This document shows, piece after piece, positions 1 through 64,000 of a stretch of DNA of 64,000 nt. A model generated the notes under the pieces. The model was not told the DNA's origin, searched no databases, and saw only the letters and a program-made list of their open reading frames with translations. The stretch lies in NCBI GenBank assembly GCA_018223125.1, contig JAAEZA010000016.1, positions 1-64,000 on the forward strand, written 5' to 3'. The DNA comes from Paracoccaceae bacterium (GTDB lineage Bacteria > Pseudomonadota > Alphaproteobacteria > Rhodobacterales > Rhodobacteraceae). How positions within the stretch are numbered: position 1 is the stretch's first letter; the number at the start of each line of letters is the position of its first letter. A program made the translations under genes and the position numbers.

Positions 1-2
1 CA

Positions 3-752
3 GTCGAACGGGACGCAGAGGGCATCATCCCCGAGGATCTGGAACAGACCTGCCGCAAGCACGGGCCGCAGGTTCTCGTCAGCTCTTTTTCGGTGCACAG
101 CCCCACCACCCAGACCACCAGTTTGAAACGCCGCGTGGCCCTGTCCCGCATTGCTGCAAAATACGATATGAAGATCATAGACGACGATGCCTTCGGGATT
201 GCCACCACGGATATTCCAAGCATGTACAGCATCGCCCCCGAACGGGTCTGGCATATCGGTGCTTTGTCCAAATCCGTCGCGACGGGGCTGCGAATCGGCT
301 ATCTGGTATCGCCCCCCGGTCAGGGAGAGGCCGCACGGGCCACGGTGCTATCCAATTGTTACGGAGTGTCGCAGATCATCTGCGACCTTGCGGAAGAGCT
401 GATCACCAGCGGACAGGCCGCCCTGATCCGCACGCGGATGCTGCAATTCATCGAACGCCGCGCCCGAATGGCTGCGAATGTTCTGGGCCACTGGCATCTG
501 GACTGGAGTCCCACTGTCCCGTTTGTGTGGCTGAACATGCCGTCAGGCTGGCGGGCTTCCTCCCTCCAACGGGCTTGCGAGAGGAAGAATATCCTGATCC
601 GCCCCGCAGACGAATTTGCCCTGTTCGACGGCAAAGCCCCGAACGCGGCGCGCATTACCTTCGGTGCGAAACTGACGGATCAGGAATTCCAGACCGCGCT
701 GGAAACCATAGATTCCATTCTGGAAACGCCGCCTTCAATGAATATGGCTTGA
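3..752 (+). CDS. PLP-dependent aminotransferase-like protein, probably the C-terminal part of a MocR/GntR-type regulator (5' end outside window)
   Basis: The reading frame is open from the left edge to the TGA at 750-752, so about 249 C-terminal residues are present. The fold type I aminotransferase signature is visible: an IIDDDAFG segment (PLP-pyridine Asp), then SKSVATGLRIGY with the Schiff-base lysine, and a C-terminal small domain ending in RITFG. This pattern is typical of the aminotransferase half of MocR regulators, where a GntR helix-turn-helix would lie upstream, outside the window. A stand-alone class I/II aminotransferase is the alternative. A GTG at 93 could start an ORF, but the homology continues upstream of it, so 93 is not the true start. 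It converges with the lectin gene, 7 bp away. Confidence 0.75.
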   Translation, partial: VERDAEGIIPEDLEQTCRKHGPQVLVSSFSVHSPTTQTTSLKRRVALSRIAAKYDMKIIDDDAFGIATTDIPSMYSIAPERVWHIGALSKSVATGLRIGYLVSPPGQGEAARATVLSNCYGVSQIICDLAEELITSGQAALIRTRMLQFIERRARMAANVLGHWHLDWSPTVPFVWLNMPSGWRASSLQRACERKNILIRPADEFALFDGKAPNAARITFGAKLTDQEFQTALETIDSILETPPSMNMA

Positions 753-759
753 AGGCCGG

Positions 760-1131
760 CTAACTGCCACCCTGACTGCCATAGTCGATGTCCCAGTCCT
801 CATCGCCCCTGACCTCTCCGATCGCCATCCAGGCGGCTGTGGCCCGCGCTATGCGGGTGTCGCCCCATGTGCGCAGCACTGCGTCAAAGCCGGTCTGGGT
901 GATATTCTCGGCCACTATGACGGTGCGGTGGTTGGCCCCAGTGTGCAGGTCCAGCAGTTGAAGGGAGATGAAAACCGCGGGAACGGATTTGAAGGCTTCA
1001 GAGAACTCCACCGGCATCCAGCGCTCCCGATCCCCCTGCCCCGACCACATCTCTCCACCGTCTTCAAAATCCGAGAAGAGTTGCACCGAGCCCTGATCAA
1101 TTCCGGTGACCGACGAATACAGTTTTTTCAT
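760..1131 (-). CDS. H-type lectin domain protein
   Basis: A 123-residue protein with no signal peptide or membrane segment. Residues about 35-105 match the H-type lectin family (Helix pomatia agglutinin type): a short segment with FKSVPAVFISLQLLD, then a core with a conserved Thr/Gly/Trp pattern ending in ATAAWMAIG. Known members of the domain bind N-acetylgalactosamine as small beta-sandwich oligomers; bacterial single-domain versions are not characterised to my knowledge. It lies downstream of the atp operon on the same strand but beyond the atp terminator, so it probably has its own promoter. The ATG at 1131 has no strong ribosome-binding site. Confidence 0.75.
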   Translation of the reverse strand: MKKLYSSVTGIDQGSVQLFSDFEDGGEMWSGQGDRERWMPVEFSEAFKSVPAVFISLQLLDLHTGANHRTVIVAENITQTGFDAVLRTWGDTRIARATAAWMAIGEVRGDEDWDIDYGSQGGS

Positions 1132-1160
1132 ATCGCGCTTCGTATTGTTTCATCGCGAAG

Positions 1161-1212
1161 CCTAAAACAACAAAACCCCGCGTCAAGGGCGGGGTTTAGC
1201 TATTGTTTTAGG
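1161..1212 (-). terminator. Rho-independent terminator of the atp operon
   Basis: An inverted repeat with outer arms cctaaaacaa (1161-1170) and ttgttttagg (1203-1212) and an inner GC core AAACCCCGC / GCGGGGTTT around a short loop. Read on the minus strand the core is followed by TTTTGTTGTTTT, a good U-tract. It lies 18 bp past the atpC stop. Confidence 0.85.
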
Positions 1213-1229
1213 CGACAGTTTGTCAGGAT

Positions 1230-1619
1230 TTAGATCAAATCCAGCAAAGCCCGTGTATCAGAGATACGCTTGTTCGCCACGTCCAGATCAGGGCCGGACA
1301 CGTTTTTCGCAGCCGCTTCGGCATCGGCGATCAGACCGTTTACGAAATCGGCAGATGCTTCGGCCTTTGGCACAGCCTGCTCTGCCAGTACCGATGTAGC
1401 CTTCGGAGAGACTTCGACGAACCCACCGGTCACGATGTATTCGCTGACATCCGAACCTGCTTTGACCGTCAACACACCGGGGCGCAATGTGGTCAGCACA
1501 GGAGAGTGATCGGCCATGGCAGTGAAGTCACCTTCGGAACCAGGGATTTGAACCTCGGATGCTTCAAGCGAGGCCAGCTTGCGTTCTGGGGAAACCAGAT
1601 CGAATTGCATGGTAGCCAT
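1230..1619 (-). CDS. atpC: F1 ATP synthase epsilon subunit
   Basis: A 129-residue epsilon subunit of F1, which links the gamma rotor stalk to the c ring and can inhibit ATP hydrolysis. The N-terminal beta-sandwich carries the family features: FDLVSPERKL near the start, then GSEGDFTAMADHSPVLTTLRPGVL at about residues 27-50 and the GGFVEV segment. The C-terminal helical part is short, as usual in alphaproteobacteria. It is the last gene of atpHAGDC and is followed directly by a terminator. The start ATG at 1619 is followed three codons later by another ATG (MATM), so the exact start is slightly uncertain. Confidence 0.95.
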   Translation of the reverse strand: MATMQFDLVSPERKLASLEASEVQIPGSEGDFTAMADHSPVLTTLRPGVLTVKAGSDVSEYIVTGGFVEVSPKATSVLAEQAVPKAEASADFVNGLIADAEAAAKNVSGPDLDVANKRISDTRALLDLI

Positions 1620-1686
1620 TTGGAACCAATCCTTTGTTTAAAGCGTCTGACCGGAGCTGTTCCGGTCAGACGGGTTTCGCATAGCC

Positions 1687-4004
<2,318 letters not shown>

Positions 4005-4033
4005 GCAAACTCCTTGTTCCTAAGGGCCAATGT

Positions 4034-5568
<1,535 letters not shown>

Positions 5569-5569
<1 letters not shown>

Positions 5570-6129
5570 TATCCGACCTCTTTCATTGCATTTTGAAGAT
5601 TGGAGAGCTTGGATTTGATCGACGAGTCAATCATCTTCGAGCCCACTTTAACGATCAAACCGCCGATGAGGCTTTCATCAACGGTCACATTCACTTTTAC
5701 ATCCTTGCCCACAGACGCCTTCAGCGTCTTGGTCAGCTTTTCTTCCTGCGCTTTGGTCAGCTTTTTGGCAGCTGTTACCTCTGCGCTGACTTCGCCTTTT
5801 TCGTCGGCGATCATACCTTTTACGGTATCAATCAACGCTGGCAGCACGAACAGGCGGCGCTTTTGCGCCATCAGGCCCAGCGTGTTCGCTACAGTTGAAG
5901 TCAGTTTCATTTTCTTGCCAATGGCGGCAACCGCAGCGGCCATCTCGTCACGTGTGTAGACGGGGTTGGAAATAAGCTCGACAAAATCGGTGCTTTCCTC
6001 CAACGCTGCTGTCAACGCATCAAGATCTTTTTCCAAAGCGGGGAGTTCATTGGCCTCTTTGGCCAGCTCAAAGACAGCAGTGGCATAGCGCACGGCGATC
6101 CCTGACGATATCGAACCTTTGTCAGACAC
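5569..6129 (-). CDS. atpH: F1 ATP synthase delta subunit
   Basis: The delta subunit, peripheral-stalk connector on top of F1, first gene of atpHAGDC. The protein starting [25 protein letters not shown] matches the family N-terminus, so I choose the GTG at 6129 (186 residues). It is preceded by GGAAGG seven bases upstream. A longer frame reaching 6186 adds residues unlike the family. The C-terminus has the [20 protein letters not shown] signature. F0 genes (a, b, c) are absent from this operon, as usual in Rhodobacterales, where they form a separate locus. Confidence 0.93.
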
Positions 6130-6503
6130 GAAAACCCTTCCGATTTTGTCTTGCCACCGCTCATCGGCGACATCAGATTTGCACAAGTCAGAGGCAAGCG
6201 GATGCCTGCCTCTTCAAATCAGCGCGGTGATAGCAAAGGTATCCCCGTCGCGCAACTAAGCATTACGCGGCGGCCCGCAAGGAATATCAAACAAATTCAG
6301 CAACTTACTAAAAAACGCGACAATCTGCGCCCGTTTTGGCACATTTTTTTTGATCCCGAAATGTCGATTCCGGAGGAAATCAGTCGCAATTTTGTCGAAT
6401 CCCGATGGTGAATCCCTGTTTCGGGGCCGGAGGGCACCACACGCACAGGGCCGAAGATCAGGATATGGCCCTGTTCGCGGCAATGTCAAACCGGAAGAAA
6501 CAC
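6130..6503. other. Intergenic region between the MFS gene and atpH, likely holding the atp promoter and leader
   Basis: No convincing gene is present. A 93-codon minus-strand frame (6256-6537) has a low-complexity Arg/Pro-rich translation and overlaps a terminator. A short plus-strand frame at 6361-6411 has GGAGG inside it, not before it. The only promoter-like pair I see on the minus strand is TTGATA (6285-6290) and TAATGC (6260-6265), but the 19-bp spacer is long; this is a weak guess. The stretch is AT-richer than its flanks. Confidence 0.4.
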
Positions 6504-6532
6504 AAAGGGCGGCCCGTTGCCGGAACCGCCCT
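6504..6532 (-). terminator. Rho-independent terminator of the MFS transporter gene
   Basis: Inverted repeat AGGGCGG (6506-6512) / CCGCCCT (6526-6532). On the minus strand the hairpin is followed by TTTGTGTTTCTT. It begins 27 bp after the stop of the Bcr/CflA-type transporter gene. Confidence 0.75.
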
Positions 6533-6558
6533 GACAAGTCTTAAATCCGTGGCGATTT

Positions 6559-7743
6559 TCAGGAAGGCGCTGGCATCCGCTGGGGGCGGATCATCGCCGC
6601 ACTCACGCCCAGCGCAAGCACACCGCAAAGCGCAATTGACGCGACCATTGGAAGGGCTGTTCCGTCAAAAAACGGGCCGGCAACTGTCACCATCAAACCA
6701 CCGATCAGCATCTGCAACATCCCCCCGAGACTGGAGGCCAGACCGGCAATCTCTCCGTGTTCTTCCAGCGCAAGAACCATCGTTGTCGGAATCACCAGCC
6801 CGAGGAAGGCATTGGCGCAGAACAGCATCGCAACCAGCACGTAAAGATTGACCAGACCGGCCAGCCCGAGCGCAAGCAGGAAAAGGGTGGCTCCGGCGAA
6901 ACCCAGAACAGCCACGCGCACCACCCGCACCATGCCAAATCTCTCGCCAATCGGGGCCGCCATCTGGGACGCGCCGAAAAAGCCGACGGCGTTAACAGCA
7001 AAGGCCAGACTGAAGCCGATCGGCGACAGGCCGAATTCGCCGGTGTAAACGAAAGAGCCGCTGGCGATGAACACAAAAAACGAAGCCATTCCAAAGGCCC
7101 CGACCAGTGTCAGCGCCATGAACCCGCGATCCGTCAGCAGCGTTTTGCATCCGCGGATCAGGTTGGCCCCGTTCACGGCCACACGGTTGTCAACCGGCAG
7201 GGTCTCCGGCAGGGCGAACCGCGCCATCGACAAGCTTGCCAGCGCGGCAACAACAAAGACTGCGAACAAGGCCCGCCAATCCGCGATCAGCAACAGCAGG
7301 CTGCCCGCCAGAGGCGCCAGCATCGGGGACACGCTGATGACCAGCATGATCATCGCCATCAGACGCGTGCCGTCATTGCCGGTGTAAAGATCGCGCACAA
7401 TCGCGCGGGGCAGCACCATAACAACCGCCGCGCCCAACCCCTGCACAAAACGAAAGGCAGTCAGCCATCCGATTGTCGGCGCCCAGAAACACCCGAGCGA
7501 ACCGAGCACGAAGACCGCCAGCCCAACATAGATCGGCAGCTTGCGGCCGACCTGATCGGACCACGGCCCGTAGACCAGTTGCGACAGGCCAAAGGCCAGA
7601 AAGAAGGCCGTAATCGTGCCCTGCACAGAGGCGACCGAGGCATTCAGGTCCGCCGCAATCTGCGGCAGGGCAGGAAGATACATATCAATTGCGAAAGGCC
7701 CGACTGCGGACATCAGGCCAAGAATAAGAGCGATACGAAACAT
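6559..7743 (-). CDS. MFS drug-efflux transporter, Bcr/CflA type
   Basis: A 394-residue polytopic membrane protein with about 12 hydrophobic segments. The N-terminus has the pattern of the Bcr/CflA subfamily: a first helix with AVGPFAIDMYLPALP, and a loop 2-3 motif A variant YGPWSDQVGRKLPIYVGL. Helix 4 carries RFVQGLGAAVVMVLPRAIVRD, another subfamily hallmark. Known members export drugs such as bicyclomycin and chloramphenicol, or cysteine, by proton antiport. The substrate here cannot be told from sequence. It is monocistronic by context, with a terminator downstream. Confidence 0.88.
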   Translation of the reverse strand: MFRIALILGLMSAVGPFAIDMYLPALPQIAADLNASVASVQGTITAFFLAFGLSQLVYGPWSDQVGRKLPIYVGLAVFVLGSLGCFWAPTIGWLTAFRFVQGLGAAVVMVLPRAIVRDLYTGNDGTRLMAMIMLVISVSPMLAPLAGSLLLLIADWRALFAVFVVAALASLSMARFALPETLPVDNRVAVNGANLIRGCKTLLTDRGFMALTLVGAFGMASFFVFIASGSFVYTGEFGLSPIGFSLAFAVNAVGFFGASQMAAPIGERFGMVRVVRVAVLGFAGATLFLLALGLAGLVNLYVLVAMLFCANAFLGLVIPTTMVLALEEHGEIAGLASSLGGMLQMLIGGLMVTVAGPFFDGTALPMVASIALCGVLALGVSAAMIRPQRMPAPS

Positions 7744-7845
7744 TGCGTTAATCCATAAAAAGTTTGATTGCCTCCGCCTACAATGGTGGGGACGGCCTTG
7801 CCAAGCCGTGTTCGGACCTGCACATTTGCCTGCTGACCCGAACTG

Positions 7846-8628
7846 TCAGCAGCCGCGGCGCGAACTGGCGTTTTCACGGCCCCGTACCGGCTTTCCAACC
7901 GGTTTGGCAATCCCCTCCAGCGCCTCCAGCGGGCGGCGCACGGCCTCCCCCAGCCCCGGGCGGGTCGGCGCATGGACCTGTTTGGTCACTTCGATCATCA
8001 CCGCCCCCGCCGGTAACAGCCACGACATTTTCGTGCCAAAGCGTTCAAACACCTGCGCAGAGCGCACCAGCGACGCACGGTGGCTTGGTGGCGGGAACAG
8101 CGCCGAGATCTGCCGTCCGGGCACAAACCCGTGCTTACGCAGTTGCGATTCAAGCTGGCTGAAGCTGTAGGGGCGGCCAAAGCCGAAAGGCGTCTTGTCC
8201 CGCCGCGCCCACAGACCGGAGCGGTTCGGCACCACAAACAGCGCCCGCCCGCCGGGACCAAGCACCCGCCAGATTTCGTCCAGCAAATCCGCCTGCCGCT
8301 CGCAGGTCTCCAGACCGTGCAGCACAATCAGCCGGTCGATCACGCCGGTTCCCATCGGCCAGCGCGTTTCCTCGATCATCACCGAATGGTTCGGCAGCCC
8401 GTCCGGCCAGGGCATTACCCCCTGCTGACCGGGCATCAGGTTCAGCACACGGCGGCTGTCCGCCAGAAAGGGGCGCAGCATCGGCCCGGCAAAGCCGAAG
8501 CCCGCCACGGTTTGCCCCTTGGTATTGGGCCAAAGCTCGACAATACGTTCGCGCAGCGCCCGCTGGGCAATCCGCCCCAGTTTGGTGCGGTAGTAAAACG
8601 AATGGAGATCAACCACATCCAAGTGCAT
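7846..8628 (-). CDS. Class I SAM-dependent methyltransferase
   Basis: About 260 residues. A weak Rossmann methyltransferase pattern is visible: [12 protein letters not shown] for the SAM-binding loop, [14 protein letters not shown] for motif II, and [22 protein letters not shown], the typical post-motif III segment of UbiE/UbiG-like enzymes. The substrate is unknown. I prefer the ATG at 8628 (protein starts [13 protein letters not shown]) over 8643, because that N-terminus looks like the start of family members. It is divergent from gloB, with only 65 bp between the starts, so the two promoters share that gap. Confidence 0.75.
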
Positions 8629-8693
8629 TGCATCACCCTGCAAGTTCGGCCAGACTAAACTGAAAGTTAAAACATATGGAGGAACAAAACACT

Positions 8694-9461
8694 ATGCCTT
8701 TAGAGATCATTACAGTTCCTTGCCTGTCAGACAACTATGCCTTCATCCTGCGCGAAACCGAAAGCGATCAGGTGGCCGTTGTGGACGTTCCCGAAGCCAA
8801 ACCTATTCTGGATGTCCTTTCGCAAAAGGGCTGGTCGCTGGATCATATCCTGCTGACCCATCATCACGACGATCATATTATGGGCGTGGAAGAACTGCGC
8901 AACGAAACCGGCGCTTCGGTCTCCGGTGGGGCACCGGATGCCTACCGCCTGCCCCCGCTGGATACGCAACTGTCGGACGGTGACAGTTTCCAGCTTGGTG
9001 CGGAAACCTGCCGTGTGATTGACGTTTCGGGACACACGCTCGGCCATATTGCCTTTATCTTTGACGAGGCCCTGGCCGCCTTTACCGCAGACAGCCTGAT
9101 GGCCTGGGGCTGCGGGCGGGTGTTCGAGGGCACAATGGCGCAACAATGGAACTCGTTGAAAAAGTTCCACACCCTGCCCCGCGCCATGACGATCTATTCC
9201 GGCCATGAATACACCGCCAGCAACGGCAAGTTCGCCATGACCATAGAGCCGGACAACGAAAGCTACATCGCCCGCATGAAAGCAACCGAGGACGCCCGTG
9301 CCAAAGGGGAACCCACCGTGCCGTCCAATCTGGGGCTGGAACTGGCCACAAACCCCTTCCTGCGCGCCAACCACCCCAAGGTGAAGGCCGCGCTTGGCAT
9401 GGAAGACGCCAGCGACGCGGAGGTTTTCGCAGAAATCCGCACCCGTAAAGACAATTTCTAA
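8694..9461 (+). CDS. gloB: Hydroxyacylglutathione hydrolase (glyoxalase II)
   Basis: A 255-residue metallo-beta-lactamase-fold enzyme that hydrolyses S-lactoylglutathione to D-lactate and glutathione in methylglyoxal detoxification. The binuclear metal motif THHHDDH is at residues 55-61. SGHTLGHIAF follows, then FTADSLMAWGCGRVFEG and the GHEYTASN metal-ligand segment. The start is the ATG at 8694, with GGAGG at 8678-8682. The in-frame ATG at 8676 lies against that ribosome-binding site and gives a longer N-terminus than the family has. Confidence 0.96.
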   Translation: MPLEIITVPCLSDNYAFILRETESDQVAVVDVPEAKPILDVLSQKGWSLDHILLTHHHDDHIMGVEELRNETGASVSGGAPDAYRLPPLDTQLSDGDSFQLGAETCRVIDVSGHTLGHIAFIFDEALAAFTADSLMAWGCGRVFEGTMAQQWNSLKKFHTLPRAMTIYSGHEYTASNGKFAMTIEPDNESYIARMKATEDARAKGEPTVPSNLGLELATNPFLRANHPKVKAALGMEDASDAEVFAEIRTRKDNF

Positions 9462-9490
9462 CGACCATAAGAATTAAAGAGACAGAAGAA

Positions 9491-10267
9491 TTGGCCCTCA
9501 AAGACTGGTTTGAACCGAAAGACGCCCACCCTGCCCCGCGCTCCGGTCCGGTGCGGGTGGGCTGGCTGCTGAACGAGCAACGCTCCGGTGTGGTCTATTA
9601 TCCGCCCGAACGTATCCGCTCTGCCGAGGTGAACCGCAACCATGCGAAATCCGCCTCCCGCTGCCCTGCCATCATCAACATGGAGAGCCGCTATTTCATG
9701 ATCCGCGTGCCTTACGACCTGCACCTGCGGTTTGTACGCGACGAGAAGGGCAAGCCGGGCCTGCGCAACATGAACGGCGATGCCAGTCCGGTGCGGGGCA
9801 ATATCCTGTCCAAAAAACTGCATCTGACTGCGGAACACGAATGGCGCTATGCGGACCGGCCCACGGTGCAGGTCTCGCTGCCTTATACATTCATCGCGGA
9901 CGAGCCGGTTTACATGACCCAACTCTCTGCCTTCATGCACTACACCAAAACACCGCTGCCCGGCACAATCTTCGGCGGGCGCTTTGCCATCAACAACTGG
10001 CCGCGCCCCCTGATGTGGGCGTTCGAATGGCACGACACGGCGCAGGACCTGATCCTGAAACGGGGCCAGCCGTGGTTCTATGTGCAGTTTGAAACCAACC
10101 CGCAGGATCGTTCTGTCTCTATGGTAGAGGCACAGATGACACCCGAACTAGAAGGGTTCATTGACCATACCTCTGCGGCAGTGAATTATGTGAACCAGTC
10201 GTTTTCCCTGTTCAAAGATGCTGAACGGGTACGACCGGAAACCTTGCTGGTGCCTGTCAAACGTTAG
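9491..10267 (+). CDS. Conserved-looking protein of unknown function, 258 aa
   Basis: I do not recognise a named family with confidence. The frame has normal codon use and a balanced soluble composition, rich in Trp, Tyr, Pro and Arg, with no signal peptide or membrane segment. Notable parts are GPVRVGWLLNEQRSGVVYYPPERI near the N-terminus, a YTFIADEPVYMTQL segment, and NWPRPLMWAFEWHDTAQDLILKRGQPWFYVQF near residues 170-200. The start is TTG at 9491; the first internal ATG would cut away about 65 residues. It lies 29 bp after gloB on the same strand and may be cotranscribed with it. It could be an enzyme or a small-ligand-binding protein, but nothing in the sequence decides this. Confidence 0.75.
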   Translation: MALKDWFEPKDAHPAPRSGPVRVGWLLNEQRSGVVYYPPERIRSAEVNRNHAKSASRCPAIINMESRYFMIRVPYDLHLRFVRDEKGKPGLRNMNGDASPVRGNILSKKLHLTAEHEWRYADRPTVQVSLPYTFIADEPVYMTQLSAFMHYTKTPLPGTIFGGRFAINNWPRPLMWAFEWHDTAQDLILKRGQPWFYVQFETNPQDRSVSMVEAQMTPELEGFIDHTSAAVNYVNQSFSLFKDAERVRPETLLVPVKR

Positions 10268-10527
10268 GGCGACACCAGTACCAAAGCGCGGTAACGGCAG
10301 TGTGTAGCCGGACCGCCCTTGAAACCGGACCGGATCGGACACATTTCCGTCTGGTCCTGTAAAGATGCCCAAAGCAGAGCCAGACCGCGGCGTAAAAGAC
10401 TCTCTTTTTGCATTTTTACAGTTAATTTTCGAAAAACCCCTTGAAGCTTTCGCAATCTCGCCGAAGTTTAAACTATGGGGTTAACCAGCGTTTTCGGGGA
10501 ACGCTGCAAAAATGAAAGTCCAGATCT

Positions 10528-12849
10528 ATGCCATCTTTTTCGAGCAGCCTAGAAAACGCAATTCACGCAGCCTTGGGGCACGCCAATGATCGCAAGCACG
10601 AGCTTGCCACGCTGGAGCACCTCCTGCTGTCCCTGATCGACGAAACCGATGCCGCGCAGGTGATGCGCGCCTGTGAAGTCGATCTGGAAGGATTGCGCAG
10701 CACACTCATCCAGTTCCTGGATACCGAACTGGACAGTCTGGTATCTGAAATCGACGGGTCCGAAGCCGCGCCGACAACCGCCTTCCAGCGGGTCATCCAG
10801 CGCGCCGCGATCCACGTTCAATCTTCCGGTCGCAGCGAAGTCACCGGCGCCAATGTTCTGGTCGCCATCTTTGCAGAACGGGAAAGCCATGCGGCCTATT
10901 TCCTGCAGGAACAGGATATGACCCGCTATGATGCGGTGAACTATATTTCCCACGGCGTTGCCAAAGACCCGAGCTTCACAGACACCCGCCCTGTCAGCGG
11001 TTCGGAAGACATCGAGGACCTGAACTTCGAGGGCGAGGAAACCAGCAAGGAAGAAACCGCGCTGCAAAAATACTGCGTGGATCTGAACGCCAAAGCCGCC
11101 GCAGGTGATATTGATCCGCTGATCGGGCGCGACCATGAAGTGGAACGCTGCATTCAGGTGCTGTGCCGCCGCCGCAAGAACAACCCGATTCTTGTAGGCG
11201 ATCCCGGTGTCGGCAAAACGGCCATCGCGGAAGGTCTGGCGAACAAGATCATCAAGGGCGAAACGCCTGAAATCCTGTCCGGTGCCACGATCTACTCCCT
11301 TGATATGGGGGCATTGCTGGCGGGCACCCGCTATCGCGGCGATTTCGAAGAACGCCTGAAGGCGGTTATGACCGAAATGGAAGAACACGAAGATGCGGTT
11401 CTGTTCATTGACGAAATTCACACCGTGATCGGGGCCGGTGCCACATCGGGCGGCGCAATGGATGCGTCCAACCTGCTGAAGCCCGCGCTTCAGGGTGGCA
11501 AACTGCGCTGCATGGGATCAACCACCTACAAGGAGTACCGCCAGCATTTCGAAAAGGACCGCGCCCTGTCACGCCGGTTCCAGAAGATCGACGTGAACGA
11601 GCCTTCGGTTGAAGATGCCGTGCAAATCCTGCAAGGGCTGAAACCTCATTTCGAGGAGCACCACCAGATCACCTATACCCCGGAAGCAATCCGCACCGCG
11701 GTAGAACTGTCTGCGCGTTACATCCATGACCGCAAGCTGCCGGACAAGGCGATCGACGTGATCGACGAGGCCGGTGCCCATCAGCACATCATCCCCGAGG
11801 ATAAACGCACACCCCAGATTGACGTGTCCCAGATCGAGGAAGTTGTAGCAAAGATCGCCCGCATTCCGCCGAAAACCGTGTCCAAGGACGACGCCGAAGT
11901 GCTGCGGGATCTGGAATCAAGCCTCAAGCGGGTGGTGTTCGGCCAAGACCCTGCGATCGAGGCGCTGACCTCTGCAATCAAACTGTCCCGTGCCGGCCTG
12001 CGCGAGCCTGAGAAACCCATCGGCAACTACCTGTTCGCCGGCCCGACAGGCGTGGGTAAAACCGAAGTGGCCAAACAGCTTGCCGATACTTTGGGTGTGG
12101 AACTGCTGCGCTTTGATATGTCGGAATACATGGAGAAACACGCGATCTCCCGCCTGATCGGCGCACCGCCGGGCTATGTCGGGTTTGATCAGGGCGGTCT
12201 GCTGACAGATGGGGTGGACAAGACCCCGCACTGCGTGCTGCTGCTGGATGAGGTGGAAAAAGCCCACCCCGATGTGTTCAACATCCTGTTGCAGGTGATG
12301 GACCACGGCAAGCTGACCGACCACAACGGACGCACAACGGACTTCCGCAATGTCGTGTTGATCATGACATCGAATGCCGGTGCTGCTGATGCCGCCAGGG
12401 AAGCTATCGGTTTTGGCCGTGGACGGCGTGAAGGTGAAGACACCGCCGCGATTGAAAAGCTGTTCACACCGGAATTCCGCAACCGTCTGGACGCGGTGAT
12501 CTCCTTTGCACCGCTTGGCAAGAAAACCATCTCCAAAGTTGTGGACAAATTCATCCTGCAACTGGAAGCCCAGCTTATGGACCGTAACGTGGTCTTCGAA
12601 CTTACACCGGCGGCCTCTGCATGGCTTGGCGAGAAAGGCTATGATGACAAGATGGGTGCACGGCCTCTGGCCCGTGTCATTCAGGAACACGTCAAGAAAC
12701 CGCTGGCCGAAGAATTGCTGTTTGGCAAACTGACCAAAGGCGGTCTGGTAAAAGTCTCGGTCAAGGACGGCAAACTGGAGCTGAAGATGGAGCCACCGGA
12801 AAAGCGGCGCATCCCGAAATCCAAGCCGCCCCTGCTGACGGCGGATTGA
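10528..12849 (+). CDS. clpA: ATP-dependent Clp protease ATP-binding subunit ClpA
   Basis: A 773-residue AAA+ unfoldase that feeds substrates to ClpP. An N-terminal Clp repeat domain (about 1-150) is followed by AAA module 1, with P-loop GDPGVGKT at 224-231 and [26 protein letters not shown] module 2 follows, with P-loop GPTGVGKT at 505-512 and [14 protein letters not shown]. The ClpP-docking tripeptide IGF is present in AREAIGFGR. Absence of a long middle coiled coil separates it from ClpB. The adaptor gene clpS, often directly upstream in alphaproteobacteria, is not here. The gene is monocistronic, with a strong terminator downstream and a 260-bp upstream gap. Confidence 0.96.
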
Positions 12850-12929
12850 TCCAGCGGGAAATTTCCGTGAAAACGCTGTGAATTTCCCACTGTTTCCAAC
12901 TTTCTAGCAAAAGTTGCTTGTACACTAAC

Positions 12930-12967
12930 TACCCTTACGTCACCATGGCGTGAGGGTAATTTTTATT
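12930..12967 (+). terminator. Rho-independent terminator of clpA
   Basis: A 10-bp stem, TACCCTTACG (12930-12939) and CGTGAGGGTA (12949-12958) with one G-U pair, closes a 9-base loop. It is followed by ATTTTTATT on the plus strand. Confidence 0.9.
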
Positions 12968-12987
12968 CAAACATTAACGGTGACGAA

Positions 12988-14223
12988 GTGGGCGATGTAC
13001 TGAAATCGCGCCTGCTTGGCTGGGTCTCTTTCGGTACCGAAAAATTCGAAGGACCGGCAAAGCGGCGGATTGTTATGACCAACATTCTTGTAATGTTGAT
13101 CACCGCTCTGGCCGTGCCCCATGCGATCCTTTTTACAATTTATGACGCGCAGGCTTTGTGGATACCGATCTGCCTGACCCTGTTCTGCGCCGTCGCCTTT
13201 CAACTGACACCGCTGCTGCACGCGGTAAATCCTTATGCCGGTGGTCTTTACAACCTGTCGCTCTGGCTGGTTTTTGCGACGACCATTGCGTGGATGTTCT
13301 CTGCCCGCTCGGGTGTGCATTTCTACCTGCTGGCAGGCGCGACCACCGCCATCGCCATATTCGGCATCCGCCAGAACCCGCTTTCGATCCTCTCGATTTT
13401 TCTCGGTCTGGCCTGCTTCATCATTGCGGATCGCAACTTTGACCAGCCTGCCCCGTTCATCGTCGTCTCGGACGGGTTTCTGGACGTGTTCTACTATCTT
13501 TCGATTCCCACTGCGATGCTGTTCATCTTTTGCATGGTGTTCTACGGCTTCAAACAGGCCAGTCTGGCCGAGGAAGCCCTGCAAAAGGAATATGAATACT
13601 CCGAGGCCCTGCTCTCCAACATGCTGCCAGGACCGATTGCAGCGCAACTGAAGCGCAATCCCGGCCGCACCATTGCAGACAACCACGAAGAGGCGACAAT
13701 CCTGTTTGCCGATATTGTCGGGTTCACACCCCGTGCCAGCCACCAGAGCCCCGATATGCTGGTCAAATTCCTCAACCAGTTGTTCACCCGTTTTGACGGT
13801 CTGGCCAACAAGCACGGGCTGGAAAAAATCAAAACGCTGGGGGATGCCTTCATGGTGGCAGGCGGCATGCCCGAGGCCCAACCGGACCACGCCGAACGGG
13901 TGGCGCGGATGGCGCTTGATATGGTGGCAGAAACCAACAAATTCGCAGAGGAAATGGGCGAGAACATCGAACTGCGCATCGGTATTCATACCGGACCTGT
14001 GGTGGCCGGTGTCATCGGCACCAAAAAGCCGTTTTACGATGTCTGGGGCGATACAGTAAACACGGCAGCGCGGCTGGAAACCTTCGGAACCAACGGCAAA
14101 ATTCAGGTCACCGCGGAAACCAAGGCGATTCTTGAATCACAGTTCGACTTTGAAGAACGGGGTAAAGTCAGCATCAAAGGCAAGGGCGATCTGGATCTGT
14201 GGTATCTTGAGGGGATGCGTTAA
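12988..14223 (+). CDS. Membrane-anchored class III adenylate/guanylate cyclase
   Basis: A 411-residue protein. Residues about 25-190 hold five to six hydrophobic segments forming an integral-membrane sensor region. A short coiled linker (SLAEEALQKEYEYSEALL) follows, then the class III cyclase domain from about 210. Visible catalytic features are ILFADIVGFT (first metal Asp), KTLGDAFMVAGG (second metal Asp) and YDVWGDTVNTAARLE. It most likely makes cAMP from ATP at the inner membrane face in response to an unknown cue. The start is GTG at 12988, 138 bp past the clpA stop and beyond the clpA terminator. Confidence 0.9.
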   Translation: MGDVLKSRLLGWVSFGTEKFEGPAKRRIVMTNILVMLITALAVPHAILFTIYDAQALWIPICLTLFCAVAFQLTPLLHAVNPYAGGLYNLSLWLVFATTIAWMFSARSGVHFYLLAGATTAIAIFGIRQNPLSILSIFLGLACFIIADRNFDQPAPFIVVSDGFLDVFYYLSIPTAMLFIFCMVFYGFKQASLAEEALQKEYEYSEALLSNMLPGPIAAQLKRNPGRTIADNHEEATILFADIVGFTPRASHQSPDMLVKFLNQLFTRFDGLANKHGLEKIKTLGDAFMVAGGMPEAQPDHAERVARMALDMVAETNKFAEEMGENIELRIGIHTGPVVAGVIGTKKPFYDVWGDTVNTAARLETFGTNGKIQVTAETKAILESQFDFEERGKVSIKGKGDLDLWYLEGMR

Positions 14224-14230
14224 ACCGCCC

Positions 14231-14255
14231 TGACACAGCGCGTGTCACTTCTATT
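14231..14255 (+). terminator. Possible terminator of the adenylate cyclase gene
   Basis: A perfect 6-bp hairpin, TGACAC (14231-14236) and GTGTCA (14242-14247), starts 8 bp after the cyclase stop and is followed by CTTCTATT. The U-tract is interrupted and overlaps the end of the convergent gene, so this is only a candidate. Confidence 0.4.
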
Positions 14256-15111
14256 CCGCCGCCATCTGCATCGGCCAGTTGGTCATCTCGCAAATCTGCG
14301 CGGAAACCCTGCTCAAGCTTTTGCGAACATCGTCGAACCGGCCATTCTTTGTCACCGTTTTCTCATCCAGATAAAGGGCACGATCGATTTCGATCTGCAC
14401 ACAATGCTGCCCCGAACTCGGCCTCCCGTAGGCCTGCGCAATATAAGCCCCCGCGAAGGGCGTATTGCGCGCTACCCGAAACCCTTCCTGTTTCAAAAAG
14501 CCCTCGATCTCCTCGACAAAGGCATTGTCGCAGGAAGAACCGAACCGGTCCCCGAGCACGATATCCGGTGAACGCCCGAACAGGCCTGTGACATTTGCAA
14601 CGGCCTCATGGGGCATCGAGTGGCAGTCCACCAGCAGAACCTGCCCGAAGGCCGCACGGGCCGTCCGGAGCAGATCGCCAAGCTCTGCATGATACGGCGT
14701 GTAATACCGCCGCAACCGCTCCTCGGCCTGTTTCAGGCTGATTTTGCCACTGATCAGCGCACGGCCCTCTGAAACCACACGGGGAATCACCCCCAGCCCC
14801 GAGGCAACGCGCGGATTTCCCTTGAAGACACGCGCCCCTTCGATCACGGCGCTATCCAGTTCGTCTATGCCACGGTTCAGGTCCACATAGGCCCGTGGTG
14901 CAGAGGCACTCAGCAATGGCGCGCCATATTCCGTCACGGCTTCGAAGAGTTGATCCACAAAGGCATCTTCCGAACTGCGAATCGCCACCGAATCCAGAAC
15001 TGATTCCTGTAAAAAGGACGCCGGATAGTCCCGTCCGCTGTGCGGAGAGGAAAAAACCGTCCCGCAGGTAACGGTTTCAGGCAGGTGCAAGTGGTATTCT
15101 ACAGGGGTCAT
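14251..15111 (-). CDS. N-formylglutamate amidohydrolase family protein
   Basis: About 286 residues. Family hallmarks are FSSPHSGRDYP near residue 20, ASAPRAYVDLNRGIDELD, VDCHSMPHEA in the centre and GAYIAQAYGRPSSGQHCVQIEIDR near the C-terminus. These carry the His/Glu/Asp metal-ligand pattern of zinc amidohydrolases. Characterised members cleave N-formylglutamate in the histidine degradation route. No hut genes are nearby, so its physiological substrate is open. The start is taken at 15111, which has AGAGAG about seven bases upstream; the in-frame ATGs at 15132 and 15147 have none. Confidence 0.88.
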   Translation of the reverse strand: MTPVEYHLHLPETVTCGTVFSSPHSGRDYPASFLQESVLDSVAIRSSEDAFVDQLFEAVTEYGAPLLSASAPRAYVDLNRGIDELDSAVIEGARVFKGNPRVASGLGVIPRVVSEGRALISGKISLKQAEERLRRYYTPYHAELGDLLRTARAAFGQVLLVDCHSMPHEAVANVTGLFGRSPDIVLGDRFGSSCDNAFVEEIEGFLKQEGFRVARNTPFAGAYIAQAYGRPSSGQHCVQIEIDRALYLDEKTVTKNGRFDDVRKSLSRVSAQICEMTNWPMQMAAE

Positions 15112-15240
15112 GGCGGTCTCTCTTGTTGTCATCTGATACCATTGCACGATTAGAGATGCAAAACCTCTTGAACCCGTCCGCGAACCCGCCTATAGACCGC
15201 GAACACGAATTTCTGTCAGCTTCGACAGATGCTTGGATTC

Positions 15241-15315
15241 GGGCGTATAGCTCAGCGGGAGAGCACTTCGTTGACATCGAAGGGGTCACTGGTTCAATCC
15301 CAGTTACGCCCACCA
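15241..15315 (+). tRNA. tRNA-Val (anticodon GAC)
   Basis: A 75-nt cloverleaf including an encoded 3' CCA. The acceptor stem is GGGCGTA (15241-15247) and TACGCCC (15305-15311), the D-stem GCTC/GAGC, and the anticodon stem CTTCG/CGAAG around loop TTGACAT. The anticodon GAC is at 15273-15275. The T arm contains GGTTCAATCC. Confidence 0.97.
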
Positions 15316-15387
15316 TTCCCCCCTCGGGGTCTGGTATAACCGAAACAAAAAGGCGCCTCCCCGCGCGCCGCGAAAAAGGAGAAGGCC

Positions 15388-15513
15388 ATGAAGGTCAAAA
15401 ACTCGCTCCGCTCGCTCAAAGCGCGCCACCGGGATTGCCGTGTGGTTCGTCGTAAGGGCCGCGTATATGTGATCAACAAAACCCAGCGCCGCTTTAAGGC
15501 ACGTCAGGGTTAA
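15388..15513 (+). CDS. rpmJ: 50S ribosomal protein L36, zinc-free (YkgO-type) form
   Basis: A 41-residue protein, too short for many gene finders, starting [20 protein letters not shown] and ending QRRFKARQG. It matches bL36 but has only one of the usual zinc-ribbon cysteines, so it is the C-minus form that replaces or duplicates the zinc-binding form. A GGAG ribosome-binding site is at 15378-15381. It lies 73 bp after tRNA-Val and ends just before a strong terminator. In bacteria with both forms the C-minus copy is often induced under zinc limitation, but I see no clear Zur site. Confidence 0.95.
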
Positions 15514-15534
15514 GTTCCGACACATCCAGTTTTC

Positions 15535-15564
15535 AAAAGGCCGCAGCACCCGCTGCGGCCTTTT
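15535..15564. terminator. Bidirectional Rho-independent terminator
   Basis: A perfect 13-bp stem, AAAAGGCCGCAGC (15535-15547) paired with GCTGCGGCCTTTT (15552-15564), with a 4-base loop. It has T-runs on both strands, so it can end both the L36 transcript (plus) and the acyl-CoA thioesterase operon (minus). Confidence 0.93.
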
Positions 15565-15617
15565 GCTTTTGAAGAACAGCTTCTTGTGGCGGTGCCCCGC
15601 CACAAACCGGCAGGGCG

Positions 15618-16433
15618 CTACTGGCGGTACCAGACAAGCTGTGTCCCCGTGGCCAGCACCTTTCCATCCGAAGACCAAAGCTGCATCTGCTGGTCGTGGA
15701 AATTCCCCTGAAACCGCATCGCATCCGCGACACCCAATACCGGTGCAGTCCCCTGCGCTTTGATATCTGCCTGATTCGCCAGAAAATGGGTGGTGATCGA
15801 CACAGAGCCCATCGGCTGCATCGTGCCGCGCACATGCAACAGACGCAAAAAGAAGCAATCCGCCAATGCAGCCAGCGACAGGTAATCCAGCGGCCGCGGT
15901 GGATTGTCCCCGATCCAGACTTCGGTCCGCGTTTCTCCGAATCCCTCTTTCGGTTTTCCGGTCCAGTCCGGCAGCCCCTTCACGAAACCGAAGCGGTACC
16001 GTTCCAGCCACTTCAAAGGCCCGCGACCGTCCTGCATCCCGACAGCTTCCGCAGCAGGTACATCCGGCATGGTCACAGGCTGGTAGGCAAAAACATCGCC
16101 GCGATGGCCGCAAACGACAGTTGCCGTGGCACAGATCTTCGCGTCCTGTAGCAGCTCAAGGCTCCAGTGCTGCGTGTATTTTCCGGTCCGGCAGAGTTTG
16201 GACACAACCTCGAACCCGCCCGTTCCCATAGCGGACAGCAGGTTGATGGTCATGGACACTGGATCGCCCTGACAGCGCGGATCGCTTAACACAGCGTTCA
16301 GAACCGTCGCTGTTGTGGCCCCACCAAAAGAGCCGACCATATTGGCATAATCCGGCGCAGGCGCTCCGGCCCAGACACCAGTATCCGTGGCAGTTAAAGC
16401 AGTGGCGAGATCAAAGGGGTGGGTATCCGGCAT
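15618..16433 (-). CDS. Acyl-CoA thioesterase family protein (TesB-like double hotdog)
   Basis: About 271 residues. The layout fits the tandem-hotdog thioesterase family. The N-terminal half has GGATTATVLNAVLSDPRCQGDPVSMTINLLSAM, the helix and strand of the first hotdog. The C-terminal half has DYLSLAALADCFFLRLL, then SVSITTHFLAN, the usual acyl-chain site region, and ends with TGTQLVWYRQ. Such enzymes hydrolyse acyl-CoA thioesters. It is the last gene on the minus strand after the CoA-ligase/ABC cluster, and CoA thioester chemistry links it to that cluster. Starts at 16433, 16445 and 16490 are all in frame; only a weak AGATGGA precedes 16433. Confidence 0.75.
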   Translation of the reverse strand: MPDTHPFDLATALTATDTGVWAGAPAPDYANMVGSFGGATTATVLNAVLSDPRCQGDPVSMTINLLSAMGTGGFEVVSKLCRTGKYTQHWSLELLQDAKICATATVVCGHRGDVFAYQPVTMPDVPAAEAVGMQDGRGPLKWLERYRFGFVKGLPDWTGKPKEGFGETRTEVWIGDNPPRPLDYLSLAALADCFFLRLLHVRGTMQPMGSVSITTHFLANQADIKAQGTAPVLGVADAMRFQGNFHDQQMQLWSSDGKVLATGTQLVWYRQ

Positions 16434-16557
16434 GGCAGCGTCCATCTTTTGGGCAGGCGGAAATTCTCCCAGCCTGCAACGTTTCTCCATCCGCTATAAC
16501 AACGGCTTGGACACCGGACAATTCGGACACCGCGTCACCGTGACGGGACGTCAGCCT

Positions 16558-17784
16558 TCAGTCATAGCTGCGCTGGTCGTCGATCACCTTGCCATCATTC
16601 GGCAGGCTTCCGACGGGATGCATTTCCACGCGCCCCCGCAGTTTAAGCACATCGCGCACCGAAGCCTCGATCCGTCCGGCATCCGCGCCATTCGCCGCTT
16701 CGCACAGAACAGTCATGCTGTCGGACTCGCCGTCACGGCTGACAACCACACGGGCTTTGGACACTTCATCGTGCCGCGCAACCAGATCGGCCACCTGTTC
16801 GGGGCGCACAAACATGCCCTTGATCTTGGCGGTCTGGTCCGCACGCCCCATCCAGCCCTTGATCCGCATGTTGGTCCGCCCGCAGGGGGATTGCCCCGCC
16901 AGCACGGCGCTCATATCGCCGGTGGCAAACCGGATCAGCGGATAATCGGGGTTGAGCGTGGTCACGACAACCTCGCCCACTTCTCCTTCCGCCACTGGAT
17001 TGCCAGTGCCCGGCGTGACGATCTCTACGATCACCCCCTCATCGACGATCATGCCTTCCATTGCCGGAGTTTCATAGGCGATAGACCCCAGATCAGCGGT
17101 GCCATAGCCTTGCAAACAGGCGATCCCGCGGTCTGCGTATTCGGCCCGCAGGCTCGGGAACAGCGCCCCGCCTCCGACCACAGCCTTTTTCAGACCGGAC
17201 AGTTCCACGCCCATCTCGGCCGCTTTATCAAGGATGACTTTCAGATAATCCGGCGTGCCGGTATAGGCCGTCACCCCCAGCGCTGCTGCCGCCTGAACCT
17301 GCAGTTCCGTCTGGCCGGTCCCCGCAGGCAGCACAGTTGCACCAACCGCTGCTGCACCATTTTCAAACATCATGCCGGCAGGGGTTAGATGATAGGAAAA
17401 GCAGTTCTGCACCACATCGGATTTCCCGACTCCGGCCGCAAACAACCCGCGCCCCATACGCCACCAGTCACGCCCGCGCATCCCCGGTTCATAGATCGGC
17501 CCCGGGGACTGGAAAACATGATCGAACCCAGAAACACCATGGGCGGCATACCCCCCGAAAGGCGGAGTCGATTTCTGTGCAGCTACCAGATCGGATTTGC
17601 GCAGAACCGGCAGTTTCGCCAGCGCAGCCATATCCACCACCTGTGCCGCATCCACGTCCGCCAGCCCTGCGCCATAGCCCCCAGCGCGGGCCTGCGCCTG
17701 CGCGATCTGGCGCGGCAGGGCCGTGGCCAGATCGGCTGCCCGCTGGTCTGCGCTGCGTGTTTCCAACTCGTCGTAAAATGCCAT
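16558..17784 (-). CDS. Phenylacetate-CoA ligase-like AMP-dependent ligase
   Basis: About 408 residues, an adenylate-forming enzyme of the PaaK-like group. It has VFQSPGPIYEPG in place of the Ser/Thr/Gly-rich P-loop. A YGTADLGSIAYET segment matches the YGxTE-like motif. IRFATGDMSAVL holds the ribose-binding Asp, and IKGWMGRADQTAKIKGMFVRPEQV is the C-terminal hinge. It would activate an aryl or alkyl carboxylate to its CoA thioester. The SPGPIYEPG loop suggests reduced similarity to true PaaK. The start at 17784 follows GGAAGAGGG. The gene is 90 bp downstream of livF and probably in the same operon. Confidence 0.85.
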   Translation of the reverse strand: MAFYDELETRSADQRAADLATALPRQIAQAQARAGGYGAGLADVDAAQVVDMAALAKLPVLRKSDLVAAQKSTPPFGGYAAHGVSGFDHVFQSPGPIYEPGMRGRDWWRMGRGLFAAGVGKSDVVQNCFSYHLTPAGMMFENGAAAVGATVLPAGTGQTELQVQAAAALGVTAYTGTPDYLKVILDKAAEMGVELSGLKKAVVGGGALFPSLRAEYADRGIACLQGYGTADLGSIAYETPAMEGMIVDEGVIVEIVTPGTGNPVAEGEVGEVVVTTLNPDYPLIRFATGDMSAVLAGQSPCGRTNMRIKGWMGRADQTAKIKGMFVRPEQVADLVARHDEVSKARVVVSRDGESDSMTVLCEAANGADAGRIEASVRDVLKLRGRVEMHPVGSLPNDGKVIDDQRSYD

Positions 17785-17823
17785 CAGACTGCCCTCTTCC
17801 ACCCCGCGACCCTAAAGGGTGCG

Positions 17824-17847
17824 GCTTCAATGTTCCTAAAATACTCA
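17824..17847 (-). repeat. Dispersed motif copy 1 (GAGTATTTTAGGAACATTGAAG)
   Basis: Read on the minus strand, this matches the copies at 30310-30330 and 58054-58076 except for a few internal bases. It lies between the livF stop and the PaaK-like start. A small hairpin, ACCCT-AA-AGGGT (about 17809-17820), follows it on the minus strand. Confidence 0.6.
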
Positions 17848-17873
17848 AACCGGTTACGCCGCAGCGTGCCGGA

Positions 17874-18695
17874 TCAGCTGAGCCAGCGCTTGCGGCGGCG
17901 ATAGCTGCGCACGTCGCGAAAAGACTTTCGCCCCTCGTCCGACATGCCGAGATAGAATTCCTTCACATCCGGATTTTCCCGCAACTCGGCAGCAGGTCCG
18001 TCCATCACAACGCGCCCGCTCTCCAGAATATAGCCGTAGTGGGCAAACCGCAGGGCGACGTTGGTGTTCTGTTCTGCCAACAGGAAAGACACGCCTTCCT
18101 TCTCGTTCAGATCCTTCACGATGCCGAAAATTTCTTCCACCAGCTGCGGTGCCAGCCCCATGGACGGCTCGTCCAGCAACACGGTTTCAGGCTTGGACAT
18201 CAGCGCACGGCCAATGGCCACCATCTGCTGCTCCCCGCCCGAAGTGTACCCGGCCTGCGACTTACGTCGCTCTTTCAGGCGCGGGAAATAGGTGTAGACC
18301 AGATCCAGATCCTGCGCGAGCTGCGCGCGGGAGATGTTGCGGGTATAGCTGCCGGTCAGAAGGTTTTCCTCAACGGTCAGATGCTCGAAGCAATGCCGCC
18401 CCTCCATCACCTGAATAACACCGCGCCGCACCAGTTCGGCGGGGGAAAGATCCGCCACGGGATCTTCCCGATACAGGATCGACCCTTTGGTCACTTCGCC
18501 CCGTTCCGAATGCAGAAGATTGGAAATCGCCTTGAGAGTCGTGGTCTTGCCCGCGCCATTCCCGCCAAGCAGCGCTGTAATCCCGCCTTTGGGCACAGAG
18601 AGGCTCACCCCTTTCAGGACAAGGATGACGTGATTGTAGATCACTTCGATGTTGTTGACCTCTAACAGGGTCTCGGTTTTGCCAGCGTCCAGCAT
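17874..18695 (-). CDS. livF: Branched-chain amino acid-type ABC transporter ATPase, LivF-like
   Basis: A 273-residue ABC ATPase. It shows Walker A GGNGAGKTT, signature TSGGEQQMVAIGRAL, and Walker B VLLDEPSMGLAP. Short loops and a VIYNHVILVLKGVSL start match LivF. It powers import with LivG, LivH and LivM. Its position beside two CoA ligases suggests the substrate is a carboxylic acid, not an amino acid. The start at 18695 is preceded by GGAAGTG. It is 74 bp downstream of the binding-protein gene. Confidence 0.93.
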   Translation of the reverse strand: MLDAGKTETLLEVNNIEVIYNHVILVLKGVSLSVPKGGITALLGGNGAGKTTTLKAISNLLHSERGEVTKGSILYREDPVADLSPAELVRRGVIQVMEGRHCFEHLTVEENLLTGSYTRNISRAQLAQDLDLVYTYFPRLKERRKSQAGYTSGGEQQMVAIGRALMSKPETVLLDEPSMGLAPQLVEEIFGIVKDLNEKEGVSFLLAEQNTNVALRFAHYGYILESGRVVMDGPAAELRENPDVKEFYLGMSDEGRKSFRDVRSYRRRKRWLS

Positions 18696-18769
18696 CGTTC
18701 ACTTCCAAGCTTTTACATTCGGGTCCACCGGGCGGGACACTCCGCCCGGTGATTGCTTTTCGTCCGGCC

Positions 18770-20056
18770 TCAGTTGCAGCGGGACTCGATGTTGTTTTCT
18801 TTGGCGTAAGCTTCGGAATCTTCCTTGATCAGCGCATCAATCACTTCGCTGTCTGTCGGTTTGAAGTCCGAAATCAGCGACCAGGTTTTTGCTGTCGCGT
18901 CCCATTGCGCAACACCCACAAGGCCGTCACCGCCGTGGTTTTCACAGGTCACTTTGAACTCGGGGCCGAAACCGCCCAGACCAAGGCTTTCCATACGGGC
19001 TTCGGTGATTTCCAGATTTTCCATGGCATCGCGCAATTCGCCCGCAGTGATGTCGGATTTGCCTGTGGCGGCCTGCGCATCCTTGATCGCCTCAACCGCC
19101 AGCATCGCTGCATAAAGACCACGGTTATAAAGAACCGAACCAACTGTATCGCCGGAGCCTGCAGCCTTGCCGGCATCAACAACATATTTCTTGATGTCGT
19201 CATACACGGGGAAGTCGCTGCCAACGCCGTGGAAGGTTACAGCCTTGTAGCCGTCCGCCGCGGCACCGGCAGGCAGCACGTCATGATCCGCACCGGACCA
19301 CCAGATGCCGATGAAGTTTTCCATCGGAAAGCGCACGTTGGCGGCTTCCTGAACGGCGACCTGATTCATCACGCCCCACCCCCACATCAGAACATAGTCA
19401 GGCTTCTCGCGGCGGATTTGCAGCCACTGGGATTTCTGCTCTTGTCCGGGATGGTCAACCGGCAGCAGGGTCAGTTTGAAACCGTGTTTCTTGCCCAGTT
19501 CTTCCAGTGTACGAATCGGCTCCTTGCCGAAGGCAGAGTTGTGATAGACCAGTGCAATGGTCTTGCCGCTGATGTCATTGTTGTTGGTTTCCAGCAGGTA
19601 GTTCACCATGCCCGAAGCACCATCCCAATAGTTGGCAGGATAGTTGAAAACATGGCTGAACACATCGCCGTTTTTGGCGGATGTACGACCATAACCAAGC
19701 GTGTGAACCGGAATGTTGTCCGCAGTCGCTTTGGGGATCAGCTGATAGGTGATACCGGTGGACAGCGGTTCGTAAACCAGCGCGCCGTCGCCTTTTGTGG
19801 CCTCGTAGCATTCCACACCTTTTTCGGTGTTATAGCCGGTTTCACACTCGGTGATCTTGATTTTTTCGCCGCCAACGCCGCCATCGCGCTCGTTGATCAG
19901 GGTCAGATAATCGGCATAGCCGTCAGCAAAAGGAATACCACCGGCGGCGTAAGGACCGGTGCGGTAGCTCAGCGACGGGACCACCAGATCCGCCATCACC
20001 GGCGCCGCAGTAATGACAGCCGCCACGGCTGCTGCTGCGAGTTTCGTAAACTTCAT
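18770..20056 (-). CDS. Periplasmic substrate-binding protein, type I (LivK-like)
   Basis: About 428 residues. The ATG at 20056 has GGGAGG upstream and opens a signal peptide, MKFTKLAAAAVAAVITAAPVMA, with likely cleavage after VMA. The mature part starts DLVVPSLSYRTGPYAAGG, a type I periplasmic-binding-protein pattern, and includes a GDGALVYEPLSTGITYQ segment and GKTIALVYHNSAFGKEP at the second lobe. The longer frame to 20095 would spoil the signal peptide. It captures the ligand for LivHM-FG. The family binds amino acids, amides, urea or aromatic acids; the ligand here is not evident. Confidence 0.92.
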   Translation of the reverse strand: MKFTKLAAAAVAAVITAAPVMADLVVPSLSYRTGPYAAGGIPFADGYADYLTLINERDGGVGGEKIKITECETGYNTEKGVECYEATKGDGALVYEPLSTGITYQLIPKATADNIPVHTLGYGRTSAKNGDVFSHVFNYPANYWDGASGMVNYLLETNNNDISGKTIALVYHNSAFGKEPIRTLEELGKKHGFKLTLLPVDHPGQEQKSQWLQIRREKPDYVLMWGWGVMNQVAVQEAANVRFPMENFIGIWWSGADHDVLPAGAAADGYKAVTFHGVGSDFPVYDDIKKYVVDAGKAAGSGDTVGSVLYNRGLYAAMLAVEAIKDAQAATGKSDITAGELRDAMENLEITEARMESLGLGGFGPEFKVTCENHGGDGLVGVAQWDATAKTWSLISDFKPTDSEVIDALIKEDSEAYAKENNIESRCN

Positions 20057-20120
20057 GTGTTCTATCCTCCCAAGGTTTTGACACAGTAAACACACCCTAA
20101 AGGGCGCAGTAAATTTGGCC

Positions 20121-21197
20121 CTAATGCGGGAAAGGCCAAAGTCTCAGTTTCTCTTTGGCCAACCGCCACAATTGCGCCAGACCATGCGGCTCCAGAATAA
20201 GGAACACGATGATCAGCCCGCCCACGATAACAAATTCGAAATGCGCTGCCAGATCCGTGGCCCAGCCAAGCTGGCCGACCATGACATTCTTCAGCAGCAC
20301 CGGCATCAGCACCATAAAGGCAGCCCCCGCGAAAGACCCGAAGATGGATCCCAGCCCGCCGATGATGACCATGAACAGGATGATGAAGGATTTACCGATC
20401 CCGAAGGCCTCGCCCACTTCTACAGCACCAAGGTAGAGCACGAAGAACATCGCCCCGCTGACCCCGACATAAAAGGAACTGATGGCAAAAGCGGACAGCT
20501 TTGCTGTCATCGGGTTCACCCCGATGATCTCGGCAGCGATGTCCATATCACGGATCGCCATCCACTTGCGCCCCAGCGACCCGCGGGTCAGGTTGCGCGC
20601 TACCACAGCCAGCACCACCACAAAAACAAGCGCCACCAGATAAACCGCCCAAGCATGGGTTTCAGCACCCGTCACCGCATAGCCAAAGACAGTCCGTTCC
20701 GGCGCGTTGATCTGGCCAGATGCAGAATAGTTGTAAAACCACGGCACCTTGTTGAACAGCCAGACCAGAAAGAACTGCGCCGCCAGTGTGGCAACCGCCA
20801 GATAGAAGCCTTTGATCCGCAGGCTTGGCAGGCCGAACAGAATGCCAACCGCCGCCGTTACAAAGCCTGACAACAGGATAACCGAAAATATATCCATCCC
20901 CGGAAAAGAGGTCATGAATTTGTAGCAGGAATAGGCCCCCACGGCCATAAACCCGCCGCTGCCAAGGCTCACCTGTCCGCAATACCCCGTCAGGATGTTC
21001 AGCCCGATCGCCGCAACCGAATAGATCAGGAAGGGCAACACCACCGCATTCAGCCAGTAGTCGTTGATAATGAAGGGCACCACCAGAAAGGCAAAGGCCA
21101 GAACAGCCCAATAGCGGTAGCGGTCGAACTTGATCGGGAACGTCTGGCTGTCGTCCGCATATGTCGTCTTGAAATCACCAGCTTCACGATAAAACAT
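20121..21197 (-). CDS. livM: ABC transporter permease, LivM-like
   Basis: A 358-residue inner-membrane permease with eight to ten hydrophobic segments. Family marks are NILTGYCGQVSLGSGGFMAVGAY in the first third and GRKWMAIRDMDIAAEIIGVNPMTAKLSAFAISSFYVGVSGAM, which holds the cytoplasmic coupling (EAA-like) loop, then GGLGSIFGSFAGAAFM. It forms the channel with LivH. It is 64 bp upstream of the binding-protein gene and 94 bp downstream of livH. Confidence 0.93.
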   Translation of the reverse strand: MFYREAGDFKTTYADDSQTFPIKFDRYRYWAVLAFAFLVVPFIINDYWLNAVVLPFLIYSVAAIGLNILTGYCGQVSLGSGGFMAVGAYSCYKFMTSFPGMDIFSVILLSGFVTAAVGILFGLPSLRIKGFYLAVATLAAQFFLVWLFNKVPWFYNYSASGQINAPERTVFGYAVTGAETHAWAVYLVALVFVVVLAVVARNLTRGSLGRKWMAIRDMDIAAEIIGVNPMTAKLSAFAISSFYVGVSGAMFFVLYLGAVEVGEAFGIGKSFIILFMVIIGGLGSIFGSFAGAAFMVLMPVLLKNVMVGQLGWATDLAAHFEFVIVGGLIIVFLILEPHGLAQLWRLAKEKLRLWPFPH

Positions 21198-21232
21198 CAG
21201 CGCTGCCCCTTTTGTATTCTCAGACCACCGGT

Positions 21233-21271
21233 CTTCTTCTGGTTAAAAATATCCCCGCCGGAGGCGCCGGC
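21233..21271 (-). repeat. Dispersed motif, divergent copy with GC hairpin
   Basis: On the minus strand, a GCCGG-n5-CCGGC hairpin is followed by GGGGATATTTTTAACCAGAAGAAG. It resembles the GAGTATTT-n4-AACATTGAAG copies elsewhere in the window, in the same orientation, and lies in the livH-livM gap. The relation is by eye and weaker than among the other three. Confidence 0.45.
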
Positions 21272-21291
21272 CCGTGCGAAACGTTCCATCG

Positions 21292-22290
21292 TCAGACCCT
21301 TTCGATGATCTTGTCGCCAAACAGGCCCTGCGGTCTGAAGACAAGGAAGATAAGCGCGAGCATATAGGCAAACCAGTTCTCTGTGGCGCCGCCAAGGAAG
21401 GGCGCGCCGATCAGGAATTCGAACATCTTTTCGCCGACACCAATGATCAACCCGCCGACAATCGCTCCGGGAATGGAAGTAAACCCGCCCAGCATCAGCA
21501 CCGGAAGTGCCTTCAGCGCGATCAGCGACAAAGAGAACTGGACACCTGATTTTGATCCCCACATGATCCCCGCGACCAGCGCGATAAACCCTGCGATGGA
21601 CCAGACCACGACCCAGATGAACCGCAGGGAAATCCCGACCGAAAGCGCCGCCTGATGGTCATCCGCCACAGCCCGCAACGCGCGGCCTGTTTTGGTGTAT
21701 TGCGAGAACAGCACCAGCGACAGAACCAACAGCCCTGCAAAAACGGCAGCCACAATATCCAGACTGTCCAGATAGAACCCGTAGAAATCATCGCCCCCCA
21801 GAAAGGCTGTGTTCTCCTCGATCCACAGGTTGCCGCCCTGCGGGATTCCCACATCCAGCTTCTTGATCTCGGACCCCCACATCAGATCCCCGAAACCTTC
21901 CATGAAATAGGCCAGCCCGATGGTCGCCATAAAGAGGATAATATCGGGCTGGTTCACAAGATGGCGCAGGATATAGCGTTCAACCAATATGGCCAGAACC
22001 ACCATCACACCCGCTGTCAGGAGGATTGCCAGCAGGGCCGGCAGATGCCAGCCGAAATGATGGACCTGTGTACCAAAGATCGAGTTGATCAAATGGGCGA
22101 AAGGCACCTGCCCGTCTTGCAAGCCCACAAGGGTCAGCGCCGCAAACAGTGCCATAACCCCTTGGGCGTAATTGAAAATACCGGACGACTTGAAAATCAG
22201 AACAAAGCCGAGCGCCACCAGCGAATAGAGCACGCCTGTCATCAGCCCGTTGAGGAAAACCTCGGTCCCGTAGTAAAAACCGGCGCTCAT
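21292..22290 (-). CDS. livH: ABC transporter permease, LivH-like
   Basis: A 332-residue inner-membrane permease. It has GLMTGVLYSLVALGFVLIFKSSGIFNYAQGVM at the N-terminus, the classic LivH opening, then the TKTGRALRAVADDHQAALSVGISLRF coupling loop and GGFTSIPGAIVGGLIIGVGE near the C-terminus. It partners with LivM. The insertion around residues 135-165 (GSEIKKLDVGIPQGG) is longer than in E. coli LivH. Confidence 0.93.
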   Translation of the reverse strand: MSAGFYYGTEVFLNGLMTGVLYSLVALGFVLIFKSSGIFNYAQGVMALFAALTLVGLQDGQVPFAHLINSIFGTQVHHFGWHLPALLAILLTAGVMVVLAILVERYILRHLVNQPDIILFMATIGLAYFMEGFGDLMWGSEIKKLDVGIPQGGNLWIEENTAFLGGDDFYGFYLDSLDIVAAVFAGLLVLSLVLFSQYTKTGRALRAVADDHQAALSVGISLRFIWVVVWSIAGFIALVAGIMWGSKSGVQFSLSLIALKALPVLMLGGFTSIPGAIVGGLIIGVGEKMFEFLIGAPFLGGATENWFAYMLALIFLVFRPQGLFGDKIIERV

Positions 22291-22326
22291 TGGTTTGTCT
22301 CCGCTTTGTCTTTAAGTGTCGTAAGA

Positions 22327-23142
22327 TCAGTCATGGGCCACCCCCAGATAGGCATCAATCACGTCCTGATTGTTGCGCACTTCATCAGGCGAGCCGTCGC
22401 CGATCTTTTTGCCGTAATCCATCACGACCACGCGGTCCGCGATGTCCATCACCACCCCCATATCGTGTTCGATCAGCGCTATTGTGGTGCCAAATTCGTC
22501 GTTCACATCCAGAATAAAGCGGCTCATGTCCTCTTTTTCCTCGACGTTCATGCCCGCCATCGGTTCATCCAGCAGCAGCAGCTTAGGCTCGGCGGCCAGC
22601 GCGCGGCCCAGTTCCACCCGCTTTTGCAAACCATAGGGCAAACGGCCCACCGGCGTTTTGCGGATCGACTGGATTTCCAGAAAGTCGATTACCTTTTCAA
22701 CCACTTCACGGTTTTCGGTTTCTTCCTTCTCCGCCGGACCCCACCACATCGCCTGTTTCAGAATGCCGGTTTTCATGTGGGTCAGACGTCCGGTCATGAT
22801 ATTGTCGAGCGTGGACATGCCGCTGAACAGTGCGATGTTCTGGAAGGTCCGCGCGATGCCTTGCTTGGCGATCTGGTGCGGCTTCATCGGGCCGCGTTTC
22901 TTGCCGTGGAACCAGACCTCACCCTCTTGCGGGTGATAAAATCCGTTCATCACGTTCAGCATGGAGGATTTTCCCGCCCCGTTCGGGCCGATAATCGCGC
23001 GGATTTCACCCTCGCGAATATCAAAGGAGATATCTGTAATCGCTTTCACACCGCCAAACCGCAGGGTGATGTTCTTCATTTCCATGACCTGCCCGCCAAT
23101 GGTGCGGCCGTCGGGTGTTTGGTATGTCTCTGCCATAGTCAT
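22327..23142 (-). CDS. livG: ABC transporter ATPase, LivG-like
   Basis: A 271-residue ABC ATPase. It has Walker A GPNGAGKSS and Walker B LLLLDEPMAGM. The signature reads LPYGLQKRVELGRAL instead of the usual LSGGQ/LSYG form, a variant seen in LivG-type proteins. Its ATG overlaps the stop of the upstream acyl-CoA synthetase gene (ATGA), so the transporter and the ligase are translationally coupled. This is direct evidence that the CoA ligase belongs to the transporter operon. Confidence 0.93.
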   Translation of the reverse strand: MTMAETYQTPDGRTIGGQVMEMKNITLRFGGVKAITDISFDIREGEIRAIIGPNGAGKSSMLNVMNGFYHPQEGEVWFHGKKRGPMKPHQIAKQGIARTFQNIALFSGMSTLDNIMTGRLTHMKTGILKQAMWWGPAEKEETENREVVEKVIDFLEIQSIRKTPVGRLPYGLQKRVELGRALAAEPKLLLLDEPMAGMNVEEKEDMSRFILDVNDEFGTTIALIEHDMGVVMDIADRVVVMDYGKKIGDGSPDEVRNNQDVIDAYLGVAHD

Positions 23143-25172
23143 TCCGCTGCTATCCTTTGCGCAGCCGTCGGGAACACTTTTGCGTCCCGCAATTCCAGCG
23201 TTGCCTTGATGGAGCCTTTGCGCCCGTCTTCATATGTCACTTCTGTCTCGGTCGAGATCTTCTCCGACCCGTCATAAAGCGCGTCGATGATGTCCTTGAA
23301 CTTGTCTTCGATGATCCGGCGGCGCACTTTCTGGGTGCGGGTCAACTCGCCGTCATCCGCATCCAGTTGCTTGTGCAGGATACAAAAGCGGTGGATCTGG
23401 CAGCCCGACAGCATCTCGTCTTCGGCAACGGATTTGTTCACCGCCTCAACGTGTTCCTGTACCGTTGCCAGAACCTGCGGATGCCCAGCCAGTTCCTGAT
23501 AGGAGGAATAGGCGATATTGTTCCGCTCGGCCCAGTTGCCCACTGATGACAGGTCGATGTTAATGAAAGCACAGCATTTTTCGCGGTTGTTGCCAAAAAC
23601 CACGGCTTCCAGAATGTTGGGGTAGAACTTCAGCTTGTTCTCCACATATTTGGGCGCGAACATGTTGCCGTCTGCCATTTTGCCCACATCCTTGGCGCGG
23701 TCGATAATGCGCAGGTGACCGCTGTCTTTTTCGATAAAGCCAGCATCCCCTGTCGCCACCCAGCCCTCGGCGTCTTTGGTGTCTGCGGTGCTTTCGGGGT
23801 TCTTGTAATATTCCACAAAAGCCCCGGGGGAGCGGTAGAACACCTCGCCAGTGTCGGAAATCTTCAGCTCTACACCCGGTGCAGGCACACCCACCGTATC
23901 AGCGCGCACTTCTCCGTCCGGCTGTACGGTCACAAAGACCGAAGCCTCTGTCTGGCCGTAAAGCTGTTTGAGGTTAATCCCGAGCGAGCGGTAAAAGTCG
24001 AAAATCTCGGGCCCGATAGCCTCCCCCGCGGTGTATCCCACCCGCGTACGGCTCAGCCCGAGGGTGTTTTTCAGCGGGCCGTACACCAGAATATTGCCCA
24101 GCGCGTATTTCATCCGCTCACCAAAAGTCACGGGCTTGCCGTCCAGAAGTTTCGGGCCGACTTCGCGGGCGAAATCCATGTATTTCTTGAACATGCGCTG
24201 CTTCATCGGTGACGCATCTTCCATGCGGATCATCACATTGGTCAGCAGACCTTCAAAATAACGGGGCGGCGCGAAAAAGTAGGTCGGCCCGATTTCCCGC
24301 AGGTCCGCCTGCATGGTATCGGGGCTTTCCGGACAGGCCACGCAAAAGCCGGTCCAGTAGCCCTGTCCCACGGTAAAGATGAAATCCCCGACCCATGCCA
24401 TCGGCAGATAGGCGAGCACGCGGTCATCCACGCGCAGATTGTCAAATTCCGAAGCGGCCTGACCGGATTTCACGATATTGCGGTTGGACAACACCACCCC
24501 TTTAGGGCGTCCTGTCGTACCGGAGGTGTAAAGCATAACGCAGGTGGTATCGAAATCCTGCTTTGCCAGACGGGCATCCAGATCGGCCTGCAAGCCACTG
24601 GCACGGCCCTTGGCTTGTATGTCCTTGTAATCGTGCAGTTTGGTGCGGTCGTATTTGCGCATCCCGCGCGGATCGAGATAGATCACCTGTTCCAGCACCG
24701 GCAACTGGTCCTGCACCTCCAGAACCTTGTCCACCTGCTCCTGATCTTCCGCGACAACGAAACGGGCGGAACAATGATCAAGCACATAAGCCATCTCTTC
24801 GGCCACAGCATCGCGGTACAGCGGAACCGGCACAGCACCACAGGACTGGACGGCAACCATGGCCCAATAGAAATAGGGACGGTTGCGCCCGATAATGGCG
24901 ACGTGATCGCCCTCGGCCAGCCCCATATCCAGCAGGCCCAGCGCCAGCGCGTTGATCTCTTCGGCCACTTGGCGCCACGTCCAGCTTTGCCAGATGCCGA
25001 ATTCTTTTTCGCGGTAGGCCGGTTTGTCGCCGTAGACAGACGCATTTCGCGCCAGCAGGCGCGGAATCGTATTGAGCTCACCTGTCGGTGTCGGTCCAGA
25101 TGTCACAGAATGTCCTCCCAGTTGCCCGTTCCACGGTTTCCCAAGCGCGGAGAGCTTGTGCACAGGGTCCAT
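23139..25172 (-). CDS. AMP-dependent long-chain acyl-CoA synthetase-like ligase
   Basis: A 677-residue adenylate-forming CoA ligase of the FadD15/long-chain group. The P-loop-like motif YTSGTTGRPKGVV is at about residues 216-228. It is followed by AYLPMAWVGDFIF, the GYTAGEAIGPEIFDFYRSLGINLKQLYGQTEAS region, and GWVATGDAGFIEKDSGHLRIIDRAKDV. It converts a carboxylic acid, ATP and CoA to acyl-CoA. It is the first gene of the minus-strand operon followed by livG-livH-livM-livK-livF, and overlaps livG by 4 bp. It probably activates the imported substrate; fatty or aromatic acids are both possible. Confidence 0.9.
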   Translation of the reverse strand: MDPVHKLSALGKPWNGQLGGHSVTSGPTPTGELNTIPRLLARNASVYGDKPAYREKEFGIWQSWTWRQVAEEINALALGLLDMGLAEGDHVAIIGRNRPYFYWAMVAVQSCGAVPVPLYRDAVAEEMAYVLDHCSARFVVAEDQEQVDKVLEVQDQLPVLEQVIYLDPRGMRKYDRTKLHDYKDIQAKGRASGLQADLDARLAKQDFDTTCVMLYTSGTTGRPKGVVLSNRNIVKSGQAASEFDNLRVDDRVLAYLPMAWVGDFIFTVGQGYWTGFCVACPESPDTMQADLREIGPTYFFAPPRYFEGLLTNVMIRMEDASPMKQRMFKKYMDFAREVGPKLLDGKPVTFGERMKYALGNILVYGPLKNTLGLSRTRVGYTAGEAIGPEIFDFYRSLGINLKQLYGQTEASVFVTVQPDGEVRADTVGVPAPGVELKISDTGEVFYRSPGAFVEYYKNPESTADTKDAEGWVATGDAGFIEKDSGHLRIIDRAKDVGKMADGNMFAPKYVENKLKFYPNILEAVVFGNNREKCCAFINIDLSSVGNWAERNNIAYSSYQELAGHPQVLATVQEHVEAVNKSVAEDEMLSGCQIHRFCILHKQLDADDGELTRTQKVRRRIIEDKFKDIIDALYDGSEKISTETEVTYEDGRKGSIKATLELRDAKVFPTAAQRIAAE

Positions 25173-25306
25173 GATTCCCCGTACATCATCATTGATTGCA
25201 CTATGCTTGCGGTCAAAATTATTCTCAAATTTTGCGCAATTGTATCAAATTGTAACAAGCGCATTCTTCGCTGGATTTCCGCGCGAATGCTCTGTTAGCG
25301 ATAGAC

Positions 25307-27238
25307 ATGACGGATCAAACCACAACACAGATGATGCGCTCGGGTCTGAACCTGATCGGACAGGCCCTGACGATTTACGACGCGGATCTGAAACTCGCGG
25401 TGTCAAACCGCCGCTTTCAGGAAATGTTCGACCTGCCCGACCACTTGGTGAAAACCGGCGCCCGTTTTCGCGAAACCATCCACTATCTGGCTTCGCGCGG
25501 GGAATATGGCGCGGTCGGTGATTTAGAGCGTTTCGTCCAGTCGCGGGTGGATCAGGCGCGGGATTTCGAACCCCATTATATGGAACGCCAGCGCGCGAAC
25601 GGGGACTGGATCTCGGTAGAGGGCAGCCCGTTGCGCACCGGCGGTTGGGTAACCGTTTACACGGATATTACCCAAATCAAACGGCAAGAGGCGATGTTGC
25701 GCTCCGAAGGGGAAAAGCTTTCGGCCGATCTGATCACCCGTTCCGAGGAACTGACCGAAACCAACCGCAGGCTTGCCGCCACCAACAGCGCACTGGAAGA
25801 AGCCAAGCGCGATCTGATCGACGCAGAGGCCCGTGCCCGCGTCACCGCGGAAATGACCCCTGCCCACATCGCCCATGTGGATCGCAACAAAATTTACACC
25901 TATTCCAACCGCAAGCTGTTCGAGGTCATCGGCGCGTCGCCCCGCGATATTATCGGGCTGAGCACGCAGGAAGCCTTGGGCCCTGATGCCCACCGCCTGA
26001 TTGATCCGATGTTTGACAAGGCCCTGAACGGAGAGGCCAGCGTCAGCGAATTCGACCTGCATGAAGGCACCCGCCGTGTCCGCGCCGCCTTTACCCCTGA
26101 CATAGACCCGAGTGGTGAAATCACCGGAGCCTATGTGCTGTCGATGGACATCACCGCCGAGGCACAGGCCCGCGCCGCACTGCAACAAACCCGCAAACGG
26201 GAACTTGCCGCGCAGCTGACCAGCGGGCTGGCCCATGATTTTGCCAATCTTCTGACCGTAATCCTCGGCCTTCAGGGCCAACTCGAACGTATGGCGGGCC
26301 TGCCCCCCGAAGCTGCCGAGGCCATTGCTACAACCAAGGCGGCGGCCCTGCGCGGCGGGGTGCTTCTGGACAAACTCTCGGATGTTTCGGGCCGCCGCGC
26401 CCTGTCGGTTTCAGCTGTACGTATAGATGCCCTGTTTGACGACATCTCTGCACTTGCCAAGGCGGCGCTGCCGGAAGCCATCACACTGACACTGCAAAAC
26501 GAAGGGATAGAGCGCCCTGTCATGCTGGATCGCGGGTTCATGCAGGACGGTTTGCTCAATCTGGTGCTGAACGCGCGGGACGCGATCATTGGCAACGGGC
26601 AGCACAGCGGAACAATCTCCATCACCGCCCGCCTGCGCGGCACCACATGGGTGGAATTCCAGGTGCGTGACAGCGGCCCAGGTTTCTCGGAAGAGGGCCT
26701 GTCCAGCGCGCTCGATCCTTTCTTCACCTCCAAAGCCTCCGAAGGCTCGGGGTTGGGGCTGACGATGGTCTATGATTTCGCCCAGCTTTCCGGCGGGCGC
26801 GTGCGGATCAACAACCGCGCAAGGGGCGGCGCCGAGGTGACGGTGCAACTGCCCCTGCGCTACGGCTCTCTTACGTCGGGTCTTGGTATGGTGCTGCTGG
26901 TCGAGGACAAGGATGACCTGCGCGTCCAGACCCGCGAAATGCTGCGGGCAATGGGTCATGTGGTGCTGGAAACGGACAATGCCGAAGAAGCCCTGCTGCT
27001 CTCGCAGGTTCCGGGCATCAGCCATGTGCTTTCCGACATTATGCTGGGGGACGGGATGACCGGGCTCGACATGGCCCGCGCGCTGCTGGATACAGGGATA
27101 AACGTTCCTGTGATCATGATGACGGGCCTGCCCGCCGATGATCCGGTCCGACAACAGGCCGAAGCGCAGTTTCCCCTTGTGAACAAACCCTTTGCCGAGG
27201 CCCAGCTGGCCGAGAAATTTGACGAGGTTCAGGCATGA
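25307..27238 (+). CDS. PAS-domain hybrid sensor histidine kinase
   Basis: A 643-residue soluble kinase without membrane segments. The order is a PAS domain at about 10-120 (ALTIYDADLKLAVSNRRFQEMF), a coiled coil about 125-175, a second PAS domain about 180-285, a DHp helix with the phospho-His in GLAHDFANLLTVI, and an HATPase with DSGPGFSE and GSGLGLTMVYDFA. A C-terminal receiver has its phospho-Asp in VLSDIMLGDG and a Lys in VNKPF. It is divergent from the acyl-CoA synthetase/Liv operon across a 134-bp gap and overlaps the downstream response regulator by 4 bp, which suggests it senses the status of that transport pathway in the cytoplasm. Confidence 0.9.
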   Translation: MTDQTTTQMMRSGLNLIGQALTIYDADLKLAVSNRRFQEMFDLPDHLVKTGARFRETIHYLASRGEYGAVGDLERFVQSRVDQARDFEPHYMERQRANGDWISVEGSPLRTGGWVTVYTDITQIKRQEAMLRSEGEKLSADLITRSEELTETNRRLAATNSALEEAKRDLIDAEARARVTAEMTPAHIAHVDRNKIYTYSNRKLFEVIGASPRDIIGLSTQEALGPDAHRLIDPMFDKALNGEASVSEFDLHEGTRRVRAAFTPDIDPSGEITGAYVLSMDITAEAQARAALQQTRKRELAAQLTSGLAHDFANLLTVILGLQGQLERMAGLPPEAAEAIATTKAAALRGGVLLDKLSDVSGRRALSVSAVRIDALFDDISALAKAALPEAITLTLQNEGIERPVMLDRGFMQDGLLNLVLNARDAIIGNGQHSGTISITARLRGTTWVEFQVRDSGPGFSEEGLSSALDPFFTSKASEGSGLGLTMVYDFAQLSGGRVRINNRARGGAEVTVQLPLRYGSLTSGLGMVLLVEDKDDLRVQTREMLRAMGHVVLETDNAEEALLLSQVPGISHVLSDIMLGDGMTGLDMARALLDTGINVPVIMMTGLPADDPVRQQAEAQFPLVNKPFAEAQLAEKFDEVQA

Positions 27239-27951
27239 GCACACCACAAACCGCCCCGCTGGTCACAATTCTGGATGATGAGCCGCAAATCCGCCTGATG
27301 CTGGCCGAAGCCCTTGAAGCCGCCGGATTTCGCACAGCGGGTTTTGGCCGCGCTACGGAATTCGAAGCAGCAATGGCCGGCATGAATCCGGACATCTGCC
27401 TTGTAGATCTTGGCCTGCCGGACAAGGACGGGCTGGCGCTGGTGCACCGGCTGGCCACCAATCTGGGTGCTGCGATCATAATCATTTCGGGGCGCAATCA
27501 GGTACAGGACAAGATCACGGGCCTTGAACTGGGCGCGGACGATTACATCATCAAACCCTTTGATCCCGCCGAAGTGGTCGCCCGTGCCCGCGCCCTGTTA
27601 CGCCGTGGCCGCACCCCCGTCACCACCAAGTCCCGTATCGCCCGTTTCGCCGGATGGTCCGCCGATTTCGACCAGTTCCTGCTACAGTCCGAACAGGGTG
27701 ATCCGACCCCGTTCAGCCACGCCGAAGGTGAAGTCCTGCGGCTGTTTCTGGAGGCCCCGAACCGCCTGATTACCCGCGCTCAAATGCAGGAACTGCTGGG
27801 TGGAGAGGCCGGAGACAGCTTTGACCGCGCGATGGATGTGCGCGTCTCGCGCCTGCGCACCAAACTGCGGGACGATCCGAAAAAACCCAAACTGATCAAG
27901 ACAATCTACGGGGCAGGCTATATTTTTCTGGGCGATGTCGAATGGCAATGA
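27235..27951 (+). CDS. OmpR/PhoB-type response regulator
   Basis: A 238-residue protein. The receiver domain covers about 1-120, with acidic pair DD, phospho-acceptor Asp in CLVDLGLPDKDG, Ser in IIISGR and Lys in DYIIKPFD. A winged helix at about 140-235 carries FSHAEGEVLRLFLEAPNRLITRAQM and the recognition region DVRVSRLRTKLRDDPKKPKLIKTIYGAGYIF. Its start overlaps the kinase stop (ATGA), so this is the cognate regulator. The likely target, by neighbourhood, is the divergent CoA-ligase/Liv operon; this is inference. Confidence 0.92.
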   Translation: MSTPQTAPLVTILDDEPQIRLMLAEALEAAGFRTAGFGRATEFEAAMAGMNPDICLVDLGLPDKDGLALVHRLATNLGAAIIIISGRNQVQDKITGLELGADDYIIKPFDPAEVVARARALLRRGRTPVTTKSRIARFAGWSADFDQFLLQSEQGDPTPFSHAEGEVLRLFLEAPNRLITRAQMQELLGGEAGDSFDRAMDVRVSRLRTKLRDDPKKPKLIKTIYGAGYIFLGDVEWQ

Positions 27952-28848
27952 CTACCCCCGCATCGCCAGTTCCCTGATCCGCGCAACCAGTTCCTCCAGC
28001 AGCGCGGACTCCGCCAGAACCGGATTGCGCCACAGGGTCAGGTTCAGTTCCAGCGGCACCTTTACCGGCAAAACCGGCACCAGATCGCCCCGCGCCAGCA
28101 ATGGCGCCACCAGCGTCTGATGCCCCATCAGAACCCCGCCCCCGTTCACCGCCTCGCGCACCGCGACGCTGTAAAGGGAATAGCTCGGCCCCGTGCCCGA
28201 ATAGCTCTGCTCCGGAAAGGCCGCTTTTGCCCAATGCGCCCAATCGTCCGGCCAGAACTGGTCCGAGATATGGGGCAGTGCCATCAGATCCTCAAAACCG
28301 CTCACCCCCTGTGCAAGAGAGGGCGCACAAACCGGCAGCAAATGATCCGGCCCCGCCAGCAGAATTGCACCCTCGTCCTTTGCCTCTCTGCCGAAAAAAA
28401 TGCTCAGATCAAAAGGCTCGCGGGCCAGATTGGGCGGTGTTTCCATGGCGGTGACGGAAATTCGCGCTTCTGGCAAGGCAGCGCGCAATTCCGGCAGCCA
28501 CTCTGCCAGCAGTAGCTGCGCCACACTTGGCAGGGTCGCGATGTTCAGACTTTTTGGTGCTGCCAGACTGCGCAGCTTCTGGCTTGCCGCGCTGATTGCA
28601 TCAAAGGCCTCGACAAACTCCGGAAGCACCTGCCGCCCGAGCGACGACAGGCTCACGCCCTGGGCATGCCGTATAAAAAGCGCCCCGCCACACCAGTCTT
28701 CCAGCGCTTTCACGTGCTGCGCCACGGCACCGGCGGAAACATTCAGCTCTGCCGCAGCCTGTTTGAAACCGCCAAGGCGGGCAGCCGATTCAAACGCCCG
28801 CAACGCGTTCAGCGAAGGCAGTGAAGGACGGGGAGGATTAACAGCCAT
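27952..28848 (-). CDS. LysR-type transcriptional regulator (GcvA-like)
   Basis: A 298-residue LTTR. The N-terminal helix-turn-helix is clear: LPSLNALRAFESAARLGGFKQAAAELNVSAGAVAQHVKALEDW, followed by the linker ALFIRHAQGVSLSSLG. The rest fits the periplasmic-binding-protein-like effector domain. The ALRAFE and AGAVAQHVK sequence is that of the GcvA/AmpR branch. It is divergent from the SHMT-like gene with 101 bp between starts, the standard arrangement for an LTTR and its target. It is convergent with the response regulator gene, whose stop abuts it. Confidence 0.9.
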   Translation of the reverse strand: MAVNPPRPSLPSLNALRAFESAARLGGFKQAAAELNVSAGAVAQHVKALEDWCGGALFIRHAQGVSLSSLGRQVLPEFVEAFDAISAASQKLRSLAAPKSLNIATLPSVAQLLLAEWLPELRAALPEARISVTAMETPPNLAREPFDLSIFFGREAKDEGAILLAGPDHLLPVCAPSLAQGVSGFEDLMALPHISDQFWPDDWAHWAKAAFPEQSYSGTGPSYSLYSVAVREAVNGGGVLMGHQTLVAPLLARGDLVPVLPVKVPLELNLTLWRNPVLAESALLEELVARIRELAMRG

Positions 28849-28866
28849 AACGCAGACCCATTTTTT

Positions 28867-28876
28867 CTAGGCCTAG
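28867..28876. promoter_or_regulatory. CTAGGCCTAG palindrome in the LysR/SHMT-like intergenic region
   Basis: A perfect 10-bp palindrome made of two CTAG tetranucleotides, which are usually rare in proteobacterial DNA, 18 bp upstream of the LysR start and 73 bp from the divergent start. Its position suits an autoregulated LTTR operator, but it lacks the T-N11-A form, so the assignment is tentative. Confidence 0.35.
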
Positions 28877-28949
28877 TCCTTAACAATTCTGATTTGCAAA
28901 GAAAAGCGGACGCTTTCATTCTGTCAAAAACGCAAAAAAGGATCGCGCC

Positions 28950-30272
28950 ATGACCGCATTGACCCACAGGCACTGGGTGCCCGACCACTCCGAAACGCTG
29001 GTGCAAAAGATTGCTGCCGGAACCGCCAAAGCCGCGTCGGGCGACATTGCAGCACGACTGGAAAGGCTGGCCACGGCCAACCGCACCATCCACGAACAGG
29101 ACTGCTTTAACCTTAACCCTGCCACCAACGTCATCAACCCCCGCGCAGCCGCCCTGTTAAGCAGCGGGATCGGCGAACGGCCATCGCTCGGCTATCCGGG
29201 GGACAAATACGAAATGGGGCTTGAAGCGATTGAGGAGATCGAAGTGATCTGCGCCGAACTCGCCGCCGAGATATTCCGCGCGAGCTTCGCAGAAATCCGT
29301 GTACCATCAGGGGCGATCGCCAACCTCTACGCCTTCATGGCCACCTGCAAACCCGGCGACACGATCATCGCCCCGCCTGCCAGCATTGGCGGCCATGTCA
29401 CCCACCACAGCGCGGGCTGTGCGGGCCTCTACGGGCTGAACGTGATTCACGCGCCGGTGGATACAGACGGCTATACAGTGGATTTGGACGGTCTGCGCAA
29501 GCTGGCGCAGGAGTCCCGCCCCAAGCTTGTTACCATCGGCTGCTCGCTCAACCTGTTTCCCCATCCGGTTGCTGAACTCCGCGCCATTGCGGATGAAGTG
29601 GGTGCGAAACTGCTGTTTGACGCAGCCCATCAATGCGGCATCATCGCGGGTCAAGCATGGCCCGATCCGCTGGAACAGGGCGCGCACTTGATGACGATGA
29701 GCACCTATAAATCGCTCGGCGGACCGGCAGGCGGGCTGATTGTCAGCAATGATGCGGCACTGGCCGAACGGCTCGACGCCATCGCCTTCCCGGGTATGAC
29801 AGCCAATTTTGACGCCTCGAAATCGGCCGCGCTCGCCATGTCGCTGCTGGACTGGCGCGACCACGGCAAAGCCTATGCAGCTGAAATGGTTGCTGTCTCT
29901 CAAGCGCTGGCAGCCGCCCTGAGCGACCGCGACGTTCCGGTGTTCCAAGCAGCAAAAGGCGCGACCCTTTCCCATCAATTCGCGATAGAAGCCGCAGGCT
30001 TTGGCGGCGGCCAGACCGCAGCAAAGAAACTGCGCAAGGCCGGCTTCCTGACCTGTGGCATCGGACTGCCGGTTGCAGAACTGGAAGGAGACCTCAACGG
30101 CCTGCGTATCGGCACCCCCGAGATCGTCCGCTGGGGTGTCACGCCGCGGGACACACCCGAACTGGCAGACCTGCTGGCCCGCGCCCTCCACGCGAACGAA
30201 CCGGACACACTCGCCGCAGAAACCAAAGCCCTGCGCGCCCGATTCAACAAACTGCATTATGTGAACGGATAG
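28950..30272 (+). CDS. Serine hydroxymethyltransferase-like PLP enzyme
   Basis: A 440-residue fold type I enzyme related to GlyA. Seen are LGYPGDKYEMGLEAIEEIE, an altered form of the GYPGxRYYGG motif, and FDAAHQCGIIAGQAWPDPL, matching DMAHxAGLxA. The PLP lysine is in MSTYKSLGGPAGG, where normal SHMT has TTTHKTLRGPRGG. The changed residues and the LysR neighbour suggest a substrate other than housekeeping serine/glycine, such as an alpha-substituted serine or a beta-hydroxy amino acid. It should not be taken as the organism's main GlyA. AAGGA precedes the ATG at 28950. Confidence 0.82.
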   Translation: MTALTHRHWVPDHSETLVQKIAAGTAKAASGDIAARLERLATANRTIHEQDCFNLNPATNVINPRAAALLSSGIGERPSLGYPGDKYEMGLEAIEEIEVICAELAAEIFRASFAEIRVPSGAIANLYAFMATCKPGDTIIAPPASIGGHVTHHSAGCAGLYGLNVIHAPVDTDGYTVDLDGLRKLAQESRPKLVTIGCSLNLFPHPVAELRAIADEVGAKLLFDAAHQCGIIAGQAWPDPLEQGAHLMTMSTYKSLGGPAGGLIVSNDAALAERLDAIAFPGMTANFDASKSAALAMSLLDWRDHGKAYAAEMVAVSQALAAALSDRDVPVFQAAKGATLSHQFAIEAAGFGGGQTAAKKLRKAGFLTCGIGLPVAELEGDLNGLRIGTPEIVRWGVTPRDTPELADLLARALHANEPDTLAAETKALRARFNKLHYVNG

Positions 30273-30278
30273 CGAAAC

Positions 30279-30312
30279 GAAACCGGGGCTACGAATCCGC
30301 AGCCCCCGTTTC
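30279..30312. terminator. Terminator after the SHMT-like gene, possibly bidirectional
   Basis: Inverted repeat GAAACCGGGGCT (30279-30290) and AGCCCCCGTTTC (30301-30312) with one mismatch and a 10-base loop, starting 6 bp past the SHMT-like stop. Minus-strand transcripts from the convergent formate dehydrogenase gene would also form it. Confidence 0.75.
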
Positions 30313-30330
30313 AATGTTCCAGAAATACTC
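30310..30330 (-). repeat. Dispersed motif copy 2 (GAGTATTTCTGGAACATTGAA)
   Basis: On the minus strand, GAGTATTT-CTGG-AACATTGAA, directly preceding the terminator hairpin between two convergent genes. It has the same orientation and core as copies at 17824-17847 and 58054-58076. Confidence 0.6.
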
Positions 30331-30349
30331 GGCCCGACCGTGCAGCGTA

Positions 30350-33130
30350 TTACTCCGCCGCGATGGCGTCTTCCGCTTTTTCCACCCGCACTGCCGAGAA
30401 TTTGAACTCGGGAATTTTGCCATAGGGATCAAGCGCGGAATTGGTCAGGATATTCGCCGCTGCCTCCACATAGGCAAATGGCAGAAAGACCATATCCTCG
30501 GCCACGGCGCGGTCGGCGCGGGCCATCGTTACAATTGATCCGCGCTTTGTGGACAGGCGGATCATCCCGCCCGGCTCTACCCCCATCTTGCGCAGGGTCT
30601 TGGGATGCAGGGAACAGTTTGCTTCCGGCTCCACCGCATCCAGAACCGTCGCGCGGCGGGTCATGGAACCGGTGTGCCAGTGTTCCAGCTGCCGGCCGGT
30701 GGTCAGGATCATCGGATATTCCGCATCCGGCACGTCATCTGGCGGAATGATGCTGGCAGGGGTGAATTTCGCGCGGCCTTCGGGACGGGGAAAACCGTCG
30801 CCGAACACAATCGCCTGCCCCGGATCGGTGGGAGACAGGGACGGATAGGTCACCGCCTCGTTTTCCAGACGCTCCCATGTAATATTGTCAAGCGATCCCA
30901 TCCCCATCTTCATCTCGGCAAACACCTCGCGCGGGTGGGTGTAGGTCCAGTCCAGCCCCAGCCGTTGCGCCAGTTCCGTGGTAATCGCCCAATCCTCCCG
31001 CGCATTGCCAGGGGGCGGCACAGCGGGCCGTCCCATCTGCACCTGACGGTTGGTATTGGTTACTGTGCCGGTCTTTTCCGCAAAAGCACTGGCGGGCAGG
31101 ATCACATCCGCATAATTCGCGGTTTCGGTCAGGAAGATATCCTGCACCACCAGATGTTCCAGCTTTGCCAGCGCGTCGCGGGCGTGTTCCACATCAGGAT
31201 CGGACATGGCGGGGTTTTCGCCCAGAATATACATGCCGTGGATGTCACCGGCATGGATCGCATCCATGATCTCGACCACGGTCAGGCCTTTTTCGGCGCC
31301 GAAATCCACGTCAGAGTTCCAGATCTCGTTAAACGCGGACCGCACGCCGTCCTCGCCAACGGGCTGGTAATCCGGCAGGAACATCGGGATCATCCCCGCA
31401 TCGGATGCCCCTTGCACGTTGTTCTGCCCGCGCAGCGGATGCAGGCCCGCCCCCGGACGTCCCACCTGCCCTGTCATCAGCGCAAGCGAGATCAGGCAGC
31501 GGGAATTGTCCGTCCCGTGGATGTGCTGGGAAATGCCCATGCCCCAGAAAATCATCCCCGCCTTGGCACCGGCAAAGAGCCGCGCCACTTCTTTCAGTTC
31601 TTCAGCCTCTACGCCGCAGAGTTCAGCCATTTTCTCGGGCGGAAAATCCTTCAGATGGGCCTTTTGCGCCTCCCAGTTCTCGGTATAGGCGGCGATATAC
31701 TGTTTGTCGTAAAGCTCTTCCTCTACGATGGTGTGCATGATCGCATTCAGCATGGCCACATCGGTTCCGGGCCGGAATTTCAGCCGGTGCGTCGCGTATT
31801 TGCCAAGCCCCACGCCGCGCGGGTCCATCACGATCAGCTTGCCGCCCCGTTTGGTAAACTGTTTGAAATAGGTGGCCGCGACGGGATGGTTTTCAATCGG
31901 GTTGGCCCCGATCACAATCGCCACATCCGCATTCTCGATTTCGTTAAACGTGGCCGATACCGCGCCTGATCCGACGTTTTCCATCAGCGCTGCCACGCTG
32001 GAGGCATGGCACAGCCGCGTGCAGTGATCCACGTTGTTGTGCCCAAAGCCCTGACGGATCAATTTCTGGAACAGATAGGCTTCTTCGTTTGAACATTTCG
32101 CAGATCCGAAACCGGCAATGGATTTGCCGCCTTTTTCATCCCGCAGCCTGGCCAGCCCTCCGGCGGCGGCAGTCATGGCTTCATCCCATGTGGCCTCGCG
32201 GAAGAAATCCAGCACGGAATCAGGATGCACGTTCAACCCTTTGGGCGGCGCATCCTCGCGCCGGATCAACGGCTTGGTCAGGCGGTGCTCGTGGTGGATG
32301 TAATCAAACCCGAAGCGCCCCTTCACACAAAGCCGCCCTTCATTTGCAGGGCCGTCGATACCATCGACCCACGCGACTTTTTCGTCCTTGATTTTCAGGC
32401 TGATCTGGCATCCGACACCGCAGAAGGGGCAGACGGATTTCACTTCACGGTCAAAATCCCGACTGTCCCCGACCTGCTGTTCATCCAGCGCTGTAGCGGG
32501 CATCAGCGCGCCTGTCGGGCAGGCCTGCACACATTCCCCGCAGGCAACACAGGTGCTGTCCCCCATCGGATCGTTCATATCAAAGACGACCTGGCTGTCA
32601 TGGCCCCGCCCTGCCATGCCGATCACATCATTGACCTGCACTTCGCGGCAGGCCCGCACGCACAGGTTACACTGGATACAGGCATCCAGATTGACCCGCA
32701 TCGCCACATGGCTGTCGTCCAGCAGCGGGATCCGGTCCGGCTCAAGCGCGGGAAAGCGGCTTTCGCTGACGTTTTGAAGATCGGCCATATCCCAGAAATG
32801 GGAGGATTTGTCGTGCGCCTTCTCACGCTCCGGCTGATCCGCCATCAGCATCTCGATGACCATCTTGCGGGCAGAACCGGCCCGTGCAGACTGGGACTTG
32901 ACCACCATACCTTCAGAGGGTTTGCGGATGCAGGAGGCCACCAGCGTTCGCTCGCCCTCTACCTCGACCATACAGGCGCGGCAATTGCCGTCCGAGCGAT
33001 ACCCTTTCTCGCCGGAGTGGCACAGATGGGGAATCGTCGTGCCTTCCCGTTTCGCCACCTCCCAGATCGTTTCATCCGGCGCGGCCAGAACCACCTGCCC
33101 GTCAAGGGTGAACTCGATTGCATCTGCCAT
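30350..33130 (-). CDS. fdhF: Formate dehydrogenase alpha subunit (molybdopterin, Cys-type, iron-sulfur rich)
   Basis: A 926-residue molybdenum or tungsten enzyme oxidising formate to CO2. The N-terminal [2Fe-2S] domain has Cys 37, 50, 53 and 67. Two ferredoxin clusters follow (CIQCNLCVRAC at 151-161, CVACGECVQACP at 194-205), then the [4Fe-4S]/MGD motif CPFCGVGC at 234-241. The catalytic pair is C374-H375 in HCTRLCHASS; the codon is TGC, so it is not a selenoprotein. The architecture equals FdsA/NuoG-like alpha subunits of NAD-dependent formate dehydrogenase. The expected partners (fdsB, fdsG, fdsD, fdhD) are not adjacent on either side. Confidence 0.95.
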   Translation of the reverse strand: MADAIEFTLDGQVVLAAPDETIWEVAKREGTTIPHLCHSGEKGYRSDGNCRACMVEVEGERTLVASCIRKPSEGMVVKSQSARAGSARKMVIEMLMADQPEREKAHDKSSHFWDMADLQNVSESRFPALEPDRIPLLDDSHVAMRVNLDACIQCNLCVRACREVQVNDVIGMAGRGHDSQVVFDMNDPMGDSTCVACGECVQACPTGALMPATALDEQQVGDSRDFDREVKSVCPFCGVGCQISLKIKDEKVAWVDGIDGPANEGRLCVKGRFGFDYIHHEHRLTKPLIRREDAPPKGLNVHPDSVLDFFREATWDEAMTAAAGGLARLRDEKGGKSIAGFGSAKCSNEEAYLFQKLIRQGFGHNNVDHCTRLCHASSVAALMENVGSGAVSATFNEIENADVAIVIGANPIENHPVAATYFKQFTKRGGKLIVMDPRGVGLGKYATHRLKFRPGTDVAMLNAIMHTIVEEELYDKQYIAAYTENWEAQKAHLKDFPPEKMAELCGVEAEELKEVARLFAGAKAGMIFWGMGISQHIHGTDNSRCLISLALMTGQVGRPGAGLHPLRGQNNVQGASDAGMIPMFLPDYQPVGEDGVRSAFNEIWNSDVDFGAEKGLTVVEIMDAIHAGDIHGMYILGENPAMSDPDVEHARDALAKLEHLVVQDIFLTETANYADVILPASAFAEKTGTVTNTNRQVQMGRPAVPPPGNAREDWAITTELAQRLGLDWTYTHPREVFAEMKMGMGSLDNITWERLENEAVTYPSLSPTDPGQAIVFGDGFPRPEGRAKFTPASIIPPDDVPDAEYPMILTTGRQLEHWHTGSMTRRATVLDAVEPEANCSLHPKTLRKMGVEPGGMIRLSTKRGSIVTMARADRAVAEDMVFLPFAYVEAAANILTNSALDPYGKIPEFKFSAVRVEKAEDAIAAE

Positions 33131-33332
33131 GGCAAGGCCTCCCGCGTATTCCTTCAGTTGCTGATGTTAGAGCATACCCGACCGGTTTCGCAAAGCGAAG
33201 AACCGACCAATAAGCACCTGTTTACGCGCCTGCCCCCGCATTGCCTGCACCCGAGCTGCGGTTCGGGCTGGAAGCCGCGCGCGATATGCGCCAGAGTTTG
33301 GCGGAACAACCAGAAGCAAGGAGCGGCGTTAA

Positions 33333-34406
33333 ATGGTACATCTCTGGGTTCGCGCAGAACAGCGCCCTGCCGAACAGCGGGTCGGTGTCACACCGGAAGG
33401 CGTCCGCGCAATGCTGGAGGCAGGTTTCAGGGTCACGGTAGAGGACACCGCCGACCGCGCCATCCCGATCAGCGCCTATCAGGCCACCGGCTGTGATATT
33501 GCAGCGGCGGGCGACTGGCAGGAAGCGCCTGACGATGTCATCGTGTTCGGGCTGAAGGAACTGGATCCGGACGGGCCGGACTTGCGCCACCGGCATATCA
33601 TGTTCGGCCATGCCTATAAGGGACAGGCGGACGGGCCGGCGCTGTTACGGCGGTTCAGAAACGGCGGCGGGGCGCTTTACGATCTGGAATACCTGACCGA
33701 ACCGTCAGGGCGCCGCGTCGCGGCTTTCGGCTATTGGGCCGGTTTTGCAGGGGCCGCCGTCGGGATGAAAGTCTGGGCGGCGCAGCAGGCTGGCCCTACT
33801 CCCGGTCCTGATCGTATCGGGGTCTATTCGGGGCGCGATGCCTTGGTGGCAGAATTACAAAGCGAACTGGATCAAGCCCTGTCCGGCGGGGCCAATCAGC
33901 CCGATATGATCGTTGTCGGCGCGCTTGGGCGGGTGGGCAGCGGCGCATGTGATCTGGCGGCAGCCCTTGGCCTGACGGTTACGAAATGGGATATGGCGGA
34001 AACGGCACATGGTGGCCCGTTCCCCGAGATCCTGAACCATACGCTGTTTGTGAATTGCATACTTGCCACTCCGGATGTTCCGGTTTTCGTTCCTAAAACC
34101 GCCCCTGATGGCCCGCGCAAGCTGACCGTGGTTGCCGATGTAAGTTGCGACCCGAGTTCGCCATACAACCCGATCCCGATCTACAATGAATCCTCCACCT
34201 TTGATGCGCCGGTCACACGGGTGACTCAAGGCCCACAGCCGCTGGATGTAACCGCAATCGACAACCTGCCTTCCCTGCTGCCAGTAGAAAGCTCACAAGA
34301 TTACGCCGCCCAGCTCTTACCGTCGCTTTTGACGCTTAACAGAATGGACAGTGGCGTCTGGGCCCGCGCACGGCAGGTGTTCGACACCCACATCGCACAA
34401 GTCTAG
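33333..34406 (+). CDS. Saccharopine dehydrogenase (NAD+, L-lysine-forming) family protein
   Basis: A 357-residue protein resembling fungal Lys1 and related alanine-dehydrogenase-fold enzymes. The N-terminus has VHLWVRAEQRPAEQRVGVTPEGVRAMLEAGFRVTVE. In the centre, HIMFGHAYKGQ and LYDLEYLTEPSGRRVAAFGYWAGFAGAAVGM match the family. The C-terminal part has VVADVSCDPSSPYNPIPIY and FDAPVTRV. It would interconvert saccharopine with lysine and 2-oxoglutarate. No LYS9-type or LKR partner is adjacent. AAGGAG lies 10 bases before the ATG. Its TAG stop shares CTAG (34403-34406) with the convergent SDR gene. Confidence 0.87.
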   Translation: MVHLWVRAEQRPAEQRVGVTPEGVRAMLEAGFRVTVEDTADRAIPISAYQATGCDIAAAGDWQEAPDDVIVFGLKELDPDGPDLRHRHIMFGHAYKGQADGPALLRRFRNGGGALYDLEYLTEPSGRRVAAFGYWAGFAGAAVGMKVWAAQQAGPTPGPDRIGVYSGRDALVAELQSELDQALSGGANQPDMIVVGALGRVGSGACDLAAALGLTVTKWDMAETAHGGPFPEILNHTLFVNCILATPDVPVFVPKTAPDGPRKLTVVADVSCDPSSPYNPIPIYNESSTFDAPVTRVTQGPQPLDVTAIDNLPSLLPVESSQDYAAQLLPSLLTLNRMDSGVWARARQVFDTHIAQV

Positions 34407-35134
34407 CCCTTGCCGAACAGCCGGTAATAAAGCGGCGCAGGCAGAAAGTTTGCGCCGCGAAAGAGCCACGAAAACACCCTTGGAAAATTGGTCTGGAACC
34501 GGCGCGATTGCATGGCGGCAACCACATGATCCGCGGCCTGTTCCGGCCCCATCACAAAGGGCATCTTAAAGTCGTTCTTGTCGGTCAGACGGGTTTTTAT
34601 AAAGCCCGGATTAACCAGTTGCACCTTAACATTCGTCCTGACGGTCTCGGCATGCAGGTTCTCTGCCAGATGCATGACACCTGCCTTGCTGGCCCCGTAG
34701 CCTATCGCACCGGGAAGGCCGCGAAACCCTGACAGGCTGCCGATCAGCACCACATGGCCGCGATCCTGTGCAATCATCTGTGGCACCACAGCCCCCATCA
34801 CCCGCGCAGCCCCCGTGAAATTGATGTCGCACATGGCCTCAACCGCTTCACCGTCCCAGTCTGCCGCCGCCATCGGCCAGTATACACCGGCGACAAAAAT
34901 CACCCCGTCCAGAGGGCCAATCTCTCCCGCCACTTTACGGACCTCATCAAGATTGCGCACATCAAGCGGATGAACCGTAGACGCGGAGGGCAGGCTGTCA
35001 GACAGATCTTTCAGCCGGTCCTCGCTGCGCGCGCTTAACGCCAGTTCCACGCCCCGTGCCGACAGTTTCTCTGCCACCGCGCGGCCCAATCCTTCGGAGG
35101 CCCCGACCAGCCAGTATCTCTGCCCCGCCTGCAT
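34403..35134 (-). CDS. Short-chain dehydrogenase/reductase, last gene of the putative RpoE operon
   Basis: A 243-residue classical SDR. The nucleotide-binding glycine motif is VGASEGLGRAVA at residues 11-21. The NAG-like VFVAGVYWP segment, a catalytic Ser in LIGSLSGF and YGASKAG (Tyr-x3-Lys) follow in order. A C-terminal extension with FSWLFRGANFLP could associate with the membrane. Its ATG overlaps the DUF3833 stop by one base (TGATG). The R. sphaeroides RpoE-dependent RSP_1087-1091 operon also contains an SDR. The substrate is unknown. Confidence 0.9.
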   Translation of the reverse strand: MQAGQRYWLVGASEGLGRAVAEKLSARGVELALSARSEDRLKDLSDSLPSASTVHPLDVRNLDEVRKVAGEIGPLDGVIFVAGVYWPMAAADWDGEAVEAMCDINFTGAARVMGAVVPQMIAQDRGHVVLIGSLSGFRGLPGAIGYGASKAGVMHLAENLHAETVRTNVKVQLVNPGFIKTRLTDKNDFKMPFVMGPEQAADHVVAAMQSRRFQTNFPRVFSWLFRGANFLPAPLYYRLFGKG

Positions 35135-35694
35135 CAGACAGGCTCCGGCCGGATGGTTGCCACCAGTTCCGCAACCTTGATCCCGAACTTGCGCATCTGG
35201 CTGCGGTTTACCAGCGATCCGTTGTCCAGCAGATAGATCCAGTCCGTCACGTCCAGTTCATGTCCGCCTGCACTTTCCGTCAGTTTGATACGGTATTTCA
35301 ACCGAATAGCCGATCCCATCTGCACACCCTCTCCGGTGCCGATCACATCCGGCGCGGTCGCCTTGAAGGTGTTGTCATTTGCGCTGGTCAAAGTCCACTC
35401 ACGCCGCTGTTCCGTACCACTGTCATAGCAGAAATTCTCAACCAGCGTGCCGGTGTTCCCCTGCCAGCTTCCCTGCATCCGCGCTGTGAAACGGGAGGAC
35501 ACGCGGCCAAAGGGTCCATATAGCACGCCATCGCACGACATAGGGCCGTTCAGGTGACGGCGGATGTCGAACACGGGTCCGTCTTTCGCATAATCCTGCG
35601 GGCGTTGCGCTGGGAAACCGGTGAACCGTTCTCTCAGCCAGCACAAAAACAAAATCAGGCCAGCCCCCAGAATGAACAGGATCAGATCAGGCAT
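35134..35694 (-). CDS. DUF3833 family protein
   Basis: A 186-residue protein. One N-terminal transmembrane segment (LILFILGAGLILFLCWL) anchors a soluble domain that is predicted to be periplasmic. The domain carries family features GPMSCDGVLYGPFGRVSSRFTARMQGSW and an EWTLTSANDNTFKATAPDVIGTGEG segment, suggesting a lipocalin-like beta barrel. The family recurs in RpoE/ChrR-linked operons with the flavoprotein, DUF1365 and chalcone-isomerase-like genes, which makes a lipid-related role plausible. It overlaps the MFS gene by 8 bp at its start. Confidence 0.85.
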   Translation of the reverse strand: MPDLILFILGAGLILFLCWLRERFTGFPAQRPQDYAKDGPVFDIRRHLNGPMSCDGVLYGPFGRVSSRFTARMQGSWQGNTGTLVENFCYDSGTEQRREWTLTSANDNTFKATAPDVIGTGEGVQMGSAIRLKYRIKLTESAGGHELDVTDWIYLLDNGSLVNRSQMRKFGIKVAELVATIRPEPV

Positions 35695-36934
35695 GACAAC
35701 TCTCCTCTATCGGGGTCCAGTACAGGACGGCCAAAGCAATGGATTTCAATACAGACGGGACCGCCGCATAGGTCAGGGTCAACATCCAGAGCACCTGCGG
35801 CGGGTTCGGCTGGACAGTGGAAAAACCGGAGTGATCCAGCAACGGCAGGACAGTTGCAGCAGCAATCGCAAGGGTCAGCTTGGCGCAGAAATTCCAAAGT
35901 CCGAATGCCTGACCTCCGGCGCCGTAAACCCGCTCCACCCGTGCGGAAAACAGAGCTGGCAGCAGCGTCATATCCGCGCCCAGCGCCGCGCCGGACGCCA
36001 GACACACCAGTGCAAAGGGCCAGACATCCCCCTGCCCCAGCGTGATGGCAAAGCTGAAGGCAACAATCGACAGTCCCATGCCGGAAAGCAGCGCCCGGCG
36101 CACCCCGCGCAACGCAGCAATCCGCGCCCAGAAGGGAACAGAAACAGCCGCAGCTACGAAAAACACCAGTAACAGCGGTCCGGCGGCGGTCTGATGGCCA
36201 AGACGGTATTCCACAAAAAACAGGAACAGGCTGGCGCTGACCGCAGCCGGAGCAGCATTCAACAAGCCCACCAGCAACAACCGTCGCAGGACGGGATCGG
36301 CCAGCAAGGCCGCAATACTGCCCCGTTGCGGTCGCCGTGCCGGGGCCTGCCATTCGCTGCGCATCAGGGCCGCACCCGCTGCCGCCGCGATTGAAAAAAC
36401 AAACGCAAACAAGGCCAACGGGGCGCTAAAACCCGCGTAGAGGAATAGGGTCGGCAGGATCGCTGCAAGACAAATCCCTGCCAGACTGCCGCTTTCACGC
36501 CAGCCCGCCAGCCGCAAATGCCCTTCCGGCCCGAGCGTATTTCCTTTTGTGATTCCGCGCGCGTAAAACAGGACCGACAGGGCGCTGAAAGCTGTGAAAA
36601 GAACCGCCAGACACAGGATGAACCAGAGCAGCGGATCAATCGGCGCAGTCACAGCGAACAAGCCGACCATCGCTAACGCCAGCAAAGCAGTCATTCCACC
36701 CGCAAACAGGCCACGCCAAGCCCCCAGATGGTCAACCACCCATCCCAAGACGGGATCCTGTGCGAAATCCAGTACCCGAAGCCCCAATAGTGCAACACCG
36801 ATCGCTGACAGGCTAAGGTCATAGCGGTCCACATAGAACTTCGGCGCATGGATATAAAGCGGCAGTCCCGCCGCAGCGAGAACGCCGGCAAAGGCAGTAT
36901 AACGGTGCAGACCAAGACGGATCCCACGCTCCAT
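35687..36934 (-). CDS. MFS transporter, glycoside-pentoside-hexuronide (GPH)-like
   Basis: A 415-residue protein with about 12 hydrophobic segments. The opening GLPLYIHAPKFYVDRYDLSLSAIGVALLGLRVLDFAQDPVLGWVVD is that of the GPH cation symporter group (MFS_2). The substrate is not evident; relatives in RpoE-controlled clusters have none assigned. Its ATG directly abuts the stop of the upstream gene (TGA-ATG), so it is translated with the operon. Confidence 0.88.
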   Translation of the reverse strand: MERGIRLGLHRYTAFAGVLAAAGLPLYIHAPKFYVDRYDLSLSAIGVALLGLRVLDFAQDPVLGWVVDHLGAWRGLFAGGMTALLALAMVGLFAVTAPIDPLLWFILCLAVLFTAFSALSVLFYARGITKGNTLGPEGHLRLAGWRESGSLAGICLAAILPTLFLYAGFSAPLALFAFVFSIAAAAGAALMRSEWQAPARRPQRGSIAALLADPVLRRLLLVGLLNAAPAAVSASLFLFFVEYRLGHQTAAGPLLLVFFVAAAVSVPFWARIAALRGVRRALLSGMGLSIVAFSFAITLGQGDVWPFALVCLASGAALGADMTLLPALFSARVERVYGAGGQAFGLWNFCAKLTLAIAAATVLPLLDHSGFSTVQPNPPQVLWMLTLTYAAVPSVLKSIALAVLYWTPIEESCHA

Positions 36935-37483
36935 TCAGCTTTGCCCCTTCAGTCTGGAGGCCGCCCGCGCATCCCGCGAGGTCGGCGCGAGCCAGATACC
37001 AAAGAACCGGTCCCGCAGGCGCGGATAGGCCAGCGTGCAGGTCTTGCGACCATTCACAAACAGGCTGGCGCGATCCGGCCCTTGGGATACCCCCGTGACC
37101 CGCACGCCCCTGTCCACATCCACAAGGCAGTTGCGGAGCCGCTGTTCAAATGCGCCGTGATCGGAAACGCGGCCCCCTTCTACCCTGACGATTTCCTTAA
37201 CCGTGGTTCTTGCCAGCAGTTCGGCGCTGAACGGATAGGCATAGCGCAGGCTGAGCGCAAAAGGCTTGCGCTGGTCGAATGTCCCTGCGGATGGGGTCCA
37301 AAGCTCTGCATCGTAAAGCTTTCTGCCCCACAGCCGAGCGCTGGCTGTTCCTTGCAGTGACGCAGCACCGAGTGATCGGGCGACCTCTGCCGGTGCGGAT
37401 TGCGCCAATGCCTGCCCCGTATTCAACGAAGCCGAAAGAACAGCAAATAGAAAGGCTGCGAAAACAATCCCTGTAAATTTCAT
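36935..37483 (-). CDS. Chalcone isomerase-like periplasmic protein
   Basis: A 182-residue protein after a Sec signal peptide (MKFTGIVFAAFLFAVLSAS with a cut near ALA/QSA). The middle shows the bacterial chalcone-isomerase-like pattern: LWGRKLYDAELWTPSAG, FALSLRYAYPFSAELLARTTVKEI and VTGVSQGPDRASLFVNGRKTCTLAYPRLRDRFFGIWL. The start is the ATG at 37483, which overlaps the DUF1365 stop (ATGA) and has GGAGGTGTC before it. Homologues of the fold bind fatty acids in plants, so a periplasmic lipid-binding or -modifying role is a fair guess. Confidence 0.85.
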   Translation of the reverse strand: MKFTGIVFAAFLFAVLSASLNTGQALAQSAPAEVARSLGAASLQGTASARLWGRKLYDAELWTPSAGTFDQRKPFALSLRYAYPFSAELLARTTVKEIVRVEGGRVSDHGAFEQRLRNCLVDVDRGVRVTGVSQGPDRASLFVNGRKTCTLAYPRLRDRFFGIWLAPTSRDARAASRLKGQS

Positions 37484-38244
37484 GACGACACCTCCTGTTC
37501 GGGCGGTTCCGGCCGGTTGCGAAAACCCGCCCCCTTCCACCAGAGCCGCAGTGCCTGCCAGTAAATCAGTCCGAGCACCCGCAAAGAGCCGAACGGCCGC
37601 GCCAGTGCCATTCCAAGGATAGAGCGGTTGGACAAGGGCCGCCGCTTGCCGTGGAACGTAGCGATCACCCCGCTCTCCTTGCTGCGGAAATCTATGACGA
37701 TACCGATATGCCGGTCTGTCACATCAAAGCGGAAGCTGTATTCGCCGCTGACAGGCTGGAACGGCGACACATGAAATATCTTGCGGGCCTTCAACCGGTC
37801 CGTGGGCAGGATTGTCGCCAGATCAGTGTGATGGCACAGATAGGAATGACGGTCCCCGTAGGTGTTGTTTACCTCGGCAATGACAACTCGCAGGGTATCT
37901 TGGGCATCAAACACCAGCCAGAAACTGACCGGGTTGAAGACATGACCGAAAATACGCGGTTGGGCCAGCAACAGGATTTTTCCGTTACACTGCGCATCCA
38001 TGCCCAGTGTGACAAGTATCCCGCGCACCCATTCCACACCCTGCCCCGCACCGCGCGCGCCGCCGTGATCTATATCGTGGAGCGCAGTCAGGTTGGCACG
38101 GTTGCGCGAGAACAGGAACGGTTTGGGGGCATCCCCGGACAGATCAGACAACACATAATCCACACGGTATCGAAAGGCGTTTTTCACCACCCCGTGCCGC
38201 CCGTGATAGGTGGTTGCGCAGATATGTTCGGGGGTTACGCCCAT
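37480..38244 (-). CDS. DUF1365 family protein
   Basis: A 254-residue protein starting near the family signature HGRHGVVKNAFRYRVDYVLSDL, then LLAQPRIFGHVFNPVSFWLVFD, VIAEVNNTYGDRHSYL and KIFHVSPFQPVSGEYSFRF. No enzyme activity is established to my knowledge. It overlaps the preceding flavoprotein gene by 10 bp and the next by 4 bp. DUF1365 genes pair with a NAD(P)/FAD oxidoreductase and often a Cfa-like methyltransferase in fatty-acid-modifying loci; the methyltransferase is absent here. Confidence 0.88.
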   Translation of the reverse strand: MGVTPEHICATTYHGRHGVVKNAFRYRVDYVLSDLSGDAPKPFLFSRNRANLTALHDIDHGGARGAGQGVEWVRGILVTLGMDAQCNGKILLLAQPRIFGHVFNPVSFWLVFDAQDTLRVVIAEVNNTYGDRHSYLCHHTDLATILPTDRLKARKIFHVSPFQPVSGEYSFRFDVTDRHIGIVIDFRSKESGVIATFHGKRRPLSNRSILGMALARPFGSLRVLGLIYWQALRLWWKGAGFRNRPEPPEQEVSS

Positions 38245-39521
38245 TGCGGAATCAGTTTCATATGATCGGCCACATCTACCGCGCTGGAATACCCGTCTTC
38301 ATGAAAGCCGTTGCGCAGATAGGCACCGCAGAACCAGGTATTGTTCACCCCCTGCAACGCCTTGATGCGGCTTTGCGCAGCAAGAGCTGCGCGGTCGAAC
38401 ACCGGATGCATGAAGCTGGTTTCTTCATAGATCAGTTCGTCACGAATGGTGCTGGTCGGGTTCAGAGAGCTTAGCAGCAGATCGTCATGGGGAATGGATT
38501 GCAAGCGGTTCATCCAATAGGTAATGCCCACCGGATCGGACGGGTTCTGATGTGTGGTTGTATAGGTCCAACTGGCCCAGCAGGATTTGCGCTTGGGCAT
38601 GATGGAAGGATCTGCATGAAGCACGGCGCGGTTGCGTTGATAGCTGATCGCCCCGAGGGTAGAAAGCTCTTCGGCTGTGGGATCGGCCAACATGGCCAGC
38701 GCCTGATCCGAATGACAGGCAAACACTACACGGTCGAATTGCTCCCATGTGCCACCTTCAAGACGGACCTCTGCGCCGGCACTATTGCGACGCACGGCCA
38801 CCACATTGGCTCCGGTGCGAATTTCGCAGCCGTGCTTGCGCATCGCGAGTTCGAGCCTGCGGACATATTCGACAGAGCCTCCCTTCACCGTATACCACTG
38901 GTGCTGGCCGTAAATGTTCAGCAGGTTATGGTTCTGGAAAAACCGCGTCAGCGCCTGTGCCGGAAAGGACAGCATCTGTTCCAGCGGCGTTGACCAGATC
39001 GCACCCGAAAACGGCAAAAGGTAATATTTCTGGAACCACTCGCCCATCCGCAAGCGATGCATAAGCTGGCCCAGCGTCAGATCGGGATCTGCGGCCATAT
39101 CCACCGCTTTGGCATTAAACCGCAGGATATCCACCAGCATGCCCAGAAACAGCGGATTCACGATATTCCGTTTCTGGGCAAACAGTGCAGCGAGATCGTT
39201 CAGCGCATATTCGATCCGCCCGTCATCAGCAGAGACACCAAAGCTCATGTCGCTTTTGATGACCGGCACATCCAGTTCGTCGAAAAGTCCGGTCAGACGC
39301 GGATAATTCGCATAGTTGAAGACGATGAATCCGGTGTCTACCGGCTGGTCCCCGTTTTTACCCGCTGTCACCGTGCGGGCATGTCCGCCCAGCCGCTTTT
39401 CCGTTTCCAACAGGGTCACATTATTGGTTTTGGACAACAGGTGCGCGGCCCCCATACCGGAAACCCCCGCACCTATAACAGCGATCTTGACCGGAGCGGC
39501 GGGAGCGAATTCAAATGGCAT
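38235..39521 (-). CDS. FAD-dependent amine-oxidase-like flavoprotein, first gene of the putative RpoE operon
   Basis: About 428 residues. The dinucleotide-binding motif is VIGAGVSGMGAAHLL, followed by LLETEKRLGGHARTV. The family C-terminal FAD region lies around NNTWFCGAYLRNGFHEDG. The start at 39521 has AAGGAAG seven bases upstream and follows a TGATCC-N18-TAACGG promoter-like sequence; a longer frame to 39578 would begin upstream of that -10. The protein matches in position and type the R. sphaeroides RSP_1091 flavoprotein, RpoE-controlled and linked to furan fatty acid formation. The function here is by analogy. Confidence 0.88.
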   Translation of the reverse strand: MPFEFAPAAPVKIAVIGAGVSGMGAAHLLSKTNNVTLLETEKRLGGHARTVTAGKNGDQPVDTGFIVFNYANYPRLTGLFDELDVPVIKSDMSFGVSADDGRIEYALNDLAALFAQKRNIVNPLFLGMLVDILRFNAKAVDMAADPDLTLGQLMHRLRMGEWFQKYYLLPFSGAIWSTPLEQMLSFPAQALTRFFQNHNLLNIYGQHQWYTVKGGSVEYVRRLELAMRKHGCEIRTGANVVAVRRNSAGAEVRLEGGTWEQFDRVVFACHSDQALAMLADPTAEELSTLGAISYQRNRAVLHADPSIMPKRKSCWASWTYTTTHQNPSDPVGITYWMNRLQSIPHDDLLLSSLNPTSTIRDELIYEETSFMHPVFDRAALAAQSRIKALQGVNNTWFCGAYLRNGFHEDGYSSAVDVADHMKLIPQWA

Positions 39522-39547
39522 GGGACTTCCTTTATTAAGCTGTAAAA

Positions 39548-39577
39548 CCGTTACGCCCCGGCGGATGGACTGGATCA
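39548..39577 (-). promoter_or_regulatory. Putative RpoE (ECF sigma) promoter of the minus-strand stress operon
   Basis: On the minus strand TGATCC (39577-39572), an 18-bp spacer, and TAACGG (39553-39548). TGATCC is the known RpoE -35 in Rhodobacter sphaeroides. The predicted start leaves a short leader of about 20 nt to the ATG at 39521, which fits. Confidence 0.7.
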
Positions 39578-39609
39578 CTAAACCACGTTAAAAAATATTT
39601 TTTACGTTA

Positions 39610-39639
39610 TGATCCAACTGCGTTTGGCGCACGTATCGT
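39610..39639 (+). promoter_or_regulatory. Putative autoregulatory RpoE promoter of rpoE-chrR
   Basis: TGATCC (39610-39615), an 18-bp spacer, and TATCGT (39634-39639). The spacing is identical to that of the divergent promoter at 39548-39577, and the two -10 elements share TA(A/T)CG. The transcript would start near 39646, so the rpoE ORF cannot begin at the GTG at 39638. Confidence 0.7.
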
Positions 39640-39739
39640 GTTCATGATAAACGCTGTACCATTGTTGAATGAAAACGAGCTGTCTCGGAAGTATAGTCCA
39701 CGGGCTAATTCGGGTAGGTCGTCGAAACGAAGGTTGAAG

Positions 39740-40309
39740 ATGGGCCCTACTGAGCAACCGCGCAGTCAAGGTGACGATTGGAATGCGTATATCCTGCGTG
39801 TGCGCAACCACCGCGACGAGGCTGCTTTCTCCGCCCTGTTCAACCATTTCGGACCGCGCATTAAGGGGTTCCTGATCAAATCGGGGGCCAGCGGTACAAT
39901 GGCCGAAGAATGCGCGCAGGAAACCATGATTACCCTGTGCCACAAGGCCCATCTGTTCGACCCCTCCCGTGCGACGGCGGCAACGTGGATCTTTACAATT
40001 GCACGTAACAAGAAAATCGACGCGTTCCGGCGGGCTGCACGGCCCGAACCCGAAGACCTCCCCTGGGGACCGGAACCGGAGCCCGAAGCAGCAGATGCCC
40101 TGGCGCTCAGTCAGGAAACCGAACATCTGGCAACGGCACTGGATGCCTTGCCGGAAAAACAAAGAGAGATTGTGAAACGCGCCTATTACGGCGATTTGAC
40201 CCATTCGGAACTGGCTGAAGAAACCGGCCTTCCGCTTGGCACGATCAAATCCCGCATTAGGCTGGCGCTGGACCGCCTGCGCCAGACACTGAACGAGCCT
40301 GTGAAATGA
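39740..40309 (+). CDS. rpoE: ECF RNA polymerase sigma factor RpoE (singlet-oxygen stress)
   Basis: A 189-residue ECF sigma factor. Region 2 has DEAAFSALFNHFGPRIKGFLIKSG, then EECAQETMITLCHKAHLFDPSRATAATWIFTIARNKKIDAFRR (regions 2.2-2.4). Region 4 has ALPEKQREIVKRAYYGDLTHSELAEETGLPLGTIKSRIRLALDRLR, with the helix-turn-helix at LTHSELAEETGLPLGTIKSR. The start ATG at 39740 has AAGG upstream and lies downstream of the promoter. chrR follows with a 4-bp overlap. In R. sphaeroides the orthologous pair controls the transcriptional response to singlet oxygen. Confidence 0.93.
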   Translation: MGPTEQPRSQGDDWNAYILRVRNHRDEAAFSALFNHFGPRIKGFLIKSGASGTMAEECAQETMITLCHKAHLFDPSRATAATWIFTIARNKKIDAFRRAARPEPEDLPWGPEPEPEAADALALSQETEHLATALDALPEKQREIVKRAYYGDLTHSELAEETGLPLGTIKSRIRLALDRLRQTLNEPVK

Positions 40310-40956
40310 CTGTAAAACATCTTTTGAACGAACAACTGCTGATGGGCTATGCCGCTGGCATCCTGCCCGAAGCCTTTGACCTTGTTGTCGCCTCCCATCT
40401 GAGCCTGTCAGACGAGAGCCGCGCCATGCTGGGCGGTTACGAGGCCGTAGGCGGCGTGGTGATGGAAGAAACCGAAGCAGTCGCGATGGGGGCGGATGCG
40501 CTCGGCTCGGTGATGGCGCGAATCAAATCCGGTAAAGCGATCACCGAAAAGCCTGCCCTGCGCGCCACCAGACCCGGTGTCTTGCCAGAACCCTTGCAGG
40601 AATACGTGGGCGGCGATGTAGACAAGATCAATTGGCGACCGCTGGGTGGCGGCGTGAAGCAGGCGATCCTGCCCACCTCCGGCAAGGCGCAGGCGCGGCT
40701 GCTGCTGATCCCGGCCGGTGCAGCCGTGCCCGATCACGGCCACCGCGGCACCGAACTGACGCTGGTGCTGCAGGGATCATTTTCCGACGAAGTGGACCGT
40801 TTTGCCCGTGGCGACATTGAAATCGCGGACGAGGATCTGAACCACCAGCCTGTTGCCGGCCCTGAAGCGGATTGTATCTGCCTTGCAGCAACGGACGCGC
40901 CATTGCGGTTCAACAGCCTCATTCCGCGGCTGCTCCAGCCGATCTTCCGGATTTAG
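40306..40956 (+). CDS. chrR: ChrR-type anti-sigma factor with the two zinc-binding cysteines replaced by serine
   Basis: A 216-residue ChrR homologue. The N-terminal anti-sigma domain has His5 and His31, but the residues at the positions of Cys35 and Cys38 in R. sphaeroides ChrR are Ser35 and Ser38 (SHLSLSDESRA; codons tca and agc). The C-terminal cupin domain keeps its metal ligands: H144, H146, E150 and H180. DCICLAATDAPLRF near the C-terminus is conserved. It should bind RpoE and release it under singlet oxygen; zinc retention in the anti-sigma domain is doubtful. The last 38 bp are shared antisense with the DUF3422 gene. Confidence 0.93.
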   Translation: MTVKHLLNEQLLMGYAAGILPEAFDLVVASHLSLSDESRAMLGGYEAVGGVVMEETEAVAMGADALGSVMARIKSGKAITEKPALRATRPGVLPEPLQEYVGGDVDKINWRPLGGGVKQAILPTSGKAQARLLLIPAGAAVPDHGHRGTELTLVLQGSFSDEVDRFARGDIEIADEDLNHQPVAGPEADCICLAATDAPLRFNSLIPRLLQPIFRI

Positions 40957-42274
40957 CGGTTCCCCCCGCAGGGGCGGTTTCGGCCCGCTTTTCCGCCTGT
41001 TTGCGGATTCTATGCACGCCCAGCCAGACAACCAGCACCACCGGCAGGACGAGACCGGCACCCAACGCCTTTTGCGAGACGCCGAGCGGGTCCGCAACAG
41101 GTGCCAGCAGTTTGGCCAGCAGGTTCACCCCGTAATAGCTGATCGCCACCACCGACAGGCCTTCAACCGTTTCCTGTAATCGCAGTTGCAAGGCCGCGCG
41201 GGTATCCATCTGCTTCAGAATCTGCCGGTTGCGTTCATCCGCATCAACGCTAACCCGTGTAGCCAGCAGGTCCGAAGCCCGCGCCGCACGGCCCGAAATA
41301 TCCGAAAGCCTGCGGGACGCAGAACGGCAGGTCCGCATGGCCGGTTCAAACCGGCGCATCATGAATTCCGAAAACAGTTGATAGCCCGCCAGCCGTTCTT
41401 CGCGCAGGACATTGACCCGTTCATGCACCAAGGCCGAATAGGCTTCGGCTGCGGTAAAGCGAAAGGCCGTATCGGCTGAAAAATTTTCCACCCGACCGGA
41501 GATATGCAGCAGGCGGTCCAACTCGTCCTGTGCGTTTTCATGGGCATCGGTCATTTCCCGCACCACCTGCGCCAGATCGCGGTCCAGATCGGACAGGCGC
41601 GAAAACACATCCCGCGCAATCGGCAGGGTCAGCATGGCCATCGTCTTGTAGGTTTCAATCTCGATCAACCGCTGGACAATCCGCCCCATCCGGTTCGCGC
41701 CGGTCTCGCCGACCTGAAACACCGCAAAGCGGATGTGCTCATGGGCATCCAGCCGGAAGTCCCCCACGATTGCCGCATCCCGTTCCAACACGAAAGACGC
41801 CGCGACGGCTTCGGTGTGAAACCATTCGCTGCCCACTTCGGAGACCCGCGCGATCACGGCCTCTTGCGATGCGGCATGTTCAAGGCGCACAAGAATAGAA
41901 GACAGCAGCCGTCCCGGCGCATCTGCCAGCCAGTTATCCGGAAAATACTCGAACAAGCCGCCATCGAACGGCACTTCGGACACGCCCTCGGCAAACAGGG
42001 TGAAGGTGCAGAATTCCGAATGCCGTTCCCATTTCAGACGCACCATGCCCAGATCGGCACTGTGATGGGCCGCATCCGGTCCCGGATGGGCCGCGCCGTA
42101 TCGGTCCAGCAATGCCAGCAGATGATCGCGGTAGGCCTCTGATCCGTTTGTGTCCCGCTCTATCGCGATAGAGGCCGCGCGGCTCGGGGCGCGCAGCACG
42201 GGAAACGGGCGGGCGTGTAATTCATTGCTCAGCGCGACGCGGTCGGGGTGGTGGGCTATGGCAGAAAGCGGCAT
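40919..42274 (-). CDS. DUF3422 family membrane-associated protein
   Basis: A 451-residue protein opening NELHARPFPVLRAPSRAASIAIERD, the DUF3422 signature. The middle is helical, and two hydrophobic segments near the C-terminus (VEGLSVVAISYYGVNLLAKLLA and LGAGLVLPVVLVVWLG) anchor it to the membrane. The sequence resembles the CorA-like arrangement of helix then two C-terminal helices, but the function is unknown. It is monocistronic on the minus strand, and its 3' end overlaps chrR by 38 bp. Confidence 0.85.
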   Translation of the reverse strand: MPLSAIAHHPDRVALSNELHARPFPVLRAPSRAASIAIERDTNGSEAYRDHLLALLDRYGAAHPGPDAAHHSADLGMVRLKWERHSEFCTFTLFAEGVSEVPFDGGLFEYFPDNWLADAPGRLLSSILVRLEHAASQEAVIARVSEVGSEWFHTEAVAASFVLERDAAIVGDFRLDAHEHIRFAVFQVGETGANRMGRIVQRLIEIETYKTMAMLTLPIARDVFSRLSDLDRDLAQVVREMTDAHENAQDELDRLLHISGRVENFSADTAFRFTAAEAYSALVHERVNVLREERLAGYQLFSEFMMRRFEPAMRTCRSASRRLSDISGRAARASDLLATRVSVDADERNRQILKQMDTRAALQLRLQETVEGLSVVAISYYGVNLLAKLLAPVADPLGVSQKALGAGLVLPVVLVVWLGVHRIRKQAEKRAETAPAGGTAKSGRSAGAAAE

Positions 42275-42353
42275 AAAAATCCTGACTTCGGAAACGGCGT
42301 TTCGCCATCAAACCGCGGATTTCCGTTCATGCAAGACGCAAACTGACGCAGCG

Positions 42354-43571
42354 TCATTCCCGCGCCTCTGACAGAGAGGTAAGCGGATCGTCCCGTTCCT
42401 GTTCAACCGGATCGAAATCAAAGGCTTCAAGCCGCCGCGCCCGCCCTCCGGCCTTGGTGGCGGAAATCTTGATTTCCTCAATATCCTTGCTGGCCTGACC
42501 GAAATGCCGGTCCAGATTCCCTACGCGGGTTTCCAGCCGTTCCATATCCTTGTGCAACAGCGCCAGTTCGGCGCGGATCGCACCCGCCTGTTCCTTCATC
42601 CGTGCATCCTTCAGCACCGCCCGCATGGTGTTGAGCGTGGCCATACAGGTGGTCGGAGACACGATCCAGACGCGGGCGGCAAATCCTTCACGCACCACTT
42701 CGGGAAAATTCGCATGCAGTTCGGCATATACCGCCTCGGAGGGCAGGAAAAGCAACGCGCCCTCGGCGGTTTCGCCTTCGATAATGTATTTCTCTGCGAT
42801 GGCTTTGATATGGGCCCGCAGCGCCGTGCGCATATTGCGGGCCGCCACCTGTGCCGCCGCAGGATTATCAGCCGCGCGGATCGCTTCATAGGCTTCCAGC
42901 GGGAACTTGCTGTCGATCACAATCGGTCCGGGCGGTTTGGGCAGATGGATCAGGCAGTCCGCCCGCTTTCCGTTGCTTAGTGTCTGCTGGAATGAAAACG
43001 CATCCGGCGGCATCGCCTTGCGCACGATGTCATTCAGCTGGATTTCCCCGAAAGCCCCGCGCGTCTGTTTGTTGGACAGGATATCCTGCAGGGACAGCAC
43101 ATCACCGGAGAGTTTTTCGATATTGGTCTGCGCCTTGTCAATCGTGGCCAGACGTTCCTGCAACTGGGTCAGGGATTTGGTCGTCTTTTCCGAATTGCCC
43201 TGTAGCGTGTCCCGCATCTGCCCCTGCAACTCTGCCATTGTCCGGGCCGAGCGCATTGCGTTTTCGTGCAGCTTTTCCTGCATCTGCTGGTTCACCTGCG
43301 ACAGCCGCGCCTCGACTGTTTGCATGGTCTGCGCTTGGGATCGGGACAGGCTGTCCAGCCCGCCTTTCAGAACATGCTGGCTTTCGTTCAGGATACGCAG
43401 CCCCTCCCCCATGGCCAGCATCTGACTGGCGAGCGGTTCTGTCGCCCGCGCCGCACGCCCCGCAGCACGCATTGCCACAAACAAAAGGATAACAACAAGG
43501 AACAGGGCGATGCCGCCAGCCACTAGGGACAGCAGCAAAGGATCACCTGTCAGGCTCTGTATATCTATCAT
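42354..43571 (-). CDS. rmuC: DNA recombination protein RmuC
   Basis: A 405-residue protein. The N-terminal transmembrane segment is [23 protein letters not shown], followed by a coiled coil at about 40-170. The RmuC nuclease-like domain carries [46 protein letters not shown] and [21 protein letters not shown]. RmuC limits recombination at inverted repeats and recently has been linked to defence. Its ATG overlaps the mutL stop (ATGA), a natural pairing of genome-integrity genes. Confidence 0.94.
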
Positions 43572-45451
43572 CGCCGCCCGAACAGTTTTTCAATGTCGGT
43601 GAGCTTGAGTTCTACATAGGTGGGCCGCCCGTGGTTGCACTGGCCGGAATGGGGCGTTGCCTCCATTTCCCGCAGAAGGGCGTTCATCTCTTCCGCCCGC
43701 ATCATCCGCCCGGACCGGATTGATCCGTGACAGGCCACACGGGACAGGATCGCCTCTATCCGGTCTTTCAGCGTCTGGGTCTGGTCCAGATCGGCCAGTT
43801 CATCGGCGATGTCGCGGATCATCGCCTGTGCGTCCACCTCGCCCAGCAGGGCCGGAGTTTCGCGCACACACACCGCATTGCCGCCGAAATCCTCAACCAC
43901 CAGCCCGAATTGCGCCAGTTCATCGGCGGCAGCCAGCACACTCGATTGCGCACCTGCCTCCAGTTCGACGATCTCGGGGATCAGCAATGCCTGTGCTGCG
44001 ACACCATTCTGCGCCATCTGTTTTTTCAGCCGTTCATAGACCAGCCGTTCGTGGGCGGCGTGTTGATCGACTATCACAATCCCGTCCGTTGTCTGGGCGA
44101 TCACATAGTTTTCATGCACCTGCGCCCGCGCCGCGCCGAGCGGCTGATCCGCCACAACCGGCGTATCGGTCACAGGTTCCATCCGCGCGGAATAAGCGGG
44201 GGCGGTTTCCGCAAATCCGCCCTGTGCGGGCTCCATTGGCGCATGGCTTTGCGGCGGGGCGTAGCTTTGCGGTGTTGCCTGCGGGACAAAACCACTGCGC
44301 GGTTGCATCTGGTAGACCGGCGCTTCCGGCCGGTTTTCAGGACGGAAGGCCCCCAGTGTTGCATCCGCCACGGTGGTAGACGCGCGGTGCCCCGCCCCTG
44401 CCAGACCGTGGCGCAGGGCGCTGACGATCAGCCCGCGGGCCAGACCGGGATCGCGGAAGCGCACTTCGGATTTGGCGGGATGGACGTTTACATCTACCAG
44501 CGTGGGATCACACTCCAGAAACAGCGCCAGCGCGGGATGCCGTTCGCGGTGCAGGAAATCGGAATAGGCGCCACGGATCGCACCGTAAAACACCTTGTCG
44601 CGCACAGGACGCCCGTTCACAAACATATACTGCGCCGTGGCAGAGCCGCGGGAATAGGTCGGCAGGCTGGCAAATCCGGTGATGGCGATGGCTTCCCGTT
44701 CCGCATCGATCCGCAGCGCGTTGGCCGCGAAATCAGAGCCGAGAATCTTGGCCAGCCGCGCGTGCAGCGCATCAAACAGATCACCGCTCTGGGCTTCGGC
44801 CTGAAACACCACGCGGCCCTCCCCGCCGCCGGACACATCGCGCAGGGTGAAGCCGATCATCGGCTCGGCCATGGCCAGCCGCTTGATCACATCAATGATG
44901 GCACCGCTTTCCGCGCGGTCGGTGCGCAGGAATTTCAGCCGCGCCGGTGTGGCGTGGAAGAGGTCACGCAATTCCACCACGGTTCCCCGCGACAGGGCCG
45001 CCGGACGCACAGCGGACATATCCCCGCCGTGAACAGTGATCTGCGCCGCAGACTCCGCACCGTCAGCCCGCGAGGTGATTGACAACCGCCCGACCGCGCC
45101 AAGCGAAGGGAGCGCCTCTCCGCGAAAGCCGAAAGTGTGGATGTTCAACAGGTCCGAGCCGTCGATTTTTGATGTGGCATGGCGGGACAGCGCCAGCGGC
45201 AACTGGTCCTCGGGGATACCATGACCGTCATCGCTGACCCGCAACAGGGTCTTGCCACCATCGGCATAAGCCACTTCTATACGGCGAGCCTTGGCGTCGA
45301 TTGCATTCTCCACCAGTTCCTTCACAGCACTGGCGGGGCGTTCGACCACCTCTCCGGCAGCAATACGGTTAGCGGCGGCATCATCCAACTGGCGGATGGG
45401 ACGGCGGATCTGGGCTGTTTCGGCCTGTATTTTGGGGTCTGCTACACTCAT
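43568..45451 (-). CDS. mutL: DNA mismatch repair protein MutL
   Basis: About 627 residues. The GHKL ATPase has [34 protein letters not shown] (motif I with Asn), [11 protein letters not shown], and [15 protein letters not shown] proline-rich linker at about 330-430 joins the C-terminal dimerisation domain, which has [18 protein letters not shown] and [12 protein letters not shown]. It lacks the DQHA(X)2E(X)4E endonuclease motif in full form; [13 protein letters not shown] is present, so a nuclease role is possible but not certain. The start at 45451 gives the usual length; the frame reaches 45487. It is the first gene of the mutL-rmuC pair. Confidence 0.95.
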
Positions 45452-45549
45452 ACCACTACAAATAGCAGCAATCCCCGCGATTCGCACACGGGGATTTGGT
45501 TAATCATGCTGCTGGTTTGATGGTCCGGCGCCCAAGCGCCGAGACCGTT

Positions 45550-46866
45550 TTACCGGGTGCTTTCCACGCCCTCGGGTTGCCCCACCACCACGAAACGCAG
45601 TGCATCGGCATCAAGGTTTTCTTTCGCAACACGCGCAATGTCTTCCACCGTGACCGCATTCACCCTGTCGTTTCGGGTGTTGGCGTAATCAATCGGGAAA
45701 TAGTCAAGCTGGCTGCTGACGAGAATCCGCGCGATCCGGCTGTTGCCATCAAAGCGCAGCGCGTAACTGCCCGTGAGGTACTTCTTCGCCTTCTCAAGCT
45801 CTTCCTCGGTAACACCCTCTTGTGCCATCCGTGCCCATTCGGTGCGGATCACATCTATTGCCTCGCCCACTGTGCCATTGGCCGAAGCCACCGACCCGCC
45901 GTAATATTGCGTCGCTTCCATCCAGTTCAGGTAAGAATAAACGCCATAGGTCAGGCCGCGCTTTTCCCGCACTTCCTCTGTCAGACGAGAGCCAAAACCG
46001 CCACCGCCAAGGATATGGTTCATCACATAGACCGGCATGAAATCGGGGTGCTGCATGTTAATGTCGGAATCCTGCGCCCAGACCGCCACTGATTGCGGCG
46101 TCGGGAAGTCCACAACGGTCACACCGCCGGGGGCGGCAAACTCCACCTTTTCAGGCAGGGGTGCCCCTGTGGCAGGCAGGTCTCCCAACAAACGGTCCAG
46201 CATCGGGCCAAGCTCTGCTGCGGTGACATCCCCGACTACGCCGATCACCAGATGGTCCTGACTGAGTGCTGCCTTATGGGCTGCAACCAGATCTTCCCGT
46301 GTCAGGGCAGACACAGATTCAATCGTCCCGTCAGACGGGCGGCCGTAGGGATGATCCCCGAAGGCAATCTGCGACATGGTCTTTTCAGCGATCGCCTGCG
46401 GGTCTTTCAACGCGCTTTGCAGACCGGAAATCACCTGCCCGCGCACCCGTTCAATGGCGACAGGGTTGAAAGCCGGTTCGACCAGCGCCTTGCGCAGCAG
46501 GTCAAGCGCTTCATCCGCGTTTGATTTCAGCACCTGCGCGCTGATCCGCACGGCATCCCGCCCCGTATCGAATCCGAAGTTCGCCGCCAACGTTTCCGTG
46601 GCCCGACGGTAAGCCGCCGCGTCCATATCGCCAGTGCCTTCTTCCAGCAGCCCGACCATCAGATTTGTGGCCCCCGGATTATCCGGCGTATCCAGCGATG
46701 TTCCGCCGCGAAAGGCGATTTGCAGCGCAATAAAGGGGATCGAGGGTTCGTTTACCAGCCATGCCTTGATACCGCCTGCGCTGGTGACTTCTTCGATCTT
46801 GATCTGCGCAGCAGCAGGCAGCGCAATCATGACCATACAAATAACGGCAGCTAACTTGCGTATCAT
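45550..46866 (-). CDS. M16 family peptidase-like protein, non-catalytic partner
   Basis: A 438-residue protein with a signal peptide (MIRKLAAVICMVMIALPAAA). The M16 fold is seen in RGGTSLDTPDNPGATNLMVGLLEEGTGDMD. The residues at the zinc-binding HxxEH position are absent, so this is the inactive partner of a two-protein M16 peptidase. Later segments such as NHILGGGGFGSRLTEEVREKRGLTYGVYS are conserved. Its start overlaps the stop of the active partner (ATGA). It acts in the periplasm with it. Confidence 0.9.
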   Translation of the reverse strand: MIRKLAAVICMVMIALPAAAQIKIEEVTSAGGIKAWLVNEPSIPFIALQIAFRGGTSLDTPDNPGATNLMVGLLEEGTGDMDAAAYRRATETLAANFGFDTGRDAVRISAQVLKSNADEALDLLRKALVEPAFNPVAIERVRGQVISGLQSALKDPQAIAEKTMSQIAFGDHPYGRPSDGTIESVSALTREDLVAAHKAALSQDHLVIGVVGDVTAAELGPMLDRLLGDLPATGAPLPEKVEFAAPGGVTVVDFPTPQSVAVWAQDSDINMQHPDFMPVYVMNHILGGGGFGSRLTEEVREKRGLTYGVYSYLNWMEATQYYGGSVASANGTVGEAIDVIRTEWARMAQEGVTEEELEKAKKYLTGSYALRFDGNSRIARILVSSQLDYFPIDYANTRNDRVNAVTVEDIARVAKENLDADALRFVVVGQPEGVESTR

Positions 46867-48209
46867 TGGGCAGGCTCCTCTGTCGGGGCCAGCATCAGAC
46901 CCGTTACCGATTTTCGCATATCAAGCACCTTGGCCGCAGCCTCCATTATCTGTTCCGGCGTGACCGATTGCAGGGTTTTCGACCAGCTTTGCACGTCTTC
47001 AACTGTCAAACCCGCCGTGATGGCCCGACCATAGGTGCGTGCCACTTCGGACTGGTTGTCCAGCTCGTAAATGTCTTCGGCGGCGATCTGGGTTTTCAGG
47101 CGGTCCAGATGCTCCAGATCGACACCATCCTTCAGAAAATCTGCCAGAACCGTATCCATCGCCGCTTCCAGTTGCTCCAGTGAGACACCGTCGCGGGGCA
47201 TCGCGTAAATGCCAAAGGTTTCAGGATCATAAGATGTCGAGTCATACCAGGCGTCGGTATATACCGCGATCTGCTGGTCCAGTTGCAGCTTTTGCCCCAG
47301 AACCGAAGACAGTCCCGAGCCGCCAAGCAGATAGGACAGGATCGTCAGCGCCGCCGCTTCCTGCTGATTGCCGGACTGGCGTTTGGGGGCAAGATAACTG
47401 CGCACCAGATAAGGTTGGGACTGGCGGGGATCACTGAAGCTGAGTCGCACGGGCGCCAGATGGGGCGGTTCCTGCGGCCGCACCCGCGGCGGAATATTGT
47501 CCGAAGGTTCCAGCGGGCCGAAATGTTCTTTCGCCAGCGCCTCAACCTCTGCAGGGGTCACATCCCCTGCCACCACAAGCGTTGCGTTATTGGGGGCGTA
47601 ATAGGTCCGGTAAAAGGCCATCGCATCTTCAAGGTTGAGATCTTCGATCTCATGCCGCCAGCCGATGATGGGCTTTCCATAGGGATGGTTCACGAAGGTA
47701 ACAGCGCGGCGCTGTTCCATGAACAGACCGCTGGGATCGTTTTCAATACGGGAGTTGCGTTCTTCCAGCACCACGTTCCGTTCGGTCGTAACGTCCTGCT
47801 CGCTCAACACCAGATTGCGCATCCGGTCTGCTTCAAGCTGCATCATCAGGGGCAGACGGTCCACAGCAACCCGCTGGAAATATCCGGTGTAATCATAAGA
47901 GGTAAAGGCATTGTCCACTCCGCCGTTTTCCTTAACGGTCTGGCTGAATTCCCCCGGTTTCAGGGTCTTGGTGCCCTTGAACATCAAGTGTTCCAGAAAA
48001 TGCGCCACGCCGGTCATGCCGGGCGGTTCATCGGCAGAGCCGACGTTGTACCAGACCATATTGGTAACAACGGGCGCACGATGATCTTCGATCACAATGC
48101 CCTTCAACCCGTTGTCCAGTTCGAAAGTGGAAACCTTGCCCGTCTCGGCCAGTGCTGCAACCGGCGCAATGGCCACTGAGCACACGATAGCTATAGCCCG
48201 AAAAATCAT
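46863..48209 (-). CDS. M16 zinc peptidase, catalytic partner
   Basis: A 448-residue periplasmic peptidase with a signal peptide (MIFRAIAIVCSVAIAPVAALA). The inverted zinc motif HxxEH is H70-FL-E73-H74, in GVAHFLEHLMFKGT, and the third ligand Glu lies in ERNVVLEERN about 75 residues later. The pair resembles pitrilysin/mitochondrial processing peptidase subunits encoded as separate proteins. The substrate is unknown. It is upstream in the pair, with the DUF3035 gene 105 bp further upstream. Confidence 0.93.
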   Translation of the reverse strand: MIFRAIAIVCSVAIAPVAALAETGKVSTFELDNGLKGIVIEDHRAPVVTNMVWYNVGSADEPPGMTGVAHFLEHLMFKGTKTLKPGEFSQTVKENGGVDNAFTSYDYTGYFQRVAVDRLPLMMQLEADRMRNLVLSEQDVTTERNVVLEERNSRIENDPSGLFMEQRRAVTFVNHPYGKPIIGWRHEIEDLNLEDAMAFYRTYYAPNNATLVVAGDVTPAEVEALAKEHFGPLEPSDNIPPRVRPQEPPHLAPVRLSFSDPRQSQPYLVRSYLAPKRQSGNQQEAAALTILSYLLGGSGLSSVLGQKLQLDQQIAVYTDAWYDSTSYDPETFGIYAMPRDGVSLEQLEAAMDTVLADFLKDGVDLEHLDRLKTQIAAEDIYELDNQSEVARTYGRAITAGLTVEDVQSWSKTLQSVTPEQIMEAAAKVLDMRKSVTGLMLAPTEEPAQ

Positions 48210-48314
48210 GGGGCCCCCGTTCTGAATGAAAGTTAGGTTAACCTTAGGTATTAAAACGCTGTATTCAACGGCAGAGCCGATGAATATTCGGTAAACATCC
48301 TGTGCGTTCAGACT

Positions 48315-48860
48315 TTAGCGATCACTTTGCGGTGAAACTGTGGGTGTCTTGATATTGCTCCGGCGCAGGAGCTCGTTCGTTTGGCGCGCCTTGAGGGTCT
48401 GTTCTTCGTAGTCTTGCAGGTAGGTGTCCACTTTAAACAGCCGTTGCAGGAACAAAGGACCGTTTTCTTCACGGAACTGGGCGTCTTCTTTGGCCAGAAC
48501 CTCGCGGATCTCAGGCGCAGTTCCATTGCGGGTCGCCGCCGCCAGAAGCGGGCCTTCACCACTGCCCACAACCGTACTGTCCAGACGGGAAGGTTGCCCA
48601 CCAAGAGCAGCCACCGCGTCATGTTCCGGCAGCAGATCCGTCCGGTTCCGCGCCCCCGGCTGGGGTTCAGGCAGACTGGCAAGATCATCGGGCAATGTCA
48701 GCGGTTTGTTTGGCACGATACCGAATTCATCCGGTCCGGCCTCTGTTGCAGAACCGGCAAAGAACCGCCCGATGCCCTTTGACGTGTCACATCCGGCCAC
48801 GGCTGTCACCACGGCAAGCGCGCCCACCCATTTCAAACCGGACTTTTTAAAGGCCATCAT
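48315..48860 (-). CDS. DUF3035 lipoprotein
   Basis: About 181 residues. The N-terminal signal ends at a lipobox, AVAGC, making this a lipoprotein after lspA processing. The mature part is Pro- and Gly-rich, with PDEFGIVPNKPLTLPDDLASLPEPQPG, the signature of the family. It lies 49 bp downstream of lspA on the same strand, and this pairing recurs in Rhodobacterales. ATG codons at 48860 and 48857 are both possible starts, with GGGTGA upstream; TTG at 48872 is less likely. The function is unknown; envelope location is likely. Confidence 0.9.
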   Translation of the reverse strand: MMAFKKSGLKWVGALAVVTAVAGCDTSKGIGRFFAGSATEAGPDEFGIVPNKPLTLPDDLASLPEPQPGARNRTDLLPEHDAVAALGGQPSRLDSTVVGSGEGPLLAAATRNGTAPEIREVLAKEDAQFREENGPLFLQRLFKVDTYLQDYEEQTLKARQTNELLRRSNIKTPTVSPQSDR

Positions 48861-48909
48861 ATCGTCACCCAAGGAATTTTCGTCGTTTTATCGCAGATTT
48901 CATCCGCCG

Positions 48910-49383
48910 TCACGCCCTTCTGTCGAGACGCTCTGAAAACAGTACCAGACCAAAGGCCCCGATGAAAATAGCGATGTCGGCCACATTGAAGGAAAACGGG
49001 TTTCTGAAACCGCAGCAGGACATGTTCAGAAAATCCGCAACGGCCCCGTAGATGTAGCGATCCACGGAGTTGCCCAGCGCACCGCCGACGATGCAACCGA
49101 TCAGGAAGGCCGCAAACCAGCCGGTAAAGTTGCGGCCCCACCACAGTACCCAGCCGGAAATCACCACAGAAACCGCGATGAGGATCCAGCGCATGGCGTC
49201 GACCTGCAGGCCGGACATCAGACCGAAGTTGATGCCCTCGTTCCACGCCATGCGGAAATTGATCAGGGGCGGCAGCACATCAATCGCAAGCCTTGTTTTA
49301 AGGTCCAGCATCTCGACCACAAAGTATTTTGTGATCTGGTCCAGAGCAAAAATCCCAAGGCTCATTGCCAATATGCGCCGCAT
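48910..49383 (-). CDS. lspA: Lipoprotein signal peptidase (signal peptidase II)
   Basis: A 157-residue inner-membrane protein with four transmembrane segments. The two catalytic Asp residues are in GNSVDRYIYGAVADFLN and FNVADIAIFIG. N-terminal FALDQITKYFVV is also typical. It removes lipoprotein signals at the lipobox Cys, including the neighbouring DUF3035 protein. It follows purH on the same strand with a 15-bp gap. Confidence 0.96.
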   Translation of the reverse strand: MRRILAMSLGIFALDQITKYFVVEMLDLKTRLAIDVLPPLINFRMAWNEGINFGLMSGLQVDAMRWILIAVSVVISGWVLWWGRNFTGWFAAFLIGCIVGGALGNSVDRYIYGAVADFLNMSCCGFRNPFSFNVADIAIFIGAFGLVLFSERLDRRA

Positions 49384-49398
49384 GTCCTGATCCTTTGC

Positions 49399-50991
49399 TT
49401 AGTGGCGGAAGTGGCGCATGCCGGTAAAGACCATGGCCAGTCCGGCCTCGTCTGCGGCGGCGATCACTTCATCGTCGCGCATGGAGCCACCGGGCTGGAT
49501 CACAGCCGTCGCACCCGCTTCGGCGGCGGTCAGCAAACCGTCCGAGAAGGGGAAGAAAGCGTCCGATGCCACAACCGACCCTTTGGTCAGCGGCGCATCC
49601 AGACCCAGCACGTCGGCCATGTCCTGTGATTTGCGCGCGGCGATGCGTGTACTGTCAACGCGGCTCATCTGGCCGGCGCCAACACCGACAGTCGCCCCGT
49701 CCTTCACATAGACAATCGCGTTGGATTTGACGTGTTTGGCGATTTTCCACGCCAGCAGCAGATCGGCCATTTCCTGCGCATCCGGTGCGCGTTTGGTCAC
49801 GACCTTCAGATCGGATTGCGTGATAAACCCGTTATCGCGGTCCTGAATAAGATACCCGCCGGAGACCTGCTTCCACATCTGCCCCGCACTGCGCACATCC
49901 GGCAGGCCGCCGGTTGTCAGCAGACGCAGGTTCTTTTTCGCAGCAAAGATCTCTTTTGCCTCGTCGCTCACGTCAGGGGCGATAACCACCTCTGTGAAGA
50001 TTTCCACGATCTGTTTCGCGGTTGCGCCGTCCAGCGTCTGGTTCAGCGCGATAATGCCGCCGAATGCCGACGTGCGGTCGCAGTCAAACGCCGCCTGATA
50101 GGCCTCGGCCAGCGTTGCGCCACGGGCCACACCGCAGGGGTTGGCGTGTTTGATGATGGCACAGGCCGGACCGTCTGCGGGATCAAACTCTGCCACCAGT
50201 TCAAACGCGGCATCCGTGTCGTTGATGTTGTTATAGGACAGTTCCTTGCCCTGATGCTGCTGTGCGGTGGCTACACCGGGACGGGTGCTGCCATCGGTGT
50301 AGAAAGCGGCGGACTGATGCGGGTTTTCCCCGTAACGCAGGGTCTGGGCCAGTGTGCCGGCAATCGCCTTGCGCCGTGGCGCGTCCTGTTTGATCGCACC
50401 TGCCATCCACGTAGACACCGCCGCATCATAGGCCGCAGTGCGGGCATAGGCGGTTTGGGCCAGTGTCTGGCGGAAGGCGATGCCGGTTTGCCCGTCATTT
50501 GCGTCAAGCTCTGCCAGCAGGGCATCGTAATCTTCTACATCCACAACAACCGACACAAATCCGTGGTTCTTGGCGGCTGCACGGATCATGGCCGGGCCGC
50601 CGATGTCGATGTTTTCAATACAGGTGTCATAATCACCACCCGCTGCAACCGTCTGTTCAAACGGATAAAGGTTGACCACCAGCAGGTCGATCGCCCCGAT
50701 ACCGTGTTCATCCATTGCCGCTTTGTGATCGGCGTTGTCCCGCAAAGCCAGCAACCCGCCATGCACCATCGGGTGCAGGGTTTTCACGCGACCATCCATC
50801 ATTTCGGGGAAGTTCGTTACCTCGGACACATCCTTGACCGGAAGACCCGCTTCGCGGATCGCTTTGGCGGTGCCACCGGTGGACAGCAGTTCCACACCTT
50901 TGGCATCCAGAGCCGTAGCCAGTTCGATCAATCCGGTTTTGTCGGAAACAGACAGCAGCGCACGGCGCAGGGGTTGCAGGTTTTGTGACAT
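49399..50991 (-). CDS. purH: Bifunctional AICAR formyltransferase/IMP cyclohydrolase
   Basis: A 530-residue enzyme for the last two steps of IMP synthesis. The N-terminal MGS-like domain has [32 protein letters not shown]. The C-terminal transformylase domain has [14 protein letters not shown], the KHANPCGVA motif with its catalytic Lys-His, and [27 protein letters not shown] at the end. The length is normal. It is flanked by lspA downstream and the heparinase-like gene upstream. Confidence 0.98.
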
Positions 50992-51062
50992 GAGAGCAGA
51001 TCATTCCTTGTGTCAAAGGCCGCCGCCCGCGATGAAATCAGCCCCCGAAACGGGGTTTTCAA

Positions 51063-52790
51063 TCAGGCCGGGCGCGACAGGGTCCAGCGTATGACGCCCT
51101 CATACTCAACAACGGCGGAAGTGACCACAACCTCTTTTGTCGCGCGGGGCGCCAATCTGCCCTGCTCGAAATAAAGCGTATCGTGAAGCGTCTGCTTCAA
51201 CCCGCCAGCCCTAAGCAGCCAGACTTCTTCGTTCGGCAGGGTGATCGAGGCCGCAGTATCCGCCATATCAAGATCAACACGGGCATCGGGATGCAGCCGG
51301 AAGTGGGCTGCAAAGGGTATCTCGCGGTTTTGCCCCATATCTGCCGCAGCCGTTTCAAAGCGGCTTTGCTCTACGGGGGACCGGGCAAATATCCGGTCGT
51401 GGCCCTGCACTTCGGCGCCAGAGTGCAGGACCGCAATTTCGCGGCTGTGGATCAAACCGAATGATGGGACATAGCCGTCATGGCTGCACAAGACCGCCTG
51501 TCCGTATTGGTTATTGTCACGCTCCAGCGTGATTTTACGTGGCGCATCAATCAGTTGCTGCCCGTAAATCCGGCGCACAAAACCTGAACCTGCGAAACGC
51601 GCAAGCGACGTCCCTGCCACTGTCACGGCGCTGTGCGCGGCTGTGGCGCGGGCGGCACTGTGCAGATTGGCCGAAAAACCGCGCGCAGATCCCATGCTGA
51701 CCAGTACCGGCAGCTTGCCGGAATACATCTCTATGGCAAGGGTAGAGGCATGGGCCCGATCAGGTGCGCCGGTCACCGGCAGTTTCGCCGAATCCATCAG
51801 CACCACGGTGCCCCCCGCCGCAAGCCGCGCAAATCCCATCGCGCCGCCTTCGCGTGCGGGGGAACCGATCCCAGCATCCGCCAGCGCCTGATCTATACGG
51901 TCGGGATGGCCTGCATCCCCGCCATGAAACCGGGCCATCGTCCCATCCCCGACCCTCAGCGCCCGAATCGCAGGGGCCATGCGCTGCAGGGCGCGGATGA
52001 TCTCGGGGTTGATATAATCACCGTCCGCACTGACAGTCTGATTGACCGAAGACAGCAGGGTGAAAATCTCGACCAGTTCTTCGGGATTGCGGCTGGCAAT
52101 GCCGCCGTCCTCTGCGATTTCGCGCTGACATTCCCGCCCGAGCGCACGCAGCGCCGGTTTCAGCACATGATCCTGCCCTTCCAGCGCCAGACCGCAATAG
52201 ACCAGCCCTGTCAGCGCCTCGAAGCGGGGCAACCCCGCGTGGGCGGACTTCCAGCGCTTCATCAGAAAGCGTGATTGGTGGCCCAGCGCCGCGAAATAGG
52301 CACGGGACTGGGCCGGTTCCGCCTGATGCAGGATCAGGATCGCGTGATTGATCCAGCGCACCACCCGCCGTCCCGTCACATCGGGTGCCCAGCCGCTGCC
52401 GCGCCCGCCGCCAAACCGGTCGATCCAGTCAAACAGCCAGAGCTGCGCCTGTTTGCGCGCCTCCGGTGTATCCACGGCCACCACATCATCAAGCCAGTTG
52501 AAGCCGTGCAACTCCGCCGCTGCGTCCGGATCATCCAGCGCCGCCCCCCACAGGATGCCCTTGCCCTGTTCGATCACATCGCCCTGCACCAGATGGTTGC
52601 CTGCAAGAACCTGCAAGCCGCGGGTCGCCAGCCCATAGGAACGGGGGTCGGGTTGGGATTTAAAGGCTTTGGCAGGAGGAGCAAAACGGGCCATGCGCAA
52701 GGAAAGGTAATCCCGCCACCGCAACCACCTGCGGCGACAGGCCGTGCCTATCGCCATCGGATACCAGTGCAGTCGCGCACCCTCTGTCAT
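51063..52790 (-). CDS. Heparinase II/III-like protein
   Basis: A 575-residue protein. The N-terminal half is helical, of alginate lyase-like type (GGGRGSGWAPDVTGRRVVRWINHAILIL, then RFEALTGLVYCGLALEG). The C-terminal half has a heparinase-type beta region with DGTMARFHGGDAGHPDRIDQ. Catalytic residues cannot be assigned with certainty. It has no obvious signal peptide, so a cytoplasmic or unusual location is possible. The order rsmB-heparinase-purH is one I associate with Rhodobacterales. It may act on an envelope polysaccharide. The start ATG at 52790 has only a weak ribosome-binding site. Confidence 0.85.
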   Translation of the reverse strand: MTEGARLHWYPMAIGTACRRRWLRWRDYLSLRMARFAPPAKAFKSQPDPRSYGLATRGLQVLAGNHLVQGDVIEQGKGILWGAALDDPDAAAELHGFNWLDDVVAVDTPEARKQAQLWLFDWIDRFGGGRGSGWAPDVTGRRVVRWINHAILILHQAEPAQSRAYFAALGHQSRFLMKRWKSAHAGLPRFEALTGLVYCGLALEGQDHVLKPALRALGRECQREIAEDGGIASRNPEELVEIFTLLSSVNQTVSADGDYINPEIIRALQRMAPAIRALRVGDGTMARFHGGDAGHPDRIDQALADAGIGSPAREGGAMGFARLAAGGTVVLMDSAKLPVTGAPDRAHASTLAIEMYSGKLPVLVSMGSARGFSANLHSAARATAAHSAVTVAGTSLARFAGSGFVRRIYGQQLIDAPRKITLERDNNQYGQAVLCSHDGYVPSFGLIHSREIAVLHSGAEVQGHDRIFARSPVEQSRFETAAADMGQNREIPFAAHFRLHPDARVDLDMADTAASITLPNEEVWLLRAGGLKQTLHDTLYFEQGRLAPRATKEVVVTSAVVEYEGVIRWTLSRPA

Positions 52791-52846
52791 GTCAGCCCCA
52801 CGCCCGTATTTTCCACAAGATATAGGGGGTTAGCGACATGCTGTCA

Positions 52847-54133
52847 TCACTGCTTGTGCAAGCGGGCCATATAAAACCCGTCCATACCGCCCCGCTCCGG
52901 CCAAAAATCGGGTCGCAGACGGATTGCGCCGGTGGAAACCTGCCACGCCGGATCAAGTCCCAGAGCACCAGCATCAACAGGCGCTTCTACCAGTCCGGTC
53001 TGCTCCAAAGCGCGGGTAATCTGGCGTTCCCCTTCGGCGGGGATCAGGCTGCATGTGGCATAGACCATCTGCCCGCCCGGCTTCAGCCAGCCCGCCGCCC
53101 GTTGCAGCATGTTCTGTTGCAGATCCAGCAGCGGCTTCAGATCCAGCGAGGGGCGCACATAGGGCAGATCGGGATGACGGCGGATCGTGCCGGTCGCAGA
53201 ACAGGGCGCATCCAGCAGGATGGCGTCAAACGGCGCGTCCGGTGTCCAGTGCATGGCATTGGCCACCTCCATACGAGGGCGGAACCCCATGCGCCGCGTG
53301 TTCTCCATCACGCGGTGCATCCGTTCGGGCGACAGGTCCAGCGCGGTCACCTCTGCCCCAGCTGCGCAAAGCTGCATGGTCTTGCCGCCGGGGGCCGCGC
53401 AAAGATCCAGCACCCGCTTGCCCGACAGATCCCCCATCAGGCGCACAGGCATGGCCGCGGCGGCATCCTGCACCCACCACGCGCCGTCCTCAAACCCGTC
53501 GAGCGCGGAAATCTGTCCGGGCTGGTGCAGGCGCAAACTGCCCGTTGGCAACAACTCAGCACCCAGCTTTTCAGCCCACTCCGCCGCTTTTGCAGGATCG
53601 CGCAGGCTCAGGTCCACCGGAGGACGTTCCAGATAGGCCCGCTCCATCGCTTCCGCTGCTTCGGCCCCGTAGGCTTTGACAATCGCGCCGCGCAGGGCTT
53701 TGGGCAGTTGCGGAACCGGCAGATCCTGCAATGCGGAGACATCCAGCTCGCCCAGCTTGCGCCCCACCGCATTCACCATTCCGGCAAGGTGTTTGGTTTT
53801 CTGGCTTGCCCGCGCGATTTCCACAGCGGCATTCACCGCCCCGTGGGCGGGGATACCATCGAGCACGATCTCTGCCGCACAAACCCGCAAGGCATTGAGC
53901 GCACGCAGGGGCGGTTTGTGGTCCATAAAGTCCGCCAGAACCGCATCAATGCGGGGCATATGGCGCAAGGTCAGGGCCGCAAGCGACTGTGCCCGCGCCC
54001 GATCCGCAGGCACCAGTTTGGCCAGCGGACCATCCTCGCGCTGCACCGAATCGCCCAACATCTGGTGATCCATCAGAACCCCGTGTATCAGCGCAACTGC
54101 ACCAAAACGGGCCGAGGTAGAGGATTTTACCAT
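52847..54133 (-). CDS. rsmB: 16S rRNA (cytosine-C5)-methyltransferase RsmB
   Basis: A 428-residue RsmB/NOP family enzyme. An N-terminal NusB-like domain covers about 1-140. The methyltransferase domain has the SAM loop VLDLCAAPGGKTMQL, the catalytic motif IV DAPCSATGTIRRHPD and motif VI YATCSLIPAEGE, the two active-site Cys regions. It methylates C967 of 16S rRNA in E. coli. It lies 56 bp upstream of the heparinase-like gene and is divergent from the DUF1674 gene. Confidence 0.94.
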   Translation of the reverse strand: MVKSSTSARFGAVALIHGVLMDHQMLGDSVQREDGPLAKLVPADRARAQSLAALTLRHMPRIDAVLADFMDHKPPLRALNALRVCAAEIVLDGIPAHGAVNAAVEIARASQKTKHLAGMVNAVGRKLGELDVSALQDLPVPQLPKALRGAIVKAYGAEAAEAMERAYLERPPVDLSLRDPAKAAEWAEKLGAELLPTGSLRLHQPGQISALDGFEDGAWWVQDAAAAMPVRLMGDLSGKRVLDLCAAPGGKTMQLCAAGAEVTALDLSPERMHRVMENTRRMGFRPRMEVANAMHWTPDAPFDAILLDAPCSATGTIRRHPDLPYVRPSLDLKPLLDLQQNMLQRAAGWLKPGGQMVYATCSLIPAEGERQITRALEQTGLVEAPVDAGALGLDPAWQVSTGAIRLRPDFWPERGGMDGFYMARLHKQ

Positions 54134-54266
54134 CCGGTATCCCTTTGTTGTGTCCTGCCCCTGACCGCGGCAGGCGGTGCATCAGGGCGGATCGGGTGTT
54201 TTTACATTCAATCCGGATCGGATAAAGTGTTAAGACAGCTTTAAACCAGTCATCAGGCAGACACAA

Positions 54267-54449
54267 ATGAGCGACGATCAAAAACAGAAAAAACTGCAGG
54301 AAGCGGCAAAGCGGGCTTTGGCCGAGGCCGCCGCCCGCAAGGCCGAAGCCGAACCGCTGAACCTGCCGTCCGAACTTGGCGGGCGCGACGGGCCGGAACC
54401 CACCCGCTTTGGCGATTGGGAAAAGAAGGGCATCGTGTCGGACTTCTGA
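54267..54449 (+). CDS. DUF1674 protein (succinate dehydrogenase assembly factor 4-like)
   Basis: A 60-residue protein with a basic, helical N-terminus rich in Lys/Ala and the C-terminal signature GPEPTRFGDWEKKGIVSDF, which defines the DUF1674/SDHAF4 family. The mitochondrial homologue binds the flavinylated SdhA subunit during complex II assembly. No sdh genes are nearby, so the gene is unlinked here. It is divergent from rsmB. Confidence 0.9.
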   Translation: MSDDQKQKKLQEAAKRALAEAAARKAEAEPLNLPSELGGRDGPEPTRFGDWEKKGIVSDF

Positions 54450-54477
54450 CCCGCACCCGATGCCCTGACTGCATTCG

Positions 54478-55287
54478 CTACAGGCCCAGCACGTCCAGCA
54501 TATCGTATTCGCCCGGCCCCTTGCCCTGCCCCCAAAGGGCCGCTTTCACCGCGCCGCGCGCAAAAATGCGCCGGTCGGTGGCAAGGTGGCGCAGCACGAT
54601 GCGTTCCCCGTCGGCGGCAAAGATCACATCGTGCTCCCCGACCACATCGCCACCGCGAATGGCGCTGAACCCGATATCGCCCCGCTTGCGTGCGCCGGTG
54701 ATCCCGTCCCGCCCCCGATCCGATACCTCGCCCAGCGCAACACCGCGTCCTTCGGCTGCCGCTTCACCCAGCATCAGGGCCGTGCCGCTCGGGGCATCGA
54801 CCTTGTGACGGTGATGGGCCTCTACCACCTCGATGTCAAAATCCTCATCCAGCGCCTGCGCGACCTTTTTGGTCAGCTGCACCAGCAGGTTCACACCAAG
54901 GCTCATGTTGCCAGCGCGAATAATCGGTGCATGCCGCGCCGCCGCAGACAGTTTCGCCAGATGGCTTTCGTCCATGCCCGTAGTGCCGATCACATGCACC
55001 GCGCGGGCCTGTGCAGCCAGTGCCGCGTGTTCAACGGTGGCATCCGGACTGGTGAAATCAATCACCGCCTGCGCTTTGGCAAACACCTCAAGCGGGTCAT
55101 CCGACACAACAACCCCCAGATCGGCACCGCCCATACAGGCCCCCAGATCCTTGCCTATCCAATCGTGTCCGGCCCGTTCCGTCACGCCCGCAAGTGTCGC
55201 CTGATCGCTTTCCAGCACCGTCCGGATCAGCATCTGCCCCATACGTCCCGACGCGCCTACAATGGCAATGGCTGGTTGGTCTGACAT
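54478..55287 (-). CDS. dapB: 4-hydroxy-tetrahydrodipicolinate reductase
   Basis: A 269-residue enzyme of lysine and diaminopimelate synthesis. It has an NAD(P)-binding [11 protein letters not shown] motif at the start, [14 protein letters not shown]-like [13 protein letters not shown], and the catalytic [16 protein letters not shown]. The C-terminal segment [24 protein letters not shown] is typical. The start ATG at 55287 is preceded by AAAGGAG; the frame extends to 55440 but those residues are unlike the family. Confidence 0.97.
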
Positions 55288-55415
55288 GAACTTGCTCCTT
55301 TGATTTCCTTGGCTCGGCTTTACCCCGCCTACAGGTAAAGTCAAAGCCTTCGTGACGCAAAGCCATGTTGTATGCTGTGTGAATCTGCCATAAATGGGCT
55401 GAAAAAGAGGATACC

Positions 55416-55814
55416 ATGGCCAAACGTACACAAGATTCATCCGCCGGCCCGAGCCAGCGCCAGCTGCGCGTCGGGGAACTGATCCGCCGCAGCCTTGCGG
55501 AAACCCTGTCCCGTGGCGACATCCATGATCCCGATCTGGCCCATGTCTCCATCACAGTCGGAGAGGTCCGCCCGACACCCGACCTGCGCAAGGCCGTGGT
55601 CCATGTGCTGCCCCTTGGCGGCGTCAACGCCGATCTGGTGATCGCGGCCCTGAACAAAAATACCTACGAACTGCGCCGCTCGATCAACAAGAACCTCGAT
55701 CTGAAATACTCGCCGGAACTGAAGTTCGTCTACGACCGCACCTTTGACCAGATGGACGAAACCCGCCGCCTGCTGGAACAATCCAGTGTAAAGCAGGATC
55801 TGGACAAGGACTGA
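55416..55814 (+). CDS. rbfA: Ribosome-binding factor A
   Basis: A 132-residue KH-type protein that binds the 30S subunit and helps 16S rRNA 5'-end maturation. It opens with [29 protein letters not shown] and continues with [25 protein letters not shown] and the family C-terminus [21 protein letters not shown]. It is followed by a secreted protein gene and truB in the same direction; rbfA-truB is a common bacterial pairing. Divergent from dapB, 128 bp apart. Confidence 0.95.
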
Positions 55815-55861
55815 TCGCAAGCAGCCATGGCAGGGCACGGCAGGACAAAAGGCAAAACGGC

Positions 55862-56617
55862 ATGATAAGAACACTGGCCCTTCTGTTTTTCTGCGCGAGC
55901 GGCCTGTCCGGCGCGGCCAGCGCCCAAAGCGGTGAAACGCCCTGCCGTGATGTGCGCTATCAATCCGCCAGCTATACCGTCTGCACTGTCGATATAGCGC
56001 AGGACCGGCTCGACCTGTTTTTATACGACGACACGGGCAAACCCTATGGCCATTTCGCCAGTCTTGACCGGATGCTGCTGGCCAAGGGAAAGAAGCTGTC
56101 CTTTGCGATGAACGCGGGAATGTATCACGAAAACCGCGCGCCGGTGGGCCATTACATCGAAAACGGAAAAGAGCTGAAAAGAGTGATCCCGAATGCGGGT
56201 CCGGGCAATTTTGGCCTGCTGCCCAACGGGGTGCTCTGCATCCGTCAGGGTCGCGCCCATGTGATCGAAACCCTGCGATATCTGGATAACCGCCCCGCCT
56301 GCACCCATGCCACCCAATCCGGCCCGATGCTGGTGATTGACGGCAAACTTCACCCCCGTTTCCTGCCTGACAGCGACAGCCGCTATATCCGCAACGGGGT
56401 CGGCACCAGCCGCGATGGCAAGACCGCAGCTTTCGTGATTTCCAACGCGCCGGTGACATTTCACGCTTTCGCCAGCTTTTTTCGCGATTATCTGAAGCTG
56501 TCGCAGGCACTTTACTTTGACGGCAACATTTCCCGCCTGTATGCCCCCAACCTTAACCGTTCGGATTTCGGCTTTACCACGCTTGGTCCGATCATCGGTG
56601 TTGTGACAGACAAGTAG
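55862..56617 (+). CDS. Phosphodiester glycosidase family (DUF2233) secreted protein
   Basis: A 251-residue protein with a signal peptide (MIRTLALLFFCASGLSGAASA). The family core is seen in LSFAMNAGMYHENRAPVGHYIENG, then GPGNFGLLPNGVLCI, ATQSGPMLVIDGKLHP, RNGVGTSRDGKTAAFVIS and YFDGNISRLY. The fold is that of the uncovering enzyme and other phosphodiester alpha-GlcNAcases; substrates of bacterial members are unknown. It is inserted between rbfA and truB with spacings of 47 and 12 bp, so it may be cotranscribed. Confidence 0.88.
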   Translation: MIRTLALLFFCASGLSGAASAQSGETPCRDVRYQSASYTVCTVDIAQDRLDLFLYDDTGKPYGHFASLDRMLLAKGKKLSFAMNAGMYHENRAPVGHYIENGKELKRVIPNAGPGNFGLLPNGVLCIRQGRAHVIETLRYLDNRPACTHATQSGPMLVIDGKLHPRFLPDSDSRYIRNGVGTSRDGKTAAFVISNAPVTFHAFASFFRDYLKLSQALYFDGNISRLYAPNLNRSDFGFTTLGPIIGVVTDK

Positions 56618-56629
56618 CAAGGCAACGAC

Positions 56630-57547
56630 ATGGGACGCAAACGCAAGGGCCGCGATATCTCGGGCTGGCTGGTGGTGGACAAACCCGCGGGCATCACCTC
56701 CACCGCTGTGGTGAACAAGGTGAAATGGGCGATGAATGCCAATAAAGCAGGCCATGCCGGTACGCTCGACCCGGAAGCAACCGGCGTACTTGCCGTGGCA
56801 CTGGGCGAGGCGACCAAGACCGTCCCCTATATCACCGACGCGCTGAAAGCCTATTCATTTACCGTGCGCCTCGGTCAGGCAACCAACACCGATGACACCG
56901 AGGGCGAGGTCGTCGCCAGCAGTGATCACCGCCCCACGGACGCAGAGATCAAGGCCGCCCTTGGCGCTTTCATCGGGGACATCGAACAAATCCCGCCCAA
57001 ATTCTCGGCTGTGAAGGTGGACGGGCAGCGGGCCTATAAAATGGCCCGTGGCGGCGATGATGATTTCGAACTGGCGCCGCGCCCGCTCTGGGTGGAAGAC
57101 CTCTCTTTTCTGTCCCGCCCCGACGCAGATCATGTGGCGCTGGAACTGGTCTGTGGCAAAGGCGGTTATGTGCGCTCCATTGCCCGTGATCTGGGGGAAA
57201 AGCTGGGCTGTTACGGCCATGTGCTGACCCTGCGCCGTATCTGGTCCGGCCCGTTTGAAACATCGGACGGGATCAGCCTTGAGACCATCGACGCACTGGC
57301 AAAGACACCGGAGCTTGACCAATACCTGCTGCCGCTGGAAACCGGTCTGAGCGAACTGCCTGCCCTGTCCTGCCGCGCCGAGGACGCCGCCCGCCTGCGC
57401 AATGGCAATCCGGGCATGGTGATCACATCGGATCTCGAATACGGGGAAGAGGCATGGGTGGCCTGCAACGGCGAACCTGTTGCCATCGGCATCTACAAAG
57501 CCGGAGAACTGCACCCCACCCGCGTCTTTGTGCGACATGACGATTGA
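56630..57547 (+). CDS. truB: tRNA pseudouridine(55) synthase
   Basis: A 305-residue enzyme. The catalytic Asp47 is in [14 protein letters not shown]. Other family segments are [13 protein letters not shown] near the start, [19 protein letters not shown] and [22 protein letters not shown]. It modifies U55 in the tRNA T loop. It overlaps the DUF1643 gene by 11 bp. Confidence 0.96.
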
Positions 57548-58046
57548 ACGGCACCACACCAAGGGCGACGCGGAATCCGTAGCGGTCTATTCCGACTGTG
57601 AAGCCTTCCGCTACACGCTGACCCGAAAATGGTCTGACAAAGGCGGGCATGTGCTGTTTGTAATGCTAAACCCGTCCACCGCGACCGAGGTGCAGAATGA
57701 TCCCACGGTAGAGCGCTGCGAACGCCGCGCCCGCGCTTTGGGCTTTGGCGGCTTTACCGTCTGTAACATCTTTGCCTTTCGCGCCACGGACCCGCGGGAC
57801 ATGCGCGCCGCCCTTGATCCAGTCGGCCCCGAAAACGATACCGCGATCCTTGCCGCAGCAAAAACCGCAGACCGGATTGTCTGTGCATGGGGCACCCACG
57901 GCGCCCATCTGGGGCGCGGCCCGCTGATGGAACAGATTTTGCGCAGTCAGGACAAACCGCTCTACCATCTCGGCCTGTCCAAAGCAGGTCACCCCAAGCA
58001 CCCGCTTTATATCGCTTATACAACACAGCCTGAAATTTGGGGCTAA
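57537..58046 (+). CDS. DUF1643 family protein
   Basis: A 169-residue protein. The diagnostic segment is [50 protein letters not shown], then a CAWGTHG motif and [15 protein letters not shown] near the C-terminus. The fold and function are not known to me. The ATG at 57537 overlaps the end of truB by 11 bp, suggesting coupled translation. A longer frame from 57480 runs inside truB. Confidence 0.9.
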
Positions 58047-58053
58047 GCCACAG

Positions 58054-58076
58054 GCTTCAATGTTCCCCAAATACTC
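58054..58076 (-). repeat. Dispersed motif copy 3 (GAGTATTTGGGGAACATTGAAG)
   Basis: On the minus strand, GAGTATTT-GGGG-AACATTGAAG. It follows the ileS terminator hairpin directly and shares the core and orientation of copies at 17824-17847 and 30310-30330. Confidence 0.6.
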
Positions 58077-58098
58077 AAAAGGGGCCCCGCAGGGCCCC
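58077..58098 (-). terminator. Rho-independent terminator of ileS
   Basis: Minus-strand stem GGGGCCC/GGGCCCC (58092-58098 with 58081-58087) around a 4-base loop, followed by TTTT. It begins 31 bp past the ileS stop. Confidence 0.8.
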
Positions 58099-58128
58099 GA
58101 TCAATACTCTCTCTATCTCCTGTCCGCC

Positions 58129-61032
58129 TTACAAAGCGGCCGAACACCGCCCGCAGGTGGCGGGGTGTTCATGGGTGCCCACATCCGGCAGGATCTTCCA
58201 GCAACGCTGGCATTTCTCCCCTTCAGCGGTTTCAAACACCACGCCGACACCTTCGACTTCCGGCATCCGGAAGGCTTCGGCTGGGATCGGATCATCCGTC
58301 AGGGTCACAGCAGAGGTGATGCAGACATCCGCAAACGGCGTGGTCTTCAGCGCCTCCAGCACATCCGCATCCCGCACATGCACAACCGGCGCAGCCTCCA
58401 GTGAGGCCCCGATCACCTTGTCGCGGCGCTGCACTTCGATCGCGCCTGTCACAACACGGCGCACACGACGGATTTTTTCCCATTTCGCGGCCAGAACCTC
58501 ATCCCGCCATTCGCCCGGCGTGTTGGGGAAATCCTGTAAGTGGACAGAGCTTTCGTCGCCCGGGAAACGTTCCAGCCAGACATCTTCCATGGTGAACACC
58601 AACATAGGCGCCAGCCAGGTTGTCAGCCGCTCGAACAGCAGGTTCAGAACCGTACGGGCCGAACGCCGTTCCAGACTGTCAACACTGTCACAATACAGAA
58701 CATCCTTGCGAATATCAAAATAGACCGAAGACAGATCGACCGTGCAGAACTGGAACAGCTGTTGCAGGACGTTCTGGAAGTTATAGGCGGCGTAACCGTT
58801 GCGCACCACATGGTCCAGCTCGGCCAGACGGTGTAGCACCCAACACTCCAGTTCCGGCATATCCGCCGGTTCCACCTTCTCCGCATCGCTGAACCCGTCA
58901 AGGTTGCCCAGAAGGAAGCGCATGGTGTTGCGAAGGCGACGATAGCTGTCAGCTACGCCTTTCAGGATTTCCGGCCCGATCCGCTGGTCGGCGGTAAAGT
59001 CGGTCTGTGCCACCCACAGCCGCAGGATATCCGCGCCGTATTGTTTGACGACAGTTTCCGGCACGATGGTATTGCCGATGGATTTGGACATTTTCATGCC
59101 CTTTTCATCCAGTGTGAAACCATGGGTTACAACCGCTTTATACGGCGCGCGTCCCTTGGTGCCACAGGCCTGCAACATCGACGAATGGAACCAGCCGCGA
59201 TGTTGGTCGGTGCCTTCAAGGTAGACATCCGCAATCCCGTCCGGCGAGCCGTCTTCACGGTCGCGCACCACGAAAGAGTGGGTCGAACCGGAGTCAAACC
59301 ACACATCAAGGATGTCAAACACCTGTTCCCAATCCTCGTGCGGATAATCATCCGCAAGGAAGCGCGCCTTGGCGCCTTCTTCGTACCAGCAATCCGCACC
59401 CTCGGCGCGGAAGGCTTCGGCAATGCGGGCGTTCACGGCATCGTCGCGCAGGATGTAATCCGCATCGGTTGGCAGGGATCCCTTGCGGGTAAAACAGGTC
59501 AGCGGCACCCCCCATGCCCGCTGGCGCGACAGCACCCAGTCGGGACGGGATTCGATCATGGAATACAGACGGTTGCGCCCTGTGACAGGGGTCCATTTCA
59601 CCAGTTGGTCGATGGAATTCAGCGCCCGCTCGCGGATGGTTTCGCCATAAGTGTCATCCCCCCCGACGGGTTTGTCGATAGCGGCAAACCACTGGGCTGT
59701 GTTGCGATAGATCACCGGCGCTTTGGAGCGCCAGGAATGGGGGTAGCTGTGCTTGATCTTGCCACGGGCCAGCAGGCCGCCCACTTCCACCAGCTTGTCG
59801 ATCACGGCCTTGTTGGCATCCCCCTCACCGCCTTTGCGGTTCAGGATGTATTTGCCACCAAAGAACGGCAGGTCGGCGCGGAAGGAACCGTCGTCCATCA
59901 CGTTATAGGTGATGACCTGTTCCAGCATGTTCAGATCGCGGTAGAGTTCGTATTCCTCCATCCCGTGGGAGGGCGCACAATGCACGAAACCTGTGCCTTC
60001 CGTGTCGGTCACGAAATCCGCCGCACGGAAATCGCGCAGGTCATCCCATTCGCCATTTGAACCTTCAGCACCGGCCAGCGGGTGCAGCAGGCCCAGACCT
60101 TCCAGATCGGACGCAGGCACATCACGCAGGCGGGTGTATTGCCCGTCTTCCAGACGCGCCCGTGTCATCACATCAGCAGCCAGATTGTCTGCCAGCACAA
60201 AACGGTCCCCCACATTGGCCCAGCTTTCATCCGGTGTGCCGGTGACTTCGTACAGGCCGTAGGAAATATCCTTGCCGTAGACCACTGCCTTGTTGGATGG
60301 CATGGTCCATGGCGTGGTGGTCCAGATCACGACAAAAGCATCGGCCAGATCGCTGTCACCCTGCACCTTGAACTTCACCCAGACGGTAAAGCTCTCCTTG
60401 TCGTGATATTCCACTTCGGCCTCGGCCAGCGCGGTTTTTTCGATGGGCGACCACATCACGGGTTTGGACCCCTGATAAAGCGCTCCATTCATCACGAACT
60501 TCATGAATTCCTCGGCGATGACCGCTTCGGAACTGTAGTTCATGGTCAGATACGGGTCTTCCCAGTTGCCCTGCACGCCAAGGCGTTTGAATTCCTCGCG
60601 CTGGATGTCGATCCAGCCTTCTGCGAACTTGCGGCATTCCTGACGCAGCTCGATGATCGGCACGTCGTCCTTGTTTTTGCCCTTCTTGCGGTACTGCTCT
60701 TCGATCTTCCATTCGATGGGCAGACCGTGGCAATCCCAGCCCGGCACATAGCGGGCGTCCTTGCCCATCATCTGCTGGCTGCGCACGATAAAATCCTTCA
60801 GGATCTTGTTCAGCGCGTGACCGATATGCAGGTGGCCGTTGGCATAGGGCGGACCGTCATGCAGGATAAACGGCGTGCGGTCGCCCGCTTCGGCGCGCTG
60901 CTTGTGGTACACATCCAGCTTGGCCCATTTTTCCAGCCATTCCGGTTCACGTTTGGGCAGTCCGGCCCGCATCGGAAAATCGGTTTTCGGCAGGCGCAGG
61001 GTGTCTTTGTAATCGGGGGTTTCGGCACACAT
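58129..61032 (-). CDS. ileS: Isoleucyl-tRNA synthetase
   Basis: A 967-residue class I aminoacyl-tRNA synthetase. The HIGH motif is at residues 69-72 (NGHLHIGHA), and the second signature is GMKMSKSIGN. The editing domain lies between. The C-terminal zinc-binding region has CQRCWKILPDV and HPATCGRC. The length is slightly above the E. coli enzyme and typical of alphaproteobacteria. It stands alone on the minus strand, with a terminator downstream and a 252-bp gap upstream. Confidence 0.98.
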   Translation of the reverse strand: MCAETPDYKDTLRLPKTDFPMRAGLPKREPEWLEKWAKLDVYHKQRAEAGDRTPFILHDGPPYANGHLHIGHALNKILKDFIVRSQQMMGKDARYVPGWDCHGLPIEWKIEEQYRKKGKNKDDVPIIELRQECRKFAEGWIDIQREEFKRLGVQGNWEDPYLTMNYSSEAVIAEEFMKFVMNGALYQGSKPVMWSPIEKTALAEAEVEYHDKESFTVWVKFKVQGDSDLADAFVVIWTTTPWTMPSNKAVVYGKDISYGLYEVTGTPDESWANVGDRFVLADNLAADVMTRARLEDGQYTRLRDVPASDLEGLGLLHPLAGAEGSNGEWDDLRDFRAADFVTDTEGTGFVHCAPSHGMEEYELYRDLNMLEQVITYNVMDDGSFRADLPFFGGKYILNRKGGEGDANKAVIDKLVEVGGLLARGKIKHSYPHSWRSKAPVIYRNTAQWFAAIDKPVGGDDTYGETIRERALNSIDQLVKWTPVTGRNRLYSMIESRPDWVLSRQRAWGVPLTCFTRKGSLPTDADYILRDDAVNARIAEAFRAEGADCWYEEGAKARFLADDYPHEDWEQVFDILDVWFDSGSTHSFVVRDREDGSPDGIADVYLEGTDQHRGWFHSSMLQACGTKGRAPYKAVVTHGFTLDEKGMKMSKSIGNTIVPETVVKQYGADILRLWVAQTDFTADQRIGPEILKGVADSYRRLRNTMRFLLGNLDGFSDAEKVEPADMPELECWVLHRLAELDHVVRNGYAAYNFQNVLQQLFQFCTVDLSSVYFDIRKDVLYCDSVDSLERRSARTVLNLLFERLTTWLAPMLVFTMEDVWLERFPGDESSVHLQDFPNTPGEWRDEVLAAKWEKIRRVRRVVTGAIEVQRRDKVIGASLEAAPVVHVRDADVLEALKTTPFADVCITSAVTLTDDPIPAEAFRMPEVEGVGVVFETAEGEKCQRCWKILPDVGTHEHPATCGRCSAAL

Positions 61033-61284
61033 GATTTGTGGCTCCGTCTTTATCTTGATGTCATTTTACAAGGGCGGCGCGGGGTTCCATACGCCTTTTC
61101 CCGGCGGCTCTTCCAGATCAGAGCGCCGGGCCGGTAATTCGAATGGTAATGCCGAATATATGTTCCATGGGCGCGTTATAGCCCCCAAGTTCCGGCCCGT
61201 CCAGCCACACAAACAAAGGGCTTTGCCGCAGGCGAAACAGGGGATGGCGCTACACCGCCACGGCCCTGCGCGGAAAGGAAGGGA
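61033..61284. other. Intergenic region between the YcjF-like gene and ileS
   Basis: No gene is evident; the frames crossing it are extensions of neighbours or low-complexity. It should hold the ileS promoter and leader. I looked for a T-box or tRNA-like element and saw none. Confidence 0.4.
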
Positions 61285-62286
61285 TCAGTTTCCGAACAGC
61301 CCCGTCAGACTGCGCTTGATGATGTTTGTCACGCGGGGTTTGGGTTCTACCTGAAACGGCATCGGGCGGCAGACCTCTATGGCGGCAACCCCGACACGGG
61401 CGGTCAACGCACCGTTGATGACGCCTTCTCCGAAGCGGCGGGAGACTTTGGACAAAACCCCGCCCCCTGCCACAGAACCGATCAGATCATCCCCGATGGC
61501 AACCGCCCCCGTAGCAACCAGATGGGCTGCCACAGCCTTTGTCAGCCTCCAGCTTCCAAGCGTGCCGGAGCGACCGCCGTAAATCTGTGCAATCCGGCGA
61601 ATCATTCGCAGGTTGGCGCTGAGGGCCACAATCACATCGGCAAAGGCCAGCGGCACCACGGCCGTTGCGGTGGCCACCTGCCGCGCCGCAGTTTCGATTT
61701 GTTTGCGGGCCAGATCATCAAGCGGCCGCAGCAACAGGCTCTCGCTTTGGGCAAGGGCACTGTCCGCATCCAGTATGTCGTTCCGCTGTTCTGCCAGGCG
61801 CGCCAGCCCCCAGCGCAGCTCTACCCGTCCGCGATAAAGGCTTTCGAGCTTGTCCTGATAGCTGTGCACCTCTGCCAGCGTTCCTTCCTGCACCAGATGC
61901 TCTGCCTCTGCCCGCAAACCGTCAATCCGGCGCAGCCGTGACAGGGTGGCCAGTTCGCGACCCGCCATAACCAGAAGGGCTCCGACCACCAGCGCCAGCA
62001 GGCCCAGCGCCACGCGACCCAGCCAGACATTGCGCGACACCAATGTTTCAACGAAGTCCCAGACAAAGACGCCGATCATAAAGGTCAACAGCGCCCCGAG
62101 CGCCCACCAGAACACCCGCGACACGGTTGACCGGCGGCTTGCGGCAAAGCGCAGCCCGACCTCGGCAGCAGGCGTATGACGCGGCTGGTCAAGATCCGGC
62201 ACCGGCGGCGCACTGGCCGGTGTGTGATCCTGCGCAGGCGCACTGTCCAGATCAATCACCACAGGTTTGGAACGTTCACGGTTCAT
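61285..62286 (-). CDS. YcjF/TIGR01620 family inner-membrane protein
   Basis: About 333 residues. After a polar N-terminus of about 80 residues, two transmembrane segments lie at about 60-80 and 90-110 of the mature frame (VFWWALGALLTFMIGVFVW, GRVALGLLALVVGALLVMAG). The C-terminal half has the DUF697-like segment RQVATATAVVPLAFADVIVALSANLRMIRRIAQIYGGRSG. The ATG at 62286 overlaps the stop of the upstream YcjX-like gene (ATGA); a longer frame to 62412 lies within that gene. YcjF and YcjX form a conserved pair induced by envelope or heat stress in E. coli. Confidence 0.88.
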   Translation of the reverse strand: MNRERSKPVVIDLDSAPAQDHTPASAPPVPDLDQPRHTPAAEVGLRFAASRRSTVSRVFWWALGALLTFMIGVFVWDFVETLVSRNVWLGRVALGLLALVVGALLVMAGRELATLSRLRRIDGLRAEAEHLVQEGTLAEVHSYQDKLESLYRGRVELRWGLARLAEQRNDILDADSALAQSESLLLRPLDDLARKQIETAARQVATATAVVPLAFADVIVALSANLRMIRRIAQIYGGRSGTLGSWRLTKAVAAHLVATGAVAIGDDLIGSVAGGGVLSKVSRRFGEGVINGALTARVGVAAIEVCRPMPFQVEPKPRVTNIIKRSLTGLFGN

Positions 62287-63707
62287 AGCAATCTGTCCCC
62301 GATCAGAAATTCGGCAGCGCGGTCCAGCCGGATATGGGGCGGACCATCGCCCGCCTTCAGCGACACCTCGGCGGGGGCAAAACCCATGACGGCATAATCG
62401 TTGTCCAGCCATCGTTCCGCCCCCTGTTCTGCCGGTTTCAACAGCACCGCAGGGTCTTCGGGCAGCCGCCCGGGATACATCGCCGCCTGTTTGCCGGTGG
62501 ACAGCAGCCGCCCCCGCACCAGATCCAGTGTTTCGCCGTCATGGTTGCGGGTCTCTTCCACGGTTGCCCGCAAACTGGCCAGCGCCATCGCATCCGTCTG
62601 CGCCCCCTGATAGGTCGCCTTGTCCCGCGCACTGCGTACCAGCGCCCCCATGATCGTGGTTAAGGCGGGATGCTGATGGTGGTGCAAATGATCCGCTTTG
62701 GTGGCCGCGAACAGGATACGTTCGACCGATTTGCCACGCAGGGCAGACAGAAAACCGTTCCGACCTGTTTTGAAACAGGACAGGATATCGGCCAGCGCAT
62801 CGCGCAAATCCCCGACAGCCTGCGGCCCCGCATGGATCGCGCCCAGCGCATCCACCAGCACCACCTGCCGGTCAATGCGCGAAAAATGATCCCGAAAGAA
62901 AGGCCGCACCACACCGGATTTATAGGTCTCATAGCGCCGCGCAAAGGCCCGCCCGAGCGAATTTCGCGGGTGTTTCCCCGCAGGCAACGGCGCAAAGGTC
63001 AGCGCGGGTGATCCCGCCAGATCCCCCGGCATCAGGAACCGCCCCGGTGCACAGGCAGACAGGCCGGATTCTCGTGCCGCCTGTAAATAGGCGGTAAAAG
63101 CCGCGGCAAGCTCCTGTGCCTTCGGCTCTTCCAGTTCTGCCGCGGGGTCCACCTGTTCCAGCAGCGCCAGCCATTCTGCCGCAAACGGCGCACGAGAGGG
63201 CTTTTGCGCAAGGGCAATCGCACCTTGTGACCACTGTTCAAAGCTTTGCGCCATCAGGGGCAGGTCCAACAACCACTCACCGGGATAATCCACGATGTCC
63301 AGATGGATGGTCCGCGCCGATTTGATCGCAGATAAAACTCCGGCAGGGGCCACGCGCAAGGACAGACGCAACTGGGAAATCGCCCGCGTGCTTTCAGGCC
63401 AGTGCGGGTTCGGGCCGGTCATCGCAGACAGGTGCTTTTCATATTCGAAACGGGGCACCAGATCATCGGGTTGGGGTTGCAGAAACGCCGCTTCGATCCG
63501 CCCCTGACTGGCGGCTTGCAAGGCGGGCATCCGGCCTCGATCCAGCAGATTGGCCACAAGAGATGTGATGAACACGGTTTTTCCGGCGCGCGACAGCCCT
63601 GTTACCCCCAACCGGATCACCGGCTCGAACAGGGTTTCGCTTACGCCGTCGCTGATCAGTTCCACCTGCCGCGTCACGCCGTCAATCAATGTACCGATGC
63701 CCAGAAT
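62283..63707 (-). CDS. YcjX-like GTP-binding protein (DUF463)
   Basis: About 474 residues. The P-loop GLSRAGKT lies at residues 31-38 counted from TTG 63689, in [25 protein letters not shown]. Other segments include [18 protein letters not shown] (DxxG region) and [13 protein letters not shown]. No ATG opens the frame: TTG at 63689 has no ribosome-binding site. In-frame ATT at 63707 lies seven bases after GGAAGG (63715-63720), and CTG at 63704 is next to it; the protein then begins with a GIGTLIDGV-like stretch as family members do. I give the ATT coordinate tentatively. Confidence 0.85.
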
Positions 63708-63818
63708 ACCCTGTCCTTCCGCCTGCTGCTTCCTGTTAAGACCCTGATCCTAGATAAGCACGGTCGCGCTCCATTCATAGCCCTTGGCAAAGTGATTTTC
63801 CCAAGGTATCGCAATGCT

Positions 63819-64000
63819 ATGCCTCGTTACGCGCTTAAAATCGAATATCACGGCAAGCCTTTCGTCGGCTGGCAGCGTCAGAACGGGTTACGCTCGGTTC
63901 AGGGCGCGGTTGAGGACGCCTTGCGCAAGCTGCAAGACGATCACGGCGGCATTCAGGGCGCCGGACGCACCGATGCCGGAGTCCACGCCTACGGGCAGGT
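63819..64000 (+). CDS. truA: tRNA pseudouridine(38-40) synthase, 5' part (runs off right edge)
   Basis: The first 60 codons of truA. The protein starts [21 protein letters not shown] and reaches [14 protein letters not shown], which contains the catalytic Asp of the TruA family. The ATG at 63819 has AAGG upstream; an out-of-frame ATG lies at 63814. TruA modifies positions 38-40 of the anticodon stem. It is divergent from the YcjX-YcjF pair. Confidence 0.95.

Follow-up and report, generated by a model that had tools for sequence, protein, structure and literature searches.

Replacement of zinc ligands in the anti-sigma factor ChrR of a Rhodobacteraceae bacterium and some of its relatives

The anti-sigma factor ChrR is described as zinc-dependent (PMC6852236). 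In R. sphaeroides its anti-sigma domain has the zinc ligands H6, H31, C35 and C38 (PMC6852236), and zinc binding is required both for inhibition of its partner RpoE, a sigma factor of group ECF11 (PMC6852236), and for formation of the complex (PMC6852236, citing Newman 2001; PMC6432622). The precise role of this zinc in the singlet-oxygen response is stated as unknown in PMC6852236, and a sensing role for the zinc site has been argued from a peptide model (PMC6432622). A chrR gene found in a 64,000-nucleotide stretch of DNA, called the window here, raises the question of whether a ChrR can still work after its zinc ligands have been replaced.

The identity of the gene is well established by the matches in Table 1. 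The match to TIGR02451 is full-length, with ChrR residues 5-216 lying on profile positions 1-216 above the curated cut-off, while the cut-off of the equivalog model NF051881 (cadmium/peroxide/UV-responsive ChrR) is not reached, with 156 bits vs 300. The gene directly follows that of its ECF sigma factor, its start overlapping the rpoE stop by four bases (spacing -4), and R. sphaeroides RpoE is the closest solved sigma factor to the RpoE of the window. A search of the window's genome for a second ChrR gave a single match even at E <= 10. On the other side of rpoE, the divergent promoter points towards the genes of the amine oxidase, DUF1365 and transporter types, the first two standing in the places of RSP_1091 and RSP_1090, which we take to be of the flavin amine oxidase and the DUF1365 type, respectively. 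RSP_1090 and RSP_1091 adjoin rpoE-chrR in R. sphaeroides and in many Rhodobacteraceae (PMC7074977). A frame of 201 residues 3' of the DUF1365 gene (36935-37540, - strand) has no Pfam match at E <= 0.001.

Table 1. Features of the chrR locus, in window coordinates
Feature	Position	Strand	Evidence
DUF1365 gene, in RSP_1090's place	37480..38244	-	PF07103, E 7.3e-69
Flavin amine oxidase family gene adjoining rpoE, in RSP_1091's place, start inferred	38235..39521	-	PF01593
Divergent RpoE-type promoter TGATCC-N18-TAAC, 5' of the stress operon	39550..39577	-	read by eye
RpoE-type promoter TGATCC-N18-TATC, 5' of rpoE	39610..39637	+	
rpoE, ECF sigma factor (189 aa), start inferred	39740..40309	+	2q1z_A (R. 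sphaeroides RpoE), E 5.2e-73; Pfam Sigma70_r2, r4
chrR, anti-sigma factor, 216 aa	40306..40956	+	TIGR02451, 217.5 bits (cut-off 124.5); 2z2s_B, E 1.7e-72
Leu6 (ctt) for zinc ligand His6	40321..40323	+	alignment to 2z2s, codon
His31 (cat), sole retained zinc-ligand position	40396..40398	+	alignment, codon
Ser35 (tca) for zinc ligand Cys35	40408..40410	+	alignment, codon
Ser38 (agc) for zinc ligand Cys38	40417..40419	+	alignment, codon
ChrR cupin-like domain (Cupin_7)	40612..40893	+	PF12973, residues 103-196, 55 bits (cut-off 27)

The alignment with 2z2s_B covers residues 1-205 of the window ChrR and is free of gaps through residue 75, so the R. sphaeroides numbering is valid in the anti-sigma domain. 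At the four ligand positions the window protein reads L6, H31, S35 and S38, which departs from the ZAS motif H/C-X24/25-H-X3-C-X2-C. A sequence-only reading of this DNA had reported serine at both cysteine positions and a retained His31, and codons and alignment bear this out; however, it understated the loss, since it listed His6 as a ligand and missed the change to leucine. His5 (40318-40320) is present, but in the HH pair of ChrR the second His alone binds zinc (PMC6432622), and thus three of the four ligands are gone. His5 occurs in all 236 sequences of the family set defined below, both the 208 with the full ligand set and the 28 without it, and therefore probably matters for some reason other than zinc. 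Residues 1-78 contain no cysteine and no histidine besides H5 and H31, which makes a zinc-thiolate site moved elsewhere in the domain unlikely. From these residues we infer that the anti-sigma domain of the window protein binds no zinc.

We then present an overall view of this state, calling zinc-less any ChrR whose residues at positions 6, 31, 35 and 38 are other than His-His-Cys-Cys (HHCC); all samples were non-random. A ChrR match at E <= 1e-5 was found in 23 of the 33 genomes of the window's genus, where the 22 sequences with an anti-sigma domain divide into 15 zinc-less ones, in eight residue states, and 7 HHCC ones. Matches were found in 243 of the 295 genomes of the family sample, from which the 149 best-scoring sequences outside the genus (L024-L052, L155-L274) were included, about 90 lower-scoring ones being left out; 10 of these 149 are zinc-less. 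A scan of named genomes added 80 loci, a few of them from outside the family, e.g. Devosia. The family set, consisting of Rhodobacteraceae and a few neighbours, thereby has 252 loci with 237 different sequences, and among the 236 with an anti-sigma domain 208 are HHCC and 28 are not. Finally, other alphaproteobacterial families were sampled from a class-wide search matching 150 of 385 genomes; 11 of the 85 sequences taken (the 25 ranked highest plus 60 hand-picked further down the list, chosen blind to sequence) are not HHCC, these proteins being more distant and their motif alignment less sure.

The nearest relatives of the window protein, L002 and L003, have the same Leu-His-Ser-Ser state and are protein-identical to the named records of Amylibacter cionae (L053) and Neptunicoccus sediminis (L054), so the Ser-Ser pair is a lineage trait, as an alignment of homologues had been proposed to establish. 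Zinc-less ChrR is also carried by Fluviibacterium aquatile, Meridianimarinicoccus roseus and several metagenome bins. An assembly or sequencing artefact, which the sequence-only reading had named as a possible refutation, is hardly conceivable: the same residues recur in L002, L003, L053 and L054, three separate codons are changed, and no point speaks in its favour.

On the whole, the 39 zinc-less proteins (28 of the family set and 11 class-wide) all lack C38. Both cysteines are absent from 33 of them, C35 being retained in the other 6, and 5 retain none of the four ligands. The substitutes differ by group, with Leu, Val, Ile, Thr, Gln, Ser or Asn at position 6, Ser or Asn at 35, and Ser or Ala at 38. 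In the R. sphaeroides protein C35, unlike C38, is accessible at the surface (PMC2877774); as to the order of cysteine loss, the counts of 0/39 for retained C38 vs 6/39 for retained C35 come from too few separate events to prove one. Other anti-sigma-domain cysteines, at 33, 43, 44, 51 or 56, are found in seven zinc-less proteins of the family set (L004-L006, L014-L016, L022), and Cys56 also in 27 of the 208 HHCC proteins. The ten genomes of the genus without chrR (G003, G007, G008, G011, G012, G014, G015, G021, G023 and G030, some of them incomplete) have no RpoE match either at E <= 1e-20. In an eleventh, G009, RpoE likewise has no match, and ChrR is present as a fragment where a contig ends.

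These counts bear on the idea, also raised by the sequence-only reading, that zinc is still bound at the same site through other ligands. In such a site His5, His31 and acidic residues, for example, would bind zinc more weakly. H5 is universal in the family set, H31 is kept in 24 of its 28 zinc-less members, and some zinc-less relatives have a cysteine at 33, 43, 44 or 51, all of which would suit such a site. However, the window domain offers two histidines and no cysteine, H31 is itself replaced by Gln in four relatives, and the five proteins retaining none of the ligands point the same way, so we consider this improbable.

Is the zinc-less chrR a working gene? We calculated dN/dS by the Nei-Gojobori method for 17 pairs, several wider ones being saturated at silent sites and giving no value. 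Within the Leu-His-Ser-Ser trio (window, L002, L003) the ratio is 0.054, 0.061 and 0.032 for the anti-sigma domain and 0.025, 0.045 and 0.072 for the cupin domain, and the anti-sigma domain of four HHCC pairs gives 0.018-0.138 for comparison. An rpoE-like gene lies upstream of chrR, on the same strand and within 1 kb, at all 236 loci; the spacing falls between -33 and 19 bases for at least 219 of them (counting the 20 commonest spacings). The promoter TGATCC-N17-19-T[AT] is found 5' of rpoE at 26 of 28 zinc-less vs 202 of 208 HHCC loci, with a chance rate of a few per cent per locus by a rough estimate made without a shuffled control. A dead gene is rejected on the low dN/dS, the rpoE linkage, the retained promoter and the relatives with the same state; judged from its sequence and its relatives, the window chrR does not look dead. 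The sequence-only reading had come to the same view of the gene, and its view that the setting looks functional is supported too, with rpoE directly upstream and an RpoE-type promoter in place.

The cupin domain shows the opposite pattern from the zinc site. Its metal ligands, which had been reported as intact and are so by alignment, are H144, H146, E150 and H180 in the window protein, corresponding to H141, H143, E147 and H177 of R. sphaeroides. This HHEH set is retained in 36 of the 39 zinc-less proteins (25/28 in the family set, 11/11 class-wide); over all rows the count is 320 of 323, namely 235/238 for the family set, including R. sphaeroides and the truncated L018, and 85/85 class-wide. 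The only exceptions are L015 with HRES (genome G013), L016 with HLEH (G016) and L022 with FQQE (G019), all zinc-less and all in the window's genus; in the sub-branch of G013, G017 and G019 the cupin ligands are lost in two of three. Pairs with L015 and L022 have cupin dN/dS of 0.21 and 0.34 vs 0.14 and 0.07 for the anti-sigma domain. The lost ligands together with the weaker cupin constraint suggest that the sensor may be failing in these two proteins, and L015, L016 and L022 are possibly signal-blind anti-sigma factors or cases of early decay. Their cupin losses, and the dependence of inhibition on zinc binding in R. sphaeroides (PMC6852236), would fit a ChrR that is weakened, inhibits RpoE poorly and leaves the stress operon partly constitutive. 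For the window gene this reading, one of three offered by the sequence-only reading, is quite unlikely, because the constraint on the trio is strong in both domains (dN/dS 0.03-0.06 and 0.03-0.07), several genomes share the state and the promoter is kept.

The remaining option, inhibition of RpoE independent of zinc, was the likeliest of those three, and we hold it probable that the window encodes a working ChrR whose zinc-free anti-sigma domain still holds RpoE and whose cupin domain does the sensing. The three-helix bundle, which is pinned by zinc in R. sphaeroides, would here be held by side-chain packing, with a hydrophobic residue in place of His6 and small residues in place of the two cysteines, as in RseA, whose anti-sigma domain is zinc-free. 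A bundle stabilised by zinc in ChrR and by protein-protein contacts in RseA is described in PMC6852236. Such a ChrR would still sequester RpoE, and its release under photooxidative stress would be triggered by way of the cupin, which keeps its metal site. In R. sphaeroides, ChrR without its cupin domain inhibits RpoE and gives no response, E147 and H177 both being needed (PMC6852236); a zinc-less protein with an intact cupin should therefore be capable of inhibition and response alike, provided that the anti-sigma domain folds. The zinc requirement in R. sphaeroides counts against a working zinc-free ChrR. An AlphaFold2 model of the window protein (mean pLDDT 88.3) has helices at 9-17, 22-34, 36-55 and 65-74, i.e. 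the four helices of the class I anti-sigma fold as in 2z2s and 2q1z, and its six best Foldseek matches are all ChrR chains, with fold matches to 2q1z and 2z2s; the model agrees with such a bundle but says little on this point, since metals are ignored and it leans on an alignment of mostly HHCC relatives.

How often the zinc ligands were lost was estimated on trees. On ChrR+RpoE trees built without the ligand columns, 5 changes are needed with FastTree and 7 with a quick IQ-TREE run (28 zinc-less and 60 HHCC rows). On a tree of rpoB from 56 genomes, of which 25 are zinc-less, 8 changes are needed; the bootstrap of this tree had not settled. For the groups A1, A2, B, C and D, which were named after the trees were seen, the rpoB data reject a single clade of all five (p 1e-56, G328 left out) as well as A1+A2 (p 2e-5). 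These parsimony counts suggest five to eight origins of zinc-less ChrR; the safe statement is that, barring gene transfer, the family would have had at least two.

The alternative is that few zinc-less ancestors, or a single one, passed the state on by descent or transfer without repeated loss. It is consistent with the gene tree, in which joining A+B or A+C is not rejected (AU p 0.63 and 0.57) and scores above the quick tree, and with the rpoB tree, in which neither B+C+D as one clade (p 0.36) nor a grouping (p 0.26) of A1 with G018, itself partly changed, is rejected. The rejections are further weakened by the post hoc groups and by the HHCC genomes lying between A1 and A2. Most of the latter, namely G026, G029, G032 and G001, fall inside the window's genus by rpoB and have a distant HHCC ChrR of 47-50% identity (L017, L019, L020 and L021). 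The placement of these proteins elsewhere in the gene trees suggests that the rpoE-chrR pair was replaced there by gene transfer; as their ChrR was probably acquired, only G010 and G031 support two native losses between A1 and A2, and transfer could explain the rest. Against this stand the eight changes on the rpoB tree, the rejection of both joint clades and the different substitutes of the zinc-less groups at 6, 35 and 38, and we regard few ancestors as unlikely.

Several other positions, ChrR 3, 19, 46, 148 and 191 and RpoE 100 and 145, differ between zinc-less and HHCC proteins. The Fisher p values of 8e-5 to 4e-16 count related sequences as independent and belong to positions that these same data had singled out. 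Residue 191 (R. sphaeroides numbering) is Ala in 204 of 208 HHCC proteins and non-Ala in 16 of 28 zinc-less ones, a difference that is not significant given relatedness; this change in the cupin may have gone along with the loss of zinc. Only 5 independent pairs lie on supported branches, so that no test of compensation could reach 0.05; with relatedness taken into account the candidate substitutions fall short of significance, and no compensation is claimed here.

More generally, we tentatively propose that the zinc finger is a dispensable scaffold, shed repeatedly and with Cys38 each time, and the cupin metal site the conserved singlet-oxygen sensor. If so, zinc-less ChrR would be a cupin-only sensor that thiol oxidants or metals no longer trigger falsely, and a case in which inhibition and sensing are naturally separate.

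As for the phototrophic setting, the photosynthetic reaction centre was found in 9 of 10 tested zinc-less genomes outside the genus and in 1 of 15 inside it (10 of 25 in total, the genomes of L108, L113 and L130 being left out). The family sample has it in 121 of 295 genomes, a comparison made without statistics because the ten zinc-less genomes are related. Zinc-less ChrR thus occurs in genomes with reaction centres, and we reject finger loss as a simple consequence of ended singlet-oxygen production after phototrophy was lost. The window's genome has no reaction centre, and in its own lineage finger loss coincides with the absence of phototrophy. Among the genomes of the genus, G011 (98% complete) has a reaction centre and is apparently a phototroph without the rpoE-chrR pair. 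Since natural ChrR proteins without the zinc cysteines and with an intact cupin exist, some of them in reaction-centre genomes, it becomes directly testable whether singlet oxygen is sensed by the zinc finger, the cupin or both, with natural genes in place of inactivating point mutants.

Among known systems, RsiW of B. subtilis is membrane bound and retains the zinc motif, RseA of E. coli and RskA of M. tuberculosis are membrane proteins, and none of them is known to have a cupin. R. sphaeroides ChrR (2z2s, 2q1z) is the closest to the window protein, having the same family, domain order and cupin ligands with 58% identity in the fold match, and differs in the three anti-sigma zinc ligands that the window protein lacks. 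RsiW resembles what is proposed for it in staying bound to SigW without zinc (PMC5358783). The anti-sigma domains of RseA (PMC6852236; PMC7406223) and RskA (PMC7406223) are without a zinc motif, although those of RseA and ChrR have no significant sequence similarity (PMC6852236). We found no report of a zinc-free ChrR in the literature searched, with subscription papers mostly outside it, and nothing relevant there on sigma factors of Neptunicoccus or Amylibacter. Zinc-free anti-sigma domains are already known in general, and the groups AS19-1 and AS27 each hold members with and without the zinc motif (PMC7406223). In ChrR, likewise, the motif used for calling zinc-binding anti-sigma factors varies inside one family.
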